From Treponemataceae bacterium (GTDB taxonomy: Bacteria; Spirochaetota; Spirochaetia; Treponematales; Treponemataceae): a stretch of 55,905 nucleotides of DNA. Location: the NCBI GenBank assembly GCA_024402495.1, contig JAKSTR010000008.1:1-55905 (forward strand), read 5' to 3'. Positions 1-55,905 of this stretch are shown here, one piece after another. The translations under genes were made by a program, and so were the position numbers. Each line of letters opens with the position of its first letter. Positions within the stretch are counted from its first letter, which is position 1. The notes under the pieces were generated by a model, which saw only the letters and a program-made list of their open reading frames with translations, did no database searches and had not been told where the DNA came from.

Positions 1-13
1 TTGGAGGCATAAA

Positions 14-1180
14 ATGAGTTTTGATTTTGATAAAATTACAGACCGCAGTAAAACCTACGCAATTAAATATGATCTGGCAAAAGCCCGCAATAAACCGGAA
101 GATGCCATAAGCCTTTGGGTTGCAGATATGGATTTTCCAACTGCGCCATGCATTCAAAAAGCCCTTGCCGAACGTGCGACACATGGAATTTTTGGTTACA
201 GTCGCCCTGATGAACGCTACTATGAAGCTTTGTCAAACTGGTATAAGACTCGTCACAGTTACAGTTTTGAAAAAGACTGGGTCGTAAATACTCCGGGAGT
301 TGTTTTTGCCATTGCAACTGCCATCAAGGCATACACAAAGGAAGGGGACGGTGTTCTGATTCAGAAGCCAGTTTATTATCCTTTTTTTAATATGATTAAT
401 GCTCTGGACAGAAAGGTTGTAAATAGTCCTCTGGAGTTTAAAAACGGTCATTACGAAATCAATTTTGAAGATTTTGAAAAGCAGATTGTTGAAAATGATG
501 TAAAACTGTTTCTTCTGTGTTCTCCTCATAATCCCGGTGGAAGAGTGTGGAGCAAAGCAGAACTTGGAAAGATTGCAGAAATCTGTCTGCGCCATAAAGT
601 GATTGTTGTAAGTGATGAAATTCATTCAGATATTACTTTTGGTGATAATGTTCACACAGTTTTTGGAAACATTTCAAAAGAAGCGGCTGAAAATTCAATA
701 ATCTGTACCGCTCCAAGTAAATCTTTCAATCTTGCGGGCCTTCAGTTCTCAAACATTTTTATTCCAAATGCAGATTTACGTAAGAAATTCCAGAAAGAGG
801 TTGATAAAACTGGCTACGATGAACCTTCTTTAACAGGAATTGTTGCCGCTGTTGCCGCTTATTCAGCAGGTGGCGAATGGTTCGACGCAGCAAAAAAATA
901 TATCTGGGAAAATATTCAGTTTGCGGCTAAATATCTGGAAGAACATAATCCAAAAATCAAGGCAATTATTCCTGAGGGGGCATACCTTCTGTGGCTGGAT
1001 TTTTCTGAAACAGGATTTTCCGATGCAGAAATCAACGAAAAGGTTTTAAGGCAGGCAAAGGTCTGGCTTGATGCTGGAAGTATGTTTGGAAAGGAAGGGG
1101 AGAAGTTCCAGAGAATAAATTGTGCTACTCCACGGGCAGTTTTAGAGCAGGCATTAAAAAATATTTGTGAAATATTCTAA
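14..1180 (+). CDS. MalY/PatB family C-S lyase (pyridoxal phosphate aminotransferase fold I)
   Basis: 388 aa, full family length. Members cleave the C-S bond of cystathionine or cysteine-type thioethers, giving a thiol or sulfide plus pyruvate and ammonia in the cytoplasm. Visible marks are the N-terminal substrate segment WVADMDF (35-41), PHNPGGRVW (171-179), the cofactor-contacting DEIHSD (201-206) and the Schiff-base lysine in APSKSFN (Lys236). The ATG at 14 follows a strong TTGGAGG at positions 1-7. It stands upstream of, and in the same direction as, the YezD and nitrogenase-like genes, which suggests a role in sulfur release from organic thioethers. In other MalY proteins a regulatory role (binding MalT) exists, but nothing here supports that. 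Whether it is transcribed with the downstream genes is unclear, because 374 bp including a promoter-like site lie between. Confidence 0.9.
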   Translation: MSFDFDKITDRSKTYAIKYDLAKARNKPEDAISLWVADMDFPTAPCIQKALAERATHGIFGYSRPDERYYEALSNWYKTRHSYSFEKDWVVNTPGVVFAIATAIKAYTKEGDGVLIQKPVYYPFFNMINALDRKVVNSPLEFKNGHYEINFEDFEKQIVENDVKLFLLCSPHNPGGRVWSKAELGKIAEICLRHKVIVVSDEIHSDITFGDNVHTVFGNISKEAAENSIICTAPSKSFNLAGLQFSNIFIPNADLRKKFQKEVDKTGYDEPSLTGIVAAVAAYSAGGEWFDAAKKYIWENIQFAAKYLEEHNPKIKAIIPEGAYLLWLDFSETGFSDAEINEKVLRQAKVWLDAGSMFGKEGEKFQRINCATPRAVLEQALKNICEIF

Positions 1181-1191
1181 AAAGTCTCAAT

Positions 1192-1222
1192 TCTGACATG
1201 GATTTTGAATCAAGTTGGGATG
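1192..1222 (+). repeat. 31-bp direct repeat, copy 1
   Basis: The 31-bp string beginning TCTGACATGG and ending AAGTTGGGATG recurs at 1378-1408 with one mismatch (GGATTTT versus GGTTTTT). The copies lie 186 bp apart in the non-coding stretch between the MalY-like gene and yezD. Confidence 0.75.
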
Positions 1223-1354
1223 GCACATTTTCTGCAAATGCAGGAAGTACATTCAAACTTTTACAAAAATAATCGCAGTTTTTGCGCAGGCAAAAAATGG
1301 GGGCTTTTGTCCGTACCAAGCAATAGTTAGAGACAAAGCGAACAGCAAAAGCGA

Positions 1355-1408
1355 GTCATGCTGAACTGGGTTCAGCATCTGACATGGTTTTTGAATCAAG
1401 TTGGGATG
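1355..1408 (+). repeat. Palindromic TGCTGAA..TTCAGCA element joined to direct-repeat copy 2
   Basis: TGCTGAACTGGGTTCAGCA (about 1359-1377) is an imperfect palindrome able to form a TGCTGAA/TTCAGCA hairpin. It runs directly into the second copy of the 31-bp repeat (1378-1408). Elements of this look are common dispersed intergenic repeats in bacteria. No open frame with gene-like character covers 1181-1440. Confidence 0.6.
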
Positions 1409-1458
1409 CAGAACTTTCAAACCCGGGATTCGGGCTGAAAAATACAAAATCTATATTA

Positions 1459-1511
1459 CCTATTGACAAAGTAGGAAATATAGTTAAATATATTCCTATC
1501 ATAAAAGTAGG
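1459..1511 (+). promoter_or_regulatory. Promoter with two CCTA-N9-TAGG dyads (candidate repressor operators)
   Basis: CCTA (1459-1462) and TAGG (1472-1475) form one inverted repeat, CCTA (1495-1498) and TAGG (1508-1511) a second with the same 9-nt spacer, 36 bp downstream. A TTGACA -35 (1463-1468) lies inside the first dyad. A weak -10 (TTAAAT, 1484-1489) lies between the two dyads. The first YezD codon is at 1555, so the second dyad would fall near the transcription start. The geometry is that of a repressor bracketing a promoter. The half-site and spacing recall Rrf2-family (CymR/IscR-like) operators, but that assignment is a guess. Confidence 0.55.
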
Positions 1512-1554
1512 TAATAACACCTTAAAAACTGATTTTCTTAATCAGGAGGCGTTT

Positions 1555-1710
1555 ATGGAGAAAACAAGTGAAGAGGTATTTCCGAAAGAATATCAGGTAA
1601 TACTAGAGAATCTTCTGAAAGATTTGAAATACGGAAGTATCAACATAATCGTTCAGGATGGAAAAATCATACAAATAGATAAAACGGAAAAAGTTAGAAT
1701 AAAAAACTGA
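1555..1710 (+). CDS. yezD: YezD-like small protein (DUF2292)
   Basis: 51 aa, beginning MEKTSEEVFPKE and carrying the family core: a helix ending LLKDLKYGSI followed by a strand pair INIIVQDGKIIQIDKTEK. DUF2292/YezD proteins are small, of unknown biochemical role, and are often found in sulfur-assimilation operons, which fits here. The ATG at 1555 is preceded by AGGAGG (1544-1549), which decides this start over a longer frame opening at 1384. Its TGA (1708-1710) is embedded in the first copy of the shared leader hairpin, so a terminating ribosome would sit on that element. Confidence 0.75.
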   Translation: MEKTSEEVFPKEYQVILENLLKDLKYGSINIIVQDGKIIQIDKTEKVRIKN

Positions 1711-1728
1711 CCGGAAAGACCGGAGGTT
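1705..1728 (+). promoter_or_regulatory. Shared antiterminator-like hairpin, copy 1 (before the NifB-like gene)
   Basis: Reads AACT-GA-CCGG-AAAGA-CCGG-A-GGTT. It folds as a lower helix AACU/GGUU, an asymmetric GA/A internal loop, a 4-bp upper helix and an A-rich loop. The terminator that follows (1718-1762) uses the same CCGGAGGTT as its 5' arm, so the two structures exclude each other. The same arrangement occurs at 6727-6750 and 7969-7991 with a compensated upper stem. Binding partner is unknown. Confidence 0.6.
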
Positions 1729-1762
1729 TTTGCTGAACATGGCAGAACCTCCGGTCTTTTTT
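1718..1762 (+). terminator. Intrinsic terminator in the leader of the NifB-like gene
   Basis: GACCGGAGGTT (1718-1728) pairs perfectly over 11 bp with AACCTCCGGTC (1746-1756), followed by TTTTTT. It sits between yezD and the NifB-like gene and overlaps the upstream hairpin, the geometry of an attenuator. Confidence 0.8.
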
Positions 1763-1783
1763 ATTTGTATAAGGAACAGGAAT

Positions 1784-2656
1784 ATGACAAAAGCGTTCAG
1801 TGAATTGCAGCAGTCGCATCCATGTTTTGGCGGACACGTATTCAATGCAGGACGTATTCATCTTCCTGTAAGTCCCGGCTGCAACATCGGCTGCAGGTTC
1901 TGCGACAGAGTCATCAATGATACGGAAGAAAGACCCGGAGTAACTTCCAGAGTTGTAAAGCCGGAAGAAAGCATTGAGATTTTGAACAAAGCCCTTGAAG
2001 TCTGTCCTGAAATAAAAGTTGCCGGAATAGCAGGTCCCGGAGACACTCTTGCGACTGATTATGCGCTGGCAACTTTCAGGCTGATAAAAGAAGAGCACCC
2101 GGAAATCATCAAGTGCATGAGCACAAACGGTCTTTTGCTGGATGAAAGGGCAGATGAAGTGATAGAAGTCGGAATTGATTCTCTGACTGTTACTGTCAAT
2201 GCGGTTGACCCGGAAATAGAAGCGAAGCTGAACAGGTTCGTAATCTATCACGGCAAGCGCTACGAAGGAGTTGAAGCGGCAAAGATTCTTATTGAGCATC
2301 AGCTGAAAGGCATAAAGAAAATTGCAGATGCCGGAATAACGGTAAAGGTCAATACGGTTCTTGTTCCGGAAATAAACGGTGACCATATTGAAGAAATTGC
2401 AAGGACGGTGAGCAGCCTCGGAGCAAAAATCTACAATATCATTCCGCTGATTCCGCAGGCAGAGCTTAAAGATTTCAGGGCGCCTGTCTGCCGCGAGATA
2501 GATGAAGCAAGAACAAGAGCAGGAAAATATATTGACGTGTTCAGGCACTGCCAGCACTGCAGGGCAGATGCGGTTGGGATTCCGGGAAAGAGCGAGTTCG
2601 GAGACCGGATTTATCAGAGAAAACTTGAAGTGAAAGAAACATTTTCACATGGTTAA
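1784..2656 (+). CDS. NifB-like radical SAM protein without NifX domain
   Basis: 290 aa from the ATG at 1784. NifB-type enzymes use S-adenosylmethionine to build the carbide-centred Fe-S core needed by nitrogenase-family reductases. Seen here: HPCF near residue 12, the radical SAM motif CNIGCRFC (Cys33, Cys37, Cys40), GIAGPGD (81-87) and the C-terminal CQHCRADAVG (Cys256, Cys259) that matches NifB and supplies auxiliary cluster ligands. The C-terminal NifX domain found in many NifBs is absent; a separate NifX-like gene lies downstream. The frame is open back to 1730, but that part is the terminator hairpin, so 1784 (after AAGGAACAGG) is preferred. Next to NifH/D/K-like genes it should supply their cofactor. 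Best comparison is MarB of methylthio-alkane reductase clusters, which is inference. Confidence 0.85.
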   Translation: MTKAFSELQQSHPCFGGHVFNAGRIHLPVSPGCNIGCRFCDRVINDTEERPGVTSRVVKPEESIEILNKALEVCPEIKVAGIAGPGDTLATDYALATFRLIKEEHPEIIKCMSTNGLLLDERADEVIEVGIDSLTVTVNAVDPEIEAKLNRFVIYHGKRYEGVEAAKILIEHQLKGIKKIADAGITVKVNTVLVPEINGDHIEEIARTVSSLGAKIYNIIPLIPQAELKDFRAPVCREIDEARTRAGKYIDVFRHCQHCRADAVGIPGKSEFGDRIYQRKLEVKETFSHG

Positions 2657-2667
2657 TAAATTTTTAA

Positions 2668-3531
<864 letters not shown>

Positions 3532-3550
3532 TCCGGAGGAAAAAGCTTAA

Positions 3551-3898
3551 ATGAGTTACAGAATTGCAGCAGCAACCAGCAACGGTAAAATCGTAGATAC
3601 ACATTTTGGTCGTGCAGAATATTTCACAATCCTTGAAGTTCAGGACGACGGTTCTTTTGCAGAAATTGAACGCCGCGATGTTTTTCATTCTTCTGACGGA
3701 AAATGCAGCCAGGATTTGATGAACAAAGCTGCGGAAAATCTGAGCGACTGTTCTTATGTGCTTGCCGCAAAAATCGGTCCGCACGCAATTCAGGCTCTGG
3801 AAGCAAAAAAGATTTCGGCATTTGACATAGCAATAGAAATTGCTCCTGCCGTAGAAAAAATCCATGTTTATCATAAAAAGGTAAACCGTATCAACTAG
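3551..3898 (+). CDS. NifX/NafY-like dinitrogenase iron-cofactor-binding protein
   Basis: 115 aa, a single domain of the NifX/NifB-C-terminal superfamily, which binds nitrogenase Fe-S cofactor precursors and carries them between maturation steps. Marks are IAAATSNGK near the start, the family motif DTHFGRAEYF (16-25), and a small alpha/beta layout ending in IHVYHKK. RBS GGAGG lies at 3535-3539. Lying between the NifH-like and NifD-like genes, it plausibly hands the product of the NifB-like enzyme to the NifDK-like protein, taking the part that a NifX domain plays when fused to NifB. Role inferred. Confidence 0.8.
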   Translation: MSYRIAAATSNGKIVDTHFGRAEYFTILEVQDDGSFAEIERRDVFHSSDGKCSQDLMNKAAENLSDCSYVLAAKIGPHAIQALEAKKISAFDIAIEIAPAVEKIHVYHKKVNRIN

Positions 3899-3906
3899 AG
3901 GTGTAT

Positions 3907-5382
3907 ATGGCATTTAACTTTACTAATGCTAATGTTGCTGTACGCGAACAGAGGCTCGGTTCAGTAACGGGATATTCGGGAAACTTGAAGGACATTGTAG
4001 AAAAATCACACTGCGGAACCTTGAAAAACAAGGAGCGCTGTTTCAGCCAGTCTTCAGCCTGTCTTTCCGGCTGCGGACTCAACCGCCTTACTGCAATCAG
4101 AAATGTTGCAATCATCTATCATGCTCCGGCAGGCTGTGCGGCTCCGCTTGCAAACGGTTCAAGAACCATCAACGACCAGCTTGCAACAAGAATAAATGAA
4201 GAAACAAACACTGTGATGATTTGTACCGACTTGAACGAGCACGATACAATCTTCGGTGCAACAAAGGCGTTGCGCGAAATCATCCAGCATACCTACAATA
4301 AATATTCTCCGGAAGCAATTTTCGTTTCAACATCATGCGTTTCAGGCGTCATCGGAGAAAACATTGACGACCTTGTTGAAGAAATGAAGAACGAGCTTCC
4401 CGTACCGATTGTTCCGGTTCATTGCGAAGGTTTCAAATCAAGAATCTGGGCTTCAGGTTTTGACATTGCAGACCACGCAATCATGCAGGGTATCGTTCAG
4501 CCGCCAAAAGAAAAACGCAACGTAATCAACTTCAAGAACTTTTACGAAAGTGCGCGCCCGCAGATTACAAAGATTTTTGCGGAGCTTGGAGTAAAACCGC
4601 AGTTCCTTTATTCAAACGCAACTGTAGAAGAAATCCGCCATATTTCAGAAAGCCTTGCGACTGTCTGTGTATGCGGAACGTTGGGAACTTATCTTGGTAA
4701 TGCCCTTGAACAGACTTACGGCGTTCCGTACATCAAGACAATCAATTTCTGCGGCGTTACCGGTTTTGAAACATGGATGCGCGAAATCGGAAAAACAATC
4801 GGCAGGGAAAAAGAAGTTGAATCTTACCTTGAACGCCAGAGGGCAATTTATCTTCCGCAGATTGAAGAAGTTAAAAAAGAACTCAAAGGTCTCCGCGCCG
4901 TAATCGGAATGGGCCCGGGATACACTTATGAAGTTGCACGCGTCCTTCAGGAATTCGGTATGGAAGTTGTATGGGCTCTGGCTTGGCACTACGACTACAA
5001 ATACGACGACGGAAACGTTCCGCCGGCTCTTGACCATCTTCTTAAGACAAATCAGGACAAGGAACTTCCGGTTTCAATTGCAGACCAGCAGAATTATGAG
5101 GTTCTGAATATCCTGAACAGATACAAGCCTGACATCTACTTCAGCCGTCATCCGGGTTCAACAGTCTGGGCAATCAAGCAGGGCTATGCGGCATGCTATG
5201 TTGCAGACGAATACACAATTTTTGGATACGAAGGAACACTTGCATTTGCAAAGCGCATTCTTGATACGGTAAGAAACAGAAGTTTTGAAAAAAATCTTGC
5301 GGCTCACATCAAGGTTCCATACACGGACTGGTGGTACAAGCAGGAAATCGACAAATTCCTTACTGGAGGAGTAAAAAACTGA
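3907..5382 (+). CDS. NifD-like alpha subunit of a nitrogenase-like reductase (MarD candidate)
   Basis: 491 aa from ATG 3907 (AGAGG at 3896-3900); an alternative GTG at 3901 overlaps the Shine-Dalgarno and is disfavoured. Three P-cluster cysteines are kept: Cys52 in ACLSGCG, Cys77 in APAGCAA and Cys144 in STSCVSG. Cys256 (VCVCGTLG) lines up with the FeMo-cofactor cysteine of NifD. The position of the cofactor histidine, counted back from the conserved GYEG (440-443), is Cys430 in AACYVADEY, so the homocitrate/Mo-cofactor histidine seems to be missing. This supports a nitrogenase relative with another active-site cluster and not a dinitrogenase. Followed after 1 nt by the NifK-like gene. Alignment was by eye. 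Confidence 0.8.
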   Translation: MAFNFTNANVAVREQRLGSVTGYSGNLKDIVEKSHCGTLKNKERCFSQSSACLSGCGLNRLTAIRNVAIIYHAPAGCAAPLANGSRTINDQLATRINEETNTVMICTDLNEHDTIFGATKALREIIQHTYNKYSPEAIFVSTSCVSGVIGENIDDLVEEMKNELPVPIVPVHCEGFKSRIWASGFDIADHAIMQGIVQPPKEKRNVINFKNFYESARPQITKIFAELGVKPQFLYSNATVEEIRHISESLATVCVCGTLGTYLGNALEQTYGVPYIKTINFCGVTGFETWMREIGKTIGREKEVESYLERQRAIYLPQIEEVKKELKGLRAVIGMGPGYTYEVARVLQEFGMEVVWALAWHYDYKYDDGNVPPALDHLLKTNQDKELPVSIADQQNYEVLNILNRYKPDIYFSRHPGSTVWAIKQGYAACYVADEYTIFGYEGTLAFAKRILDTVRNRSFEKNLAAHIKVPYTDWWYKQEIDKFLTGGVKN

Positions 5383-5383
5383 T

Positions 5384-6703
5384 ATGGCAAAGATACTTGA
5401 TCAACCGCGATATAAGTGTGCGCTGAGCGCAATGCAGACAGTCCAGTCTATTCCCGGTGCAATTCCGGTTCTTCATTCTGGGCCGGGCTGCGCAAGCAAA
5501 TTGAACGACAACCGCGGAACAAGCGGACATTACAGCGCAAATATTTTTCCGTGTACTTCGGTAAGCGAAAAGGAAGTTGTTTTTGGCGGTGCAGCAAAAC
5601 TTCGTGCTACGGTAGAAAGCGCCCTCAAAGTAATTGATGCAGACCTTTTTGTAATCCTTTCGGGCTGTACGCAGGAAATCATCGGTGACGACATCCGCGA
5701 AATTGCCGCAGAATTTGAAGATGCAGAAAAACCTGTCGTATGGGCAAAGACACCCGGTTTTAAAGGAAACAATTATCTTGGTCACGACTGGATTCTTAAA
5801 GCACTTTTTGAACAGCTTTTGAAAGAACCTTTTATCGACACAGGTGCCCCAAAGCAGAAAGGTCTTGTAAATCTTTTTGTAAGCATTCCGCAGCAGGACC
5901 CGTTCTGGCTTGGAAACCTGCGCGAGATTGAAAAGCTTTTGACGGCAATCGGTCTTACGCCAAACACAATCTTTGGGTTCGGGCGCGGCATTGAAAACGT
6001 CAAAAAGATTCCGCAGGCAGAATTTACAATTCTTGTTTCGCCCTGGGTTGGAATTGAAAGCGCAAAATACCTTGAAAAGAAATTCAAGATACCGCTTCTT
6101 CATTACAAGTATCTTCCAATCGGTGCTTTTGAAACTTCAAAATTCTTAAGAACCGTGCAGGAATTTACGGGAGCGGACAAAGCCCTTACGGAAAAATTCA
6201 TCGATGAACAGGAAAAAGAATATTACTACTACATCGAACGTTTTTCTGACACATTCCTTGAAAGCCGTGCCATGGGAAAAAGATTTTCAACAGTAAGCGA
6301 TGCACATTATGCGCTTTCTGTGACAAAATTCCTTGTAAACGATTTGGGCGAATTCCCTGAAACCCAGTACATCACCGATGACACGCCGGCAAAATACCGC
6401 GATGCAATCAGGGAAGAATTTGAAAACCTCAACTACGGAATTAAGGCGCCTGTTGAATGGAATGTTGACGGTCTTGATATCGATGAAAAAATTTCAAAGG
6501 CAGACTACGCAGGAACGCCGCTGATTCTGGGTTCAATGTGGGAAGAAAAGCTCTGCAAGAAACTTGAAGCACACTTCATCAATATTTCGTATCCGATGAA
6601 CACGCGCCTTGTAATCAATTCAACGGTTGCAGGTTACGCCGGCGGCTTGAAGCTTATTGAGGACATCTATACAGAAGCCCTTGCAAAATGTGCAATCAAG
6701 TAA
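5384..6703 (+). CDS. NifK-like beta subunit of a nitrogenase-like reductase (MarK candidate)
   Basis: 439 aa, partner of the NifD-like subunit in an expected alpha2beta2 tetramer. The three beta-side P-cluster cysteines can be seen: Cys12 in RYKCALSAM, Cys36 in HSGPGCAS and Cys95 in LSGCTQEIIGDD. The N-terminus is short: NifK of Mo nitrogenase has a longer lead before the first cysteine. The C-terminal part holds GSMWEEKL and NSTVAGYAGG as in the family. It is translationally adjacent to the NifD-like gene (stop TGA, 1 nt, ATG). Downstream comes the second copy of the shared leader hairpin. No NifE/NifN pair follows, so this is taken as the catalytic, not scaffold, subunit. Confidence 0.8.
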   Translation: MAKILDQPRYKCALSAMQTVQSIPGAIPVLHSGPGCASKLNDNRGTSGHYSANIFPCTSVSEKEVVFGGAAKLRATVESALKVIDADLFVILSGCTQEIIGDDIREIAAEFEDAEKPVVWAKTPGFKGNNYLGHDWILKALFEQLLKEPFIDTGAPKQKGLVNLFVSIPQQDPFWLGNLREIEKLLTAIGLTPNTIFGFGRGIENVKKIPQAEFTILVSPWVGIESAKYLEKKFKIPLLHYKYLPIGAFETSKFLRTVQEFTGADKALTEKFIDEQEKEYYYYIERFSDTFLESRAMGKRFSTVSDAHYALSVTKFLVNDLGEFPETQYITDDTPAKYRDAIREEFENLNYGIKAPVEWNVDGLDIDEKISKADYAGTPLILGSMWEEKLCKKLEAHFINISYPMNTRLVINSTVAGYAGGLKLIEDIYTEALAKCAIK

Positions 6704-6726
6704 TTTTGCCTGCACATATTTTTTAG

Positions 6727-6750
6727 AACTGACTGGAAAAACTGGAGGTT
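6727..6750 (+). promoter_or_regulatory. Shared antiterminator-like hairpin, copy 2 (before cysK)
   Basis: Reads AACT-GA-CTGG-AAAAA-CTGG-A-GGTT, 24 nt after the NifK-like stop. The upper stem CUGG/CUGG closes with two G-U wobbles where copy 1 has CCGG/CCGG. The outer AACU...GGUU, the GA/A internal loop and the A-rich loop are identical to copies 1 and 3. The GUU end is the first part of the following terminator. Confidence 0.6.
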
Positions 6751-6793
6751 CCGTTTAGAAATCATTTTTGGTTTCTGGACGGAACTTTTTTTT
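6748..6793 (+). terminator. Intrinsic terminator between the NifK-like gene and cysK
   Basis: A 16-bp stem with G-U pairs: 6748-6763 (GTTCCGTTTAGAAATC) with 6770-6785 (GGTTTCTGGACGGAAC), loop ATTTTT region, then eight T. It starts inside the GGTT of hairpin copy 2. Confidence 0.8.
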
Positions 6794-6849
6794 ACCGTAA
6801 ATGTTGAGTTTTTTACATCAGCCTGAAAAATAATGAACAAATTATAAAA

Positions 6850-6941
6850 AGCAGCCGCAGACAAGCACAGGCACGAAAAAAATTCCTCACGACCGAAGGG
6901 CGAAGACTTTTTTTCGAGGCTGGGGTTGTCGAAAGGCTGCT
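6850..6941 (+). repeat. Long imperfect hairpin element between leader 2 and cysK
   Basis: Nested complementary arms AGCAGCC (6850-6856)/GGCTGCT (6935-6941), GACAA (6860-6864)/TTGTC (6926-6930) and CGAAAAAAA (6874-6882)/TTTTTTTCG (6908-6916) give a roughly 92-nt folded element. It is more GC-rich than its flanks. It could be a dispersed intergenic repeat or part of the cysK 5' leader. No second copy is in the window. Confidence 0.5.
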
Positions 6942-6986
6942 GTTAATATTTTTTTACTCGGCATTCAGGCTATTTAGAGGAAGATT

Positions 6987-7937
6987 ATGGGGAAAATTTA
7001 TAATTCAATTGTTGAACTGGTTGGAAATACGCCGCTTCTTAGGCTTAACAGGTTTGAAGAAGAACTTGGAATTGAAGCAAATATTCTTGCAAAGCTGGAA
7101 TATTTCAATCCGACTTCAAGCATAAAAGACAGAATTGCCGTTGCCATGATTGAAGATGCAGAAGCTGCCGGAAAAATTAAAAAAGGCGGTTTTTTTGCGG
7201 AAACAACCAGCGGAAATACAGGAATTTCGCTGGCGGCATTTGCAACTGTAAAGGGCTACAAATTTCAGCCTTACATGTCAAAAAATGTAAGCGAAGAAAG
7301 AAGCAAGGTGATTCGTGCCTACGGGGCAGACCTTGTATATCAGGAAGATGTTCCGGAAGCAAAGAAAGCCCTTGATGAAAACAACGGGGATTTTGTAGCA
7401 GGAACAGCCGCCATCAAAAAGAAACTTGCCGAGCAGGGCGTTTTTGTAATGAACCAGATGTTCAACCCGAAAAATCCCGGCGGGCATTATGAGTCCACTG
7501 GAAAGGAGATTTGGGAAGATACGGACGGCAAAGTTGATGTACTTGTTTCTTCAGTCGGTACGGGCGGAACAATTTCTGGCACCGGGCGTTATCTTAAGGA
7601 AAAAAATCCTGATATAAAAATCATTGCGGTTGAACCTGCGGCAGGAGAGTTTGACATTACAGGAATCCACAGATTTTCTGATGTTCCTGAAAATCATTTT
7701 CCGGGAAATCTGGACAGGGCGGTATATGACGAAGTGATTACTGCTCCTCAGGACGAAGCTAAAAAAGCTGCCCGGGAAGTTGCACGCACAGACGGAATTC
7801 TTGTAGGAGTTTCAAGCGGTGCAGCCCTGTATGCCGCAAAGCTTCTTGCAAAGCGACCAGAATACAAAGGAAAAAATATTGCCGTAATTCTGCCGGACAC
7901 AGGATTGCGCTATTTAAGCACGGATTTGTTTGAATAA
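6987..7937 (+). CDS. cysK: Cysteine synthase (O-acetylserine sulfhydrylase family)
   Basis: 316 aa, typical length. Catalyses formation of cysteine from O-acetylserine and sulfide with pyridoxal phosphate. Seen: NPTSSIKDR with the Schiff-base Lys47, the substrate loop TTSGNTG (73-79) and the phosphate-binding GTGGTISGTG (191-200). Start ATG 6987 follows AGAGGAAG. It stands 3' of the nitrogenase-like genes behind its own hairpin/terminator leader, so sulfide or thiol released by the upstream enzymes could be fixed here. Related enzymes using O-phosphoserine or O-acetylhomoserine cannot be ruled out by reading alone. Confidence 0.9.
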   Translation: MGKIYNSIVELVGNTPLLRLNRFEEELGIEANILAKLEYFNPTSSIKDRIAVAMIEDAEAAGKIKKGGFFAETTSGNTGISLAAFATVKGYKFQPYMSKNVSEERSKVIRAYGADLVYQEDVPEAKKALDENNGDFVAGTAAIKKKLAEQGVFVMNQMFNPKNPGGHYESTGKEIWEDTDGKVDVLVSSVGTGGTISGTGRYLKEKNPDIKIIAVEPAAGEFDITGIHRFSDVPENHFPGNLDRAVYDEVITAPQDEAKKAAREVARTDGILVGVSSGAALYAAKLLAKRPEYKGKNIAVILPDTGLRYLSTDLFE

Positions 7938-7968
7938 TTAAGGCGAACCGTTTTTATTGCATTTATAA

Positions 7969-7991
7969 AACTGACCCGAAAACGGGAGGTT
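7969..7991 (+). promoter_or_regulatory. Shared antiterminator-like hairpin, copy 3 (before the transporter)
   Basis: Reads AACT-GA-CCCG-AAAA-CGGG-A-GGTT, 31 nt after the cysK stop. The third base pair of the upper stem is C-G where copy 1 has G-C, a compensatory change. The GGAGGTT end is shared with the terminator 7985-8016. Confidence 0.6.
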
Positions 7992-8016
7992 CTTTATAAA
8001 AGAATCTCCTTTTTTT
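7985..8016 (+). terminator. Intrinsic terminator in the leader of the ABC binding protein
   Basis: GGAGGTTCTTT (7985-7995) pairs with AAAGAATCTCC (7999-8009) over 11 bp with one G-U, tight loop, then seven T (8010-8016). Overlaps hairpin copy 3 by nine nucleotides apart from the unpaired A. Confidence 0.8.
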
Positions 8017-8052
8017 GAGCAAGGAGAAAAAAGTTTTCATAGGAGGCAAAAA

Positions 8053-9099
8053 TTGAAAACAAAAATTTCCAGGTTTATTGCAGTATCAGTTGCTGTAGTT
8101 TTGTCAGTCGGCATTACATCATGTTCAGGTAAAAAACGCCCCGATGTAATTATTACTTATTCCAGAGGAAGCCTTTGCCTTGCGCCAATTCAGATAGCGG
8201 CTGTAAACGGATATTTTAAGGAAGAATTTGAGAATGCCGGTTATACATTTGATTTTGTTGAAGTAGATACAGGTACGGCTCCGGAACTTATCGCTGCCGG
8301 TAAGGCAGATGCAAGTGCAACTTTATCTGCAAGCAATATTCTTCCAATTCAGAACGGACTGAATATTACGTTTACGGGCGGGCTTCATACAGGATGCACA
8401 AAATATTTCGTAAAGAAAGATTCTACAATTAATTCAGTCAAGGATTTGAAAGGTAAAAAAATCGGTGTAATAAGTCAGGGCGATTCTGCCACAATCAACA
8501 TCAAGCGAATTCTTGCTGCTGAAGGTTTCAAGGTTGAAGGCGACAATGCTGATGTCCAGATTCTTTTCTTCCCTCAGACCGATCTTCCGCTTGCACTGGA
8601 AAACGGTGCAATTGATCTTGCAGGAATGCACGACCCGGTTGCATATAAATCACAGGAAGCTTATGGCTTTAAAACTCTCATTGATACACTTACGGACGAT
8701 AAGTTTTCAAAAGAATACTGCTGTCAGTCTTATGTAACCACTGATTTGGTAAGGAATAAGCCGGAGGCTGCCGCCGCATATACAAGGGCAATCCTTAAAG
8801 GTGCGGCATTCGTTCAGGCAAATCCCGAAGAAACTGCAAGAATTCAGATTGAAAATCATTTTGTAGAAGGTGACCCTGTTTTGAATGGAAAAATTCTTAA
8901 AATTTTGAATTACAACCCCGGCATAAAAGAAGCAAAGCAGACAATTGCCAATATTACAAATGAACTGAAAGAAATAGGGCTTTTGAACAAGGATGTGAAT
9001 ACGGCAAAATTCGTAAACGAACATTTTACGGTTTTGAGTGGTGTACCGGAAAGCTATATTTATAATGGCGACGGAACATTTACGGAAATTTGGGATTAG
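8053..9099 (+). CDS. ABC transporter substrate-binding lipoprotein, SsuA/TauA/NMT1 type
   Basis: 348 aa. Would capture a small anionic or sulfur compound outside the inner membrane for the permease/ATPase genes downstream. It begins with a lipoprotein signal peptide, hydrophobic AVSVAVVLSVG then lipobox ITSC (lipidated Cys near residue 24). The fold type is given by ITYSRGSLCLAPIQIA, a run around AAGKADASATLSASN, and VKDLKGKKIGVISQG as in sulfonate, taurine, nitrate and thiamine-precursor binding proteins. Starts at TTG 8053, chosen because AGGAGG is at 8041-8046 and the signal peptide follows at once. Lies behind hairpin/terminator copy 3, so it appears co-regulated with cysK and the nitrogenase-like genes. 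Ligand not readable; sulfonates or thioethers are the natural guess. Confidence 0.85.
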   Translation: MKTKISRFIAVSVAVVLSVGITSCSGKKRPDVIITYSRGSLCLAPIQIAAVNGYFKEEFENAGYTFDFVEVDTGTAPELIAAGKADASATLSASNILPIQNGLNITFTGGLHTGCTKYFVKKDSTINSVKDLKGKKIGVISQGDSATINIKRILAAEGFKVEGDNADVQILFFPQTDLPLALENGAIDLAGMHDPVAYKSQEAYGFKTLIDTLTDDKFSKEYCCQSYVTTDLVRNKPEAAAAYTRAILKGAAFVQANPEETARIQIENHFVEGDPVLNGKILKILNYNPGIKEAKQTIANITNELKEIGLLNKDVNTAKFVNEHFTVLSGVPESYIYNGDGTFTEIWD

Positions 9100-9136
9100 T
9101 ACGAGTTTTCTGCCGGCATAAAAAAAGTTATTTTTT

Positions 9137-9174
9137 CGCAGAAGAATGGAATAAGCTGTTCTTCTGCGCTTTTT
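9137..9174 (+). terminator. Intrinsic terminator after the binding-protein gene
   Basis: CGCAGAAGAA (9137-9146) and TTCTTCTGCG (9159-9168) form a 10-bp stem followed by CTTTTTG. It separates the binding protein from its permease and would make the former more abundant than the latter. Confidence 0.85.
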
Positions 9175-9290
9175 GTTCTGGTCAAATCCTATTGGTTTTC
9201 ATAAAAAATCAGTATTTAAAATCATTTTTCATCTGACAGTTTGATGACAGTCAATCTTAATCACAGTTTGTTAATATATGTGGGGTAAGT

Positions 9291-10241
9291 ATGAAAAAAA
9301 AAATATACAGTCTGCTTCTGGTTTTTTCGCTGGTTGCGGCATTGATATTTGCAGTTGCATTAAAAAATTCAAGGGTACAGCCAAAAGCAGAAGCTCCGTT
9401 CTTTTTTTATCTTCTTGGAATTCTGCTTGCGGTTTATGTTGTTTTTTTTATTCTTTCTTTTTTTGTGAAGGAAATAAGAAAATATCTTGAGCTGAAAGGT
9501 CCGCTTTATGCCGGTGCGATTCTGTTCTTCAACATATTGAACATTGTAACGGCAAAGCTTGATGTTCTTCCGCCGCTTTATTTTCCTTCATTGGACAGAG
9601 TGGTGGAAAAACTTGTTCTGGACAGACAGTTTCTTCTTAAATGCATCTTCTACTCATTCAGGCTTCTTGTTACAGGTTTTTCTATCGGTGCGGCGGCTGG
9701 TTTTGTGACCGGTGTATTTTTAGGATATTCAAGAAGATTTTCCTACTGGGTCGCTCCAATTACAAGAATATTGGGGCCTATTCCTACAACGGCATGGATG
9801 CCGCTGGCGCTCTCAACATTCCCGACTACTTTTGGAGCCAGTGTATTTCTTATTGCTTTTACTGTCTGGTTCCAGATTTCACTCATGACTTCAAGCGGCA
9901 TACAGTCAATTAACAAATCCAGCTTTGAAGTTGCGGACACGCTTGGAGCATCGAACCTGTATCAGATACTTCATATTGCGATTCCAGGTGCAGGCCCAAG
10001 CATCTTCCTTGGATTTTTCTACGGCACGTGTTCTTCGTTTTTGACTTTGATGACGGCGGAGATGGTCGGTACAAGCGCCGGCATCGGCTGGTACATAAAC
10101 AATCAGAAATCCATCATGTGCTATCAGGGAGTCTATGCTGGACTCATTCTGATTGCGGTTCTGTGTTCCGCAGTTCTGACTGTGCTGTTCAAGGTCAGGG
10201 CAAAAGTTCTTCCGTGGGAAAAAGGAGTCATCAAATGGTAG
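9291..10241 (+). CDS. ABC transporter permease, SsuC/TauC type
   Basis: 316 aa membrane protein. Two extra N-terminal membrane segments (about residues 8-25 and 38-60) precede the usual permease core, which begins at the LPPLYFPSLDRVVEKL stretch near residue 87. The cytoplasmic EAA loop reads FEVADTLGASNLYQILHIAIPGAGPS (about 205-230). Start ATG 9291 has a weak TGGGGTAAG upstream. Its last codons overlap the start of the ATPase gene, showing translational coupling. Forms the channel for the uptake system whose binding protein is at 8053-9099. Confidence 0.85.
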   Translation: MKKKIYSLLLVFSLVAALIFAVALKNSRVQPKAEAPFFFYLLGILLAVYVVFFILSFFVKEIRKYLELKGPLYAGAILFFNILNIVTAKLDVLPPLYFPSLDRVVEKLVLDRQFLLKCIFYSFRLLVTGFSIGAAAGFVTGVFLGYSRRFSYWVAPITRILGPIPTTAWMPLALSTFPTTFGASVFLIAFTVWFQISLMTSSGIQSINKSSFEVADTLGASNLYQILHIAIPGAGPSIFLGFFYGTCSSFLTLMTAEMVGTSAGIGWYINNQKSIMCYQGVYAGLILIAVLCSAVLTVLFKVRAKVLPWEKGVIKW

Positions 10242-11020
10242 AAACAAAAGGACATCTTGAAATAAAAAATGTAACGCAGATTTTCAATGACGGTGAAAAA
10301 TCTGTGACGGCACTGAATGATTTTTCACTTGATGTGCAGCCCGGTGAATTCATTTCCTTCATCGGTCCATCTGGGTGTGGAAAGTCAACGCTGCTGAGGA
10401 TTGTAAGCGCACTGGACAGACCGACATCCGGAAAGATAATCCTTGATGGAAAAGAAATTGTAAAGCCTGGAAAAGACATCGGTATGGCGTTCCAGCAGTC
10501 TAACCTTTTTCCGTGGCTTTCGATTGAAGAAAACATTGCGTTTGGTTTGAAGGCAAGAGGAGAGTACAAGGAACATAAGCAGGAGGTTTCAGATTTCATT
10601 GATGTCGTTGGACTCAAGGGATTTGAAAAATCTTTCCCCTATCAGGTGAGCGGAGGAATGGCGCAGCGGGCTAGTCTTGCAAGAAGCCTTGTAGGGCATC
10701 CAAAAGTTCTTCTTCTTGATGAACCCCTTGGAGCGCTTGATGCTTTTACCAGGATGACGATGCAGGATGAAATTCTTCGTCTGTGGGAAAAATATAAGAT
10801 GACTGTCCTTATGGTCACCCACGATGTTGACGAAGCGATCTATCTTAGCGATAAGGTTGTCGTCATGTCGCCGCGTCCTGCAAAAGTTGAAAAAATCATC
10901 AAAATCCAAAAGTCGCGTCCAAGAGCAAGAAGCCAGGACGACTTCCTTTTGTACCGCTCGGAAATCTTGAAAATTCTTCACTTTGGCGGAGAAATTCTGG
11001 AACCCGAATATACACTGTAA
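10235..11020 (+). CDS. ABC transporter ATPase, SsuB/TauB type
   Basis: 261 aa from ATG 10235; the frame is open further upstream, but the start overlapping the permease stop (10239-10241) and behind AAAGGAG is clear. Walker A GPSGCGKST (about 44-52), Q-loop FQQSNLFPW, signature VSGGMAQRAS, Walker B VLLLDEPLGALD and switch His in MVTHDVDEA are all present, so it should be active. Energises the preceding permease. Confidence 0.9.
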   Translation: MVETKGHLEIKNVTQIFNDGEKSVTALNDFSLDVQPGEFISFIGPSGCGKSTLLRIVSALDRPTSGKIILDGKEIVKPGKDIGMAFQQSNLFPWLSIEENIAFGLKARGEYKEHKQEVSDFIDVVGLKGFEKSFPYQVSGGMAQRASLARSLVGHPKVLLLDEPLGALDAFTRMTMQDEILRLWEKYKMTVLMVTHDVDEAIYLSDKVVVMSPRPAKVEKIIKIQKSRPRARSQDDFLLYRSEILKILHFGGEILEPEYTL

Positions 11021-11202
11021 AAAAGCGAAAAAAACACATTTTGTCAGTTTCAAGCGGTGCAGTATTTTTTCTGGTATTATGTGCTGTTTGCTTGGTCTGC
11101 AAATGGCGCATAACACAAAATTACATATAAAAAGCTTGTGTAAATGTCTCCTTTTTTTTATCCGCCTGATGTTTCTGTAAAATTTTCTTCATTTTTGTTT
11201 TG

Positions 11203-11231
11203 TTGATTATTTTTAGGCTATAAGGTAAAAT
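11203..11231 (+). promoter_or_regulatory. Sigma-70-type promoter of thrA-like gene
   Basis: TTGATT (11203-11208), 17-nt spacer, TAAAAT (11226-11231), 64 bp upstream of the start codon. The rest of 11021-11202 holds no gene or clear terminator that I can see. Confidence 0.65.
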
Positions 11232-11294
11232 TATAAAAATACTATTTTTTGTGTAGGTTTTGTATTTACAAACAAAAAAATTAGGGGATTTTAA

Positions 11295-13784
11295 ATGATT
11301 ACGTTAAAATTTGGCGGAACTTCTATGGGAAGTGCAAGCCGCATTATGGATTCAGCCGACATTATGCTTGGCCGTGCTGAAAATGACCGCATCAGTGTTG
11401 TTGTTTCTGCTGTTGCCGGAGTTTCTAACAAATTACAGGAAAGCATCGACAAAACCATCGAAGGCGCATCTGCTGCCGATTTTATCAATACAATTCGCAA
11501 AACCCACACTACCATTTGTACCGAAATCAGCCAAAGCCTTTCTAAATTTGACACAAAAGCCGTTTTAGCCGAACTTGAAGAAGTTTTCGGCGAATATGAA
11601 CGCCTTTTGAACGCAGTTTCTGCTTTCGGCGAATGTCCGCTTTCTGTTCACTGCCGCATCATGGGCATTGGCGAACGTTTGTCCAGCCCTATCGTTGCCG
11701 AAGTTTTGCGCGCAAAAGGTCAGACAGTTTGCCTTCTTGATTCGCGCAAATATATTTTTACCAACGGAAATCAGGCACAGGGCGACCCGGATATGCTGCG
11801 CACAATGGAAGCTTTTTCGCTTGTTCGCGACGGAAAAGTTGGTAAAGACGCACGCATTCTGCTTTTTCCGGGCTTTATCTGTTCTTACAAAGACGGTTCA
11901 ATGGGCTTGCTCGGCCGCAACGGTTCAGATTTTTCTGCTGCACTGGTTGGCGTTGGGCTTGGTTCTAAAAAAGTTGAATTCTGGACAGACGTTGACGGCA
12001 TTTTTACCGCAGACCCTCGCATCGTAAAAGATGCAATCATGATTGACGACATGAGCTACGAAGAAGCCATGGAACTTTCGTTCTTCGGTTCAAAAGTGCT
12101 TCACCCTAAAACCCTGGCACCGCTTGCCGCCAAAGGCATTGAAGCATGGAGCCTGAACACAATGAACCCGGCTTCCCGCGGTACAAGAATTACTTCCGGT
12201 CAGTTTGAATCGGGCGGACCAATCCGCGGTATTTCGTGCCTTAAAAACACGGCAATCATCAGTGTTTCGGGCAGCGGAATGAAAGGCAAGTCGGGCATGG
12301 CTGCACGCATTTTTGCATCGGTTTCTCGTGCTGGCATTTCAATGCTTTTAATTACCCAGTCAAGTTCAGAATACACAATCAGTTTTTGCGTTAACCAGAG
12401 CGATGCACGCACTGTACAGGAAGTTTTGGGACAGGAATTTGAGCTTGAACTGCGCGAAAACATCATCAATCTGATTGAATTGCAGGAAAACTGCGCAATT
12501 GTTTCTATTGTTGGCGACGGCATGAAGCACAAACGCGGTATCGCAGGTACTTTCCTTGATTCCCTTGCTTCGCAGGACATCAACATTCTTGCAATCGCCC
12601 AGGGTTCAAGCGAACGTTCAATTTCTGTTGTAATCAACGGAAAAGACGGCGATACAGCCGTGCGCATTGCACACCGTTTCTGCTTTAACACAGCCCAGTC
12701 AATTGAAGTATTTGCCTTTGGTGCAGGTACAATCGGCGGAACTCTTATTGACCAGATTCGCGACCAGCACGACAAGCTTCTGGCACAGAACGTTGACATT
12801 AAGGTTATGTGCATTACCACAATTGACGGTATGTACATGAACGAAGAAGGCATTGATCTTTCTACATGGCGCGAAACAATGAAAAATCCGCCGGTTAAAT
12901 TTTCAACTTCTGATAAAAACGTTGACGAAATCATTGAGTTTGTAAAGCGCGTTAAGCCGCTTAACCCTGTATTTGTAGACTGTACCGCAAGTTACGATTT
13001 GCCGGAACGCTATCTTGACCTTCTTAATGCAGGCATGAGCATTGCAACACCGAACAAACGTGCAAACAGCATGAACATGAAGTTTTACAAGGATTTGCGC
13101 AATACTGCAAATAAAATGCACCGTCGCTTTTTGTACGAAACAAACGTTGGTGCCGGTTTGCCGATTATTGATACCTTGCAGAACCTTTTCAAATCCGGCG
13201 ATAAGCTTACCGAGTTTAACGGAATCATGTCTGGTTCACTTTCTTACATCTTTGGCAAGCTTGATGAAGGCGTTTCTTTCAGCAAGGCAGTGCTTGAAGC
13301 TAAGGAACTGCGCTATACCGAACCTGATCCGCGCGACGACCTGAACGGTATGGACGTTGCCCGCAAAGCCCTGATTATTGCCCGTGAAAGCGGAATGGAT
13401 ATTGAGCTTGAAAATATCACGATGAACAAAGTTTTCCCTGAAAATTTTGATACAAGCGGAACTGTTGAAGAATTCCTGAAACGCCTGCCGGAAGTTGACG
13501 AATATTTTGCCAAAAAAATTGCCGACCTTAAAAAAGAAGGCAAGGTTCTGCGCATGGGTGCTTCCATTAAAGACGGAAAAGTTTCCGTTGGCATGCTTGA
13601 AGTTAATCAGGAAAATCCGCTGTACGGCGTACGCGGCGGCGAAAACGCATTTGTTTTCTACACCGAACGCTATCAGCCGATTCCGCTTACAGTACGCGGT
13701 TATGGTGCAGGTGCAGGCGTAACAGCCGCCGGTGTATTCGGCGATATTCTGCGCACGGTTTCGTGGAACCTGGAACAAATGTAA
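11295..13784 (+). CDS. thrA: Bifunctional aspartokinase / homoserine dehydrogenase
   Basis: 829 aa, the full fused length. The N-terminal kinase (1-about 290, opening with KFGGTSMGS) phosphorylates aspartate; paired ACT regulatory domains follow (about 315-460, with SVSGSGMKGKSGMA and SIVGDGMKHKRGIAG); the C-terminal homoserine dehydrogenase starts with the dinucleotide motif FGAGTIGGTLID near residue 475 and carries GIMSGSLSYIFG, YTEPDPRDDLNGMDVARKA typical of the catalytic part. Supplies homoserine for threonine and methionine. The ACT pair suggests feedback by threonine, as in the family. Arg is almost always CGC/CGT here, unlike the AGA/AGG-rich permease just upstream. Confidence 0.95.
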   Translation: MITLKFGGTSMGSASRIMDSADIMLGRAENDRISVVVSAVAGVSNKLQESIDKTIEGASAADFINTIRKTHTTICTEISQSLSKFDTKAVLAELEEVFGEYERLLNAVSAFGECPLSVHCRIMGIGERLSSPIVAEVLRAKGQTVCLLDSRKYIFTNGNQAQGDPDMLRTMEAFSLVRDGKVGKDARILLFPGFICSYKDGSMGLLGRNGSDFSAALVGVGLGSKKVEFWTDVDGIFTADPRIVKDAIMIDDMSYEEAMELSFFGSKVLHPKTLAPLAAKGIEAWSLNTMNPASRGTRITSGQFESGGPIRGISCLKNTAIISVSGSGMKGKSGMAARIFASVSRAGISMLLITQSSSEYTISFCVNQSDARTVQEVLGQEFELELRENIINLIELQENCAIVSIVGDGMKHKRGIAGTFLDSLASQDINILAIAQGSSERSISVVINGKDGDTAVRIAHRFCFNTAQSIEVFAFGAGTIGGTLIDQIRDQHDKLLAQNVDIKVMCITTIDGMYMNEEGIDLSTWRETMKNPPVKFSTSDKNVDEIIEFVKRVKPLNPVFVDCTASYDLPERYLDLLNAGMSIATPNKRANSMNMKFYKDLRNTANKMHRRFLYETNVGAGLPIIDTLQNLFKSGDKLTEFNGIMSGSLSYIFGKLDEGVSFSKAVLEAKELRYTEPDPRDDLNGMDVARKALIIARESGMDIELENITMNKVFPENFDTSGTVEEFLKRLPEVDEYFAKKIADLKKEGKVLRMGASIKDGKVSVGMLEVNQENPLYGVRGGENAFVFYTERYQPIPLTVRGYGAGAGVTAAGVFGDILRTVSWNLEQM

Positions 13785-13810
13785 TTATATATATCAAAAG
13801 GAGATAGATT

Positions 13811-14302
13811 ATGGAACGTTATGTATTGTCAGTTTTGGTAGAAAACCATGCCGGTGTTTTAAGTCGTGTTTCTGGTCTTTTTAGCCGCCGCGGTTACAAT
13901 ATTGACAGCCTTACAGTTGGCGAAACCTATAACCCGGACCAGTCGCGCATGACAATTGTTGTACGCGGCGATGAATATACTTTGGAACAGATTGTTAAGC
14001 AGCTTTCTAAGCTGGTTGAAGTTATTTCAATTGAACATTGTGCCCCGGCGGAAACCGTTGTACGCGAACTTGCATTGATTAAAGTAGCCGTTTCTGGCGA
14101 AAAACGCGGTGTAATTGTAGAAACTGCAAACATTTTCCGCGCCCACATTGTTGATGTTGGCGTTGATTCACTGGTAATTGAAGCAACCGGTAGCGAAGAC
14201 AAAATTGAAAGTCTTATCCGCCTGCTTGAACCGTTTGGAATTATGGAACTTGTACGCACCGGTTTAACAGCCATGAGCCGCGGCGCATCTGTTCTTAAAT
14301 AA
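13811..14302 (+). CDS. ilvH: Acetolactate synthase small (regulatory) subunit
   Basis: 163 aa, standard size. N-terminal ACT domain with VLVENHAGVLSRVSGLFSRRGYNI, then the C-terminal half with ERELALIKV-like RELALIKVAVSG and EATGSEDKIESLIRLLEPFGI. Gives valine feedback and activity to the large subunit, which is not in this window. Lies 26 bp after thrA behind AAAGGAGATAG and likely shares its transcript. Confidence 0.93.
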   Translation: MERYVLSVLVENHAGVLSRVSGLFSRRGYNIDSLTVGETYNPDQSRMTIVVRGDEYTLEQIVKQLSKLVEVISIEHCAPAETVVRELALIKVAVSGEKRGVIVETANIFRAHIVDVGVDSLVIEATGSEDKIESLIRLLEPFGIMELVRTGLTAMSRGASVLK

Positions 14303-14330
14303 AAGCCTTTAAAAAGCTTAAATTGCATAA

Positions 14331-14363
14331 AAAAAGCACTGAATTTTTGTTCAGTGCTTTTTT
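14331..14363. terminator. Bidirectional terminator between ilvH and the twin ABC ATPase
   Basis: AAAAAGCACTGAA (ending 14343) and TTCAGTGCTTTTTT form an 8-bp GC-containing stem flanked by A-run and T-run, so it can serve both converging genes. Confidence 0.85.
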
Positions 14364-14446
14364 GTTTTTAAAGTTTAGAAGAATGCTTCCGCAGCAGGCG
14401 CGGATTTGCAGAATTCCAAAAATCTTTTTATAAAACGCTAAAACAT

Positions 14447-16036
14447 TTATCTTTCAAGAATCTGGTACATCGGCGTTTCTCCGGGGCGCAGTTCCAGAAC
14501 CTGCTTTTCGCATGGCAAAACTTCGTCCGGGTCGTGGGTAACGTGCAGAAGGGTAGTCAAGCCACTGTCGGCAATGGTCTGCAAAATTGAAAGCACGCGC
14601 GTCTTGCTTTCGCTGTCCAGACCGTGACAGGGCTCGTCAAGGATAAGCAGTTTAGGGCATTTTACCACGGCGCGTGCAATCAGTACGCCGCGCTGTTCAC
14701 CGTAAGAAAGGGTTTTAAACGCTTCGTCATAGCGGTTTTCAAAGCCGCAAAGCTTTAACCAGGACCGGGCGAGAATTTTTTCATAATCGCCGACTTTTTC
14801 GTAAAGACCTATGGAATCGTGCAGACCGGAAATTACAATGTTTTCAATTTTCATATCGCCAAAATTGCGGTAATCAACGTGCAGGCGGTACGAGACAATG
14901 CCCATTTTTGCCTTAAGTTCCCATATTGTTTCGCCGCTGCCGCGCTTGTTGCCAAAAAGCCGCACATCGTTGCAGAAAACCTGGGCATTGTCGCCGGTTA
15001 TAAGTTCCAGAAGCGTGGTTTTGCCGCTTCCGTTTGGTCCGCGGATAAGCCAGTGCTTGCCGCTTTCAACTTTCCAGTTCAAATTGTCAAGAACTTTTTT
15101 GCCGTCCCAGCCGACGCATACATTATTCATTTCAATAAGCGGCAAACTGCTGCCTGCTTCAATTGCCTCTTTTTGCAAAATGCCCTGTTTCTGGGCTTCG
15201 GCAACGGCATGTACCAGTTCGGCTTTCATCTGTTCTTTTGTTTCTTTTTCGCTTTCCTGCCGTGCCTTCAAAAAACCGGCGTAGTCCGCAACCTTGCCGC
15301 AAAAACTAACGCTGCCCTTGTAAAGTTCCAGCACGTGGGTAATCGAATCGGGCACGTAATCAAATCTGTCCATTAAAAGCAAAATTTTCGGTATGTGCAC
15401 GTCAGGGGCGTTTTTATCAGCTGAACCGGCAGAATTTTTGTCATTCTGTAAAAGACCGGCAAGAAAATTGCGCAGGTTTTCTCGGCTCTGCACGTCCAGA
15501 CCTTCAAAAGGCTCGTCTAAAATCAGCAGGTCGCTTTTTGCAGCCAGAGCCTGCGCCAAAAGTGTGCGCCGTATTTCGCCGGTAGAAAGATATTTAAGCC
15601 CGCGGTTCAAAATATGACCAATGCCTAAAAGCTTTACCGCCGGGTGTTCCGCAAGATTGCAGTCTTTTTCTGCAGGGGGCAGGGCGCTGGCAATAAAGGC
15701 GCCGGCGGTACGTCCAATATCCACGCCGCCTTCTACAAATTCAGATTCATCATTTGCCATTTCTTCTTCAATAAGCGCGGCAGCTTTTTCAAAAGAAACC
15801 GAAACCGTAGAATTCTTGAAAATATTCGTGTAAAAACTGCCTTCGGCAAAATTGTCCGGCACAATTTCCAGATTTCCGCTCAAAGCCGAAGCCATTGCGC
15901 TTTTTCCGCCGCCGTTGCTGCCGGTTATCAGCCAGTTTTCGCCGTCTTTGTAAACCCATTCAAGGTTTTCTATAAAATTTTTGCGTCCGTCGCTGACGGC
16001 GCATTTGTGTATGTTTATAAAAGTATTTTTGTTCAT
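14447..16036 (-). CDS. Twin ABC ATPase, ModF/PhrA-like
   Basis: 529 aa soluble protein with two complete ATP-binding cassettes and no membrane segment. First: GSNGGGKSA, then YLSTGEIRR signature and LLILDEPFEGLD; second: GPNGSGKTT, TLSYGEQRGV signature, LLILDEPCHGLD and the switch LHVTHDPDE. This domain pair without transmembrane parts is that of ModF-type proteins, named from the molybdate locus of E. coli but of poorly defined function. No molybdate permease lies nearby. Start ATG at 16036 has a weak AAGGAAAA upstream. Transcribed away from the following hypothetical gene. Confidence 0.8.
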   Translation of the reverse strand: MNKNTFINIHKCAVSDGRKNFIENLEWVYKDGENWLITGSNGGGKSAMASALSGNLEIVPDNFAEGSFYTNIFKNSTVSVSFEKAAALIEEEMANDESEFVEGGVDIGRTAGAFIASALPPAEKDCNLAEHPAVKLLGIGHILNRGLKYLSTGEIRRTLLAQALAAKSDLLILDEPFEGLDVQSRENLRNFLAGLLQNDKNSAGSADKNAPDVHIPKILLLMDRFDYVPDSITHVLELYKGSVSFCGKVADYAGFLKARQESEKETKEQMKAELVHAVAEAQKQGILQKEAIEAGSSLPLIEMNNVCVGWDGKKVLDNLNWKVESGKHWLIRGPNGSGKTTLLELITGDNAQVFCNDVRLFGNKRGSGETIWELKAKMGIVSYRLHVDYRNFGDMKIENIVISGLHDSIGLYEKVGDYEKILARSWLKLCGFENRYDEAFKTLSYGEQRGVLIARAVVKCPKLLILDEPCHGLDSESKTRVLSILQTIADSGLTTLLHVTHDPDEVLPCEKQVLELRPGETPMYQILER

Positions 16037-16211
16037 CTGTTTTTCCTTTTGTGCGTGTTTTTTACGCTATTTAATGGAAGAAATTATACAGAATTGCACA
16101 AATCGCTTCAACAAAAGCTTTTGCCGCCGCTGCATAAAACGCCACCTTGAAAATTCCCGGTTTTGGCGGTAAACTTTTAAAAATAATTTTGTCTTTTTAG
16201 AGGATTTTTAG

Positions 16212-16931
16212 GTGGAATATTCCCTTGCTGATGCAAAACGTTATGCCCGATTTTTGGTTCGCCGCGCCTGCACGGATTTTTCCCTGAGTGATTCGCGCTT
16301 TGAAGTGCTTAACAACGGCCGCCAGCTTGAAACTTTTGCATTGGAACAGCTTTTGCAGGACAAAATTCTTAAGCAGAAAGAAAACCCGTTTATTTTTGGC
16401 GCAATGCTTGGCGAAAACAACTGCCCGTTTGCTGCAAAAATGAAGGAATTTTTACAGCTTCTTGCCGAAACCCACGGCGAAACCGAAAAATACGATATTC
16501 AGCTGGGCATTTATATTTTGCTTCACGGTTCAAAATTGTCAGAAATTCGCCCGCTCCGCATTTCCAAGCGCCTTACCAACCTGATTATTGACGAAGATTT
16601 TGTAAATTACGGGCTTTGTAATCTGGCAATTGTGTTTGTTTACGCGTTTTTTAAGAAACTTGCAAAAGACATTTACGATATTAACCAGCGTTTTACCGCC
16701 GCCGATTTAGACCAGCAGCAGAAACTTTTGCGCCTTTACGGCACGCAGAAACGGCGGCATTTGCTTTGCAACGGCGCGCTTTTTGAAGCAACTGAAAAAA
16801 TGCATCTGCTGGCAAATAATGAAAAAACAGCCGAAATTATGGAAGTTGTAGAGCTTTTTCAGTCTTTTTTAGCCAAAAATCCAGACTTAGTTTCAAAATC
16901 TGCGCTTTTTGACGCAAAATACGTTTTTTAG
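16212..16931 (+). CDS. Hypothetical protein, mostly helical
   Basis: 239 aa; family not recognised. No signal peptide, no membrane segment and no metal or nucleotide motif can be seen. The composition (many Leu, Lys, Glu, Phe) and spacing suggest an alpha-helical cytoplasmic protein. Start is a GTG at 16212 behind TAGAGG; no better start lies downstream nearby. The next gene begins 8 bp later, so the two are probably translated together and may act together at the membrane. Reality of the gene is supported by length, codon use like thrA and a tight junction with its neighbour. Confidence 0.65.
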   Translation: MEYSLADAKRYARFLVRRACTDFSLSDSRFEVLNNGRQLETFALEQLLQDKILKQKENPFIFGAMLGENNCPFAAKMKEFLQLLAETHGETEKYDIQLGIYILLHGSKLSEIRPLRISKRLTNLIIDEDFVNYGLCNLAIVFVYAFFKKLAKDIYDINQRFTAADLDQQQKLLRLYGTQKRRHLLCNGALFEATEKMHLLANNEKTAEIMEVVELFQSFLAKNPDLVSKSALFDAKYVF

Positions 16932-16939
16932 GAAAAGTT

Positions 16940-18616
16940 ATGAAAGTTGAAGAAAAACCTGTTTTTGTGCCGATTTTGAACTTTTTTGACAAACTGATTC
17001 CTTTTTTTGCCCTGATTTCGCTTGCCTGTTTTTTCTGCCAGTTTTTAAATACGGCAAAAATGCCATGGGCGTCGTTTTTTGCTTTTCAGGTGCTTTTTGC
17101 ATGCGACGTTTTTTTTGTGCTGGTTCTTTTAATCCGGCTTTTGGGCAGAAAAATGAATTTTTGCTTTACGGCTGTTGATATTCTGGCGGCGGTTTCCGTT
17201 GTTTTTACGGTTCTGGTTTATTTTTTCAGTTTGCCGCTGCCAAAAATTTTGGAAATTTTCTGCATTTTCCGCATGGTTTCTGCCTTGGGCACGGTATTTA
17301 AGAAACATTCTTATGTGCATAACCGGCTTTTGTGCTGCGGCACAATATTCTGCATTTTTACGCTTCTGGGCTTTTTTGTAATGGCTTTTTCTTTTAGAAC
17401 CAATATGCAGAAACAGCTTGCGTCGTCGTATCATTCGCTTTACGCCCAAAGCCCGCTTTTTTTTGAACGTCTGGTAGAAAAAGATGCCGCCGTTGCCGCG
17501 ATTTTTAAGAACGGTACAATTCGTACCCGCGCCGGTAACTATGTGCGCGATGCCGAAACTTACCGCAGTCTTTTGAACACGCCGAATAATTATAGTTTCA
17601 TCATCGATTTTTCGGGCGACTATGTTTACGCCGAAGGCATGGTTTGGGTGCCAAAAAGCGGAATTTTAATACTTTCTGCCGATTTATTTGAAAATTATCA
17701 GCGTTTTCTGCGCTTTTTGCTGGTTTATGTATATGTTCTTGTTGCCGTATTTTTGGCTTTGCTTGCCGTTATTTTTGACAAAGATGCAAAAAAAATTGCC
17801 CTTATAAACGACAGCATTGACGCGGAAGATTATCTGCTGTTGAAAAGTGCAACGCTGCTGACCAGAAACGGCAAAGATTTTGATGCCGACCCGGACGAGG
17901 ATGAGCTGGTAAATTTGTACAAAATGACGGGCAAGATTCTGGACAAATTTGAAAAAACAGCCACAATCCTGCACGAAACCGAAGATAAAGACGAATTTCT
18001 GGACAACGCTTCTCTTGACGAATCGGATTTTCATGACAAACCGGCGCTGCTTGACGGCACAAACGTGGGCAGGCGGCTGGATTTTGCAAGTGCCCAGATT
18101 GAAAAACTTGGCAGCAGTTTGGTTTTGGCAACAAAAGAAGCTGATAAAGCTGCCGGTTTTGACGATGTTCTGGAAGAAGAAACTCTGGCTGAAGACATGC
18201 TGATGGTTGACCTGAAGGAAGATGCCAGAATTGCAGATAATTTTTCGCCTGCGCCTACTTTTTTTGAACCGCTGCCTTTTGCCGCACCTATTGGCGAAAA
18301 TGCGCCGGGTACAGAAATTGCAGAAAATACAGAAACTGAAGAATCTGCTGAAAATGCCGTGCGCGCAGAAAATATAGAAGGCACCGAATTTACGGCAAAT
18401 ATTTCAGATACCGGAATTGCAGAAAATTCCGCCAGCGCTGAAGATTTTCAATTTGAAAAAGAACCGGCTTTGCAAGACAGCGCAGAAAAAACAACGCTTG
18501 AAGAAGATGCCCTGGCTGAAGAATTTCTTTTAAGCGAAAACGAAAATATTGCATTGCCAAAATCCCGGGGCGGCTTGCTTGCCCGTGCCGAAAGGAAAAA
18601 TGATGAAGATTTTTAA
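16940..18616 (+). CDS. Hypothetical membrane protein with long acidic C-terminal tail
   Basis: 558 aa, not recognised. About five membrane segments: residues 15-35, 45-70, 75-95, 130-155 and 250-275. The 160-245 part between the last two is probably exposed outside the membrane and includes NGTIRTRAGNYVRD and SFIIDFSGDYVYAEG. From about 285 on it is cytoplasmic, and from about 420 highly acidic and repetitive (many AEN, ENTE, AENSA, EEDALAEE), likely disordered. Its end overlaps the GtrA-like gene by 17 bp. The layout recalls a sensor or scaffold but carries no known output domain, so no function is assigned. Confidence 0.65.
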   Translation: MKVEEKPVFVPILNFFDKLIPFFALISLACFFCQFLNTAKMPWASFFAFQVLFACDVFFVLVLLIRLLGRKMNFCFTAVDILAAVSVVFTVLVYFFSLPLPKILEIFCIFRMVSALGTVFKKHSYVHNRLLCCGTIFCIFTLLGFFVMAFSFRTNMQKQLASSYHSLYAQSPLFFERLVEKDAAVAAIFKNGTIRTRAGNYVRDAETYRSLLNTPNNYSFIIDFSGDYVYAEGMVWVPKSGILILSADLFENYQRFLRFLLVYVYVLVAVFLALLAVIFDKDAKKIALINDSIDAEDYLLLKSATLLTRNGKDFDADPDEDELVNLYKMTGKILDKFEKTATILHETEDKDEFLDNASLDESDFHDKPALLDGTNVGRRLDFASAQIEKLGSSLVLATKEADKAAGFDDVLEEETLAEDMLMVDLKEDARIADNFSPAPTFFEPLPFAAPIGENAPGTEIAENTETEESAENAVRAENIEGTEFTANISDTGIAENSASAEDFQFEKEPALQDSAEKTTLEEDALAEEFLLSENENIALPKSRGGLLARAERKNDEDF

Positions 18617-19091
18617 GAAGATTTTTGAATTGATAAAAAGCCGGTTCAAGCAGCTTGTGTCCTACGGATTTTGGGGCGTTTGTACAACCGGCGTAAATGT
18701 GCTTGCCTACGCGCTTCTGCGTCTGGATAAAACGTTTTCCGTTGCGGCTTCTACCGCTATTGCGTGGGTTGTTGCGGTTCTTTTTGCGTTTTTTACAAAC
18801 CGCATTTTCGTTTTCCATTCTGATAAGCGCGGTTTTGCTGCCGTTTTTAAGGAAATGGCGATGTTTTTTGCAATGCGCCTTTTTTCCGGGCTGGTAGACG
18901 TTGGCTTGATGTGGTTTTTAATGCTGGGCAATCCGCCGGTTATGCCGGAAATTGCTGCAAAAATTTTTACGAATATCGTTGTAATTGTGATGAATTATTT
19001 TTTAAGTATTTTCATCGTTTTTGCAAAAAAAACAAGCAAAAATGAAGGAAATATTGAAGAAACTGAAAACATTACGGATTTGGAAAAATAG
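18600..19091 (+). CDS. GtrA-like membrane protein (putative polyprenyl-linked sugar flippase)
   Basis: 163 aa with four predicted membrane segments. Opens with LVSYGFWGVCTTGVNVLAY, as GtrA proteins do, then FTNRIFVF, then IVVIVMNYFLSIFIVF in the last segment. GtrA-family members are thought to move lipid-linked glucose or other sugars across the inner membrane. ATG 18600 (followed by a second ATG) lies inside the end of the preceding gene and behind AAAGGAAAA. Next gene is the GtrB-like transferase, the usual partner. Confidence 0.85.
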   Translation: MMKIFKKIFELIKSRFKQLVSYGFWGVCTTGVNVLAYALLRLDKTFSVAASTAIAWVVAVLFAFFTNRIFVFHSDKRGFAAVFKEMAMFFAMRLFSGLVDVGLMWFLMLGNPPVMPEIAAKIFTNIVVIVMNYFLSIFIVFAKKTSKNEGNIEETENITDLEK

Positions 19092-19108
19092 AGAAATTGG
19101 AGAAAAAT

Positions 19109-20047
19109 ATGTCAAAACTTTCTATTGTTGTGCCATGCTTTAACGAAGAAGAAGCATTACCGTTTTTTTATGAAGAAAGTCAGAAAGCTATTGCCGGTTT
19201 AATTGAAAAAAAATTAATCGATTCGGCAGAATATGTTTTTGTCGACGACGGTTCAAAGGATAAAACCGTTGAAATTTTACGCCAGCTTGCTGAAAAAGAC
19301 AAAAATGTTCATTTTGTAAGTTTTTCGCGCAATTTTGGCAAGGAAGCGGCAATTTACGCAGGCCTGAACAAAACCTGCGGCGATTATGTTGCAACCCTTG
19401 ATGCGGATTTGCAGGATCCGCCGAGCTTAATCGGCGAAATGCTTGAAGCAATTCAGAATGAAGATTACGATTGCGCTGCCACCCGCCGCGTAGACCGCAA
19501 AGGCGAGCCGCCAATCCGTTCATTTTTTGCCCGCATGTTTTATAAAATTATGCGCAAGCTTTGCAATATTGAAGTTGTGGACGGCGCGCGGGATTTTAGG
19601 GTGATGACCCGGGTTTATGTAAACGCGGTTTTGTCGCTTTCCGAAAAAAACAGATTTTCCAAAGGCATTTTCCCGTGGGTCGGCTTTAAAACCAAATGGT
19701 TTGAATACGAAAACCGCGAACGTGTTGCCGGTGAAACAAAATGGTCTTTTCATAAACTGTTTTTGTATTCCATCGACGGAATTACGGCTTTTTCTGTAAA
19801 ACCTTTGATGCTTTCAAGCATTCTGGGCATTTTTTCGCTTATCATTGCCTTTTTGATGATTATTCTGATTATTGTGCGCAAAATGATTTGGGGCGACCCT
19901 GTTGCCGGCTGGCCAAGTATGGTGTGCATCATCGTTTTTATTGGCGGCTTGCAGCTTTTTTCGGTGGGCATTTTGGGGCAGTATCTTGCAAAAATTTACA
20001 CCGAAACTAAAGACCGTCCGCTTTATATTGTGCGCGAAGAAGTTTAA
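19109..20047 (+). CDS. GtrB-like polyprenyl-phosphate glycosyltransferase (family GT2)
   Basis: 312 aa. Transfers a sugar from a nucleotide donor onto a polyprenyl phosphate at the inner membrane. Visible: SIVVPCFNEEEALP at the start, VDDGSKD (about 48-54), SFSRNFGKEAAIYAGL, the catalytic DADLQDPP (about 98-105), and two C-terminal membrane segments (about 232-260 and 268-295) as in GtrB/DPM1-type enzymes. ATG 19109 behind TTGGAGAAAA is chosen over the in-frame TTG at 19097. Flanked by GtrA-like and DUF6056-like genes, it forms a three-gene sugar-decoration module. Confidence 0.9.
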   Translation: MSKLSIVVPCFNEEEALPFFYEESQKAIAGLIEKKLIDSAEYVFVDDGSKDKTVEILRQLAEKDKNVHFVSFSRNFGKEAAIYAGLNKTCGDYVATLDADLQDPPSLIGEMLEAIQNEDYDCAATRRVDRKGEPPIRSFFARMFYKIMRKLCNIEVVDGARDFRVMTRVYVNAVLSLSEKNRFSKGIFPWVGFKTKWFEYENRERVAGETKWSFHKLFLYSIDGITAFSVKPLMLSSILGIFSLIIAFLMIILIIVRKMIWGDPVAGWPSMVCIIVFIGGLQLFSVGILGQYLAKIYTETKDRPLYIVREEV

Positions 20048-20070
20048 TCAGGTTTACTAAAGGAAAAAAT

Positions 20071-21633
20071 ATGAAAATTTTTGAATTATCGCAAAATGCA
20101 AAGAAAAATCTGTTTTGTTACGGAATTATTGCTGTTTCTTTGGCGTTTTTGCTGCCGCTTATTCTGCTTTCGTTTTACAACCACCCCGGCGCAGACGATT
20201 TCAGTTATTCTTTTGAAGCGAGAAATGTCTGGGTTAGTACCCATTCAATTTTTGCCGTGCTTGCCCAGGCTGTAAAAACCAGCATCTGGTACTGGCACAA
20301 CTGGCAGGGGCTTTATTCTTCGGCATTTTTGCTTGCCTTGCAGCCTTCTATTTTTGGTGAAAGCGCTTACGCTTTTGCCGGAATTTTTATTCTGCTAGTG
20401 CTTTGCGCCTCAACCGTGTTTTTTGCCTGGTATATGCTGCACCGTCGGCTGGGTTTTGCGGCACTGCCAAGCGTGGCTTTGGGCTTTTTGGTAAGCCTGA
20501 TTGAAGTGCAGTGGATGCCGGACTGTGCGCAGGGTGTTTACTGGTTTAACGGTGCCGGAAACTATACGTTTTTTTACGGCGTTCTGTTAGTTTTGGCGGT
20601 TGCCTGTACAAGCGTTGGTTTTGGCAATAATTATAAAAATGACAACGCCAGCAAAAATACTTTGCAGGGCATTAACTGGTGCAAATTTGTCGTAAAAATC
20701 GTTTTAACCGCAATTCTGGCTTTTATTCTTTCCGGCGGAAACCACGTAACGGCTTTTTTGGGCTTTTTGATGGTTTTGGGAATTGCTGTTTACGGCTTCT
20801 GGTTCAAAAAAATGCCGCTTTTTGCAGGCAATATTTTGCCCCTGATTGCATCGGCTTTTGGCCTGGTACTTAATTTTAAGGCTCCGGGCACGGCGGTGCG
20901 GCAGGCACAGTTTGCAAGTTCGGGTATGTCTTTTGCAAAAACAATTGTAAATTCAACATTTCACGGTTTTGAAAACGCAGACGGCTGGTTTTCAATTCCT
21001 TTGTTTTTGGGGCTTTTAATTGCTTTTCCTGTTTTTTACAATGGTGCAAAGGCTTTGGCAGACAGCCGCAAATGCAAATTTAACAGACCGCTGCTGGTGG
21101 TTGTGCTTGCGCTGGCTTGGCCGTGTTTAATGCACTGTCCGCCGTTTTACGCAATGGGGCATCAGGGTGACGGCCGCCTGCTGAACGTGGTTTATTTTTC
21201 AATTGTTATGCTGGCTTTTGTGCAGGAATTTTATATTTGCGGCTACATTGCCAGCCGCACCGGCATTAGTCTGGACGGAATGGCTGAAAAACTTATGCCG
21301 AAATCAAAGCTGTGGTTTGTTTTTGCCGTTTTGTTCGCTTTATTTTCGTTTTTTTGCTTTTGCGGAAGAAAAACCCATGGTTTTACCGCATTCAGGTGCA
21401 TTGCAAACGGCATTGCGCGGCAGTACGATGCCGAAGCTGATGCCCGTGACAAAACAGCCCTTGCTTCGGCTGGCGAAGACGTGGTTTTTGAACCTTTCAG
21501 CGTTTACCCCGGCTTGCTTTACCTGATGGATTTGTCTGTAAGAGAGGACGACTGGCCGAATAACGATTATGCAAAATATTACAGCCTGAAAAGCGTGAAA
21601 CTTTCCGCGCCGGCGAAAGGCTGGGAATTTTAG
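20071..21633 (+). CDS. Polytopic membrane protein, DUF6056-like (probable glycosyltransferase)
   Basis: 520 aa with about ten membrane segments. After the first segment comes NHPGADDFSYS (about 37-47), a periplasmic acidic motif like that of DUF6056 and related GT-C fold lipid-linked sugar transferases. Its place after GtrA- and GtrB-like genes matches the serotype-converting trio gtrA-gtrB-gtrX, in which the third protein puts the sugar on a surface polymer. Acceptor and sugar are unknown; spirochaetes of this kind often lack lipopolysaccharide, so a glycolipid or lipoprotein target is possible. Start ATG 20071 behind AAAGGAAAA. Confidence 0.7.
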   Translation: MKIFELSQNAKKNLFCYGIIAVSLAFLLPLILLSFYNHPGADDFSYSFEARNVWVSTHSIFAVLAQAVKTSIWYWHNWQGLYSSAFLLALQPSIFGESAYAFAGIFILLVLCASTVFFAWYMLHRRLGFAALPSVALGFLVSLIEVQWMPDCAQGVYWFNGAGNYTFFYGVLLVLAVACTSVGFGNNYKNDNASKNTLQGINWCKFVVKIVLTAILAFILSGGNHVTAFLGFLMVLGIAVYGFWFKKMPLFAGNILPLIASAFGLVLNFKAPGTAVRQAQFASSGMSFAKTIVNSTFHGFENADGWFSIPLFLGLLIAFPVFYNGAKALADSRKCKFNRPLLVVVLALAWPCLMHCPPFYAMGHQGDGRLLNVVYFSIVMLAFVQEFYICGYIASRTGISLDGMAEKLMPKSKLWFVFAVLFALFSFFCFCGRKTHGFTAFRCIANGIARQYDAEADARDKTALASAGEDVVFEPFSVYPGLLYLMDLSVREDDWPNNDYAKYYSLKSVKLSAPAKGWEF

Positions 21634-21698
21634 CTGTGTTTGCAACCGGCGCATAACTTGTTTTTTTGCTGGTTTTGTGCTAGGCTCTATCCGTTCAT

Positions 21699-21772
21699 GC
21701 TCCATTAGCTCAGCTGGATAGAGCGGTTGCCTCCTAAGCAACAGGTCGTGCGTTCGAATCGCGTATGGGGCA
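21699..21772 (+). tRNA. tRNA-Arg (anticodon CCU)
   Basis: Cloverleaf by eye: acceptor GCTCCAT/ATGGGGC, D arm with AGCTCAGCTGGATAGAGC, anticodon arm GTTGC-CTCCTAA-GCAAC giving anticodon CCT for AGG codons, T arm with TTCGAAT. Discriminator A at 21772; CCA is not encoded. Confidence 0.95.
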
Positions 21773-21784
21773 TTTTATAAAAGC

Positions 21785-21814
21785 AAAACCGGCTTAAAGA
21801 CAGCCGGTTTTTTT
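21785..21814 (+). terminator. Intrinsic terminator after tRNA-Arg
   Basis: AAAACCGGCT-TAAAGAC-AGCCGGTTTTTTT; 10-bp stem followed by T-run. The remaining stretch to 22063 shows no supported gene; a 108-codon frame opening at 21854 runs antisense into the HAD gene and is not believed. Confidence 0.9.
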
Positions 21815-22063
21815 ATGCCCGCATAAAAACTGAACCTGCAATACGTTTTTTATATGCGGAAAAATATTTTAACTGCACGGCTGGTTTTGTGGCGGCGTTC
21901 AATTTTTGCAAAGGCGAACGGTATTATATATTTTGCGCACTTTGCGGCAGCATTTATTCGTGCGTTTAATATCGCTTATTACGAACAACATACCCCGCTG
22001 CTTGCGGCGAGATTGTTGTTTTTGAAATATCGCCGCAGTTACAGATTTTTCAGTTTTCTTGAA

Positions 22064-22708
22064 TTATTTCAAAATATCCGGCAGCCGGTAAACGTCTTCT
22101 ACGCCGTCTACCAGAATGCCGCCCATTCCCAGTTCCATCGGCACGCGCAAATCTATGTCGAAGCGGTCGCCGACAGATAAGCAGCCGGTACACGCAACAT
22201 TTAAAAGTTTTGCCGCGTACTGGTATGGCGTGGGGTGCGGCTTAGAAACCGAACAGGTATCAAGTGCAACCAGATTTGTGAAAAATTCTTCAACACCAAG
22301 ACACTGCAAAGTTTTCCGCGCCGGCAGGGCAGGGTTATTTGTGACCGCCGCAATTGAATATTTTTTTGACAATTCTTTCAGCGTTGCAAAAAGGCGCGGA
22401 TCGTTCTGCAAAAAATCTTTGGGTTCCAGCAAGGTTTCGCGCCATTTTATGCTTTCTTCAATTGGTATGCCGAACGCTTTCAGCGTATTGCCCAAACTTG
22501 TTTTTTCGCCATTGTGATTTTCTGCCCATTCTGTGCGGTAATTTTCTATAAGTTCGCGCCCTTCTTTGTGGCTTATGCCGCGCAAATCTGCAAAATGCCT
22601 TATCTGCACGTCCACCTGCTCAAAAGCGTAGGCGGCGTTTGTGTAAAGGGTAGAATCTATGTCGAATAAAATTGCCTTTGTTTCTAAAGGAAGCCTGTAG
22701 ATTTTCAT
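22064..22708 (-). CDS. HAD-superfamily hydrolase, pyrimidine 5'-nucleotidase-like
   Basis: 214 aa. The phosphatase motif I reads ILFDIDSTLY (nucleophile Asp in FDID), motif II TNNPAL, motif III Lys in SKPHP and motif IV GDRFDIDL. The helical cap with YAFEQVDVQIRHFADLRG resembles SDT1/nucleotidase members that follow the DxDxTLY pattern. Start overlaps the stop of the upstream kinase gene by 4 bp, so the two are coupled. Substrate not readable. Confidence 0.85.
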   Translation of the reverse strand: MKIYRLPLETKAILFDIDSTLYTNAAYAFEQVDVQIRHFADLRGISHKEGRELIENYRTEWAENHNGEKTSLGNTLKAFGIPIEESIKWRETLLEPKDFLQNDPRLFATLKELSKKYSIAAVTNNPALPARKTLQCLGVEEFFTNLVALDTCSVSKPHPTPYQYAAKLLNVACTGCLSVGDRFDIDLRVPMELGMGGILVDGVEDVYRLPDILK

Positions 22709-24000
22709 TTTGTGCTGCCCAAATTGTTAAATTGTTCGCCGGGTACAAATTCTTTTGTAACCTTGAATATTTTTTCTGCCCCGTCTTGCAGGGAATTGTA
22801 CAGACCCATGCCGTAAAAAGCCGTAACAGCGTCGCCCGTCAGTTCTGCATCCGGGCTGTTGCCGATTTCAATTTTTATCTGGCAAATTTCCGCCTTAAAC
22901 TGGTTCCATGCCGGTGTGTGCGCCTGTCCGCCGGTAACTCGCATGGTTTCAATTTTTTTGCCCCAGTGTTTTTCCAGAAGCGAAATGCCGTTTTTCACGT
23001 CCAGCGCAATATTTTCCATAAGCTTAAAGCCGGTGCTGCCGGGTTTTTGCAAAAGTTCTTCAACGGTCTGGTTAAAACTTAAATCTTTGTAAATTGAATT
23101 TTTCTTAAACTCGCCGAATTTGTGCCCGGAATCCGGCAAAAGTACCGCCGCGTTGAAGAGTCCAGAAATTACCGAAGGCAGGGTTCTTATTCCGCCGCCT
23201 GTTATCGGCGTTTGCGTGCAAAGATTCAGCCCTTCGCTGGAACCGGCGCGGTCGCAGAGCATACCGGGGCTGGTTGTTGCCGTGCCGACCAGCGCCGCGC
23301 AAAAGTCCGGCATTCCGCAGTAAACTTTGCAGTTTTTGCCCAGATTAAGCATGGCGGCGGCATTTGCGGTAAGCGTGCCGGCGCAAAAGCCCGGTTTTAC
23401 AAATGGCGGCAGCAAATCGGGCAAAATGCCGTTGCTTTGCAGAATATCCGCGTTCCAGTATGCGGCTTCAAAGCGTTCTTCCGGCAAAACCGTTACCGGG
23501 CAGTTTGTAAGCTGAAAAATTAAATATTCCGGGCCGGAAAAAATGAAATAATCGCTGGCGGATTTATTAAAAAGCGCCGGGCAGTTTTCTTTAAGGTAAA
23601 ACAGCCGGGGCAAAAACAGCGAAAAACCAGACATTTCCCGGTATTTTTTCTGCTGTTCCGGCGTACCGTTAAAATCATTCCATAAATGGCAGAACTGCCG
23701 GTTTGCAAAAGTCGGTCCGTTCCCCGAAATGCAAATTCCTTCAATTCCTTCTTTATTTTGTGGAAATTTCTGCAAAAGTTCTGCAACGGCTTGCTGAAAT
23801 GCACAAAGCCAAAGGTTATTTGGTTTTTGCATGCTGATTTTTGCAGCGGGGCAGGCGCCGGCGTTTGGTGCGTTTTGGGCAGTTTGGTCAAAAGCAACCC
23901 GGCTAAAAGCGCAGATTGTGCCGTCGCTTTTTATTAAAGCCGCTTTTAAAGAAGAAGTTCCAATGTCGGCGCAGATTATAGTTTTCAGAATATTCACCAT
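22705..24000 (-). CDS. FGGY-family carbohydrate kinase
   Basis: 431 aa, slightly shorter than the usual 480-550. Sugar kinases of this family phosphorylate pentuloses, hexuloses, glycerol or similar. Phosphate-1 loop ICADIGTSSLKAALI near the start, a core ISGNGPTF, DRAGSSEGLNL in the hinge region and the adenosine motif MRVTGGQAHTPAWNQFKAEI. The start ATG at 24000 or a nearby internal Met is possible. Upstream of the HAD phosphatase with a 4-bp overlap. Substrate unknown. Confidence 0.8.
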   Translation of the reverse strand: MVNILKTIICADIGTSSLKAALIKSDGTICAFSRVAFDQTAQNAPNAGACPAAKISMQKPNNLWLCAFQQAVAELLQKFPQNKEGIEGICISGNGPTFANRQFCHLWNDFNGTPEQQKKYREMSGFSLFLPRLFYLKENCPALFNKSASDYFIFSGPEYLIFQLTNCPVTVLPEERFEAAYWNADILQSNGILPDLLPPFVKPGFCAGTLTANAAAMLNLGKNCKVYCGMPDFCAALVGTATTSPGMLCDRAGSSEGLNLCTQTPITGGGIRTLPSVISGLFNAAVLLPDSGHKFGEFKKNSIYKDLSFNQTVEELLQKPGSTGFKLMENIALDVKNGISLLEKHWGKKIETMRVTGGQAHTPAWNQFKAEICQIKIEIGNSPDAELTGDAVTAFYGMGLYNSLQDGAEKIFKVTKEFVPGEQFNNLGSTK

Positions 24001-24006
24001 AAAGCA

Positions 24007-24032
24007 AAACAGCCGACTTTTGCCGGCTGTTT
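24007..24032 (-). terminator. Intrinsic terminator downstream of prs
   Basis: On the minus strand AACAGCCG-GCAAAAGT-CGGCTGTT followed by TTGCTTT; lies between the prs stop and the kinase start. Confidence 0.75.
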
Positions 24033-24078
24033 GAAAGTTTTGAAAATATTAAACACCAAAAACGTTCGGTTCAGTGTT

Positions 24079-25320
24079 TTATTCTTTTACTTTGATAAGT
24101 TTGTCAATAATTGTGCGGTTATCAAGCAAATCGCTAAGCGACTGGTTGTGATGCACGCGCGAAATTACGTTGGCAAAAAGACCGGAAACGTTTGTATTGA
24201 TGTACCATTCGCAGTTCAGCAGTTCTTCGTGGTAAACGGCGTTTGTACCGATTATGCGGTAAAAATAGCCTTTTTTATATGCTTCGTTAAACTGTTCAAT
24301 TGCGTTGCCGGTAAAGAATGGCAAACTGATTGCGGCAATAACTTTTGTTGCGCCCTGTTCCTTTAAGAATTCCATGGCTTTAAGCAATGTTCCGCCGGTA
24401 CCAAGCATATCGTCTGCCATAAAAACGGTTTTGCCGTTAACGTCGCCCAAAAGTTTTACGGCTTTGATATTGGTTTCGCGGGCATTCTGTGTAACAACGG
24501 AATAATCGCGTTCTTTGTAGATTAGTGCCAGAGGTTTTTTAAGACCGGTTGCGTAGAACTTGTTGCGGTCTACAGCGCCGGTATCAGGCGAAACAACTAC
24601 AAGGTCATCGCTGTTTGATGTAAGGTCTGTAATTTTAGAAAGTTCGCGGATAATCTGGTAGCTGGCGTGCAGGTTATCAATATGTGCCTTGCCAAAACTG
24701 TTTTCAATCTCGCGCGAGTGAATGTCAAGGGTAATGATGCGTGAAACGCCCATGTTTTCGTAAATGTGACCCAAAAGGCTGGCTGTTAAACCTTCACGGC
24801 CCTTCTTTTTGTGCTGGCGGCTGTACGGGTAAACCGGCAAAACAAGCGAAATGCTTGCAGCGCCTGCCTGTCGCGCGGCATCAATTGTTACCAGAAGCGA
24901 CATTACGTGGTCGTTTACAGAAAGCGCCAGTTTGTTTTTGCCGCCGTTAAGGGTCAGCGCCTGATGGTTTTCAACATCCTGAAAAATATAAATGTCTTTT
25001 CCGCGGATGCATTCCAAAATCTCGGTTTTGAACTCGCCGTTCATAAAGTATGTAAAGCGTGTGTCTATTTTGAATTTTGGTACGCGGTAACTATCGATGC
25101 TTCCTTTTACCAACAAGTCAGAAGTACGCAAATCGCTTAAAAAGTTAATGTCTCTTTGAAGCTTTTCTTTTTCTGTGCCGTAGCGTTTAATAAGGGCTTC
25201 GGTTTTAAGGTTAAAACGATGTTTGTAAATGTGTTTAAGATGATTTATAACTTCGTTTGCAAAAGCCTCTCCACCTGGACAGGCAATAATACCAAGATTT
25301 GTTGGCTGGGAATAAGTCAT
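24079..25320 (-). CDS. prs: Ribose-phosphate pyrophosphokinase (PRPP synthetase), long form
   Basis: 413 aa, about 100 longer than the common bacterial enzyme. Makes PRPP from ribose 5-phosphate and ATP for nucleotides, histidine and tryptophan. Visible: SLVLPVYPYSRQHKK (ATP-binding loop), LDIHSREIENSF metal site, VVVSPDTGAVDR and the PRPP-binding loop MADDMLGTGGTLLKA. The extra N-terminal part holds KLQRDINFLSD and an insertion before the first catalytic loop. Such long forms occur in spirochaetes and some other phyla. Confidence 0.88.
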   Translation of the reverse strand: MTYSQPTNLGIIACPGGEAFANEVINHLKHIYKHRFNLKTEALIKRYGTEKEKLQRDINFLSDLRTSDLLVKGSIDSYRVPKFKIDTRFTYFMNGEFKTEILECIRGKDIYIFQDVENHQALTLNGGKNKLALSVNDHVMSLLVTIDAARQAGAASISLVLPVYPYSRQHKKKGREGLTASLLGHIYENMGVSRIITLDIHSREIENSFGKAHIDNLHASYQIIRELSKITDLTSNSDDLVVVSPDTGAVDRNKFYATGLKKPLALIYKERDYSVVTQNARETNIKAVKLLGDVNGKTVFMADDMLGTGGTLLKAMEFLKEQGATKVIAAISLPFFTGNAIEQFNEAYKKGYFYRIIGTNAVYHEELLNCEWYINTNVSGLFANVISRVHHNQSLSDLLDNRTIIDKLIKVKE

Positions 25321-25363
25321 GATGAGCGGTCCTTTTATGATTTAATGTTAAAGAACGCCAATA

Positions 25364-25392
25364 TATGTACCATTTTGCGGCTTTTTTGTCAA
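25364..25392 (-). promoter_or_regulatory. Promoter of prs
   Basis: Minus strand TTGACA (25387-25392), 17-nt spacer, TACATA (25364-25369), about 45 bp upstream of the start codon. Confidence 0.5.
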
Positions 25393-25452
25393 TTTGGGCA
25401 GTTATTTGAACAGATAAACCGTTTTACAGTCGTTTGTAAATCCGGTTTAAAA

Positions 25453-25481
25453 TAAAAAAAGAGCCGCATCCGCAGCTCTCT
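25453..25481 (-). terminator. Intrinsic terminator after rpmB
   Basis: Minus strand AGAGC-TGCGGATGCG-GCTCT followed by TTTTTTTATT. Confidence 0.8.
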
Positions 25482-25508
25482 TTCAAAAGAATAATCAACA
25501 AAAATCAA

Positions 25509-25700
25509 TTACACTTTTTTGGTAATAAAACCACTTCTAAGACAGCGTGTGCAAACTTTTACTGTCAAAGTTGTTCCGCCAACTTCTGTTTTAACGTCTA
25601 CTACGTTTGGTTTCCATGTGTGGCGTGTGTGGTTGTAAGACTTACTTACTCTGTTGCCTTTAAGCGAACCTTTACCGCAAATATCACATCTTCTTGACAT
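25509..25700 (-). CDS. rpmB: 50S ribosomal protein L28
   Basis: 63 aa. Family start MSRRCDICGKGSLKGNRVS, then the HTWKPN stretch and CTRCLRSG near the end. The CxxC pair at each end (Cys5, Cys8, Cys51, Cys54) marks the zinc-binding version of L28. Confidence 0.95.
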   Translation of the reverse strand: MSRRCDICGKGSLKGNRVSKSYNHTRHTWKPNVVDVKTEVGGTTLTVKVCTRCLRSGFITKKV

Positions 25701-25744
25701 ATAATCTACCTACCTAAATAGTTTTTTCTAAGTTTAGAGACCAA

Positions 25745-25773
25745 ATAATACTAAAATGCAGCATTTCAGTCAA
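25745..25773 (-). promoter_or_regulatory. Promoter of rpmB
   Basis: Minus strand TTGACT (25768-25773), 17-nt spacer, TATTAT (25745-25750), 45 bp upstream of the ATG. Confidence 0.7.
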
Positions 25774-25809
25774 GCGGTACGTTTAAAATTGAATGTTTTG
25801 CACCGTACT

Positions 25810-26688
25810 TTATATGCTGATTTCCATGCCGTCGTAAGCCGGGGCAACGGTTTTGCCGTAAAGTGCAGGGCGCTTTGCCTGTTCTTCTTTTAATATCCGG
25901 CAAATTTCTGCATGGCTGTAATCGTGGGCAATATGAGTTATGTAAACTTCTTCGGCACTGGTCTGACACGCAATATCCAGAGCCTGTGCAAAAGTACAGT
26001 GTGTTTCGTGTTCTTCGCTTCGCAGACCGTCTATTACAAGGCATTTTATGCCGTTTAGCCTTTGCAAGCCTTCGTTTTCTATTTTGCTAAGGTCTGTTAG
26101 ATACGCAAAATTGTTTATGCGCCAGCCGAAAACCGGCAGAACGCCATGCAGCATGGGCACAGGCACAATTTTCATGCTGCCAATGGCAAGCGGGTTCTTC
26201 AAATTGAAAATTTCTGCATTCTGCAAATCCAGCTGAGGTTTGCCGCCGCCTTTTTGGGTTGGCTTAAAAACATAATCGTAGCAGTTTTTTACGTTTGCAA
26301 GGGTAGGGCGGTTTGCATAAACCGGCAGGGCTTTTTCTTCGCTGAAGCAGCGTATGTCGTCCAGCCCGTGAATATGGTCTGCGTGGCTGTGGGTTATTAA
26401 AACCGCGTCAAGGCGGCTTAGCCCGTAATTCAGTGCCTGTATCCTGAACTCCGGCCCTGCGTCTATGGCGATTGTAAAAGTGCCGTCGGTAACAAAGGCG
26501 GCGGCACGGTTGCGCTTGTCTTTTGGGTCTGCCGATTTGCAGACGCGGCATTTGCAGGCTATTGCCGGTATGCCGCTGCTGGTGCCGCTGCCGCTGATGG
26601 TTACTTTAATGGAAGATTTTTGTTCTGTTTTATCTTTGCCAGATTCTTCTTGCGTATTTTTCATGCTGCTTTCCGGATTATTCGCCAT
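25810..26688 (-). CDS. Metallo-beta-lactamase-fold hydrolase, PhnP-like
   Basis: 292 aa from the Met at 26688; Met at 26664 is also possible and has GGAAAG before it. Members are two-metal phosphodiesterases (PhnP acts on cyclic ribose phosphates). Metal motif HSHADHIHG (H-x-H-x-D-H), a GSGTSSGIPAIAC start, PMLHG, TDLS and HIAHDYSH near the end. Two extra Cys pairs (CKCRVC) near residue 45 resemble the structural zinc site of PhnP. The start overlaps the uvrB 3' end by about 11 bp, so they are likely co-transcribed. Confidence 0.82.
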   Translation of the reverse strand: MANNPESSMKNTQEESGKDKTEQKSSIKVTISGSGTSSGIPAIACKCRVCKSADPKDKRNRAAAFVTDGTFTIAIDAGPEFRIQALNYGLSRLDAVLITHSHADHIHGLDDIRCFSEEKALPVYANRPTLANVKNCYDYVFKPTQKGGGKPQLDLQNAEIFNLKNPLAIGSMKIVPVPMLHGVLPVFGWRINNFAYLTDLSKIENEGLQRLNGIKCLVIDGLRSEEHETHCTFAQALDIACQTSAEEVYITHIAHDYSHAEICRILKEEQAKRPALYGKTVAPAYDGMEISI

Positions 26689-28675
26689 ACTGCTTTTTAA
26701 TTTCTGCAATCTGGTCACGGATTGCCGCCGCTTCTTCATATTCCAGACGCTCGGCGTGGTCTGCCATTTCTTTTTCCAAAAGCTTTATAAGTTTTTTGCG
26801 TTCCTTCGGGTTTAGCAGATTGCAGCTTTTTTTAAGAACATCAAGTTCAATCTGTGTATTTTCCTGCTTTTCTTCTTCCTGGCGCACCAGAATATCGTTA
26901 ACGGCTTTATTTACCGTTGCCGGGGTAATTCCGTGGGCTTCGTTGTATGCACTTTGAATTGCGCGGCGGTGTTCGGTTTCGGTGATGGCTTCTTTCATTG
27001 CCGGGCTTAAAGTATCGGCGTACATTACAACCTTGCCGTTCTGGTTGCGCGCCGCGCGTCCGATAATCTGTATAAGGCTTGTTGCAGAACGCAGGAATCC
27101 GATTTTATCTGCGTCCAGAATTGCAATAAACGAAACTTCCGGAAGGTCGATGCCTTCGCGCAGAAGGTTAATGCCGATAAGAATATCAATTTCGCCGGTG
27201 CGAAGGCTTTTCAATATTTCAACGCGCTCAATGGTTTCAACTTCGCTGTGAATGTATTTTACTTTCAGCCCGAACCCACTTAAATATTCGGTCAAATCTT
27301 CTGCCATTTTTTTTGTAAGGGTCAAAACCAGACACCGCTCGTTTTTGGCAATGCGCTCTTTTATTTCGCCGTAAATGTCTTCCATCTGACCTTCGCTTTT
27401 GCGCACTTCTACAATCGGGTCTAAAAGACCTGTCGGGCGGATAAGCTGTTCAACGACCTGCGTACTTTTCTTTATTTCTTCAGGGCGCGGAGTTGCCGTA
27501 ACAAAAATCGTCTGGTTTACCATTTTGGTAAATTCGTCGCCTTTAAGCGGACGGTTGTCCAGCGCGCTTGGCAGCCTGAACCCGAAATCGATGAGGTTCT
27601 GCTTGCGGCTGCGGTCGCCTTCGTACATTGCGCCAATCTGCGAAACCGTTACGTGGGCTTCGTCTATCATGCAGCAAAAATCATCGGGGAAATAGTGAAG
27701 AAGCGTTGCAGGCGGCTGTCCCGGCGCGCGGCCGGAAATTGGACCTGAATAGTTTTCAATACCCGAACAGTAGCCCATTTCTTTCAGCATTTCCAAATCG
27801 TAGGTGGTGCGGGTTTTTATTCGTTCAGCTTCCAGCAGCTTGCCGGTAGAATTGAAAAATTCTACGCGTTCTTCCATTTCGGCTTTTATTTTATCAACGG
27901 CTTTGTTCAGCATATCCTGCGGTACAACGAAGTGTTTTGCCGGATAAATCGTCGTTTCGTCCAGTTCTTCCATAATTTCGCCGCTGATTGTATGAAAACG
28001 GCGTATGCGCGCAACTTCTTCCCAGTCAAGCTCTATGCGGTAGGCTTCGTCTGTTTCCATATATGCCGGAAAAATTTCGATAATGTCGCCTTTTATGCGG
28101 AATGTGCCGCGGTCAAACGCAATGTCGTTGCGCTGATATTGCAGGCTTATTAACTGTCTTGCAAATTCTGCCGGATTTATGCTTTCGCCAACTTCTACGT
28201 GCAGGCGCATGTCGCGGTAAAGTTCCGGCATACCAAGTCCGTAAATGCACGAAACCGTTGCAACTACAATCACGTCCCGGCGTTCCATAAGGCTGTAGGT
28301 CGCACCCAGCCGCAGCCGGTCAATTTCCTGATTTATTGAAGCGTCTTTTTCTATGTAAAGGTCGCGGGCGGGCACGTAGGCTTCCGGCTGGTAATAGTCG
28401 TAATAGCTTACAAAATATTCAACTGCGTTTTCCGGAAAAAACGTTTTAAATTCCCGGTAAAGCTGGGCTGAAAGGGTTTTGTTATGGCTGATAATCAGCG
28501 TGGGTTTTTGTATTTTTTCTATGATTTTTGCCATTGTAAAGGTTTTGCCGCTGCCGGTTACGCCTTTTAGGGTCTGATATTTATCGCCGTTTAAAAAGCC
28601 CTGGGCAAGTTTTTCAATTGCCTGCGGCTGGTCACCGGAAGGTTCGTAGGGTGCATGTACTTTGAATGGTCGCAT
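26678..28675 (-). CDS. uvrB: Excinuclease ABC subunit B
   Basis: 665 aa, full length. Damage-recognition helicase of nucleotide excision repair. Walker A GVTGSGKT (about 39-46), the beta-hairpin YYDYYQPEAYVP, DEAH box MIDEAHVT, motif VI QIIGRAARN and the C-terminal UVR domain DHAERLEYEEAAAIRDQI for UvrC contact. UvrA and UvrC are not in the window. Confidence 0.97.
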   Translation of the reverse strand: MRPFKVHAPYEPSGDQPQAIEKLAQGFLNGDKYQTLKGVTGSGKTFTMAKIIEKIQKPTLIISHNKTLSAQLYREFKTFFPENAVEYFVSYYDYYQPEAYVPARDLYIEKDASINQEIDRLRLGATYSLMERRDVIVVATVSCIYGLGMPELYRDMRLHVEVGESINPAEFARQLISLQYQRNDIAFDRGTFRIKGDIIEIFPAYMETDEAYRIELDWEEVARIRRFHTISGEIMEELDETTIYPAKHFVVPQDMLNKAVDKIKAEMEERVEFFNSTGKLLEAERIKTRTTYDLEMLKEMGYCSGIENYSGPISGRAPGQPPATLLHYFPDDFCCMIDEAHVTVSQIGAMYEGDRSRKQNLIDFGFRLPSALDNRPLKGDEFTKMVNQTIFVTATPRPEEIKKSTQVVEQLIRPTGLLDPIVEVRKSEGQMEDIYGEIKERIAKNERCLVLTLTKKMAEDLTEYLSGFGLKVKYIHSEVETIERVEILKSLRTGEIDILIGINLLREGIDLPEVSFIAILDADKIGFLRSATSLIQIIGRAARNQNGKVVMYADTLSPAMKEAITETEHRRAIQSAYNEAHGITPATVNKAVNDILVRQEEEKQENTQIELDVLKKSCNLLNPKERKKLIKLLEKEMADHAERLEYEEAAAIRDQIAEIKKQYGE

Positions 28676-28788
28676 ACCGGGATTTTATCACGTGGAGCGC
28701 GAATAATACAACTGCGTGTTTTGTGTGCGGGCAGGCAGAAATATGCGAAGTTTTTATTTGAAAGTGACAGGCAGCCCGTCGTCCGGTT

Positions 28789-28829
28789 TCTAGCCGCTGC
28801 CACATACACAGACAGAGACAGCGGCTAGA
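28789..28829. repeat. Perfect 11-bp inverted repeat
   Basis: TCTAGCCGCTG (28789-28799) and CAGCGGCTAGA (28819-28829) with a 19-nt loop, in the 347-bp gap between the divergent uvrB and EAL genes. No T-run follows on the plus strand. Confidence 0.6.
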
Positions 28830-28879
28830 GAAGAATTAAAAAGTACGCGCGCATCTGCCAGTTTTTTTTACAGTATCCG

Positions 28880-28902
28880 TAGTTTTCGCACCGCGAAAAC
28901 TA
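28880..28902. repeat. Perfect 10-bp hairpin
   Basis: TAGTTTTCGC-ACC-GCGAAAACTA, a tight 3-nt-loop hairpin 51 bp downstream of the previous inverted repeat. No obvious T-run, so it is not a typical terminator. Confidence 0.6.
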
Positions 28903-28989
28903 TTGGCTTTGGGCACAGATAAATATGGCGGTTAGAGAAAATAAAATAGCCCATGCATTTGATAAATTCCTATAAAACTGGTATTTTTT

Positions 28990-28998
28990 TGCTATAAT
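28990..28998 (+). promoter_or_regulatory. Extended -10 promoter of the EAL gene
   Basis: TGCTATAAT, a consensus -10 with the upstream TG; no good -35. Leaves a 5' leader of only about 20 nt. Confidence 0.6.
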
Positions 28999-29022
28999 GA
29001 AAGTAGCTTTTTATAAGGATTT

Positions 29023-31038
29023 ATGATGTTGTTTTTTGAAAATATACACTTTCAGATTGCGGCGGTGCTGGTTATTTTGGTTTTGCAGATTCTGTATTGG
29101 TCGCAAAAAAAGCTGCCGCTGCTTTCTACCACTTGTTTTTCGTTCATGATGTTCTGGTCGGCGGTTTATATTGTTGCCGACTTTGCCGTTGTTTTTTCAC
29201 TTGCATTTCCCCGCGAAGTTTCGCATATTGCCCGCAGGTTTTTCCATCAGCTTTTCTATTTTTCCATTGAAAACGTTTGCCTGTTCCTTTATCTGTACGT
29301 TACCTTTCTTTTAAAAAAACAGGAACGTTTGAAGGCTTTTACATGGATTTCGGTAATCGTTCCGTATGCATTGACAATTCTTGCCCTTGTCTTCAGCCCG
29401 ATTAAATACGTTATTGGAAGCGACGCAATTTACCCGGCAGGCCCTATGGTGCGGCAAATGCTGTTTTTGTCTTCCATATATATGCTTTTTGCGCTGGCAA
29501 AAACTTTGTCAAATTACAAAAAAAACTGCCCTCTGCAAGGCAAAAAACGCTACATCGTTTTAAGCGTCTGCGTGTGGTTCTGTTACCTTCACATTCAGAT
29601 ACTTTTTCCGCGCATACTTTTTTCCAGCCTCTGCATAAGCCTTGTTGTATTTTTCATGTACATCGCCTACCAGAAGCCCATTGACTGCGTTAACGCAAAG
29701 CGCGGCATTTTTGACAACGAAAGCCTTGAACTGATTTTGCAGGAAATGATCAGCCGCAAAAATACTTTTGAAGTTATAAACTTTTATTTTTCGGATTTGC
29801 CCGGTTTGCGGCTGAAATACGGCAAAGACGCTGTAAACGAACTTTTTAACGACATGAGCACTTTTGTTGCCCAGACCATGGACGCCAGTTTGTTCCGCAC
29901 TAACAACAACGGCTTTGCAATCGTTGCAAGCATTGTAGACAACGACAAAAGCGGCAGAATTGTTCAGTATTTGCGTTACGGTGCAAACCAGCCCAACAAT
30001 TTCCGTTCTACAAAAGAAGAAATTCATAAACGGCTTGACGAAATGCAGAAACGCTTTAATAAGGCGTGGCCGCTTTGGGATACGAAGGTTTTTGTAACGC
30101 CCCATATCGATATTATTGCTTACCCGAACGATTTGAAAACCGCCACCGAAATTATTGACATGCTGGGCTTTATTACCGAAAACCCGGCTTTGCATGAACA
30201 CGATATTTTTGCCCACGATATCGGCAGCGATTTTATTCAGACCAAGCGCCGTCAGGACGAAATTGTAAAGCTGCTTAGCGAAGCCATTCACAACGACGGT
30301 TTTGATGTGTATTTTCAGCCTATTTATTCTGTTGAAAAAAAGCGGTTTATTAGTGCCGAAGCTTTGGTGCGTCTTAAGGATACGGAAACAATCGGCTATG
30401 TTTCGCCGGAAGAATTTATACCGCTTGCCGAAAAGCACGGGCTTATCAACGCAATCAGCAATTTGATTTTTGAAAAAGTTTTCGGCTTTATGCAAAGCAG
30501 CGGGCTGTGCCAGAAAGGCGTTGAATATATAGAATTGAATTTAAGCGGCTTGCAGTGCATTGATGCCGATTTGCCCGAACAGATTGAAAATATGCTGAAA
30601 AAATACCAGCTTGCGCCAAGCTGCATCAATCTGGAAATTACGGAAAGCGCGGCGGTTGCAAATGATAAAATGCTCAGCCAGAACATGCAGGCTTTGGGCA
30701 GAATGGGCTGCACTTTTTCCATGGACGATTTTGGCACCGGGTATTCCAATCTGGCGCAGATGGTTAAAGCCGATTTTGATATTGTAAAAATAGACAAAAG
30801 CCTTGTGTGGCCGTGCTTTGACGACAGCAATCCGGACAAGGGAAAGGCAAATATCGTTTTGCAGACCGTTGTAAAAATGGTTCTTAATCTTGGCGGGCAC
30901 ATTGTTGCAGAAGGCGTTGAAACTTTGGAACAGGTTGAAGCCCTTGAAAAGCTGGGCGTTAATTATCTGCAAGGCTATTATTTCAGCAAGCCTGTCTGCA
31001 TGAACGAATATTTGGAATTTTTGCAGGCGCGTGCATAG
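29023..31038 (+). CDS. Membrane EAL-domain c-di-GMP phosphodiesterase
   Basis: 671 aa. About seven membrane segments over residues 1-225, then a degenerate GGDEF-like region (about 230-400; no GGDEF motif is present, so it is not a cyclase) and a C-terminal EAL domain. The EAL domain keeps EALVRLKD (about 444), NLEITES, DDFGTGYSNLAQM (about 567), KIDKSL and AEGVETLEQ, the residues needed for metal binding and hydrolysis of cyclic di-GMP to pGpG. Two ATGs in tandem at 29023/29026 follow AAGGA; the second has better spacing. Stands alone between divergent uvrB and the maltodextrin operon. Signal sensed by the membrane part is unknown. Confidence 0.88.
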   Translation: MMLFFENIHFQIAAVLVILVLQILYWSQKKLPLLSTTCFSFMMFWSAVYIVADFAVVFSLAFPREVSHIARRFFHQLFYFSIENVCLFLYLYVTFLLKKQERLKAFTWISVIVPYALTILALVFSPIKYVIGSDAIYPAGPMVRQMLFLSSIYMLFALAKTLSNYKKNCPLQGKKRYIVLSVCVWFCYLHIQILFPRILFSSLCISLVVFFMYIAYQKPIDCVNAKRGIFDNESLELILQEMISRKNTFEVINFYFSDLPGLRLKYGKDAVNELFNDMSTFVAQTMDASLFRTNNNGFAIVASIVDNDKSGRIVQYLRYGANQPNNFRSTKEEIHKRLDEMQKRFNKAWPLWDTKVFVTPHIDIIAYPNDLKTATEIIDMLGFITENPALHEHDIFAHDIGSDFIQTKRRQDEIVKLLSEAIHNDGFDVYFQPIYSVEKKRFISAEALVRLKDTETIGYVSPEEFIPLAEKHGLINAISNLIFEKVFGFMQSSGLCQKGVEYIELNLSGLQCIDADLPEQIENMLKKYQLAPSCINLEITESAAVANDKMLSQNMQALGRMGCTFSMDDFGTGYSNLAQMVKADFDIVKIDKSLVWPCFDDSNPDKGKANIVLQTVVKMVLNLGGHIVAEGVETLEQVEALEKLGVNYLQGYYFSKPVCMNEYLEFLQARA

Positions 31039-31256
31039 TTCATGCCGGGCGCATAAAAAATGGCGCATAAAATGTCCGCCATAAGTAGAAAAAGTCTGGC
31101 ATGCAGATTATATTTTATTCAACTAAAAACAATTCAATTTTCTCAATTTCTAAAGACTAAAAAATCGAACTCTTTGGAAAATTTTAGCCAGCGAAAAAAA
31201 GCAAGCTGTACTTTATTCTGAAAGCAAAAAAAAATCGAAAAAAAGTAAAAAAAAAT

Positions 31257-31285
31257 TTGACAGCTCAAAATATGGGTGGTAGTAT
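31257..31285 (+). promoter_or_regulatory. Promoter of the alpha-glucan uptake operon
   Basis: TTGACA (31257-31262), 17-nt spacer, TAGTAT (31280-31285), about 100 bp upstream of the binding-protein gene and just before the operators. The upstream 31039-31256 is A-rich, with no gene. Confidence 0.7.
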
Positions 31286-31299
31286 TAATTATATCGATT

Positions 31300-31335
31300 G
31301 GAAACGTTTCCGGTAACGTTATCAGTAACGTTTCC
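31300..31335 (+). promoter_or_regulatory. Three abutting LacI-type operators
   Basis: GGAAACGTTTCC (31300-31311), GGTAACGTTATC (31312-31323) and AGTAACGTTTCC (31324-31335) follow without any gap, each centred on AACGTT with the CG core of LacI/CcpA-family sites. They lie 15-50 bp after the -10, where a bound repressor would block transcription. The natural binder is the LacI-type protein encoded at 34618-35625. Confidence 0.75.
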
Positions 31336-31382
31336 AAATATGACTAAAGTTTTATTATTATTTTTTTCATCAGGAGGAAAAA

Positions 31383-32708
31383 ATGAAAAAGATTATTGCA
31401 GGAACACTTGCTTTAATGGTTTTGACGGCATCTGCATTTGCAGCTCCAAAAAAAGGTCAGGTTAGATATTTGAACTTCAAACCTGAAGTAGCATCAGTTT
31501 ACCAGGAACTTGCCGCAGCTTACGAAAAAGAAACAGGCGTAAAAGTTATTGTTGAAACAGCTGCCAACAACTCTTACGAATCAACCCTTACTTCAAAAAT
31601 GGCTACAAAACAGGCTCCTACATTGTTCCAGATTAACGGACCTGTTGGCTACGGCAACTGGAAAAACTACTGTGCAGATCTTTCAAACACAGAACTTTAC
31701 AAACATCTTTCAGACAAATCACTTGCTGTAACATCAGCAGGAAAAGTTTACGGTATTCCTTACGTTGTAGAAGGCTACGGAATTATTTACAACTCAAAAA
31801 TCACAGATGCATACTTTGCACTTCCTAACAAAGCAACAAAATACAACAGCATGGACGAAGTAAAGAACTTTGCTGCTCTTAAAGAAGTTTGTGACGATAT
31901 GCAGGCAAACGCTGCTGCACTCGGCATCAAAGGTGTATTTGCTTCTACATCATTGAAAGCTGGCGAAGACTGGAGATGGCAGACACACTTGGCAAACGTA
32001 CCAGTTTACTACGAATTCCAGAGCAAAAAAGCTAACCTGGCAGATCCAAAAGCTTCTATGAAAATTGATTTCACTTATGCAAACGAATTCAAAAACATTT
32101 TTGACCTTTACCTTACAGACTCTGTAATTCCTGCTAAAAACGCTGGTGTTAAAACTGTAGATAACTCAATGGCTGAATTTGCTCTTGAAGAATGTGCAAT
32201 GGTACAGAATGGTAACTGGGCTTGGGGACAGATCTCTGGTGTTTCTGGAAACAAAGTAAAAGCTGAAAACGTAAAATATCTTCCAATCTATACAGGTGTT
32301 GCTGGTGAAGAAAAACAGGGTCTTTGTGTAGGTACAGAAAACTTCTACTGTATCAACAAGAAAGCTTCTAAAGAAGATCAGCAGGCTACTGCAGACTTCA
32401 TCTACTGGTTGTATTCTTCTAAAACTGGTAAAGATTATGTAACAAACAAACTTGGTTTCATTGCTCCATTTGATACATTTGCTGCAAATGAAAGACCAAC
32501 AGATCCTTTAGCAGTTGAAATTTCTAACTGGATGGCTAAACCTGGAATTACTTCAGTTTCTTGGAACTTCACAGTATTCCCATCACAGACATTCAAAGAC
32601 AACTTCGGTGCTTCATTGCTTCGCTATGCTCAGGGTTCAAAAACTTGGGAAGAAGTAAAAGCTGGTGTTGTTAAAGACTGGGCTTCTGAAAAAGCTTTGG
32701 CTGAATAA
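31383..32708 (+). CDS. Sugar ABC transporter substrate-binding protein (maltodextrin type)
   Basis: 441 aa. Starts with signal peptide MKKIIAGTLALMVLTASAFA cleaved after AFA, with no lipobox Cys, so it is secreted and not lipidated. Family 1 (MalE/UgpB) character: RYLNFKPEVASVYQELAAAYEKETG at the start, QAPTLFQINGP, GKVYGIPYVVEGYGIIYN, and many Trp that would stack on sugar rings (GNWKNY, DWRWQT, GNWAWGQ, VSWNF). AGGAGG at 31374-31379. With malQ in the same cluster, malto-oligosaccharides are the likely ligand. A terminator hairpin after the gene would keep its mRNA more abundant than that of the permeases. Confidence 0.9.
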   Translation: MKKIIAGTLALMVLTASAFAAPKKGQVRYLNFKPEVASVYQELAAAYEKETGVKVIVETAANNSYESTLTSKMATKQAPTLFQINGPVGYGNWKNYCADLSNTELYKHLSDKSLAVTSAGKVYGIPYVVEGYGIIYNSKITDAYFALPNKATKYNSMDEVKNFAALKEVCDDMQANAAALGIKGVFASTSLKAGEDWRWQTHLANVPVYYEFQSKKANLADPKASMKIDFTYANEFKNIFDLYLTDSVIPAKNAGVKTVDNSMAEFALEECAMVQNGNWAWGQISGVSGNKVKAENVKYLPIYTGVAGEEKQGLCVGTENFYCINKKASKEDQQATADFIYWLYSSKTGKDYVTNKLGFIAPFDTFAANERPTDPLAVEISNWMAKPGITSVSWNFTVFPSQTFKDNFGASLLRYAQGSKTWEEVKAGVVKDWASEKALAE

Positions 32709-32725
32709 TTAGGAATCTGATTTGA

Positions 32726-32764
32726 TGCAGGTTTTGAAGGTTTTCAGAAACCTGCATTTTTTTA
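32726..32764 (+). terminator. Partial terminator between binding protein and permease genes
   Basis: TGCAGGTTT (32726-32734) and AAACCTGCA (32748-32756) followed by eight T. Two further hairpins follow at 32781-32817 and 32828-32846. Confidence 0.8.
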
Positions 32765-32780
32765 GCAGTTTAATAATAAA

Positions 32781-32846
32781 AGGTTTTAAGCACTGTATGT
32801 TCAAATGCTTAAAACCTGAACGGATAACGGCAAAAAGTGTTTGCCG
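32781..32846 (+). repeat. Two stem-loops in the binding protein-permease gap
   Basis: AGGTTTTAAGCA (32781-32792) with TGCTTAAAACCT (32806-32817), a perfect 12-bp stem; then CGGCAAA-AAGTG-TTTGCCG (32828-32846). Neither has a T-run, so they look like mRNA-stability or processing elements. Confidence 0.65.
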
Positions 32847-32889
32847 CTGCCACCAATTCTACAAAACCTTACCTTGGAGACACAAACTT

Positions 32890-33753
32890 ATGCAAAAGGA
32901 TCAAAATCCAATTAAAAAGTATTTTCCAATATTTGTTCTTCCAACACTTATATGTTTTACCCTGTTCTTTGTTGTTCCTTTTATTATGGGTATTGCATTA
33001 TCTTTTACAAAGTTTACAACCGTAACTGATATTACAGCTTTTGTTGGTTTTAAGAACTATATTAAGGCTTTTACAGCAGACAACGAGTTTGTACATGCGC
33101 TGGGATTTACATCGCTTTTCACAGTTGTTTCTATTGTAACTGTTAACGTTTTTGCCTTTGCACTGGCTCTTCTGCTTACAAAGGGAATAAAAGGAACAAA
33201 CTTTTTCAGATCAGTATTTTTTATGCCTAACCTGATTGGCGGTATCGTATTAGGTTACATCTGGAACCTTTTGATTAACGGCGTTCTTTTGAACGTAGTC
33301 GGTACAGATATTTCTTTCAAAACTGAATACGGTTTCTGGGGTCTGGTAATTCTTACCAACTGGCAGCTTATTGGTTATATGATGGTTATTTACATTGCCG
33401 GTTTGCAGAACGTGCCCGGCGATCTTCTTGAAGCAGCCCAGATTGACGGCGCTTCTCCATTAAGGGTACTTTTTCAGGTAAAAATACCGATGGTAATGCC
33501 TTCAATTACAATCTGTATGTTCTTAACATTGTCAAACTCTTTCAAAATGTTTGACCAGAACCTTGCACTTACGGCAGGCGCACCTGAAAAAACAACAGAA
33601 ATGCTTGCATTGAATATTTATCAGACATTCTATAACAGAAGTGCAGCCTGGCACGGTGTAGCACAGGCTAAAGCTGTAATGTTCTTCATCATCGTTGCAG
33701 TTATTGCATTCCTTCAGTTAAAACTTACAAATAAAAAGGAGATTGAACAGTAA
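32890..33753 (+). CDS. Sugar ABC permease, MalF type
   Basis: 287 aa from ATG 32890 (TTGGAGA 11-16 bp upstream); the longer frame from 32722 runs through hairpins and is rejected. Six membrane segments, first FPIFVLPTLICFTLFFVVPFI; EAA loop LLEAAQIDGASPLRVLFQVKIPMVMPS contacts the ATPase. Stop overlaps the next ATG by one base (TAATG). Confidence 0.9.
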   Translation: MQKDQNPIKKYFPIFVLPTLICFTLFFVVPFIMGIALSFTKFTTVTDITAFVGFKNYIKAFTADNEFVHALGFTSLFTVVSIVTVNVFAFALALLLTKGIKGTNFFRSVFFMPNLIGGIVLGYIWNLLINGVLLNVVGTDISFKTEYGFWGLVILTNWQLIGYMMVIYIAGLQNVPGDLLEAAQIDGASPLRVLFQVKIPMVMPSITICMFLTLSNSFKMFDQNLALTAGAPEKTTEMLALNIYQTFYNRSAAWHGVAQAKAVMFFIIVAVIAFLQLKLTNKKEIEQ

Positions 33754-34598
33754 TGAATACCACAGTGAAAAAAACAGTAAGTTCAAACCTTACGATGGCA
33801 TTATTGATTGCCCTTACGGCAGTCTTCATTTTCCCGATTCTCCTTGTATTGCTGAACTCGTTCAAATCACGCCTTTATGTTTCAACAGTACCGTTTGCAT
33901 GGCCAAAAGGCGACATGTTTGTAGGCTTTGAAAACTACATCAACGGCATTACCACATCGGGCTTTTTAATGGCTTTCCTTCGTTCGGCTTTTGTCAGCGT
34001 TGCATCGGTTCTGCTTATTATCGTGTGCACATCAATGACAGCGTGGTACATTGTTCGTGTAAAAGACAAATTGACTAAAGTTCTTTACTACGCATTTGTT
34101 TTCAGCATGATTGTACCGTTCCAGATGGTAATGTACACAATGACATTCGTAGTAACATCTGTTTACTTTGACAATGTTTTCGGAATCATTCTTGTTTACC
34201 TTGGTTTTGGTGCAGGTCTGGCTGTATTTATGTTCAGCGGTTTTGTAAAAAGCATTCCGTTAGAAATTGAAGAAGCTGCCACAATCGACGGCTGTACACC
34301 GCTTCAGACATTCTTCCAGATTGTATTTCCAATGCTTAAACCAACGGCAATTACTGTTGCAATTTTGAATGCAATGTGGGTTTGGAACGACTATCTTCTT
34401 CCTTACCTTATTCTGGGTTCAGACCATAAAACAGTACCTGTAGCAATTCAGCTTGCAATGCAGGGCGCTTACGGTTCTACCGACTACGGCGGATTTATGG
34501 CAATGCTGGTTGTTTCAATTATTCCGATTATCGCCTTTTATATAAGTTCGCAAAAATATATAATCAAGGGTGTAATCGCTGGTGCCGTAAAGGGATAA
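33753..34598 (+). CDS. Sugar ABC permease, MalG type
   Basis: 281 aa, six membrane segments. EAA loop EIEEAATIDGCTPLQTFFQIVFPMLKP; ends with VSIIPIIAFYISSQKYIIKGVIAGAVKG, the usual MalG-type C-terminus. Pairs with the MalF-type subunit. No MalK-type ATPase follows, so an ATPase encoded elsewhere (as MsmX serves several systems) must energise the transporter. Confidence 0.92.
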   Translation: MNTTVKKTVSSNLTMALLIALTAVFIFPILLVLLNSFKSRLYVSTVPFAWPKGDMFVGFENYINGITTSGFLMAFLRSAFVSVASVLLIIVCTSMTAWYIVRVKDKLTKVLYYAFVFSMIVPFQMVMYTMTFVVTSVYFDNVFGIILVYLGFGAGLAVFMFSGFVKSIPLEIEEAATIDGCTPLQTFFQIVFPMLKPTAITVAILNAMWVWNDYLLPYLILGSDHKTVPVAIQLAMQGAYGSTDYGGFMAMLVVSIIPIIAFYISSQKYIIKGVIAGAVKG

Positions 34599-34617
34599 AA
34601 CCGGCAAAGGAAAAAGT

Positions 34618-35625
34618 ATGACTATAAAAGATATTGCGAAAGAGTGCGGCTGCGCCATTGGTACAGTTTCGCGTGTTTTGAACAACCACCCGGATGTAAG
34701 CGACAAAACCCGCGAAAAAGTAATGGCAGTTGTGCAGAAGCACGGCTTTGTTCTGAACGCCGCTGCCAAGCAGCTTAAAACTCAGGAACGCAAGAATATT
34801 GTAGTCATAGTAAAAGGTTCTTCCAGTCCGCTTTTAAATGGCCTGCTGGAAGGCCTGCAGAAAAAACTGGAACCTTTACCTTACACTGTTGATGTTGTTG
34901 TTCTTGACGAAAACGATGACGAAGCAGCAAACGCAGTGAGAATATATTACGAGCAGAAACCGGTAGGATTTGTTTTCCTTGGCGGAAGCCCGGATAAATA
35001 TGATGATGAGTTTGATAAGGTTAAGGTTCCGTGTGTACTGATTTCAAATGCGGCAGATTCTGTTGGCAGTAAGTATCTTTCCAGTGTCAGTACAGATAAT
35101 AACGATGCCGCACATTTTGCAGCCAAATATCTTATAGAGAACGGACATAGTAAAATTGGAGTAATTGGCGGCAGTATAGAAGACTCTGTAGTTTCAAAAA
35201 CCCGTTACGAAGGATTTTTGGAAGCTGTAAAAGAAGCTGGTCTTTTTTTTGATTTTGAAAAATCGTACCAGGTTTCTAAATATTCAATGGAAGGCGGTTT
35301 TGAAGCTGCTGCCCAGCTGCTTAAGAAAAACCCTGAAATTACTGCAATTTATGCAATGTCCGACGTTATGGCAATTGGTGCATGCCGCAAACTGGCAGAT
35401 GAAAAAATCAGCGTTCCAGATCAAATTTCGGTAATAGGATTTGACGGAATTGACCTTGGACGTTTCTTCTGTCCTCGTCTTACAACTATTCGCCAGTTGA
35501 TAGATGAATTAGTAGAGCAGGGGCTTTCTCTTCTTTTAGACAGTATAGAAAATAATGCACCTGCTGCCCACAAACGAGTTCCTTTTGAATTTATTGAAGG
35601 CGAAAGTGTAAAAAAAATAAATTAG
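34618..35625 (+). CDS. LacI-family transcriptional regulator
   Basis: 335 aa. N-terminal helix-turn-helix TIKDIAKECGCAIGTVSRVLNNHPDVS with the hinge helix AAKQL near residue 55, then a periplasmic-binding-protein-like sugar domain (DQISVIGFDGIDLG near the end). Lies inside the operon between permease and malQ. Expected to bind the triple operator at 31300-31335 and to leave it when a maltodextrin-derived sugar binds; this is inference from position and operator type. Confidence 0.93.
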   Translation: MTIKDIAKECGCAIGTVSRVLNNHPDVSDKTREKVMAVVQKHGFVLNAAAKQLKTQERKNIVVIVKGSSSPLLNGLLEGLQKKLEPLPYTVDVVVLDENDDEAANAVRIYYEQKPVGFVFLGGSPDKYDDEFDKVKVPCVLISNAADSVGSKYLSSVSTDNNDAAHFAAKYLIENGHSKIGVIGGSIEDSVVSKTRYEGFLEAVKEAGLFFDFEKSYQVSKYSMEGGFEAAAQLLKKNPEITAIYAMSDVMAIGACRKLADEKISVPDQISVIGFDGIDLGRFFCPRLTTIRQLIDELVEQGLSLLLDSIENNAPAAHKRVPFEFIEGESVKKIN

Positions 35626-35638
35626 TCAGAGATTTTTT

Positions 35639-37126
35639 ATGAATTTACTTAATAAACGTGCTAACGGTGTTTTAATGCATATATCTTCCTTGCCGGGAAA
35701 TACCGGCATTGGAACTTTAGGAAAAAATGCTTATTCATTTGTTGATTTCCTTAAAAAATCATCACAAACCTATTGGCAGATTTTGCCGATAGGACCAACG
35801 AGTTATGGAGATTCTCCTTATCAGAGTTTTTCAACTTTTGCAGGTAATCCATATTTTATAGACTTTGAATTGCTTGAAGAACAGGGTCTGTTAGCTAGAG
35901 AAGATTATGAAAATGTAATTTGGGGCGGCAGTGATGCCTGTGTCGATTATGGAACTTTATATATTCAGCGTCACATACTGTTTGAAAAAATACAAATTAA
36001 TTTTGAAAAAAATATTCCTGCTGAATTTTACGATTTCTGTGAAAATAATGCTTTCTGGCTTGATAACTATTCACTCTTTATGGCAATAAAAGATGCACAT
36101 AATGGAGATTCTTTTTTAAGCTGGGAAGAAGATATTGTCCGTCGTGACCCGGAAGCTGTTAAAAACTGGACAGAAAAATGTACGTCACGCATAAATTACT
36201 ACAAAATGCTTCAGTACCTTTTCTTTACACAGTGGAATAACTTAAAAAAATATGCAAATGATAGCGGCATTAAAATTATTGGAGATATTCCGATTTATGT
36301 ATCGGCTGACAGTGCTGATGTATGGTCTAATCCTGAGCAGTTTATGCTTGATGGAAATTATAAGCCTTTAGAGGTTGCCGGTTGTCCCCCGGATGGATTT
36401 TCTGCTGACGGGCAGCTTTGGGGAAACCCTGTATACAACTGGGAATTTATGAAAAATGACGGTTACGGCTGGTGGAAGAAGAGACTTGAAATGAGTCTTA
36501 GAATCTATGATGTTTTACGTATTGATCATTTCCGGGGCTTTGATTCTTATTACTGCATTCCTTATGGAGATAAAGATGCCAAAAATGGTGTCTGGCGTCA
36601 GGGACCGGGAGCTGCACTGTTTGAAGAAATAAAAAAAACATATGGTGAACTTTCAATTATTGCAGAAGATTTGGGGTTTTTAACAGACAGTGTTCGTCAA
36701 ATGCTGACAGCAGTAGGTTATCCTGGTATGAAAGTTCTTCAGTTTGCCTTTGATTCTAGAGAATCAAGTGAATATCTTCCATTCAGTTATACAAAAAATT
36801 CCGTAGTTTATACAGGAACTCATGATAATGATACAATTAAAGGCTGGATGAAATCGGCTTCTGTTCAGGATTTTGAATATGCTAAAAGGTATCTTCGTAC
36901 AAATGATGATGAGTTCCCGAAAGAAATGATGCTTGCTGCAATGGAAAGTGTTTCTAATACCTGTATTCTGTGCATGCAAGATTTAATTGGGCTAGACGGT
37001 TTTGCCCGAATGAACAGACCTTCATCGGTTGGAGAAAACTGGAAGTGGCGTGCTTCTGCTAATCAGATTACTGATGACATTTCTAATTTTTTGAAAACTT
37101 ATACGGAGATGTATCAGAGGAAATAA
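35639..37126 (+). CDS. malQ: 4-alpha-glucanotransferase (amylomaltase, GH77)
   Basis: 495 aa. Moves glucan segments between malto-oligosaccharides in the cytoplasm, releasing glucose. Opens with RANGVLMHISSLPGNTGIGTLG; QILPIGPTSYGDSPYQSFSTFAGNPYFI is the GH77 signature; catalytic nucleophile in VLRIDHFRGF, acid/base Glu in IIAEDLG and stabilising Asp in THDNDTI. Last gene of the uptake operon, 13 bp after the regulator. Confidence 0.95.
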   Translation: MNLLNKRANGVLMHISSLPGNTGIGTLGKNAYSFVDFLKKSSQTYWQILPIGPTSYGDSPYQSFSTFAGNPYFIDFELLEEQGLLAREDYENVIWGGSDACVDYGTLYIQRHILFEKIQINFEKNIPAEFYDFCENNAFWLDNYSLFMAIKDAHNGDSFLSWEEDIVRRDPEAVKNWTEKCTSRINYYKMLQYLFFTQWNNLKKYANDSGIKIIGDIPIYVSADSADVWSNPEQFMLDGNYKPLEVAGCPPDGFSADGQLWGNPVYNWEFMKNDGYGWWKKRLEMSLRIYDVLRIDHFRGFDSYYCIPYGDKDAKNGVWRQGPGAALFEEIKKTYGELSIIAEDLGFLTDSVRQMLTAVGYPGMKVLQFAFDSRESSEYLPFSYTKNSVVYTGTHDNDTIKGWMKSASVQDFEYAKRYLRTNDDEFPKEMMLAAMESVSNTCILCMQDLIGLDGFARMNRPSSVGENWKWRASANQITDDISNFLKTYTEMYQRK

Positions 37127-37158
37127 TAATATCGTCTAAAATCATATAGAATATTTGG

Positions 37159-37197
37159 AGGTTGTCTAAAATTGTATGTTAGGCAGCCTTTTTTTTT
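37159..37197 (+). terminator. Intrinsic terminator of the alpha-glucan operon
   Basis: AGGTTGTCTAA (37159-37169) pairs with TTAGGCAGCCT (37179-37189) over 11 bp with two G-U, then nine T. The rest of the gap to 37535 is very AT-rich with an 18-T tract near 37332-37349 and no gene. Confidence 0.8.
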
Positions 37198-37535
37198 ATT
37201 GATAGATTTATAGCATTAGATTGGAGAGGCTTTGCTTAAGATAGCTCGAATTTTTTTTATGTTTAATCATTTAAAAATAATCTGCATTTTACAATCCTAA
37301 AAAAAATCCTGAATTTGTTTCGGAGTGGCTTTGTTTTTTTTTTTTTTTTCTATAAGGTTAGAGCTGTTTAATCAGATAAATTTTTATCTATTTATGGGGT
37401 ATTCTACTTCACAAATCGATACCAAAATGATAATATGCTATGTTACAAATAGAGTATACACGCAAAATTTCGATAGTTTTGCGCTAAATACAAAACAACA
37501 CAAGTCACGAATATTTTTCGTAAGGATGGTTTGAA

Positions 37536-38477
37536 ATGGCAAACAAAATCACAATTATCGGAGCCGGTCAGGTTGGTTCTTCAATTGCTTACGCCCTTTG
37601 TCTTAAAGGCGTAGCTACAGAGATTGTTCTTATCGACATCGATGCTAAGCGCGCAATGGGTGAAGCAATGGATATTCGTCAGGGAACACCTTATATGAGC
37701 CCTGTTAATATTCACGAAGGTACTTATGAAGACGCTAAAGGTTCAAATATTGTTATCGTAACATCTGGCGCTGCACGCAAACCAGGTCAGACCCGTCTTG
37801 ATTTGGCGCAGACAAACGTAAATATTTTCAAGTCAATTATTCCACAGATTACACGTGTTGCACCTGATGCAATTTATGTTCTCGTTGCAAACCCTGTAGA
37901 TATTCTTACATACCAGCTTGCAAAAACTTCATCAATTCCTGTAAACCGCATCATCGGTACAGGTACTTTGCTTGATACCGCCCGTCTCCGCACAAAAATT
38001 GCAGACGAATACGGAATCGGTCAGGCTAACTTGCACGCTTACGTATTTGGTGAACACGGCGATTCTTCTTTCGTACCGTGGTCAATGGTTAACATCGCTT
38101 CTGTACCTGTTGACGACTACAACCACGCTGTTGGCAACAAGCACGAACCGCTGGACAAAGCTGCTGTTGAAGAATATGTACGCAAATCTGGTGCAATCAT
38201 TATCGATGCTAAACGCTGTACAAACTATGCAATCGGTGTTACAACAGCCCGCCTGTGTGAAATGATTAAAAACAACAACCCTTCAGTTACAATCGTTTCT
38301 ACAATGCTGAACGGCGAATACGGAATCAGCGACGTTTGTCTTTCAATTCCTACTGTTGTTGGTGGTAACGGTGTTGAAGGTCGTCTTGCTCCTCCATTGG
38401 CAGATTCTGAAGTTGAACAGCTTAGAAAGAGTGCAGAAACACTTAAAGGCATCATCAGCCAGCTTGATTTCAACTAA
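37536..38477 (+). CDS. mdh: Malate/lactate dehydrogenase family enzyme, malate-type specificity residue
   Basis: 313 aa. NAD site GAGQVGSSIAYA (9-20), Asp34 for the ribose of NAD. Catalytic His174 in FGEHGDSSF and Asp147/Arg150 in LLDTARLR. Overall it resembles L-lactate dehydrogenase, but the specificity loop reads AARKPGQTRLDL (79-90) with Arg81 where lactate dehydrogenases carry Gln and malate dehydrogenases Arg. The next gene is fumarase and then a fumarate-reductase cluster, so malate dehydrogenase fits both residue and context. The family does contain exceptions, so lactate use is not excluded. Start ATG 37536 behind GTAAGGATGG. Confidence 0.8.
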   Translation: MANKITIIGAGQVGSSIAYALCLKGVATEIVLIDIDAKRAMGEAMDIRQGTPYMSPVNIHEGTYEDAKGSNIVIVTSGAARKPGQTRLDLAQTNVNIFKSIIPQITRVAPDAIYVLVANPVDILTYQLAKTSSIPVNRIIGTGTLLDTARLRTKIADEYGIGQANLHAYVFGEHGDSSFVPWSMVNIASVPVDDYNHAVGNKHEPLDKAAVEEYVRKSGAIIIDAKRCTNYAIGVTTARLCEMIKNNNPSVTIVSTMLNGEYGISDVCLSIPTVVGGNGVEGRLAPPLADSEVEQLRKSAETLKGIISQLDFN

Positions 38478-38567
38478 AAAAACTTTTCAGGGAAACGTGC
38501 AGAAATCGCTGTTATTATAGAAGATTTTTGCCGTTTCCTTAAAAACAATACAAAAACTGGAGAAACC

Positions 38568-39986
38568 ATGGATTACAGAATTGAGCACGATTCTATGGGC
38601 GAAATGCAGGTTCCTGCTGATAAATATTGGGCAGCCCAGACAGAACGCAGCCACGAAAACTTTAAAATCGGTGTTGGAATTGAAACAATGCCGAGAGAAA
38701 TTACCCACGCCTTCGGCATTTTGAAAAAAGCTGCCGCAATGGCAAACAACGCATTAAAACCTGAAAAAATGACAGCTGAAAAACTTGCAGCAATCAGCGC
38801 TGCCTGTGATGAAGTTATTTCAGGCGATTTGAACGAACATTTTCCTCTGGTTGTTTGGCAGACAGGTAGCGGTACACAGTCTAACATGAATGCAAACGAA
38901 GTTATTGCAAACCGCGGTAACGAAATTGCTTCCGGTATGGCAAAAGGTGATTCGCTGAAAGTCGGCGCACAGGTAAAAAAACTTTTGCACCCGAACGACG
39001 ACATCAATATGAGCCAGTCTTCAAACGATACTTTCCCTACAGCTATGCATATTGCAGCTGTTTTAATCATTGAAGATAAAGTTATTCCTGCTATTGACCT
39101 TCTGGTTGCTACATTAAAGCGCCTTGAAGCTGAAAATGAAGGCATCGTAAAAAGCGGTCGTACTCACTTGCAGGATGCAACACCTATTAAATTCAGTCAG
39201 GAAATTTCAGGCTGGCGCAGTTCTCTGGAAAAAGACAAAATGCTTTTGCAGGCTGCATTGCCGGCTTTGTACGAACTTGCACTTGGCGGTACAGCTGTTG
39301 GTACAGGTTTGAATACGCCAAAAGGTTTCGATGTAAAAGTTGCAGAATCTGTTGCAAAACTTACCGGCAAACCTTTCGTTACTGCTTCAAACAAATTCCA
39401 TGCACTTACCAGCAAAGACGAACTTGTTTTTGCTCACGGCGCATTAAAGGCTCTTGCCTGCGACATGATGAAAATTGCCAACGACGTTCGCTGGCTTTCT
39501 TCTGGTCCTCGCGATGGTCTTGGAGAAATCCATATTCCGGAAAACGAACCTGGTTCAAGCATTATGCCGGGTAAAGTTAACCCGACCCAGTGCGAACAGG
39601 TAACAATGGTTGCCGTACAGGTAATGGGTAACGACGTTGCTGTAGGTATGGCTGCAAGTCAGGGCAACTTTGAACTTAACGTGTTCATGCCTGTTTGTAT
39701 CTACAACTTCCTGCAGAGTGCACGTCTTATTGCAGAATCAATTGTTTCTTTCAACGACAATTGTGCTGTTGGCATTACAGCTAACAAAGAAAAAATGCAC
39801 CACAACCTGCACAATTCTTTGATGCTTGTTACAGCCCTTAACCCTTACATCGGTTACGAAAACGCAGCAAAAACTGCAAAAAAAGCTTACAAAGAAAACA
39901 TTTCGCTTAAAGAAGCCTGTGTTGCACTTGGTTTCTTAACAGCTGAAAAGTTTGACGAAGTTTTCCACCCGGAACAGATGGTGTAA
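38568..39986 (+). CDS. fumC: Fumarate hydratase, class II
   Basis: 472 aa, iron-free homotetramer type. Interconverts malate and fumarate. Marks: [27 protein letters not shown] with the catalytic region, [14 protein letters not shown], and the superfamily signature [16 protein letters not shown] with the catalytic Ser on the mobile loop. ATG 38568 follows CTGGAGAAACC. Same direction as mdh and 91 bp after it; sits between mdh and the fumarate-reductase set. Confidence 0.96.
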
Positions 39987-40117
39987 ATTGAAGCGGGCAG
40001 GGTGACTTGTCCGCCGTCAGCTGGTTTATAAATGCTTGAATTTTGTCATTAATATAGAAAAAACTTTATGGTTCTAGTAAATAAATGGTAAAAGTTAAGC
40101 TTATAATAAAGTAAATG

Positions 40118-40231
40118 GTGTGCTGCAATGTATGTTCGTATTTTGCAGCACTTAAAATCAGACGAGGGCGGTATAAAGCGAAGTTTTTGCAAAACCGTTC
40201 TCTGGTGCGTTTTCTGTGGCGTTTTACGCCA
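40118..40231 (+). promoter_or_regulatory. Structured 5' leader of the hdr operon
   Basis: A TATAAT at 40100-40105 (no convincing -35) is followed by GTGCTGCAA (40118-40126)/TTGCAGCAC (40141-40149) and, 19 bp before the first ATG, TGGCGT-TTT-ACGCCA (40217-40231) running into TAAAAAAGG. The remainder of 39987-40249 has no gene. Confidence 0.45.
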
Positions 40232-40249
40232 TAAAAAAGGAACATATCA

Positions 40250-41044
40250 ATGAATTACAGTTATTTCCCCGGCTGTACTTTAAAAAACAAGGCAAAAGAC
40301 CTTGACATGTACGCACGTTCTGCAGCTGCTGCGCTTGGTTTTGAATTAAACGAAATTGAAGAATGGCAGTGCTGTGGCGGTGTGTACCCAATGGGAACAA
40401 ACGAGATTGCTTCAAAGCTTCCTTCTGTAAGAGCTTTGGCTGCTGCCCGTGATGCCGGAACCCCATTGGTAACTCTTTGTTCTGCCTGTTACAACGTTAT
40501 TAAACAGGTTAATAACGATATGCAGAACGACGAGATCATGATTCTGAAGGCAAATAAATATCTTGCTCAAGATGGTATTGAATATCACGGTGAAACAAAA
40601 GTTCTTCATTTCCTGGAAGTACTTCGTGATGAAATTGGCTGGGACAAAGTAAAAGCAGCCGTTAAAAACCCGTTGACCGGTAAAAAAATCGGTGCATACT
40701 ACGGTTGTCTGCTTCTTCGCCCGGGCAAAGTTATGGAATTTGATGATCCGGAAAATCCTCAGATTCTTGAAGATTTTATTAAAGCCCTTGGTGCAACACC
40801 TGTTATTTATGGTCAGCGCAACGAATGCTGTGGTGCATATGCTGCATTTGAAGATGAATCTATTCCTGTAAAACGGGCTTCTTCAATTCTGGCAAACGCA
40901 CAGGATATGGGCGCAGACTTTTTGGTAACAAGCTGCCCGTTGTGCCGCTATAACTTGATTAAAAATAAAGGCAATTCACCTTTAGATGTTGTTTATTTTA
41001 CAGAACTTCTTGCAGAAGCTTTAGGCGTAAAGGAGGGAAAGTAA
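40250..41044 (+). CDS. hdrB: HdrB-like subunit with two CCG domains
   Basis: 264 aa. In methanogens HdrB holds the two noncubane [4Fe-4S] clusters that reduce the CoM-CoB heterodisulfide. Both CCG motifs are complete: Cys9, Cys42-Cys43, Cys78 and Cys81 (LCSACYN) in the first; YYGCLLL, NECCGAY and SCPLCRYN in the second. So the disulfide-type site appears intact. The organism should have no coenzyme M/B, so its natural substrate is open. First gene of a nine-gene same-direction run to 49201. Confidence 0.9.
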   Translation: MNYSYFPGCTLKNKAKDLDMYARSAAAALGFELNEIEEWQCCGGVYPMGTNEIASKLPSVRALAAARDAGTPLVTLCSACYNVIKQVNNDMQNDEIMILKANKYLAQDGIEYHGETKVLHFLEVLRDEIGWDKVKAAVKNPLTGKKIGAYYGCLLLRPGKVMEFDDPENPQILEDFIKALGATPVIYGQRNECCGAYAAFEDESIPVKRASSILANAQDMGADFLVTSCPLCRYNLIKNKGNSPLDVVYFTELLAEALGVKEGK

Positions 41045-41045
41045 A

Positions 41046-41441
41046 ATGTTAGATAGCGAAATTCAGCAATATAAAGAACTGATTCTTGAAACCAGCGGTG
41101 TAAATCCTAAAAAATGCATGGTTTGCGGTAAATGTTCAGGCACTTGCCCTAACTATGATGCAATGGAATACCATCCACATCAGTTTGTTCAGATGGTAGA
41201 AAACGGTGAAATTGAACCTTTGCTTAACAGCAAATCAATTTATACTTGTTTGTCTTGCTTTGCATGTCTGGAACGCTGTCCTCGTCAGGTTGAACCGGCA
41301 AAACTGATTGATGCCGTTCGTACTGTTGTTGAACGTGAACGTGGTCCTCTTCATCTGGATCCTTCACAGGTTCCAGCCAAGCTTGATGATGACACACCGC
41401 AGCAGCTTTTAATGAGTGCTTTCAGAAAGTACCGCAAATAG
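41046..41441 (+). CDS. hdrC: HdrC-like ferredoxin subunit
   Basis: 131 aa with two [4Fe-4S] sites: CMVCGKCSGTCP and CLSCFACLERCP. Carries electrons between HdrA and HdrB. Begins 1 nt after the hdrB stop, behind GGAGGG. Confidence 0.9.
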   Translation: MLDSEIQQYKELILETSGVNPKKCMVCGKCSGTCPNYDAMEYHPHQFVQMVENGEIEPLLNSKSIYTCLSCFACLERCPRQVEPAKLIDAVRTVVERERGPLHLDPSQVPAKLDDDTPQQLLMSAFRKYRK

Positions 41442-41450
41442 GAGTGACAG

Positions 41451-43463
41451 ATGGAAAGAATTGGTGTTTTTGTATGTCACTGTGGTACTAACATTGCAGG
41501 GACAGTAGACGTTGCTAAAGTTGCCGAAGAACTTGGCAAAGTTGACGGTGTTGTTTATTCAACACACTATACATATATGTGTTCTTCTGCCGGTCAGAAA
41601 ATGATTGAAGACCGCATTAAAGAAGACAAACTGACAGGCGTTGTTTTGTGTTCATGTTCTCCGCGTATGCACGAAAAGACATTCCGTTCTTGTGCAGAAC
41701 GTGCCGGCTTGAACCCTTACAAGGTTGAAGTTGCAAATATCCGCGAACAGACTTCTTGGGTTGGCAAGGATATTGCAGAGAATACAGAAAAAGCAATTGC
41801 TCTTGGTAAAGCAGCGGTTGCAAAATCTATTCTTGATACAAAACTTGTAGAAGGTGAAACACCTGTTACAAAACGCGCATTGGTAATTGGCGGCGGTATT
41901 GCCGGTATTACGGCAGCCCTTGATATTGCTGATGCAGGTTTCCCGGTTGACATCGTAGAAAAGAAAGTTTCTGTCGGTGGTAAAATGGCTATGCTTGATA
42001 AAACATTCCCGACTTTGGACTGTGCATCTTGTATCGTTACACCAAAAATGACAGAAGTTAGCCAGAACGCTAACATCCGCATCCTTTCTTACAGCGAAGT
42101 TTGCGGCGTTAAAGGCTATATTGGTAACTTTACGGTTGATATTAAGCGTCATCCTCGTTTTGTTGACGAAACAAAATGTACAGGTTGTGGTGCTTGTATC
42201 GAAGCTTGTCCTAACAAGAAAGTTCCAAACGATTTCAACTTGAATCTTGATACTAAAAAAGCAATTTACATTCCTTTTGCACAGGCTGTTCCAAAAGTTG
42301 CTACAATTGATGCAAATTACTGTTTGCACCAGAAAGCAGCAAAGAACGGCAAAGACAACGTTTGTGGTTTTTGTCAGAAAGCTTGTGGCGTAGGTGCAAT
42401 TAACTTTAACCAGCAGGAAGAAACAATTACCGAAAAATACGGTGCAATTATTGTTGCTACTGGTTACAATCCGATTGAACTTACAAAATTCGATGAATAT
42501 GCTTACAGCCAGAGCCCGGACGTTGTTTCTTCACTTGAATTTGAACGTTTGTGCAACGCTTCTGGTCCTACAAACGGTCACCTTAAACGCCCTTCTGACG
42601 GAAAGGAACCAAAAAACATTGTATTTGTACAGTGCGTAGGTTCACGCTGTTCGGCAGATTCTTCAAAAGGTCACGAATATTGTTCAAAAGTTTGCTGTAT
42701 GTATACGGCAAAACACGCAATCCTTACCCGCGACCACTACCCGGATACAAACTGTACCGTTTTCTACATTGACGTTCGTACGCCTGGCAAGCAGTTTGAT
42801 GAATTCTACCGCCGTGCAGTTGAACAGTATGGCGTTCACTACATCAAGGGTCAGGTTGGTAAAGTAACACCATTAAGCGATGGTACTTTGGATGTTCAGG
42901 GTTCAGATTTGATTTTGAACAAACAGGTACATATTAAAGCTGATATGGTTGTTCTTGCAGCCTCTATCGAAGCTGACAAATCTGCACGCCCGCTGGCAAC
43001 AATGCTTACAACTTCAATGGATAACAATGACTTCTTCCTTGAAGCTCACGCAAAACTTCGCCCGGTTGAATCTCCAACTGCAGGTATTTTCCTTGCCGGC
43101 TGCTGCCAGGGTCCAAAAGATATTCCGGAAACTGTAGCCCAGTCTTCTGGTGCAGCTGCAAAAGCAATTTGTCTTTTGGTTAAAGATAAACTTAAAAACA
43201 ACCCTTGTACTGCTACACCAAACGAAAACGCATGTAACGGTTGTGGTCAGTGTGCTAATGTATGTCCTTATGGCGCAATTAGTTACGTTGATAAAGACTT
43301 CCGCGGTCCAAACCGCACGACAATTACAAGACACGTTTCACAGGTTAACAGCGCAATGTGTCAGGGTTGTGGTGCCTGTACCGTTGCCTGTCCAAGCGGC
43401 GCAATGGATTTGCAGGGCTTTAGTAACAAACAGATTCTGGCGGAGGTAGATGCAGTACTATGA
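41451..43463 (+). CDS. hdrA: HdrA-like flavin and iron-sulfur subunit (bifurcation centre)
   Basis: 670 aa. HdrA bears FAD, the site of electron bifurcation in characterised complexes, and several [4Fe-4S] clusters. N-terminal RIGVFVCHCGTNI and CSCSPRMHEKTF; FAD motif VIGGGIAGITAALDIADAG (about 143-161) followed by DCASCIVTPKM; inserted ferredoxin CTGCGACIEACP (about 243-254) with VCGFCQKACG; C-terminal pair CNGCGQCANVCP and CQGCGACTVACP for electron exit to ferredoxin. Overlaps the next gene by 4 bp (ATGA). Confidence 0.92.
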   Translation: MERIGVFVCHCGTNIAGTVDVAKVAEELGKVDGVVYSTHYTYMCSSAGQKMIEDRIKEDKLTGVVLCSCSPRMHEKTFRSCAERAGLNPYKVEVANIREQTSWVGKDIAENTEKAIALGKAAVAKSILDTKLVEGETPVTKRALVIGGGIAGITAALDIADAGFPVDIVEKKVSVGGKMAMLDKTFPTLDCASCIVTPKMTEVSQNANIRILSYSEVCGVKGYIGNFTVDIKRHPRFVDETKCTGCGACIEACPNKKVPNDFNLNLDTKKAIYIPFAQAVPKVATIDANYCLHQKAAKNGKDNVCGFCQKACGVGAINFNQQEETITEKYGAIIVATGYNPIELTKFDEYAYSQSPDVVSSLEFERLCNASGPTNGHLKRPSDGKEPKNIVFVQCVGSRCSADSSKGHEYCSKVCCMYTAKHAILTRDHYPDTNCTVFYIDVRTPGKQFDEFYRRAVEQYGVHYIKGQVGKVTPLSDGTLDVQGSDLILNKQVHIKADMVVLAASIEADKSARPLATMLTTSMDNNDFFLEAHAKLRPVESPTAGIFLAGCCQGPKDIPETVAQSSGAAAKAICLLVKDKLKNNPCTATPNENACNGCGQCANVCPYGAISYVDKDFRGPNRTTITRHVSQVNSAMCQGCGACTVACPSGAMDLQGFSNKQILAEVDAVL

Positions 43464-43912
43464 GCGATGTAACAGAAAAGAAAGAATGGACACCAAAAAT
43501 TGTAGCATTCTGCTGTAACTGGTGTTCTTACGCAGGTGCTGACCTTGCCGGTAACAACCGTTTGGATTACCCTGCCAACGTAAAAATCATTCGTATTCCA
43601 TGCTCTTGCCGCTTGAACCCTATGTTCATTTTGCGCGCATTTCAGCGTGGTGCTGATGGTGTTATTTTGTGCGGCTGCCACCCTGGCGACTGCCACTATT
43701 CAACAGGTAACTATTTTGCACGTCGTCGTATGACACTGCTTTTTTCTATGCTTGATTACTTGGGTATTGAAAAAGGCCGCACACGCGTAGAATGGTGTTC
43801 TGCTGCCGAAGGCGTTCGTTTTGCAGGCATTATGAACGACTTTGTTGCACAGATTACAGAACTTGGTGAAAACAAAAAGTTGGAGGACGTAAGATGCAAG
43901 ACAACAAATTAA
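43460..43912 (+). CDS. flxD: MvhD/FlxD-like [2Fe-2S] adaptor subunit
   Basis: 150 aa. Links an electron-input module to HdrA. Family motifs AFCCNWCSYAGADLAG, IPCSCRLNP, LCGCHPGDCHY. No hydrogenase subunits (MvhA/MvhG) are nearby; the downstream NAD-binding flavoprotein marks the Flx type of input. Extends over the start of the next gene by 19 bp. Confidence 0.9.
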   Translation: MSDVTEKKEWTPKIVAFCCNWCSYAGADLAGNNRLDYPANVKIIRIPCSCRLNPMFILRAFQRGADGVILCGCHPGDCHYSTGNYFARRRMTLLFSMLDYLGIEKGRTRVEWCSAAEGVRFAGIMNDFVAQITELGENKKLEDVRCKTTN

Positions 43913-44877
43913 CTTCAACCCTTATTGAAAACGCAAAAGCAAAACTTGCTGACGGAACTGTTCAGAAAGTAGTGGGTTGGAGAAAAGGTCTTTTCGATTA
44001 CGACGTAACTCCTTCAGTTTTTGCTGATGCAGCAGACCTTGAAAAAAACTTTGTATATAACGAAAACTGTGGCGCAAACCTTTCAAAATATCTTGTAAAA
44101 ATTACAAGAGAAATTGAAGTTAAAAAAAGTACCACAAGAATGAACAATTCTATGGCAAAGCAGCGCGACCCTAACGCGGTTGATGCTCCTATTCCTTCAG
44201 AAAAAGTTCTTGTGTTCCTGAAACCTTGCGATACTTACAGTTTTACGGAACTTTTAAAAGAAAACCGCATTACCCGCGATGACGTTGTTGTGGTTGGTAT
44301 TCCATGCGACGGAATGAAAGACCCTGAAACAAACGAAATTGCAGAACGCTGTGCAGTTTGTAAATCTAAAAAGCACGTTACTTACGACGAACTGGTAGGC
44401 GATGACGGCGATTTGCTTGACAGCAAACGTTTTGACGAAGTTGAAAAACTTGAAAAAATGACAGCCGATGAACGCCACGAATTCTGGAAAAACGAATTCA
44501 GCCGCTGTATCCGCTGTAACGCTTGCCGCGACATTTGTCCTGCTTGTACCTGCGAAAAATGTGTATTTGACAACAACGCAATGTACACATCGCAGAAAGT
44601 TGCACAGGTTAGCTTTGAAGAAAGTTTGTACCATATTATCCGCGCATGGCACGTTGCCGGCCGCTGTACAGACTGCGGCGAATGTTCACGCGTTTGCCCG
44701 GAACACATTCCGCTTCACCTGCTTAACCGCAAGTTCATTAAAGATATCAACGAGATTTACGGACCGTACATTGCCGGTAGCGATATGGAAACAAAGCCGC
44801 CGATGTTGACCTTTACCGAAGGCGACGCCGAACCGAGCGTTGTTTACGATCGTTCTCAAGAAGGGGGTGACAAATAA
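43894..44877 (+). CDS. Iron-sulfur protein of an Flx-type module (two [4Fe-4S])
   Basis: 327 aa. N-terminal two-thirds resemble the FrhB/hydrogenase-beta type fold (FLKPCDTYSFTELLKENRI, VVGIPCDGM, CAVCKSKKHVTYDELVGD), the C-terminal part carries CIRCNACRDICPACTC and CTDCGECSRVCP. Matches the FlxB/FlxC-type Fe-S subunits that stand between FlxD and FlxA in flx-hdr operons; which of the two it corresponds to cannot be decided here. Stop overlaps the next start (TAATG). Confidence 0.75.
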   Translation: MQDNKLTSTLIENAKAKLADGTVQKVVGWRKGLFDYDVTPSVFADAADLEKNFVYNENCGANLSKYLVKITREIEVKKSTTRMNNSMAKQRDPNAVDAPIPSEKVLVFLKPCDTYSFTELLKENRITRDDVVVVGIPCDGMKDPETNEIAERCAVCKSKKHVTYDELVGDDGDLLDSKRFDEVEKLEKMTADERHEFWKNEFSRCIRCNACRDICPACTCEKCVFDNNAMYTSQKVAQVSFEESLYHIIRAWHVAGRCTDCGECSRVCPEHIPLHLLNRKFIKDINEIYGPYIAGSDMETKPPMLTFTEGDAEPSVVYDRSQEGGDK

Positions 44878-45908
44878 TGTATTGCCTTCCAGTTGAAAAA
44901 ATTGATTCATTTTTTGAAGCTGTTGCTTCAAAACAGAAATTATATTTGCCTGTAACCAACAGTTCAAAAAAAGCAAACTTTGAATTGTGGGAAAAAGGCA
45001 AAGTTTTGTCAGACGAACTGAAAACTGTTCGTTCTGCAAAAGACTTTTTCTTTCCAAAAGCTGAACGCCTTGTAAACTACAAGGTAAACGGTAAGGAAAT
45101 TGTAGTTGAAGACCCGCGCAAAGAAGTTGAAGACTTTGTAGTGTTTGGTGTTCGTGCCTGCGACGCAAAAAGTTTTGAAGTTATCGATGCTGTTTATTTG
45201 AACATGACACCGGTTGATACTTACTACAAAAACCGCCGCGAACACGGAACTGTAATTACTCTTGCCTGTAACGAACCGGCTCAGACCTGTTTCTGTTCAA
45301 CTTACAAACTTGATGCTGCTAACCCGGCTGGCGACGTAAGCTGCTGGAAAGCCGACGGCAAGTTTTATTTTGAAGCCAATACTGAAAAAGGCAAGGCTTT
45401 GATTGAAGCTGTAAAAGGCGTTTTGGCTGACGGCGATGCAAAAGCTGTTGAAGAATGCAAAAAACAAATCACGGAAAAGGTTGAAAAACTGCCTTTCGCA
45501 CATCTTGATTTGTCTAAGCTTGAAAAGCACGAAATGCTTAAAATGTTCAATTCCAAAATCTGGGATCAGATTTCGGAAGCCTGCCTTGGTTGCGGAACTT
45601 GTACTTATGTATGCCCGACCTGTATGTGTTTCGATGTACGCGACTTTAAGAAAAACGACGGAAGCGTTGAACAGGTTCGCTGCTGGGACAGCTGTATGTA
45701 CAACGACTTTACGCAGATGGCAGCAGAAAACCCGCGCCATACACAGAAAGAACGCAGCCGCCAGCGCTTCATGCATAAACTTATGTATTACCCGATGGCA
45801 CACGAAAACGTATTTGCATGTGTAGGCTGCGGCCGCTGTCTTGAAAGCTGCCCGGTTAACATGAACATTGTTAAAGTAATTAAAGCTTATAACGAGTCGG
45901 AAGAGTAG
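44877..45908 (+). CDS. Iron-sulfur protein of an Flx-type module, AsrA/HydB-like
   Basis: 343 aa. The N-terminal part (VFGVRACDAKSFEVIDAVYLN, ACNEPAQTCFCST) and the ferredoxin part CLGCGTCTYVCPTCMCFDV ... CVGCGRCLESCPVN match anaerobic sulfite reductase subunit A and the beta subunit of soluble hydrogenases, which accept electrons from a FlxA/AsrB-like flavoprotein. That partner is the next gene. RBS GGGGGTGA. Confidence 0.82.
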   Translation: MYCLPVEKIDSFFEAVASKQKLYLPVTNSSKKANFELWEKGKVLSDELKTVRSAKDFFFPKAERLVNYKVNGKEIVVEDPRKEVEDFVVFGVRACDAKSFEVIDAVYLNMTPVDTYYKNRREHGTVITLACNEPAQTCFCSTYKLDAANPAGDVSCWKADGKFYFEANTEKGKALIEAVKGVLADGDAKAVEECKKQITEKVEKLPFAHLDLSKLEKHEMLKMFNSKIWDQISEACLGCGTCTYVCPTCMCFDVRDFKKNDGSVEQVRCWDSCMYNDFTQMAAENPRHTQKERSRQRFMHKLMYYPMAHENVFACVGCGRCLESCPVNMNIVKVIKAYNESEE

Positions 45909-45920
45909 GCGGAGGAACCA

Positions 45921-46751
45921 ATGGAAAATAACGAATCATTTATTCCTTACGTAGGAAAAATTATTGATATTCGCCAGGAAACTCCGGATGTAAAAACTTT
46001 CCGTGTAGTTGGCAAAGACGGTAAAAAGCTCTTTGAACATATTCCTGGTCAGTGTGCAATGCTTATTGTACCTGGTGTTGGCGAAAGTATGATTTCTATC
46101 ACATCAAGCCCGACACTTAAAGATTATATGGAATTCTCTATCAAGAAATGCGGATGCGTTACAGAATGGCTTCACTCAGCTGAAGTTGGTCAGGAAATCG
46201 CTGTTCGCGGTCCAATTGGTAACGGATTCCCGGTAGAAGGCGCACTTAAAGGTAAAGACATTTTGGTAATTGCCGGTGGTATCGGTATTGCACCTGTTCA
46301 CTCTGTAGTTAACTACATGATGGACAAACGCGACAATTACGGAAAAATTCAGGTTATTTACGGTGCACGTTCTAAGGCTGACCTTGTTCGTCTTGACGAA
46401 ATGCAGAATGTATGGAAAAAACAGCCTAACTGTTCAATTGACATTACAATTGACCGTGCAGAAGAAGGCTGGGACGGTCACGTTGGATTCGTTCCTCCGT
46501 ACATCACGGAACTTAAACCTGATGCAGGTATGACTGTTATCATGTGTGGTCCGCCAATTCTTATCCATATGTCGCTGAAAATTTTGAAAGACCTTGGTTT
46601 CAAGGACAATCAGATTTTTACAACAATGGAAATGCGCATGAAATGCGGTATTGGTAAATGCGGAAGATGTAATATCGGTGACAAATTCGTTTGTAAAGAC
46701 GGTCCGGTATTCAGCTTTGACCAGTTGGGTGAACTTCCACCAGAGTATTAG
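45921..46751 (+). CDS. flxA: FAD/NAD(P)-binding oxidoreductase subunit, AsrB/FlxA-like
   Basis: 276 aa. FAD domain with IPGQCAMLIVPG and GESMISITSSP, NAD(P) domain with VIAGGIGIAPVHSVV (about 113-127) and VIMCGPPILI, and a C-terminal [2Fe-2S] motif MKCGIGKCGRCNIGDKFVC. Should take electrons from NADH or NADPH and feed the two Fe-S proteins and FlxD/HdrA. GGCGGAGGAACC before ATG 45921. Completes an HdrABC-FlxABCD set. Confidence 0.88.
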   Translation: MENNESFIPYVGKIIDIRQETPDVKTFRVVGKDGKKLFEHIPGQCAMLIVPGVGESMISITSSPTLKDYMEFSIKKCGCVTEWLHSAEVGQEIAVRGPIGNGFPVEGALKGKDILVIAGGIGIAPVHSVVNYMMDKRDNYGKIQVIYGARSKADLVRLDEMQNVWKKQPNCSIDITIDRAEEGWDGHVGFVPPYITELKPDAGMTVIMCGPPILIHMSLKILKDLGFKDNQIFTTMEMRMKCGIGKCGRCNIGDKFVCKDGPVFSFDQLGELPPEY

Positions 46752-46859
46752 TCAACAAAATCGCCTTTCCCGGTGATTTTTCTGAGGGTTTTCTTACGAA
46801 AGCTCTCAGGACTTGCTTACTTATTAAGCGCCCTTTGCGGCGCTGTTTAGGAGACTAAA

Positions 46860-47540
46860 ATGGCAGATAAAGAAATGGCCACCATTTATATTTTTGGCAA
46901 AAAATACGAAGTTCCGGCAGAACTTACAATTATGAACGCTATGGAATATGCCGGTTACCAGCTTAAACGTGGTTGCGGCTGCCGCAACGGTTTCTGCGGT
47001 GCTTGTGCAACAATTTACCGCATTAAAGGTACAAACCAGCTTCAGACTTGCTTGGCATGTTCTAAAAAAGTTGAAAATGACATGTACATTGCAACTTTGC
47101 CTTTCTTCCCATTGGTAAAACAGGTTTACGACATCAACAGCATGAAACCGGAACAGGCTGTCATGATGCAGCTTTACCCGGAAATTTATTCTTGTGTTGG
47201 CTGTAACGCCTGTACACGTGCCTGTCCGCAGAGCCTGAACACAATGCAGTACATCGCTTACGCACAGCGCGGCGATTTTGCAAAATGTGCAGACCTTTCG
47301 TTTGACTGCGTAATGTGCGGATGCTGTTCTTCACGCTGTCCTGCCGGCATCAGCCATCCGCAGGTTGCAGAACTTGCACGCCGCCTGAATGGTAAATACA
47401 TTCAGCCGCAGACCCAGCATTTGATTGACCGTGTTGAAGAAATTGATTCTGGCAAACTTGAAGAAATGATTCAGAACATCATGAACAAGCCGTTGGCAGA
47501 AATCAAAGAATTGTACAACAACCGCGACATCGAAAAATAA
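46860..47540 (+). CDS. Iron-sulfur subunit of a fumarate-reductase-like enzyme, atypical cluster set
   Basis: 226 aa. N-terminal plant-type [2Fe-2S] domain with CGCRNGFCGAC (Cys41, 46, 49) and CLAC (Cys64/67); then two full [4Fe-4S] motifs, CVGCNACTRACP (112, 115, 118, 122) and CVMCGCCSSRCP (150, 153, 156, 160). FrdB/SdhB proteins instead carry [2Fe-2S], [4Fe-4S] and [3Fe-4S] with a CxxxxxCxxxCP second part. The C-terminal half here looks more like HdrC. No CCG domain as in thiol:fumarate reductase TfrB. Lies 108 bp after flxA (hairpins in the gap, no T-run) and 14 bp before the flavoprotein. Confidence 0.8.
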   Translation: MADKEMATIYIFGKKYEVPAELTIMNAMEYAGYQLKRGCGCRNGFCGACATIYRIKGTNQLQTCLACSKKVENDMYIATLPFFPLVKQVYDINSMKPEQAVMMQLYPEIYSCVGCNACTRACPQSLNTMQYIAYAQRGDFAKCADLSFDCVMCGCCSSRCPAGISHPQVAELARRLNGKYIQPQTQHLIDRVEEIDSGKLEEMIQNIMNKPLAEIKELYNNRDIEK

Positions 47541-47554
47541 TAAGGAGACGAACA

Positions 47555-49201
47555 ATGTACGGAAATTACCTTGATGATGCTGCAAAAATTGTTGCAGAAA
47601 AACGTGAAGCAAACCTTAAATTTGAACATGCTCGTCTTACAGCAGATGAAAAAGACGAAATCCTGAAAGAATATCACCCGGACCGCATTTCAAGCCAGTT
47701 TGAAGAATTGAAAATCGGTCCAAACAAAGGTCAGAAAGCTCCAATCGAACTGGTTGCAATGCTTCAGGCAAAACCACGCATTGAACCTGAACACATCGAT
47801 TTGACCCACGTTGATTACGAAACAGACGTTTTGGTAATCGGCGGCGGCGGTGCCGGTTCTTCTGCTGCTATCATGGCAAGCGAAGCCGGTGCAAAAGTTC
47901 TTTTGGCTACAAAACTCCGCATCGGTGATGCAAACACAATGATGGCTGAAGGCGGTATTCAGGCTGCTGACAAACCAAACGACAGCCCGGCACAGCACTA
48001 TTTGGACTGTTTCGGCGGCGGTCACTTTGACGGAAAACCGGAATTGGTTTACACACTGGTAAACAAAGCACCAAAATGCATTAAATGGCTTAACGAACTT
48101 GGCGTTGAATTCGACAAAGAAGCAGACGGTACAATGGTTACTACCCACGGTGGCGGTACAAGCCGCAAAAGAATGCACGCTTGTAAAGACTACTCTGGTG
48201 CAGAAATTATGCGTACTTTGCGCGACGAAGTTTTGAACCGCCCGGATCAGATTACAGTTGTAGACTTCACTGCTGCAATTGAAATTATTAAAGATGACAA
48301 AGGCAACGCTTGCGGTGCTGTTCTTTTGAACGTAGAAACTGGAGAAGTTCGCATTGCAAAAGCTAAAGTTGTAATTATTGCAACCGGTGGTGCAGGCCGC
48401 ATGCACTATCAGGGTTTCCCAACTTCTAACCACTATGGTGCAACTGCTGACGGTTTGGTAATGGCTTACCGCGCCGGTGCAAAACTTTTGTATCAGGATT
48501 CTTTGCAGTATCACCCGACCGGTGCTGCTTACCCGACCCAGATTTTGGGAAAACTGGTAACAGAAAAAGTTCGTTCGCTTGGTGCAAAACTCATCAACAA
48601 AGACGGCGAAGTTTACATTCACCCTCTTGAAACACGCGACGTAAACGCTTCTGGTATCATTAAAGAAGTTCGCAACGGCCGCGGTGTTGAAAACGATGTT
48701 CAGCCTGCTGTTTGGTTGGATACTCCAATGATTGAAATGATTCACGGCGAAGGAACAATCCTTAAATCAATTCCTGCTATGTACAATATGTTCATCAAAT
48801 ACGGAATTGATATCCGCAAGGAACCGATTTTGGTTTACCCGACACTCCATTACCAGAACGGTGGTGTTGAAATTGACAAAACTTGTCATACAAATGTTGG
48901 AAACTTGCTTGTTGCCGGTGAAGCTTCTGGTGGTGTTCACGGAACAAACCGCCTGATGGGTAACAGTTTGCTTGACGTTGTAGTATTTGGACGCGAAGCT
49001 GGTATTGAAGCTGGTAAAATGTTTGCAAATATCACAATGGCTGATACTGCAAAAATGAACCTTGACCACGTAACAGCATTTGAAAAAGAAAGAGCAGCTG
49101 CTGGAATTACCGGCGATGTAGTTTCTCCAAAAGTTCTTCCTAGCTACACCCACGGAAACAAGGAATTTGAAAAATCTCCATTCCCTGGTGCAAGCAAATG
49201 A
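47555..49201 (+). CDS. Fumarate reductase/succinate dehydrogenase-type flavoprotein, non-covalent FAD
   Basis: 548 aa with an 85-residue N-terminal extension before the FAD motif VLVIGGGGAGSSAAIMASEAGA (about 91-112). The capping and active-site parts TTHGGGTSRKRMHA, DSLQYHPTGA, ASGGVHGTNRLMGNSLLDVVVFGREAG fit fumarate reductase/aspartate oxidase enzymes. In FrdA the segment SHT holds the His that binds FAD covalently; here it reads ANTMMAEGG, so the His is replaced by Asn and FAD must be non-covalent. No membrane-anchor gene follows, so the enzyme is soluble. Context after fumarase and HdrABC-FlxABCD favours fumarate reduction. RBS AAGGAGACG. Confidence 0.85.
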   Translation: MYGNYLDDAAKIVAEKREANLKFEHARLTADEKDEILKEYHPDRISSQFEELKIGPNKGQKAPIELVAMLQAKPRIEPEHIDLTHVDYETDVLVIGGGGAGSSAAIMASEAGAKVLLATKLRIGDANTMMAEGGIQAADKPNDSPAQHYLDCFGGGHFDGKPELVYTLVNKAPKCIKWLNELGVEFDKEADGTMVTTHGGGTSRKRMHACKDYSGAEIMRTLRDEVLNRPDQITVVDFTAAIEIIKDDKGNACGAVLLNVETGEVRIAKAKVVIIATGGAGRMHYQGFPTSNHYGATADGLVMAYRAGAKLLYQDSLQYHPTGAAYPTQILGKLVTEKVRSLGAKLINKDGEVYIHPLETRDVNASGIIKEVRNGRGVENDVQPAVWLDTPMIEMIHGEGTILKSIPAMYNMFIKYGIDIRKEPILVYPTLHYQNGGVEIDKTCHTNVGNLLVAGEASGGVHGTNRLMGNSLLDVVVFGREAGIEAGKMFANITMADTAKMNLDHVTAFEKERAAAGITGDVVSPKVLPSYTHGNKEFEKSPFPGASK

Positions 49202-49275
49202 ATGCCAGAAAAGCTCCGGACTGCAAAAGGTTCAGGGCTTTTAAGCAAATGCTTACAGATTAACAGATAAATGTT

Positions 49276-49312
49276 AAAAGCCTTTCTGCTTTTTGGCGGA
49301 AAGGCTTTTTTA
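49276..49312 (+). terminator. Intrinsic terminator of the hdr-flx-frd operon
   Basis: AAAAGCCTTTC-loop-GAAAGGCTTTTTT, 10-bp stem with T-run, 75 bp after the flavoprotein stop. Confidence 0.9.
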
Positions 49313-49325
49313 ATGGATTCAACAG

Positions 49326-49769
49326 ATGGATAAAAAAACAGAAATTTTACCAAAGTTTTGGGAAATAAAAAAAATTGAAGAAATGAATGATGCCGAATGG
49401 GAAGCTTTGTGCGACGGCTGCGGCTTGTGCTGTTACAGAAAAATTGTTGACGGATATTTGTGGAAGAAAAAAATACTTAACACGCGTATAGCTTGTAATC
49501 TGCTGGATACCGAGACCTGCCGCTGCAAAAATTATGCCAGCCGTTTCAGCCTGCAGAGTGAATGTGTAAAACTGGATAAAAAATCGATAAAACACTTTAA
49601 ATGGCTGCCGCAAAACTGTGCCTATCGTCTTTTGGCAGAAGGAAAAACTTTACCAGACTGGCATCCGTTAATAAGCGGTAATCCCGAAAGCGTAAAGCAA
49701 GCCGACATTTGCATAAAAGACCCAGTCAGCGAAAAAGATGCCGGCGACTGGTACGATTATGTGGTGTAG
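49326..49769 (+). CDS. YcgN-like cysteine-cluster protein (UPF0260)
   Basis: 147 aa, family length. Conserved FWEIKKIEEMNDAEWEALCDGCGLCCYRK, TETCRCKNYASRFSLQSECVKL, WLPQNCAYRLLAEGKTLPDWHPL. The cysteines probably bind metal; function unknown in the family. Starts just after the terminator of the preceding operon, 9 bp beyond a TGG ATT CAAC stretch without clear RBS. Confidence 0.9.
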   Translation: MDKKTEILPKFWEIKKIEEMNDAEWEALCDGCGLCCYRKIVDGYLWKKKILNTRIACNLLDTETCRCKNYASRFSLQSECVKLDKKSIKHFKWLPQNCAYRLLAEGKTLPDWHPLISGNPESVKQADICIKDPVSEKDAGDWYDYVV

Positions 49770-49805
49770 GGGAGTTGGTTTATATATTGCTAAAAGCAGA
49801 ATATT

Positions 49806-50657
49806 TTACAAATTATTTCCGCCGGCACGTTCCCATGCGTCAATAAATTCCATCATATACTGCTGAATATTACCAAACCATTTTTTTTGCAATTTGCAGG
49901 CATCAATGCCAATATACCGGTAATGCCAGCATTCCCAGCGGTATCCTGTTACAGGTTCGTAGCCTTGCGGAAAAGATAAAGAAAAACCGTAGTCGGCGGC
50001 ATTCTGGTCAAGCCATTTACCGGCTTTTGTTTCGGCAAAACTGTCATCAATTGAACCGAAATCTATTGCCGTGCCCAGTTGGTGCTGGCTTGTCCCCGCT
50101 CTTGCAGATTCACGTTCAGCTTCTTCAAGACCATCAATTGCTACCCAGCGGGCAAAAAGCTTTTCCTGATATTCGTACGAACGAAAGGTGGAACTTACCA
50201 TAAGCCAAATGTTATCTTTTAATGCACCTGCCGCCATAACTTTTAAAGCATCGGCTACCGGTACGCGCAAAGATAAATCGTTCCGGCTTACAGAATAATA
50301 ATCATTGTTTGATAATGGAATTAAATCTTCGGGTATGTAGTCTTTTGAAAGATGGTGGGTTTTGTCAACCAAAACCAGCAGATAATCTTTATCGTTTTTG
50401 TAAACCTGTTCAAAATCTGCTACAAATTCTTTTGTATTCTGCTGAATTAAGTCTGCTGTTGGTAAATTAAGTTTTTGAACAATACTAACAGCAAGCTGTT
50501 CTTTTGGTGAAACCTGAACAATTGCTGCACTTTCTGTATCAGCACTTTTTTCCGCTTCTGCATCTGTTATTTTAGGCTTTTCGTATTTGCATGAAACCGT
50601 AGAAAAAGCAATGCAGCTAACCAAAAATGCAGAAAAAAGTGCCGATATTTTGCGCAT
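49806..50657 (-). CDS. VanY-like D-alanyl-D-alanine carboxypeptidase lipoprotein
   Basis: 283 aa. Lipobox STVSC (Cys near 23) after a hydrophobic signal. The peptidase domain (from about 105) holds MVSSTFRSYEYQEKLF, GTSQHQLGTAIDFG with the zinc ligands SQHQxGxAxD and EPVTGYRWECWHYRYIG with the last His. These cut the terminal D-Ala of peptidoglycan stem peptides. Start overlaps the STAS gene stop, so it belongs to the phosphatase operon. Confidence 0.9.
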   Translation of the reverse strand: MRKISALFSAFLVSCIAFSTVSCKYEKPKITDAEAEKSADTESAAIVQVSPKEQLAVSIVQKLNLPTADLIQQNTKEFVADFEQVYKNDKDYLLVLVDKTHHLSKDYIPEDLIPLSNNDYYSVSRNDLSLRVPVADALKVMAAGALKDNIWLMVSSTFRSYEYQEKLFARWVAIDGLEEAERESARAGTSQHQLGTAIDFGSIDDSFAETKAGKWLDQNAADYGFSLSFPQGYEPVTGYRWECWHYRYIGIDACKLQKKWFGNIQQYMMEFIDAWERAGGNNL

Positions 50658-50983
50658 TACAGAACTTCCGTTAAAGAAAAAATAATAGGGAAACAGTCTG
50701 CAAAACCTGTCGATTCAACAGCTTTTTGCGCAATAGCAGAAGGACGCATAATATAAATCTTGTTTCCAACTTCTTCTGCATCATCGTAGGCAGCCAGCAA
50801 TACACCCAAACCAGAAGAAGAAAGGTTTGTAATTTGCGACATATCAAGAACAAGGTTTGTTTCTTTTACAATTGCAAATACTTTTGCCTGAAAATCCAAA
50901 TATGTATAAGAATTCAATACACCAGATACTTCCAGCAAAACATAGTTTGCGCCTTTTTTTTCGTTAATTACAAGCTGTTCCAT
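50657..50983 (-). CDS. STAS-domain anti-sigma factor antagonist
   Basis: 108 aa, single STAS domain. VSGVLNSYTYLDFQAKV, then NLVLDMSQITNLSSSGLGVLLAAYDDA, where the Ser in the LSSSG turn is the usual phosphorylation site. Dephosphorylated by a SpoIIE-type phosphatase, such a protein would bind an anti-sigma kinase. Two phosphatases lie directly upstream; no kinase is visible in the window. RBS AAGGAGG. Confidence 0.92.
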   Translation of the reverse strand: MEQLVINEKKGANYVLLEVSGVLNSYTYLDFQAKVFAIVKETNLVLDMSQITNLSSSGLGVLLAAYDDAEEVGNKIYIMRPSAIAQKAVESTGFADCFPIIFSLTEVL

Positions 50984-51018
50984 TTCTAACCTCCTTAAAA
51001 ATGAAAAATCAATGTGCT

Positions 51019-53169
51019 TTAGTTATTTTCCTGTTTAAGCACCCTAATTGCTACAGCAGTTACATCGTCCTGCAATTCCTTGGATGTAAACTGCAACATA
51101 TCATCGTAAACAAAGTTAACCAGACGGCTTGATTCATAAGCCTTGTTATCCATAATAAGGCGCTGAACACGTTCTTTTCCGTACTGTTCACCGCGCAAAG
51201 ATTCAGAATCAAGCAAACCGTCGGTACAGGCAAGAATAATGTCACCCGGTTCAAGCGGAATATGGCGAACTTTTACCATGCCGGAAACTTTTTTAGCAAA
51301 TCCAAGAACTTTACCTTCACCCTGAATTTCAACAACGTTTCCGTACTGTTCGGTATATCTGAACAGAACAGGCAAACCGCAGTTTACGTAATACATAATG
51401 TGTTCCTGAAAGTCGAAAATTGCAAAAACACCGGCAAAAAATGTACCGCGCGGCAGATTGTATTTGATAAAGTGGTTAACCTTTTCAATCAAGTCCTTAA
51501 AATCGGTAGTTTCAGCCAGAAGGGTACGGATAATTGACTTAAGAATTACCATAGACATACTTGCGTTCAAACCTTTACCGCTTACATCGCCCATAATAAG
51601 CATGTGCCGCGTATCGGTAAGACGAATAAAGTCGATAAAGTCGCCGCCCAAACTGCGTGCAGAACGTGAAATATAGCCGACATCAACTGAAGGATCTTTA
51701 AATGCATCAACGTTGTCCTGAATTGAACGGATAACCTGCGATGACATCTGAATTTCCCTTGCAACGGTACCAACCAGCGACTGATTGGCAATATTTTTCA
51801 TGTAATAACCAAACAGGAAGAAATACGAATACAAATTGGTCAATGCCTTGTAGTCATAATCGCTGAAGGCATTTCCGCGGCGTTTTGGTCCAAACGCAAT
51901 CATGCCGAAAAGGTGATGACTTTCGCGCAAAAGAAGAATTACTTCCGCGCCAATACTGTCAAAAAGTTTCAGCAATTCGTCTTTTTGGGTAGAATAGTCG
52001 TGGTGCGACATTACGTGAGATTTGAATACAACTTCGCGGTTAACGCCCGCCAAAAAATCAACAAGCGCACTGTTCATGGCAATTGGTTTGGAAGGCATGT
52101 CCATAGACGTGTAAGCCGATTTCAGCATTCCCGAATCGTCATTCATCAGCAATTCGACGTGGTTGGTTTCAAGATTGTTCTTCATCAAATTAACGAAGTT
52201 TTCTGTAAGTTCGTCGTAAGGTGCCTTGTAGTCAAAGTTAGCCAAAGCTGCATCAAGTTCGTCTTCATAGTAGCTGTCTTTTGCAAAACTCATGTGGGCG
52301 TATTTTGTTCTAAAAAAATGCTGTAAAAACAGCGCCAGACCAACGTCTGCAAAAAGAAGAAGTAAAAACACTAAAGGCATTGTGCGGCGTATTGGCATAA
52401 GCAGCGCAAAAATAACACAGCTAAGCAGCGAAGGAATAATGTAAGGAATAACAACACGCAGCGCGCCGTTTATAATGGTAGCAAAGTCAAACATAATTGT
52501 AACTTTGCCGGCAATGTAAGTAATGATAATAATACAAGCCAGACAAAGCGGAAAAAGTGTCTGATAAAAAGGAACGGTAATTGATGCAAGGTTAATCAGA
52601 TAATGCAACCCCGAAGCAAGAACCATTCCTCCAATCATTACAATAGCCTGTTGTTTCTGGTGTGCAGAAATTTTAAGGCGCAGCTTCAGCATGAAAATAA
52701 GAACTGTAAGCAGCGGAATGATTGTCATGAAGACATTTTCAAACAGTGTTGACCACGGCAAAAAGTCGCCAATCATGTTTGCAGGGCTTAAAAAAACACC
52801 GGAAACAGGCGAAATCTGAATAACACCGATTTTTACGACGCAAATTGCAGCAAAAGCCCAAAGCAAATATTTAAAAACCGAAAGCGGTACGCTTTTCTTG
52901 TAATTTGGAAACAGTATTGCAAAATTCAAATAGCCTACAAAGAAAATAGCAAGGGCAAACATCATAAGCATTGAACCGATGCGTACAAAATGAACGTTTC
53001 CCTTAAAAAGCGCCCAGAATACTACCAGCATAAACAGTTCAACTGTGCCAAGCGACAATACCAGATTTACAAACGACTTGGAACGCAAATCGTGGTCGTC
53101 AAGTTCAACATACATGGAAAAAAAGATAAGTCCAATGCCTAAAATCAAGTTCAATACAAAGAAAATCAT
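51019..53169 (-). CDS. Membrane SpoIIE-type PP2C phosphatase
   Basis: 716 aa. About nine N-terminal membrane segments (1-290), a GAF-like middle (about 325-470) and a C-terminal SpoIIE domain: GGDFIDFIRL, IMGDVSGKGLNASMSM, FAIFDF, DIILACTDGLLDSES and LQDDVTAVAIRV, with the metal-binding Asp residues present. Expected to dephosphorylate a STAS antagonist. Lies 3 bp downstream of the second phosphatase gene and 35 bp upstream of the STAS gene. Confidence 0.92.
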   Translation of the reverse strand: MIFFVLNLILGIGLIFFSMYVELDDHDLRSKSFVNLVLSLGTVELFMLVVFWALFKGNVHFVRIGSMLMMFALAIFFVGYLNFAILFPNYKKSVPLSVFKYLLWAFAAICVVKIGVIQISPVSGVFLSPANMIGDFLPWSTLFENVFMTIIPLLTVLIFMLKLRLKISAHQKQQAIVMIGGMVLASGLHYLINLASITVPFYQTLFPLCLACIIIITYIAGKVTIMFDFATIINGALRVVIPYIIPSLLSCVIFALLMPIRRTMPLVFLLLLFADVGLALFLQHFFRTKYAHMSFAKDSYYEDELDAALANFDYKAPYDELTENFVNLMKNNLETNHVELLMNDDSGMLKSAYTSMDMPSKPIAMNSALVDFLAGVNREVVFKSHVMSHHDYSTQKDELLKLFDSIGAEVILLLRESHHLFGMIAFGPKRRGNAFSDYDYKALTNLYSYFFLFGYYMKNIANQSLVGTVAREIQMSSQVIRSIQDNVDAFKDPSVDVGYISRSARSLGGDFIDFIRLTDTRHMLIMGDVSGKGLNASMSMVILKSIIRTLLAETTDFKDLIEKVNHFIKYNLPRGTFFAGVFAIFDFQEHIMYYVNCGLPVLFRYTEQYGNVVEIQGEGKVLGFAKKVSGMVKVRHIPLEPGDIILACTDGLLDSESLRGEQYGKERVQRLIMDNKAYESSRLVNFVYDDMLQFTSKELQDDVTAVAIRVLKQENN

Positions 53170-53172
53170 AGC

Positions 53173-54564
53173 TTACCTCTCAATTTTTACTGCAAGCATT
53201 GTAACGTCATCTCGCAATTTTTTATCGCCGTTATATTCAAGAACCAAATCAGAAATATCATTAACAAAATGCTGTGCCGATTTATATGCACTGTTTTGAA
53301 TTGTCTGCTTGAACAATTCTGTATCGCCAAGCTCAATGCCTTCGTCGTTCATAACTTCAGAAACACCGTCGGTTGCAATCAAAATCATGTCATCATAGAA
53401 CAGCTTCTGAACTTCAATTTCAAGGTCGTCAATTTCAATAATACCAACCAGACTACAGTTAGAACCCAGCGGCTTGATGTTAAATCCGCCCGGAGTTTTT
53501 GTAATGACGATAGGGTCTGACATAGACGCATTGATATAGGAAATCGTCATGGCGGCGGTATCAACAATACCAAGGAACATAACCGTGTATTTATCATCAA
53601 ACTTCATGCTTTTAATGGCACGGTCAACCGCCCTGATCATTGCAGGCAGGTCTTCTTTATTCTGAATGTTTTTTACGGTGTTGATAACGATACCCATAAC
53701 CAGCGCCGCCGCAAGTCCTTTACCAGAAACGTCGCCCAGAAGCAGCAGGGTTTTGTTTTCGTCAATCGGCAAAACCGAATAATAGTCGCCCGAAACGTTT
53801 ACCAACGGTCTGAAATAGGCTGCAAGGTCAAGGTGCTTAATTTCCGGCATTTTTTGCGGCAAAAATGAACGCTGGGTATCAGCAACCATGTTCCATTCTT
53901 TTGTCAGTTCAGAAATTCCGGAAAGTTCGGCGATTGTATCACTGCGTTTTGTATAGGAAATAAATTCATCTAAAACCTGAGGGAAAATAAGGTTGTCAAG
54001 CAGGCGGGTACAGCGGCACAAAACATAAAAGTGAACGCCGTTGTGAACAACGAAAAATCCGCGGCTGTTTTTCTGTTCAGAAACTACACCCAAATCACTT
54101 CCAAGCAGATACCAGCCGTCTTTCATAGAAACCGAAAAGTTCTGTTCCAGAGTATTCAGGGTTTCTTTTGCCGAAACAATGCGGTCAGGGCTGTTGTAAA
54201 TTACATAATTCTTTTTACGGTCAATAATTAAAACAGAAGCATCGGCTTTGTCCTCAAGTTCGGAACGGATAGCCGCCATTAAGTCTTCAAGTGAATAAGC
54301 AGAACGGATTTTTGCAATAAAACCGCTTATCAACGCGGTTTCCTTAGTGTAAAGGGCTTCGTTGCGGAATTTTGTAGCTAAAGTCTTATCGATATAGCGG
54401 AAAATACACAAAACCAAAACCATCAGAACCAAAGCAACAGAAACTGCAAAAACAAACGAAACGTCTTGTTTCGGAATCAAAGTTAAAGCCAATACTACAA
54501 AACAGATTCCAGTAAGGATATTTGTAATCTGCGAAAGCGCCGCCCGCTGTTTTTGGAACATCAT
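53173..54564 (-). CDS. SpoIIE-type PP2C phosphatase with two membrane segments
   Basis: 463 aa. Two membrane segments (about 12-30, 35-55), a GAF-like region (about 80-215), then the phosphatase domain with VSGDYYSVLPI, LLLGDVSGKGLAAALVMG, MILIATDGVSEVMNDEG and LRDDVTMLAVKIE. Metal ligands conserved. First gene of the minus-strand operon 54564-49806. Confidence 0.92.
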   Translation of the reverse strand: MMFQKQRAALSQITNILTGICFVVLALTLIPKQDVSFVFAVSVALVLMVLVLCIFRYIDKTLATKFRNEALYTKETALISGFIAKIRSAYSLEDLMAAIRSELEDKADASVLIIDRKKNYVIYNSPDRIVSAKETLNTLEQNFSVSMKDGWYLLGSDLGVVSEQKNSRGFFVVHNGVHFYVLCRCTRLLDNLIFPQVLDEFISYTKRSDTIAELSGISELTKEWNMVADTQRSFLPQKMPEIKHLDLAAYFRPLVNVSGDYYSVLPIDENKTLLLLGDVSGKGLAAALVMGIVINTVKNIQNKEDLPAMIRAVDRAIKSMKFDDKYTVMFLGIVDTAAMTISYINASMSDPIVITKTPGGFNIKPLGSNCSLVGIIEIDDLEIEVQKLFYDDMILIATDGVSEVMNDEGIELGDTELFKQTIQNSAYKSAQHFVNDISDLVLEYNGDKKLRDDVTMLAVKIER

Positions 54565-54920
54565 TTACCTCGAAATATTTATAAGCAGAAATAGCAAAAT
54601 TGCATTTGCATATACTTCTACTATATCATAAATCGGCAAAAACTGTGAAAAAAAACATTGCACATTTAGGAAATTCTTTTGGAAGAGTGGGAAAGTTGTA
54701 TTTGCGTTTTGCATGATAAAAAATCTTTGCCGGATTTGTGCGGTTGCGCAATTCAGCATGCAATTCAGCGCGGAATATGATTTTTTATGAACTTCCCCAA
54801 AGCCGCATTTTTGTTTTTTTGAAAGCAGAAAGAGAAATAAATTCTGGGGAAATATTGCGAGTTTAATAGAAGAAAAAATACAAAAAGTGGCTTAAAACCG
54901 TTTATTCAATGTAAAAAAAA

Positions 54921-54949
54921 TTGCAGGATGATTAAATAATTGTTATAAT
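54921..54949 (+). promoter_or_regulatory. Promoter of the truncated sensor gene
   Basis: TTGCAG (54921-54926), 17-nt spacer, TATAAT (54944-54949) with the extended -10 TG at 54941-54942. The remainder of 54565-54920 between the divergent genes shows no gene or clear structure. Confidence 0.65.
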
Positions 54950-54982
54950 TTGTTAACTGTCATTTGTATTTCGAGGTGCAAA

Positions 54983-55905
54983 ATGAGAAAATCAACAATT
55001 TTTGTTAAGATTTTATTACCATTTATCCTTACGTCTTTTGCCGGTGTTTTTATTGCATTAGGCATTTCAAGCACAATTACCAAAAAAAACATTTCAAACA
55101 TTTACAAAGACCTTTCAAACCACGAATCTGCCTTAACTTTTATTGGCGATTCGCAGTTCAACAAGTTTGTAGAAGAATACAAGGGAATGCTGCGAATGGC
55201 TGCCTATGCCGACGATGCGCACAGGGAAAATCTTATTAAAGATTTAACCGACATTGCCAAAAAAACTTCCGGTGCATTTGATGTCGGCATTTATGAAATT
55301 AAAGGAAACGAGACGATTCTTTTGAACGCAGACCAGTGCCTTTCATTTACTTCCGGTACAAACCGTGTTGACGATGTTCTGGAATGTTACAATTCAAAAA
55401 AATCTTCCTATTATTTTACCTGCCACGCAGAATACGGAATGACCGCAATTATGATGAACTATTGCTGGACGGAAGAAGAATGCAAGATTATTGGAAAACC
55501 GGTCGTTACCAAGGTTCTGCTTCCGCTTTCTGTCGTTCACTTAAAGGATGTTGCCCGGATTATTGGCTGCGATTCAATTTATCTTGCCGGTGACGGAAAA
55601 GTTATGGCATCTTCCGTTGCAGACGAAGCCGGCAGCGAAATTCCGCCGGCTTTTTGGGATGCAATGCAGAAAGATGACGAAGCCACGACGATTGACGGAA
55701 AAGCCGGCATTTACAGGCACGCATTCCGGGTAAAGGAAAATATTTCTACAATGACAGACCCTTTCTGGATTGTAATTAATCTTTCCGCCGACGGCATCAA
55801 GTCTATGAATTCAGTTTTTACCAATCTTATAACGCTGATTATCTTTGTAATGATGCTTATAGAAATTGCTTCCGTTGTTGCAGTTCTTATCTTTATTGTA
55901 AAAGG
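54983..55905 (+). CDS. Membrane sensor protein, N-terminal part (probable methyl-accepting chemotaxis protein), truncated by window end
   Basis: 307 codons visible, no stop before the right edge. Starts ATG 54983 behind CGAGGTG. A membrane anchor TIFVKILLPFILTSFAGVFIALGIS (about 5-29) is followed by a 240-residue outside domain with NISNIYKDLSNHESAL and an sCache-like feel (DVGIYEIKGNETILLN, MTAIMMNYCWTEEECKIIGKPVVTKVLLP), then the second membrane segment LITLIIFVMMLIEIASVVAVLIFIV at the edge. This layout fits chemotaxis receptors or membrane phosphatases/cyclases; the deciding cytoplasmic part lies outside the window. Confidence 0.7.
   Translation, partial: MRKSTIFVKILLPFILTSFAGVFIALGISSTITKKNISNIYKDLSNHESALTFIGDSQFNKFVEEYKGMLRMAAYADDAHRENLIKDLTDIAKKTSGAFDVGIYEIKGNETILLNADQCLSFTSGTNRVDDVLECYNSKKSSYYFTCHAEYGMTAIMMNYCWTEEECKIIGKPVVTKVLLPLSVVHLKDVARIIGCDSIYLAGDGKVMASSVADEAGSEIPPAFWDAMQKDDEATTIDGKAGIYRHAFRVKENISTMTDPFWIVINLSADGIKSMNSVFTNLITLIIFVMMLIEIASVVAVLIFIVK

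Follow-up and report, generated by a model that had tools for sequence, protein, structure and literature searches.

The question raised by this locus is how a fumarate reductase-like enzyme would be supplied with electrons when no membrane anchor gene lies beside it. The window, by which we mean the whole 55,905-nucleotide stretch of Treponema DNA that was analyzed, encodes on its forward strand an FrdB-like Fe-S subunit of 226 aa (46860-47540) and an FrdA-like flavoprotein of 548 aa (47555-49201), the positions at which a preliminary description of the sequence had placed the pair. Its remark that a membrane anchor is missing also agrees with the neighborhood of the two genes. We think it likely that a soluble, NADH-dependent multisubunit complex reduces fumarate at its FrdBA end, bifurcates electrons via HdrA, and in this way also reduces ferredoxin.

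The FrdBA pair closes a run of Hdr and Flx genes

The genes leading up to the pair all lie on the forward strand and begin with a member of the LDH/MDH family (37536-38477), which is followed by FumC, a class II fumarate hydratase (38568-39986; 711 bits against a cut-off of 665). HdrB (40250-41044) has both of its Cys-rich (CCG) motifs intact and is also kin of the MfrE/SdhE subunit, and HdrC (41046-41441) carries two [4Fe-4S] motifs. HdrA (41451-43463), the FAD subunit and the putative site of bifurcation, matches a solved HdrA along its full length (647 bits), with its Fe-S domains intact. Next come an MvhD/FlxD-like subunit with an FlpD domain (43460-43912), a FlxC-like Fe-S subunit with a 4Fe-4S dicluster, assigned by position and synteny (43894-44877), a FlxB-like Fe-S subunit related to AsrA and sulfhydrogenase beta (44877-45908), and a FlxA-like FAD/NAD(P)H-binding subunit related to AsrB and sulfhydrogenase gamma (45921-46751). 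FrdB and FrdA stand last, with a gap of 108 bp between FlxA and FrdB. A scan of the operon for promoters and terminators returned promoter-like sites at a level not above chance. Directly 3′ of the pair, 49326-49769 encodes a putative metal-chelating protein of the CxxCxxCC type.

Cofactor sites and domains of FrdB and FrdA

The Fe-S subunit had been read as carrying a [2Fe-2S] center and two four-Cys motifs with no [3Fe-4S] pattern, and an alignment of 48 sequences bore this out. The probable [2Fe-2S] ligands (C41, C46, C49, and C67) are invariant, as are all eight Cys residues of the motifs CxxCxxCxxxC (112/115/118/122) and CxxCxxCxxxCP (150/153/156/160). When the last motif was aligned across E. 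coli FrdB (SCTFVGYCSEVCP), SdhB (CHSIMNCVSVCP), and the FrdB of the window (CVMCGCCSSRCP), the window protein was found to have Cys at the position that is Val or Ile in the two [3Fe-4S] proteins, and the four-Cys motif was kept in all 83 loci scanned. The suggestion that the second half of the subunit is HdrC-like also gained support, since in a predicted model the best alignments of this half were to HdrC (Z 11.8 over 89 residues, 2.5 Å). The predicted fold of the whole chain is still SdhB/FrdB-like; the chain ends at residue 226, with no CCG (HdrB-like) domain.

In the flavoprotein, Asn127 occupies the alignment position of the “RSHT” His that binds FAD covalently in E. coli FrdA and SdhA; NadB has Ser there. 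The Asn was found in 80 of 83 loci (the remaining three gave no motif match), and the replacement of the FAD-binding His noted earlier holds across related loci. The FAD is probably non-covalent. The residues that align with the active site of E. coli FrdA are retained (H320, T336/E337/R340, R361, H432, and R466). Among solved folds, a predicted FrdA model lay closest to flavocytochrome c3 fumarate reductases of Shewanella (Z 30.8) and to FrdA of E. coli (Z 29.9); because the model has a mean pLDDT of 73.9 and weak active-site loops, distances within it were left unused. Two features had been overlooked in the preliminary description: an N-terminal extension of ~85 residues, common to the kin of this protein, including those in Burkholderiales, and the absence of the C-terminal helical domain found in FrdA, SdhA, and NadB.

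The best NCBIfam profile for FrdA was TfrA (336.6 bits), which, together with the presence of both Cys-rich motifs in HdrB, would suit a route in which HdrB reduces a disulfide, of a small molecule or a protein, and the thiols then feed FrdBA as the CoM and CoB thiols feed TfrAB. We regard such a route as quite improbable: the TfrA cut-off is 718 bits, FrdB has no counterpart of the HdrB-like, thiol-oxidizing domain of TfrB, and DsrC, the usual bacterial candidate partner, was not found in the 97%-complete host genome and was set aside as a thiol partner.

Conservation of gene order and co-occurrence

The genes that we prefer to assign to a bifurcating complex were followed through 80 loci from Treponema and Clostridia, with gene order counted in the 60 that had at least 7 kb of upstream DNA. 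The nine-gene order HdrB-HdrC-HdrA-MvhD-FlxC-FlxB-FlxA-FrdB-FrdA was present in 58 of these 60, and FumC lay directly upstream of the run in 54 of 56 loci. The other two loci, both from Treponema, have 7 to 9 kb of other genes between FlxA and FrdB (L034:1343-10001 and L036:2816-10001), the genes past the insert falling outside the fetched stretch; in these genomes FrdBA may have a transcript of its own. Given these inserts and the 108-bp gap in the window, FrdBA may be a unit separate from Flx-Hdr. Eight more Treponemataceae genome stretches showed the same nine-gene order, and the same Hdr-Flx-Frd run was found on a plasmid of Ilyobacter polytropus (L104:4876-17485), with aspartate ammonia-lyase, which also produces fumarate, in the place of FumC. 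A gene for an aspartate aminotransferase family protein lies downstream of the plasmid run, and in some Treponema a hydrophobic transporter-like protein follows FrdA (L016:3302-4519 and L017:3145-4500).

Among 40 relatives, HdrA and FrdB occurred together in 9 and were both missing from 30; the one genome with HdrA and no FrdB is fragmented and 80% complete, with an FrdA-type fragment at a contig edge. The 40 genomes are related, so these counts do not represent independent events. In a deep spirochaete relative (L108:9730-16998), FlxCBA-FrdBA is preceded by two MvhD-like genes and two genes of the HdrA type, one of them encoding 1003 aa, and no HdrB was detected near these genes.

The flavoprotein clade and a sister branch with a NuoF-like partner

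In a flavoprotein tree of 28 sequences, TfrA and MfrA not among them, the FrdA of the operon and its kin formed a clade of their own apart from FrdA, SdhA, and NadB (support 100/100), and the grouping with aspartate oxidase that would have undone the earlier view was not seen. An L-aspartate oxidase (NadB) serving NAD synthesis would agree with the non-His FAD site and with a nadB profile score of 265 bits; that score lies under the cut-off of 453, no NadA was found in the host genome (97% complete), and the flavoprotein always has an Fe-S partner, and mostly a fumarase, adjacent to it. On the curated score, the tree position, and the absence of NadA, we set this identity aside as scarcely credible.

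The sister branch of the clade comprises flavoproteins of Cupriavidus, Paraburkholderia, and Pseudoroseomonas. In both sister-branch loci checked, those of Cupriavidus (L105:7269-12340) and Pseudoroseomonas (L106:7195-10795), FrdB and FrdA adjoin a NuoF-like gene and no HdrA gene lies beside them; the Cupriavidus locus also has FumC. The cofactor ligands of this branch are the same as those of the Hdr-linked pairs, and thus the ligands do not specify Hdr. The proposal that the unusual ligands and the missing anchor mark a subfamily built to dock on a ferredoxin- or Hdr-type partner therefore survives in part: synteny, co-occurrence, and phylogeny give good support to a distinct subfamily tied to an Hdr-type partner, but its ligands are not Hdr-specific, and the complex more probably produces reduced ferredoxin than draws electrons from it.

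The sister branch also shows that FrdBA can apparently run with a simple NADH partner, and in Cupriavidus and Pseudoroseomonas the two together are a possible soluble NADH:fumarate reductase of aerobes. It speaks for a reading in which the Treponema operon encodes a soluble NADH:fumarate reductase that does not bifurcate, Flx-Hdr merely wiring electrons from NADH to FrdBA. We consider this unlikely, since a single NuoF-type subunit would suffice for that task, yet the full HdrABC set has been retained with the Fe-S domains of HdrA intact, and since the step from NADH to fumarate leaves energy enough for bifurcation.

Fumarate supply and quinone synthesis in the host genome

Judged from its nearest kin, the host Treponema would be a gut or rumen organism. 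A UbiA family prenyltransferase, as needed for quinone synthesis, was not found in its 97%-complete genome. A quinol:fumarate reductase of the FrdABCD or SdhABCD type was accordingly set aside, there being neither a [3Fe-4S] motif, nor a covalent-FAD His, nor UbiA. The FrdA of the operon is the single flavoprotein of the TfrA/FrdA/NadB type in the genome.

GTP-PEPCK is present in the host, and ATP-PEPCK was not found there. The LDH/MDH-family gene scored over the cut-off for L-lactate dehydrogenase, yet its product has Arg in an ARKPG loop, at the substrate-specificity site. Arg was found at this site in 48 of 48 orthologues (one with RKAG instead of RKPG), a residue that we take, from established work on the family, to mark malate dehydrogenases, and the gene thus probably encodes malate dehydrogenase. 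With GTP-PEPCK, the MDH-like gene, FumC, FrdBA, and no UbiA, a quinone-free path PEP → oxaloacetate → malate → fumarate → succinate can be drawn. An RnfC-like protein (L132, G000:C171:7036-8256), which reached 188 bits where the RnfC cut-off is 246, is a possible sink for reduced ferredoxin.

A proposed route of electrons to fumarate

From the sequences we can read gene content, order, and co-occurrence, the cluster and catalytic residues, the lack of quinone synthesis, and the genes for fumarate supply, and from these we infer that the subunits would form a bifurcating complex, that HdrB would pass electrons to FrdB directly, and that the reaction would run toward succinate. FlxA would oxidize NADH and pass the electrons by way of FlxB/FlxC and MvhD to HdrA, at whose FAD they would be split. 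One half would go to ferredoxin; the other would move along HdrC and HdrB into the FrdB clusters and reach the FAD of FrdA, where fumarate would be reduced to succinate. For the overall reaction, 2 NADH + fumarate + 2 Fd(ox) → 2 NAD+ + succinate + 2 Fd(red), we calculate approximately −49 kJ/mol, taking the standard potentials (−320, +33, and −420 mV) from PMC5861303. The presence of HdrABC genes alone is insufficient proof of bifurcation (PMC5861303), and we found no biochemistry in the literature on any member of the Hdr/Flx-linked fumarate reductases.

A more specific picture, which we offer tentatively and would lean slightly against as a whole, is that HdrB delivers electrons straight to FrdB, at its HdrC-like half, with neither a thiol nor a disulfide between them, so that a bifurcating HdrABC has fumarate for its high-potential acceptor, and that FrdBA is a swappable soluble fumarate-reducing module, served by HdrA/Flx in anaerobes and, in Burkholderiales, by an NADH subunit of the NuoF-like type.

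In quinone-free gut Treponema and many gut Clostridia, succinate has to be formed with no membrane fumarate reductase to rely on. Should the operon bifurcate, this step would also supply reduced ferredoxin for H2 formation or ion pumping, which would alter how energy and hydrogen are budgeted in rumen and gut fermentation. The proposal is directly testable in the cultured carriers Ilyobacter polytropus and Treponema sp. JC4.

Comparison with known systems

The TfrAB of methanogens combines two four-Cys clusters with a non-covalent FAD, so the ligands of FrdBA are not new in themselves. TfrA is also the best profile of FrdA, and the 2Fe-2S part of FrdB matches TfrB; the pair differs in that FrdA scores far below the TfrA cut-off and HdrB is a separate gene rather than a domain fused to FrdB. 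The 8-methylmenaquinol:fumarate reductase MfrABE shares with the operon a relative of HdrB in its MfrE/SdhE subunit, but the operon proteins fall below the curated cut-offs, and the host genome lacks quinone synthesis. Desulfovibrio FlxABCD-HdrABC has the same set of Flx and Hdr genes, whereas the Treponema set is joined in order to FrdBA in a genome with no DsrC. In Moorella MetFV-HdrABC-MvhD, HdrABC-MvhD feeds a reductase of a non-disulfide substrate, as we propose for the Treponema operon; in Moorella the acceptor is methylene-H4F reductase instead of FrdBA, and the Treponema operon has a full Flx set.

The closest counterpart is the “succinate operon” of the thermophile Pseudoclostridium thermosuccinogenes, in which a fumarase is joined by an Flx-Hdr complex of seven genes and by a fumarate reductase of two (PMC7282089, BMC Microbiol 2020). 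That paper cites a 2019 preprint (Koendjbiharie & van Kranenburg) as having proposed a fumarate reductase that takes part in electron bifurcation, and ferredoxin reduction was proposed for the operon (PMC7282089). The fumarase, the seven Flx-Hdr genes, and the two fumarate reductase genes come in the same order in both organisms, each with a GTP-PEPCK route. According to the same paper, a possible succinate transporter closes the P. thermosuccinogenes operon (PMC7282089), whereas the Treponema window has no transporter directly downstream and has an MDH-like gene upstream. By its match to the published gene order, the Treponema operon thus appears to join an arrangement already proposed for P. 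thermosuccinogenes, known though biochemically unproven, to which we add its spread in Treponema and Clostridia, its cofactor and domain anatomy, the genome-level absences, and the NuoF-linked sister branch.
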